A stretch of DNA of 5,168 bases from a bacterium (GTDB lineage: Bacteria > UBA9089 > CG2-30-40-21 > SBAY01). The stretch is from assembly GCA_040757115.1 (NCBI GenBank), contig JBFLYA010000263.1:1-5168 (forward strand), read 5' to 3'. A program made the position numbers and the translations under genes. This document shows positions 1-5,168 of the stretch, piece after piece; position 1 is the first letter of the stretch, and each line of letters begins with the position of its first letter. The notes below the pieces were generated by a model. It was not told the DNA's origin. It was given only the letters and a program-made list of their open reading frames with translations, and ran no database searches.

Positions 1-1
1 C

Positions 2-817
2 TTGAAGGCAATTTCTTATGGCACAGATTGCTATCCCAGAAAAGAACTTGATACCTGGATTAATATTAAAGACTTAAATGAGGCAGTGCTATTTAATCCA
101 AGAAATTGCTACCAGAACTATAATGTTGCAGTAAATCTTTCAAATAAAGTTATCTATACCTATATGGGAGTATTACAACCCAAATTGGGTAATGCTAATT
201 ACTGTAGTGCCGGCCAGCTGTCTCCTTTATTCAACGACCCATTGTATTTAACCATAGGTGTTGGCACAAGGATATTTTTAGGCGGTGGGACAGGTTATGT
301 TATCTGGCAGGGAACACAGCATAATCCTAATGTTCCTCGAGGTAAAAATGATGTCCCTAAATGTTCAGCCGGCACTCTATCAGTATTAGGAGATTTAAAA
401 CAAATGAGTCCAGAATGGTTGAGGGGAGTAAGTATGACTGGTTATGGCGTATCATTAGCCGTAGGAATTGGCATACCTATTCCAATACTTAATGAAGAAA
501 TTTGCCGATATACCGCAGTTAAAGACGAAGAAATATATACCCAGATTGTAGATTACAGTTCTGCATACCCGCAGGCAAAACCAGAAAGTTTAGGTGAAGT
601 AAATTATGCCCAACTCAAAAGTGGAAAAATATTCCTTGATGGTAAAGAAATACCAACGGGTGGGCTGTCAAGCTATGCTAAAGCCAGAGAAATCGCCAAT
701 ATACTTAAAGAATGGATTCTTAAAGGTAAATTTTTCCTGAGCGAACCGGTTCAGATGCTCCCATCTGTTGGCTCTACGGTTAACTTTAAGCCACTTAAGG
801 AAATCGTAACTGTTTAG
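2..817 (+). CDS. Homocysteine biosynthesis protein, DUF39/HcyBio family, 5'-truncated by window edge
   Basis: The 271 visible residues match the C-terminal two thirds of the DUF39 (HcyBio) family, linked in anaerobic archaea and bacteria to reductive sulfur incorporation that makes homocysteine from aspartate semialdehyde. Recognisable blocks are AISYGTDCYPR at the start, NYNVAVNLSNKVIYTYMG (about 39-56), NYCSAGQLSPLFNDP (66-80), GVGTRIFLGGGTGYV with WQGTQHNP (86-109), and a closing YAKAREIANILKEWILKG segment (225-242). Cysteines at 10, 36, 68, 121 and 168 include candidates for the sulfur-carrying residue; C68 and C121 both sit in a CSAG motif. The family is usually close to 400 residues, so about 120-130 N-terminal residues should lie upstream. 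The apparent TTG at base 2 is most likely an internal Leu codon. No CBS domains follow the core, unlike the methanogen DUF39-CBS fusions. No terminator is visible after the stop. The family call is firm; the reaction is inferred from the family. Confidence 0.9.
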   Translation: MKAISYGTDCYPRKELDTWINIKDLNEAVLFNPRNCYQNYNVAVNLSNKVIYTYMGVLQPKLGNANYCSAGQLSPLFNDPLYLTIGVGTRIFLGGGTGYVIWQGTQHNPNVPRGKNDVPKCSAGTLSVLGDLKQMSPEWLRGVSMTGYGVSLAVGIGIPIPILNEEICRYTAVKDEEIYTQIVDYSSAYPQAKPESLGEVNYAQLKSGKIFLDGKEIPTGGLSSYAKAREIANILKEWILKGKFFLSEPVQMLPSVGSTVNFKPLKEIVTV

Positions 818-850
818 CCACTGATTAGCATGGATAAAATGGAGGAGAAG

Positions 851-871
851 GTAAAAACTAAGAAGTAAAAA
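851..871. repeat. Short heptamer-phased A-rich repeat
   Basis: Three consecutive 7-base units, GTAAAAA, CTAAGAA and GTAAAAA; the outer two are identical and the middle differs at two positions. The run is short and AT-rich, so chance is possible. Its period equals that of the CCCGAGT array further along the same gap. Confidence 0.35.
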
Positions 872-924
872 ATAGGCGAAACCCTCCTGCCCACAGCGTG
901 GACACAAACGACGATGAAAATTAA

Positions 925-1074
925 TGGGACGCAGATTTACAGGATTTACAAGATTTTAAAGAAAAACCACTAAGGCACTATAAAAACATCAAGAAACTCT
1001 AAAGAAATAACTATAGAAATACAATAATAAAAAATTAATTTTAATCCTGTTCATCTGCGAAAATCTGCGTCCCA
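925..1074. mobile_element. MITE-like 150-bp element with 14-bp perfect terminal inverted repeats
   Basis: TGGGACGCAGATTT at 925-938 is the exact reverse complement of AAATCTGCGTCCCA at 1061-1074. A subterminal pair, ACAGGATT at 939-946 and AATCCTGT at 1043-1050, is also perfectly complementary. The right arm carries ATCTGCG twice at a 10-base interval (1053-1059 and 1063-1069). The interior is AT-rich and has no coding potential. The bases just outside both ends are TAA (922-924 and 1075-1077), a possible but weak target duplication. Ends plus a short non-coding interior fit a non-autonomous transposable element or a dispersed intergenic repeat. No transposase is in the window, so mobility is inference. 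Confidence 0.55.
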
Positions 1075-1080
1075 TAACCT

Positions 1081-1095
1081 ATTTTCAGGGGAAAC
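1081..1095 (+). repeat. 15-bp direct repeat, copy 1
   Basis: ATTTTCAGGGGAAAC here is identical to bases 1218-1232, directly in front of the rimO ATG. This upstream copy is followed four bases later by ATGA (1100-1103), which opens a 21-codon frame ending at 1165 with no recognisable product. The two copies bracket the C5/G5 hairpin and the CCCGAGT array. Confidence 0.7.
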
Positions 1096-1142
1096 GGACA
1101 TGAGCCAAGGCTCACAAAGGGCAATGAAAATGGGAGAAGGAC

Positions 1143-1170
1143 AACCCCCTAACCCCCTTTATTAAGGGGG
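1143..1170. repeat. C5/G5 hairpin repeat with tandem octamer
   Basis: AACCCCCT occurs twice in tandem (1143-1150 and 1151-1158). The second copy runs into an inverted repeat: CCCCCTT (1153-1159) pairs with AAGGGGG (1164-1170) across a TATT loop, giving seven base pairs. No T-run follows, so it is unlikely to be a factor-independent terminator. It resembles the REP-like C5/G5 hairpins that are dispersed between genes in many bacterial genomes; that resemblance is from memory. Confidence 0.6.
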
Positions 1171-1192
1171 AATTGCTGAGAGTTTCTTTCTT

Positions 1193-1220
1193 CCCGAATC
1201 CCGAGTCCCGAGTCCCGATT
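1193..1220. repeat. Heptamer tandem array, four units of CCCGAGT type
   Basis: Four back-to-back 7-base units: CCCGAAT (1193-1199), CCCGAGT (1200-1206), CCCGAGT (1207-1213) and CCCGATT (1214-1220). The two middle units are identical and the outer two differ at one position each. The last unit overlaps the 15-bp repeat that supplies the rimO ribosome binding site, so the array lies about 13 bases from the rimO start. Confidence 0.75.
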
Positions 1221-1232
1221 TTCAGGGGAAAC
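1218..1232 (+). repeat. 15-bp direct repeat, copy 2, carrying the rimO ribosome binding site
   Basis: ATTTTCAGGGGAAAC abuts the rimO ATG at 1233. AGGGG at 1224-1228 is four bases from the start codon, a workable though not ideal Shine-Dalgarno. It is identical to 1081-1095, so the initiation signal of rimO lies inside a locally duplicated sequence. Confidence 0.7.
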
Positions 1233-2540
1233 ATGAAAAGATGTTCGGGTTTGATTTCTGCCATAAGTCTTGGTTGTCCAAAGAATTTGGTTGATACAGA
1301 AGTGATGCTTGGGTTGTTAGAAAACGCCGGCTATGAGATTACTTTCAATCCAGAAAGGTCTCAAATACTGATTATTAATACCTGTGCTTTTATTCAGCCC
1401 GCGGTCAACGAAGCAAAAATAATTATCCAGAATTCATTGAATAAAAATCAAAAGATAATTGTTGCTGGTTGTCTTGTTCAACGAGATGGAGATAAACTTT
1501 TAGAGGAGTTCCCGGAGGTATCTTATTTAATTGCCCCAGGACAGATTCATAAAATTGACAAAATACTTAATACCTCTCAAAAGGTCTATTGCAATAGACC
1601 TGAATTTATCTATTCGTCTCAGACCCCTCGATTGCGGACGACCATTAATTTTACTGCATACATCAAGATAGCGGAGGGATGTAATAATTGGTGTTCTTAT
1701 TGCCTTATTCCAAAACTACGGGGGAAATTTAGAAGTCGTCCCATCGAAGATATTGTCAAAGAGGTAGAAAATTTATCCGGCGTTGGGGTAAAAGAGATTA
1801 TTTTGATTGCCCAGGATACAACCTTGTATGGGGTGGATATTTACGGTGAGGCAAAATTAGCTCAACTTCTAAAAAGATTAGTAAAAATCGAGCCAATAAA
1901 ATGGATAAGGATTATGTATAGTCACCCGGAGCATCTGACCGATGATGTGATTTCGATAATGAGCAATTCTGCAAAAATTTGCCCATACATTGATATACCG
2001 ATACAACATATTGACGATGAAATCCTTAACAGAATGAATCGGCCATTGCCAGGTCAAAAGATTTACGAATTGATAAAAAAAATAAGGGAAACAATCCCGG
2101 ATGTTGCCTTAAGAACTTCGCTAATGGTAGGATTTCCTGGAGAAACTGACAAAGATTTTAAAAAATTAGTGGATTTTGTCAAGGAAATAGAGTTTGACCG
2201 ATTAGGTTTGTTCAAATATTCACCTGAGAAAGGGACTTTAGCCTATTCTATGCCAGACCAGATTCCAGAACAAATTAAGGAAGAAAGATGGCTAATACTT
2301 TTAACACTCCAGCAGAAGATATCATCTAAAAAATTAAAGAATAGTATTGGAAAGAATCTGGAGGTAGTGATAGAAAAAACAACAGACCAAATAACTTATG
2401 CCCGCAGTAAATACGATGCCCCAGACATCGATGGATTGGTCATTATTCATCAAAAAACAGGTAAAGTTGGTGAATTTATAGAAGTCAAGATAATTGATTC
2501 TAAAGAATATGACCTGATTGGAAGACCAACAAGACGCTGA
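1233..2540 (+). CDS. rimO: Ribosomal protein S12 methylthiotransferase RimO
   Basis: A radical-SAM methylthiotransferase of 435 residues, close to the 441 of E. coli RimO. The N-terminal UPF0004 domain has the three cluster-binding cysteines C15 (in SLGCPKNLVDTE), C51 (NTCAF) and C80 (VAGCLVQR). The radical-SAM motif C150-C154-C157 lies in AEGCNNWCSYCLIP and is followed by LRGKFRSRP. A C-terminal TRAM domain (about 370-435) contains YDAPDIDG, a RimO-type signature, separating it from the tRNA-modifying MiaB and MtaB. The enzyme uses two [4Fe-4S] clusters to put a methylthio group on the beta carbon of an S12 aspartate, and the S12 gene lies downstream here. The ATG at 1233 is chosen because it follows AGGGG and begins the family's N-terminus; an extension to a TTG at 1173 would only translate the heptamer array. 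It is the first gene of a four-gene run, with tsaE 11 bases on. Confidence 0.96.
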   Translation: MKRCSGLISAISLGCPKNLVDTEVMLGLLENAGYEITFNPERSQILIINTCAFIQPAVNEAKIIIQNSLNKNQKIIVAGCLVQRDGDKLLEEFPEVSYLIAPGQIHKIDKILNTSQKVYCNRPEFIYSSQTPRLRTTINFTAYIKIAEGCNNWCSYCLIPKLRGKFRSRPIEDIVKEVENLSGVGVKEIILIAQDTTLYGVDIYGEAKLAQLLKRLVKIEPIKWIRIMYSHPEHLTDDVISIMSNSAKICPYIDIPIQHIDDEILNRMNRPLPGQKIYELIKKIRETIPDVALRTSLMVGFPGETDKDFKKLVDFVKEIEFDRLGLFKYSPEKGTLAYSMPDQIPEQIKEERWLILLTLQQKISSKKLKNSIGKNLEVVIEKTTDQITYARSKYDAPDIDGLVIIHQKTGKVGEFIEVKIIDSKEYDLIGRPTRR

Positions 2541-2551
2541 AGGAGGTTACT

Positions 2552-3016
2552 ATGTTAATCATTACGACAAGGGCTCCTGAACAAACAAAGTTATGGGGAG
2601 AGAGATTAGGCAAGTATTTAGAAAAAAGTGATATTGTTTGTCTATTCGGTGGTTTAGGCGCGGGGAAAACCGTATTTACTCAGGGAATAGCCAGAGGACT
2701 TGGCGTGGCGGATGAATATGTCAATTCGCCTACCTTCTTAATGCTCCGTGAATACCGTCAGGCTCGATTACCACTTTTTCACTTTGACCTGTATCGATTA
2801 GAGTCCCTGAACGAATTGTATGACCTGGGTTATGAAGAATATTTCTTTGGAGATGGTATCACCGTAATTGAATGGCCGGAAAAGGTGGAAGAACTAATAC
2901 CACCTGAATACCTGAGAGTGGAAATTGAGTGGATTGATTCTCATAGCCGTGAGATTAACTTTATCCCTTATGGAAACCATTACCAGCAAATTGTTGCTCA
3001 ATTGAAAAGAAAATAG
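2552..3016 (+). CDS. tsaE: tRNA threonylcarbamoyladenosine biosynthesis ATPase TsaE
   Basis: A 154-residue P-loop ATPase, matching the usual ~150-residue TsaE/YjeE length. The Walker A motif is GGLGAGKT (33-40). VNSPTF (58-63) is the switch segment, HFDLYRL (77-83) the Walker B region, and IEWPEK (106-111) the family's conserved C-terminal signature. TsaE is a cytoplasmic partner of the TsaB-TsaD complex; its ATP turnover supports repeated rounds of t6A37 formation on ANN-decoding tRNAs. The start has an AGGAGG at 2541-2546, five bases from the ATG, the strongest ribosome binding site in this operon. It starts 11 bases after rimO and ends three bases before tsaB, so coupled expression is likely. 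No key residue is missing. Confidence 0.96.
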   Translation: MLIITTRAPEQTKLWGERLGKYLEKSDIVCLFGGLGAGKTVFTQGIARGLGVADEYVNSPTFLMLREYRQARLPLFHFDLYRLESLNELYDLGYEEYFFGDGITVIEWPEKVEELIPPEYLRVEIEWIDSHSREINFIPYGNHYQQIVAQLKRK

Positions 3017-3019
3017 AAA

Positions 3020-3685
3020 ATGACGATGAAGGTTTTAGGTATAGAAACATCAACACCAGCAGGAAGTATTGCCTTAATTGATGAGGAAGAGATAATCTCT
3101 GAATACACTTATCAAGGTAAATTAGAGCATTCTACCTGGCTAATACCTGCTATTGACACGGTTCTGAAAGATGCAGGTTTATCTGTTAGGGAGATAGAGG
3201 GGATAGCCGTTTCTTCGGGGCCAGGCTCTTTTACCGGGCTACGAATTGGGGTTAGCACGGCGAAAGGATTAGCGTATGGACTAAACATTCCGTTAGTCGG
3301 TATTTCTACATTAGATAGCCTTGCTTTAAATCTGCTTTATACCGAAAAGATTATCTGCCCGATATTAGATGCAAGGAAAAATGAGATTTATACTGCTTTC
3401 TATCAAGGTCAACCCCCTCAACGGCTAACGGATTATTTACTTATTTCTCCTCAAAGATTAATTGAGATGATTTCTCAACCAACTATCTTTTTAGGTCAGG
3501 GGCTTAAATTATATCAGGAACAACTTAAAGAGGCATTGAAAAATAGAGAAGTCTATTTTGCTCCATTATCTTTATGGTTACTACGGGCAAGTAACCTGGC
3601 GATATTGGGGCTAAAAGAACTAAAAGCAGGCAATCAGGTAGATATTTATTCTTTTACTCCATTCTATCTCAGAATGGCACTGTGA
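3020..3685 (+). CDS. tsaB: tRNA threonylcarbamoyladenosine biosynthesis protein TsaB
   Basis: A 221-residue ASKHA-fold protein, the expected size for bacterial TsaB (YeaZ). Visible signatures are VLGIETSTPAGSIAL (5-19), LEHS in the first domain (35-38), SSGPGSFTGLRIGVSTAKGLAYG (65-87) and LDARKNEIYTAFY (116-128). TsaB is the non-catalytic scaffold that pairs with TsaD and recruits TsaE; neither tsaD nor tsaC is in the window, though tsaD and rimI often follow tsaB elsewhere. The start is uncertain by two codons: ATG at 3020 and in-frame ATG at 3026 (giving MKVLGIETS, the more usual family beginning) both lack a clear Shine-Dalgarno. With only three bases after the tsaE stop, translational coupling probably drives initiation. 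The protein ends at FYLRMAL, close to the end of the family core. Confidence 0.95.
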   Translation: MTMKVLGIETSTPAGSIALIDEEEIISEYTYQGKLEHSTWLIPAIDTVLKDAGLSVREIEGIAVSSGPGSFTGLRIGVSTAKGLAYGLNIPLVGISTLDSLALNLLYTEKIICPILDARKNEIYTAFYQGQPPQRLTDYLLISPQRLIEMISQPTIFLGQGLKLYQEQLKEALKNREVYFAPLSLWLLRASNLAILGLKELKAGNQVDIYSFTPFYLRMAL

Positions 3686-3704
3686 GTTACAGAAAGGGAG
3701 AAAA

Positions 3705-4355
3705 ATGATATTAATCATTGATAATTACGATTCCTTTACTTATAATCTTGTTCAATATTTAGGGGAAATAGGATTAAGTGGAGATAATATCGCGGACAAA
3801 TTAACGGTTTATCGAAATGATAAAATCACAATTGATATGATTTATAAATTATCTCCTGAGGCTATTTTAATCTCTCCAGGCCCCTGCACACCGTTACAAG
3901 CCGGGATATCTAATGAGATAATTAAAGAATTTGCCGGTAAGATACCTATGTTAGGTGTTTGTCTTGGACATCAGTGTATGGGATATGTCTTTGGTGGAGA
4001 AATCGTTCGAGCAGATAGACTTATGCATGGTAAAACATCCTTGATCTATCACAATGGCAAAAGGATATACGAGGGTATTGAAAACCCATTTGTCGCTACC
4101 CGTTACCACTCCTTAATAATCAAAAAGGATACTTTTCCAGATTGCTTAGAAATAACTGCCTGGACACAAGAAGAAGAGATAATGGGTATCCGACATAAAG
4201 AATATGATGTCGAAGGAATACAATTTCACCCCGAATCTATATTAACTAAAGTTGGAAAAGACATATTAAGGAAATGGGTAAAAATAGCAAGTAAAATTGC
4301 GGGTGTAGATACCATTCAAAATTCAGGCATAAAAAAAATTAAAAAAAATAGTTGA
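3705..4355 (+). CDS. trpG: Glutamine amidotransferase, anthranilate synthase / aminodeoxychorismate synthase component II (TrpG/PabA)
   Basis: A class I glutamine amidotransferase of 216 residues. The N-terminus ILIIDNYDSFTYNLVQYL is typical of TrpG/PabA. ISPGPCTP (56-63) forms the oxyanion strand, C86 in LGVCLGHQ is the nucleophile, MHGKTS (107-112) is the family loop, and H175 with E177 in GIQFHPES complete the triad. It releases ammonia from glutamine for a chorismate-using partner (TrpE or PabB), neither of which is visible, so TrpG, PabA or a shared dual-role subunit cannot be told apart. GGGAG at 3696-3700, four bases before the ATG, is the ribosome binding site. Residues after about 190 form an extension ending in a lysine-rich tail (KKIKKNS), encoded by two A8 tracts that also lie upstream of the next promoter. 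It is the last gene of the rimO operon, and its TGA lies inside the -35 box of the rpsL promoter. Confidence 0.92.
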   Translation: MILIIDNYDSFTYNLVQYLGEIGLSGDNIADKLTVYRNDKITIDMIYKLSPEAILISPGPCTPLQAGISNEIIKEFAGKIPMLGVCLGHQCMGYVFGGEIVRADRLMHGKTSLIYHNGKRIYEGIENPFVATRYHSLIIKKDTFPDCLEITAWTQEEEIMGIRHKEYDVEGIQFHPESILTKVGKDILRKWVKIASKIAGVDTIQNSGIKKIKKNS

Positions 4356-4380
4356 CAAAATTATGAAGTAATGGTATATT
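4331..4380 (+). promoter_or_regulatory. Strong sigma70-type promoter for rpsL, with upstream phased A-tracts
   Basis: A perfect -35 TTGACA (4352-4357) is separated by exactly 17 bases from a -10 TATATT (4375-4380, five of six matches to TATAAT). Two A8 tracts at 4331-4338 and 4341-4348, starting ten bases apart, lie directly upstream and look like a curved or UP-element-type activator of initiation. Transcription should begin near 4386-4389. The trpG stop codon TGA (4353-4355) is inside the -35 box, so the promoter overlaps the upstream coding end. This is the best promoter in the window and suits a ribosomal protein operon. Confidence 0.88.
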
Positions 4381-4497
4381 TATATATCATAATTTTTTTT
4401 GTAGAGTTTTAGTAATAATCTCTTAAAAAAGGAGGGAGAGAAGAGAAAAAGATATTTTAAATTTCCTCTAAGTTTTTAAGAGTCCTATTTTTTTACA

Positions 4498-4529
4498 AAA
4501 AAAGCAGGCTTACTAAGGCTTGCTTTTTT
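4498..4529 (+). terminator. Intrinsic terminator in the rpsL leader
   Basis: GCAGGCTT (4504-4511) pairs with AGGCTTGC (4516-4523) around an ACTA loop, with two G-T wobbles. The stem is lengthened by A4498-A4503 pairing with the T-run 4524-4529. A GC-containing stem preceded by A's and followed by six T's is the classic factor-independent form. It lies 37 bases upstream of the rpsL start. It could terminate read-through from the rimO-trpG operon, attenuate rpsL transcription, or both. Confidence 0.82.
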
Positions 4530-4556
4530 ATTCTCACTAAACTCTACCGAAAGGAT

Positions 4557-4566
4557 GGAGGATAAA
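4557..4566 (+). promoter_or_regulatory. rpsL ribosome binding site that fixes the GTG start
   Basis: GGAGGA at 4557-4562 lies five bases before GTG 4567 and is a near-ideal Shine-Dalgarno. An in-frame ATG at 4555-4557 overlaps it and has no ribosome binding site at a usable distance. TCCTC at 4464-4468 in the leader can pair with GAGGA at 4558-4562, a possible means of masking the site. Confidence 0.85.
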
Positions 4567-4947
4567 GTGCCAACGGTTAATCAATTAGTTAGATTTGAAA
4601 GGGAGAAAATGATAAGCAGGAAAAAAACTCCGGCTTTAGGAGGATGTCCGCAGGCTAAAGGGGTGTGCACACGCGTCTATACGACTACACCCAAAAAACC
4701 AAATTCTGCTTTAAGAAAAGTAGCCCGAGTCCGATTATCTAAAGGGGGCGAAGTAACATCTTATATCCCGGGTATTGGACATAATCTCCAGGAACATTCC
4801 ATTGTTTTAATCCGTGGGGGTAGGGTAAAAGATTTACCCGGCGTTCGATACCATATTATTCGAGGCACTTTAGATACTATAGGCGTTACGGATAGAAGAA
4901 AAGCAAGGTCTAAATATGGAACTAAAAGACCGAAAACAGGAAAGTAG
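4567..4947 (+). CDS. rpsL: 30S ribosomal protein S12
   Basis: A complete S12 of 126 residues (124 in E. coli). From the GTG start it reads [10 protein letters not shown], the family's N-terminus, and numbering matches E. coli through the centre. [20 protein letters not shown] (38-57) includes K43 of the decoding-site loop, where streptomycin-resistance changes occur; the wild-type lysine is present. [15 protein letters not shown] (82-96) contains K88 and D89, the latter being the aspartate that RimO methylthiolates. [13 protein letters not shown] (66-78) and KYGTKRPK near the end are also typical. S12 sits at the 30S decoding centre and monitors codon-anticodon pairing. The longer ATG start at 4555 would add MEDK, has no usable ribosome binding site and is rejected. 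The gene has its own promoter and structured leader. rpsG, its usual neighbour, does not appear in the next 221 bases. Confidence 0.98.
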
Positions 4948-4960
4948 CTAGTGCTCTGTC

Positions 4961-4982
4961 GCCATTCAAGTGATTGATTGGC
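4961..4982 (+). repeat. Hairpin with GUGA tetraloop just after rpsL
   Basis: GCCATTCAA (4961-4969) pairs with TTGATTGGC (4974-4982) with one T-T mismatch around the loop GTGA, which is of the stable GNRA class in RNA. It begins 14 bases after the rpsL stop. No T-run follows, so it is not a standard terminator. It could be a 3' stability or processing structure, or part of a dispersed repeat. Confidence 0.45.
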
Positions 4983-4988
4983 CGTTGT

Positions 4989-5031
4989 CCCCCGCTGGCA
5001 GGGGTCTAATCCTTACCCACAAATTGGGTAA
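4989..5031. repeat. Two small inverted repeats downstream of rpsL
   Basis: CCCC (4990-4993) and GGGG (5001-5004) flank GCTGGCA, a short REP-like hairpin. TTACCCA (5013-5019) is the exact reverse complement of TGGGTAA (5025-5031) across a CAAAT loop. Neither is followed by a T-run. I read them as intergenic repeat material, but the second could be an RNA structure in the rpsL transcript. Confidence 0.45.
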
Positions 5032-5100
5032 CAAGATGAGATAAGCAAGGATAAACTATAAACGGGAGATTAGAGATTGCAGGAGAGCGGAGTGAGTGGC

Positions 5101-5168
5101 AAAATTCCAAATCACAAATTCCAAAATACAAATAAATTCCAATGACCAAAATTCAAAATTCCAAACAA
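5101..5168. repeat. AT-rich degenerate repeat built on AATTCCAAA
   Basis: The last 68 bases repeat variants of AAATTCC(A), CAAAT and CAAAATTC at irregular spacing, continuing to the window edge. No open frame with a ribosome binding site is present. The irregular spacing and absence of unique spacers exclude a CRISPR array. Similar low-complexity tracts lie between genes in many uncultured bacterial genomes; that comparison is from memory. Confidence 0.55.

Follow-up and report, generated by a model that had tools for sequence, protein, structure and literature searches.

How does a bacterium set its production of ribosomal protein S12 when an intrinsic terminator stands between the rpsL promoter and the gene? 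The DNA analyzed here (the window, 5,168 nucleotides) raises this question. It is the entire contig C263 of a 4.3-Mb genome (G000), and its forward strand carries, in order, a homocysteine-biosynthesis gene (HcyBio), a rimO-like radical SAM gene, tsaE, a tsaB-like gene, a pabA-like glutamine amidotransferase gene, and rpsL. A perfect inverted repeat of 15 bp (ATGGGACGCAGATTT/AAATCTGCGTCCCAT, arms 122 nt apart) sits at 924-1075 between the HcyBio and rimO-like genes and resembles a small palindromic repeat element. The region around the rpsL start contains the following features:

4352-4380, + strand: sigma-70-type promoter, TTGACA-17-TATATT (consensus scan)
4387-4566, + strand: rpsL 5' leader, 180 nt (folding)
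4498-4529, + strand: intrinsic terminator (candidate attenuator), hairpin with T6 (conservation of the stem core at rpsL in the phylum)
4557-4561, + strand: rpsL Shine-Dalgarno sequence, GGAGG (sequence)
4567-4947, + strand: rpsL, ribosomal protein S12, GTG start (Pfam Ribosom_S12_S23, E 3e-39; homolog alignment)

GTG 4567, the start assumed in an earlier note on this DNA, is upheld as correct because homologs begin with MPTVNQL or MPTINQL and GGAGG precedes it. The strong promoter claimed ahead of the leader lies at 4352-4380, where it matches 11 of 12 consensus positions and has a TG before the second hexamer, placing the predicted transcription start near 4387. We also confirm the intrinsic terminator described 37 nt before the GTG codon. 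Its core has an energy of -12.9 kcal/mol, and the hairpin is the only terminator-like one in the window when both strands are scanned with one fixed criterion. The window thus has an intrinsic terminator between the promoter and the rpsL start, as expected of an rpsL-leader attenuator.

We consider it likely, at about two chances in three, that the 180-nt leader acts as a transcription attenuator, controlling rpsL by premature termination. RNA polymerase would start near 4387 and transcribe the leader, and the hairpin at 4498-4529 would form by default, releasing an RNA of roughly 143 nt. The fraction of polymerases reading through would yield S12, and that fraction would most likely be tuned by feedback from ribosome assembly. 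The signal acting at the hairpin region before the terminator could be a protein of the S12 or S7 type or some other translation signal. Partial, regulated termination is what we infer from this arrangement. A simpler explanation is a fixed partial terminator that senses nothing and either cuts rpsL transcription by a constant proportion or shields the gene from upstream transcription. Stepwise folding of the window yields the terminator core by default, with nothing upstream displacing it, and no switch is visible; such a terminator would also halt read-through from the pabA-like gene, for which the fixed-criterion scan finds no terminator other than 4498-4529. Comparison with related genomes bears on both explanations.

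The terminator belongs to rpsL

The comparison set comprises 19 genomes from eight families of the phylum. A layout of TTGACA promoter, 120-220-nt leader, terminator, and rpsL is present in 13 of them (G000-G008, G010, G012, G013, and G015), representing five families; the fixed-criterion scan missed the hairpin of G010, whose place among the 13 rests on other analyses. By the fixed criterion, a terminator precedes rpsL at 12/19 loci in the phylum versus 6/93 outside it, a contrast whose p value of ~1e-7 is too small because related species are counted as independent. Outside the phylum, terminators upstream of rpsL are no commoner than in shuffled sequences (six observed, 4.8 expected). In G009, G014, G016, and G017 there is no leader and the promoter ends near the start codon, as it also does in G018 when judged by eye; rpsL and the end of rpoC overlap in G011.

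The gene upstream of rpsL varies: it is pabA-like in G000, rpoC in G003, G010, G012, G013, and G015, and other genes in family f2. In G002, neither a tRNA nor a plausible gene running in the direction of rpsL occurs in the 500 nt upstream, ahead of a divergent argB-like gene. We therefore assign the terminator to rpsL itself, and G002 rules out its being the terminator of an upstream gene or tRNA. These data count against a fixed terminator as well, since 120-220-nt leaders are kept in five families and there is nothing co-directional to insulate from in G002.

Across families, the core of the terminator stem is kept as GCAGC/GCTGC or a near form (f2, f3, f5, and f7) or as GCAGG/CTTGC (f1). 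Among 32 terminator-like sites in 197 kb of loci, 14 have this core and all 14 are at rpsL, two of them being the opposite strand of the same hairpin. Genome-wide the core pattern is rare (0-6 sites per genome). It is also conceivable that a promoter between the terminator and the gene drives rpsL, the terminator then ending a separate small RNA or an upstream transcript; the sister families f4 and f8 do have promoters ending close to the start codon. A consensus scan of 4530-4566 nevertheless yields nothing promoter-like, in line with the earlier note, and the terminator tracks rpsL rather than the upstream gene, which makes this arrangement distinctly improbable.

Beyond the terminator, the leaders diverge. 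For a model built from f2 leaders only, the next matches include rpsL leaders from f3, f7, and f5; these are weak (E 0.05-0.15 for the best three) and due mostly to the terminator, and the model does not find the leader in the window. The presumptive sensor regions before the terminator do not align between families. The f2 leaders have a different, larger structure, with strong predictions in two of four (z of -5.8 and -4.8); consistent changes in their last stem are one-sided only, and an A-U pair replaced by G-C at the foot of its upstream stem was seen by eye, outside the counted changes. No double compensatory changes occur in the helices counted, for which each family offers few distinct leaders. 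The window's family, f1, has three. The leader of G001 is nearly identical to that of G000 and provides no covariation.

Structures within the leader

Four further features lie inside the leader:

4401-4413, + strand: closing helix, 5' arm (folding; not conserved in G002 or G003)
4420-4482, + strand: inner hairpin CTCTTAAAAA.../...TTTTTAAGAG, with GGAGGGAG pairing with the opposite arm (folding; arms conserved in the family's other genus)
4431-4438, + strand: Shine-Dalgarno-like element GGAGGGAG, with no usual start codon at normal distance downstream (exploratory)
4536-4547, + strand: closing helix, 3' arm (folding; not conserved in G002 or G003)

The whole leader folds better than shuffled sequences (z of -3.5). 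This is due mainly to the terminator and the closing helix, as structure in the part before the terminator is not above that of shuffles (z of +0.13). Rfam covariance models, including a permissive search, gave only chance-level matches to the leader and nothing at gathering score.

The closing helix has one bulge and, in the full leader, pairs along most of its length with a probability near 1. As the earlier note held, it forms only after read-through in stepwise folding. A contiguous 9-bp closing match arises in 5.8% of shuffles and the duplex energy has a p value of 0.10; with these values (p 0.06-0.10) and with the helix absent from both diverged relatives, G002 and G003, we reject it as a conserved switch or regulatory element. 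Of the two modes of control that had been put forward, premature termination is thus favored by a conserved rpsL terminator independent of the upstream gene, while closing-helix control is not borne out in these relatives.

The inner hairpin fares better. Its perfect 10-bp stem (4420-4429/4473-4482) is where it had been described, and although a perfect stem of at least 10 bp appears in 4.5% of shuffles, making it borderline alone, the hairpin is conserved within the family. Its arms, aligned alone because MAFFT misaligned the family hairpin, are kept between the genera of f1, and insertions in both arms preserve the pairing.

For the predicted rpsL-leader attenuators of Naville and Gautheret an alternative antiterminator could be drawn every time; in the window none is above chance (p 0.23). 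An A-tract helix (4393-4403/4494-4504) was considered for this role and rejected, being not above chance and leaving the terminator core free. Mutually exclusive antiterminators exceed chance in f3 (p 0.004 and 0.022) and G005 (p 0.002) only. The f3 rpsL leaders (L134 5436-5604 and L129 4800-4972) have a 13-bp antiterminator that is mutually exclusive with the terminator; in G013, a member of f3, it pairs GTTGCTTTTTTAAG with CTTAAAAAGCAGC, right beside AGGGGGTGAT. For testing the mechanism, these leaders are better suited than the window. Antiterminators above chance are not expected of a fixed terminator, and together with the retained leaders they lead us to regard that explanation as unlikely.

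A Shine-Dalgarno-like element lies 50-75 nt ahead of the terminator in most leaders, lacking a usual start codon at normal distance. In the window, pairing of GGAGGGAG with the 16S tail is worth -13.3 kcal/mol (p 0.03 against shuffles); the element has p <0.05 in f1, f3, f7, and G015, but not in f2 or G010, and in f3 it adjoins the antiterminator strand. Because it was noticed after looking, we treat it only as a lead. One proposal, which we judge very unlikely, is that the leader senses free 30S subunits through this element in the absence of an open reading frame, excess subunits binding it and tipping the RNA toward termination. The same elements could instead serve a leader peptide, with ribosomes on a short open reading frame setting terminator formation, and a short frame does cross the hairpin in G002 and, from an internal ATG identified by eye, in G003. 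The matching frame has no ATG, GTG, or TTG in G000 and G001, however, the candidate frames in f2 shift between species, and no run of regulatory codons is seen; we find such an attenuator very improbable.

The rpsL-rpsG junction and known rpsL control

In Escherichia coli, S7 controls the str operon at the rpsL-rpsG junction (PMC10931766). That control concerns the same operon but acts on translation rather than on termination before rpsL, and the feature in the window is upstream of rpsL rather than at the junction. The earlier note suggested that repeats had displaced the S7 region and that the leader acts in its place. Following rpsL, 4945-5168 is a high-copy interspersed repeat, one of nine near full-length copies among 42 matches in the genome. 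The rpsG gene of G000 lies on a separate contig, C316, which opens with a repeat of the type found at the end of the window, and CTAGTGCTCTGTCGC occurs in inverted orientation at the window end and the C316 end. From these contig ends, repeats would lie between the two genes, and rpsL and rpsG seem to have been separated by such an element.

Such repeats also lie beside rpsL and rpsG in the sister species, G001, where the contig ends (L122 7690-7902 and L150 960-1289) have similar AATTCCAAATTCC repeats together with pieces of a reading frame. These pieces presumably resemble four-helix-bundle (S23-like) proteins; a Pfam search with a 42-residue piece gave no match. In f4 and f8 (L130, L135, L137, L138, and L139), a gene that looks like rplT (L20) lies between rpsL and rpsG, an unusual order, and the promoter lies so near the start codon that transcripts may lack a leader.

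Substitution for a lost S7 site, by contrast, is rejected. The leader is also found in G002-G007, which have normal rpsL-rpsG junctions, and in G012 and G015, where only 3-17 nt separate the two genes; given its presence beside intact junctions, it does not stand in for S7 control.

Attenuators in rpsL leaders were predicted by Naville and Gautheret in 2010, who called them multiform and left the partner open (PMC2965389), and, as cited there, by Merino and Yanofsky. Naville and Gautheret give an antiterminator for several groups with derived structures, and it is not a stated criterion for detection (PMC2965389). The window leader fits this known kind: it has an intrinsic terminator in the rpsL 5' UTR, and no sequence or structure is common between groups. 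It differs in coming from an uncultured phylum outside their coverage and in having no antiterminator above chance. Other systems are less close. The rpsL motif of Candidatus Pelagibacter ubique (PMC2704228) is likewise a structured RNA upstream of rpsL but forms a three-stem junction, whereas the window leader matches no Rfam family. The L20 leader of Bacillus subtilis (RF00558) is likewise a ribosomal-protein leader acting through a terminator but serves another gene, and the window leader scores 19.7 against its cutoff of 58.7. One report describes premature termination or processing of rpsL in enteropathogenic E. coli that depends on conditions (PMC10687069).

The 13 leaders with a conserved terminator, together with f4 and f8 as a control group without one, form a set for in vitro testing of candidate ligands. 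To our knowledge, control of the str operon has hardly been studied beyond a few model bacteria. In this phylum, relatives have kept the terminator while its neighboring genes changed, and it is probably a throttle on S12 production.
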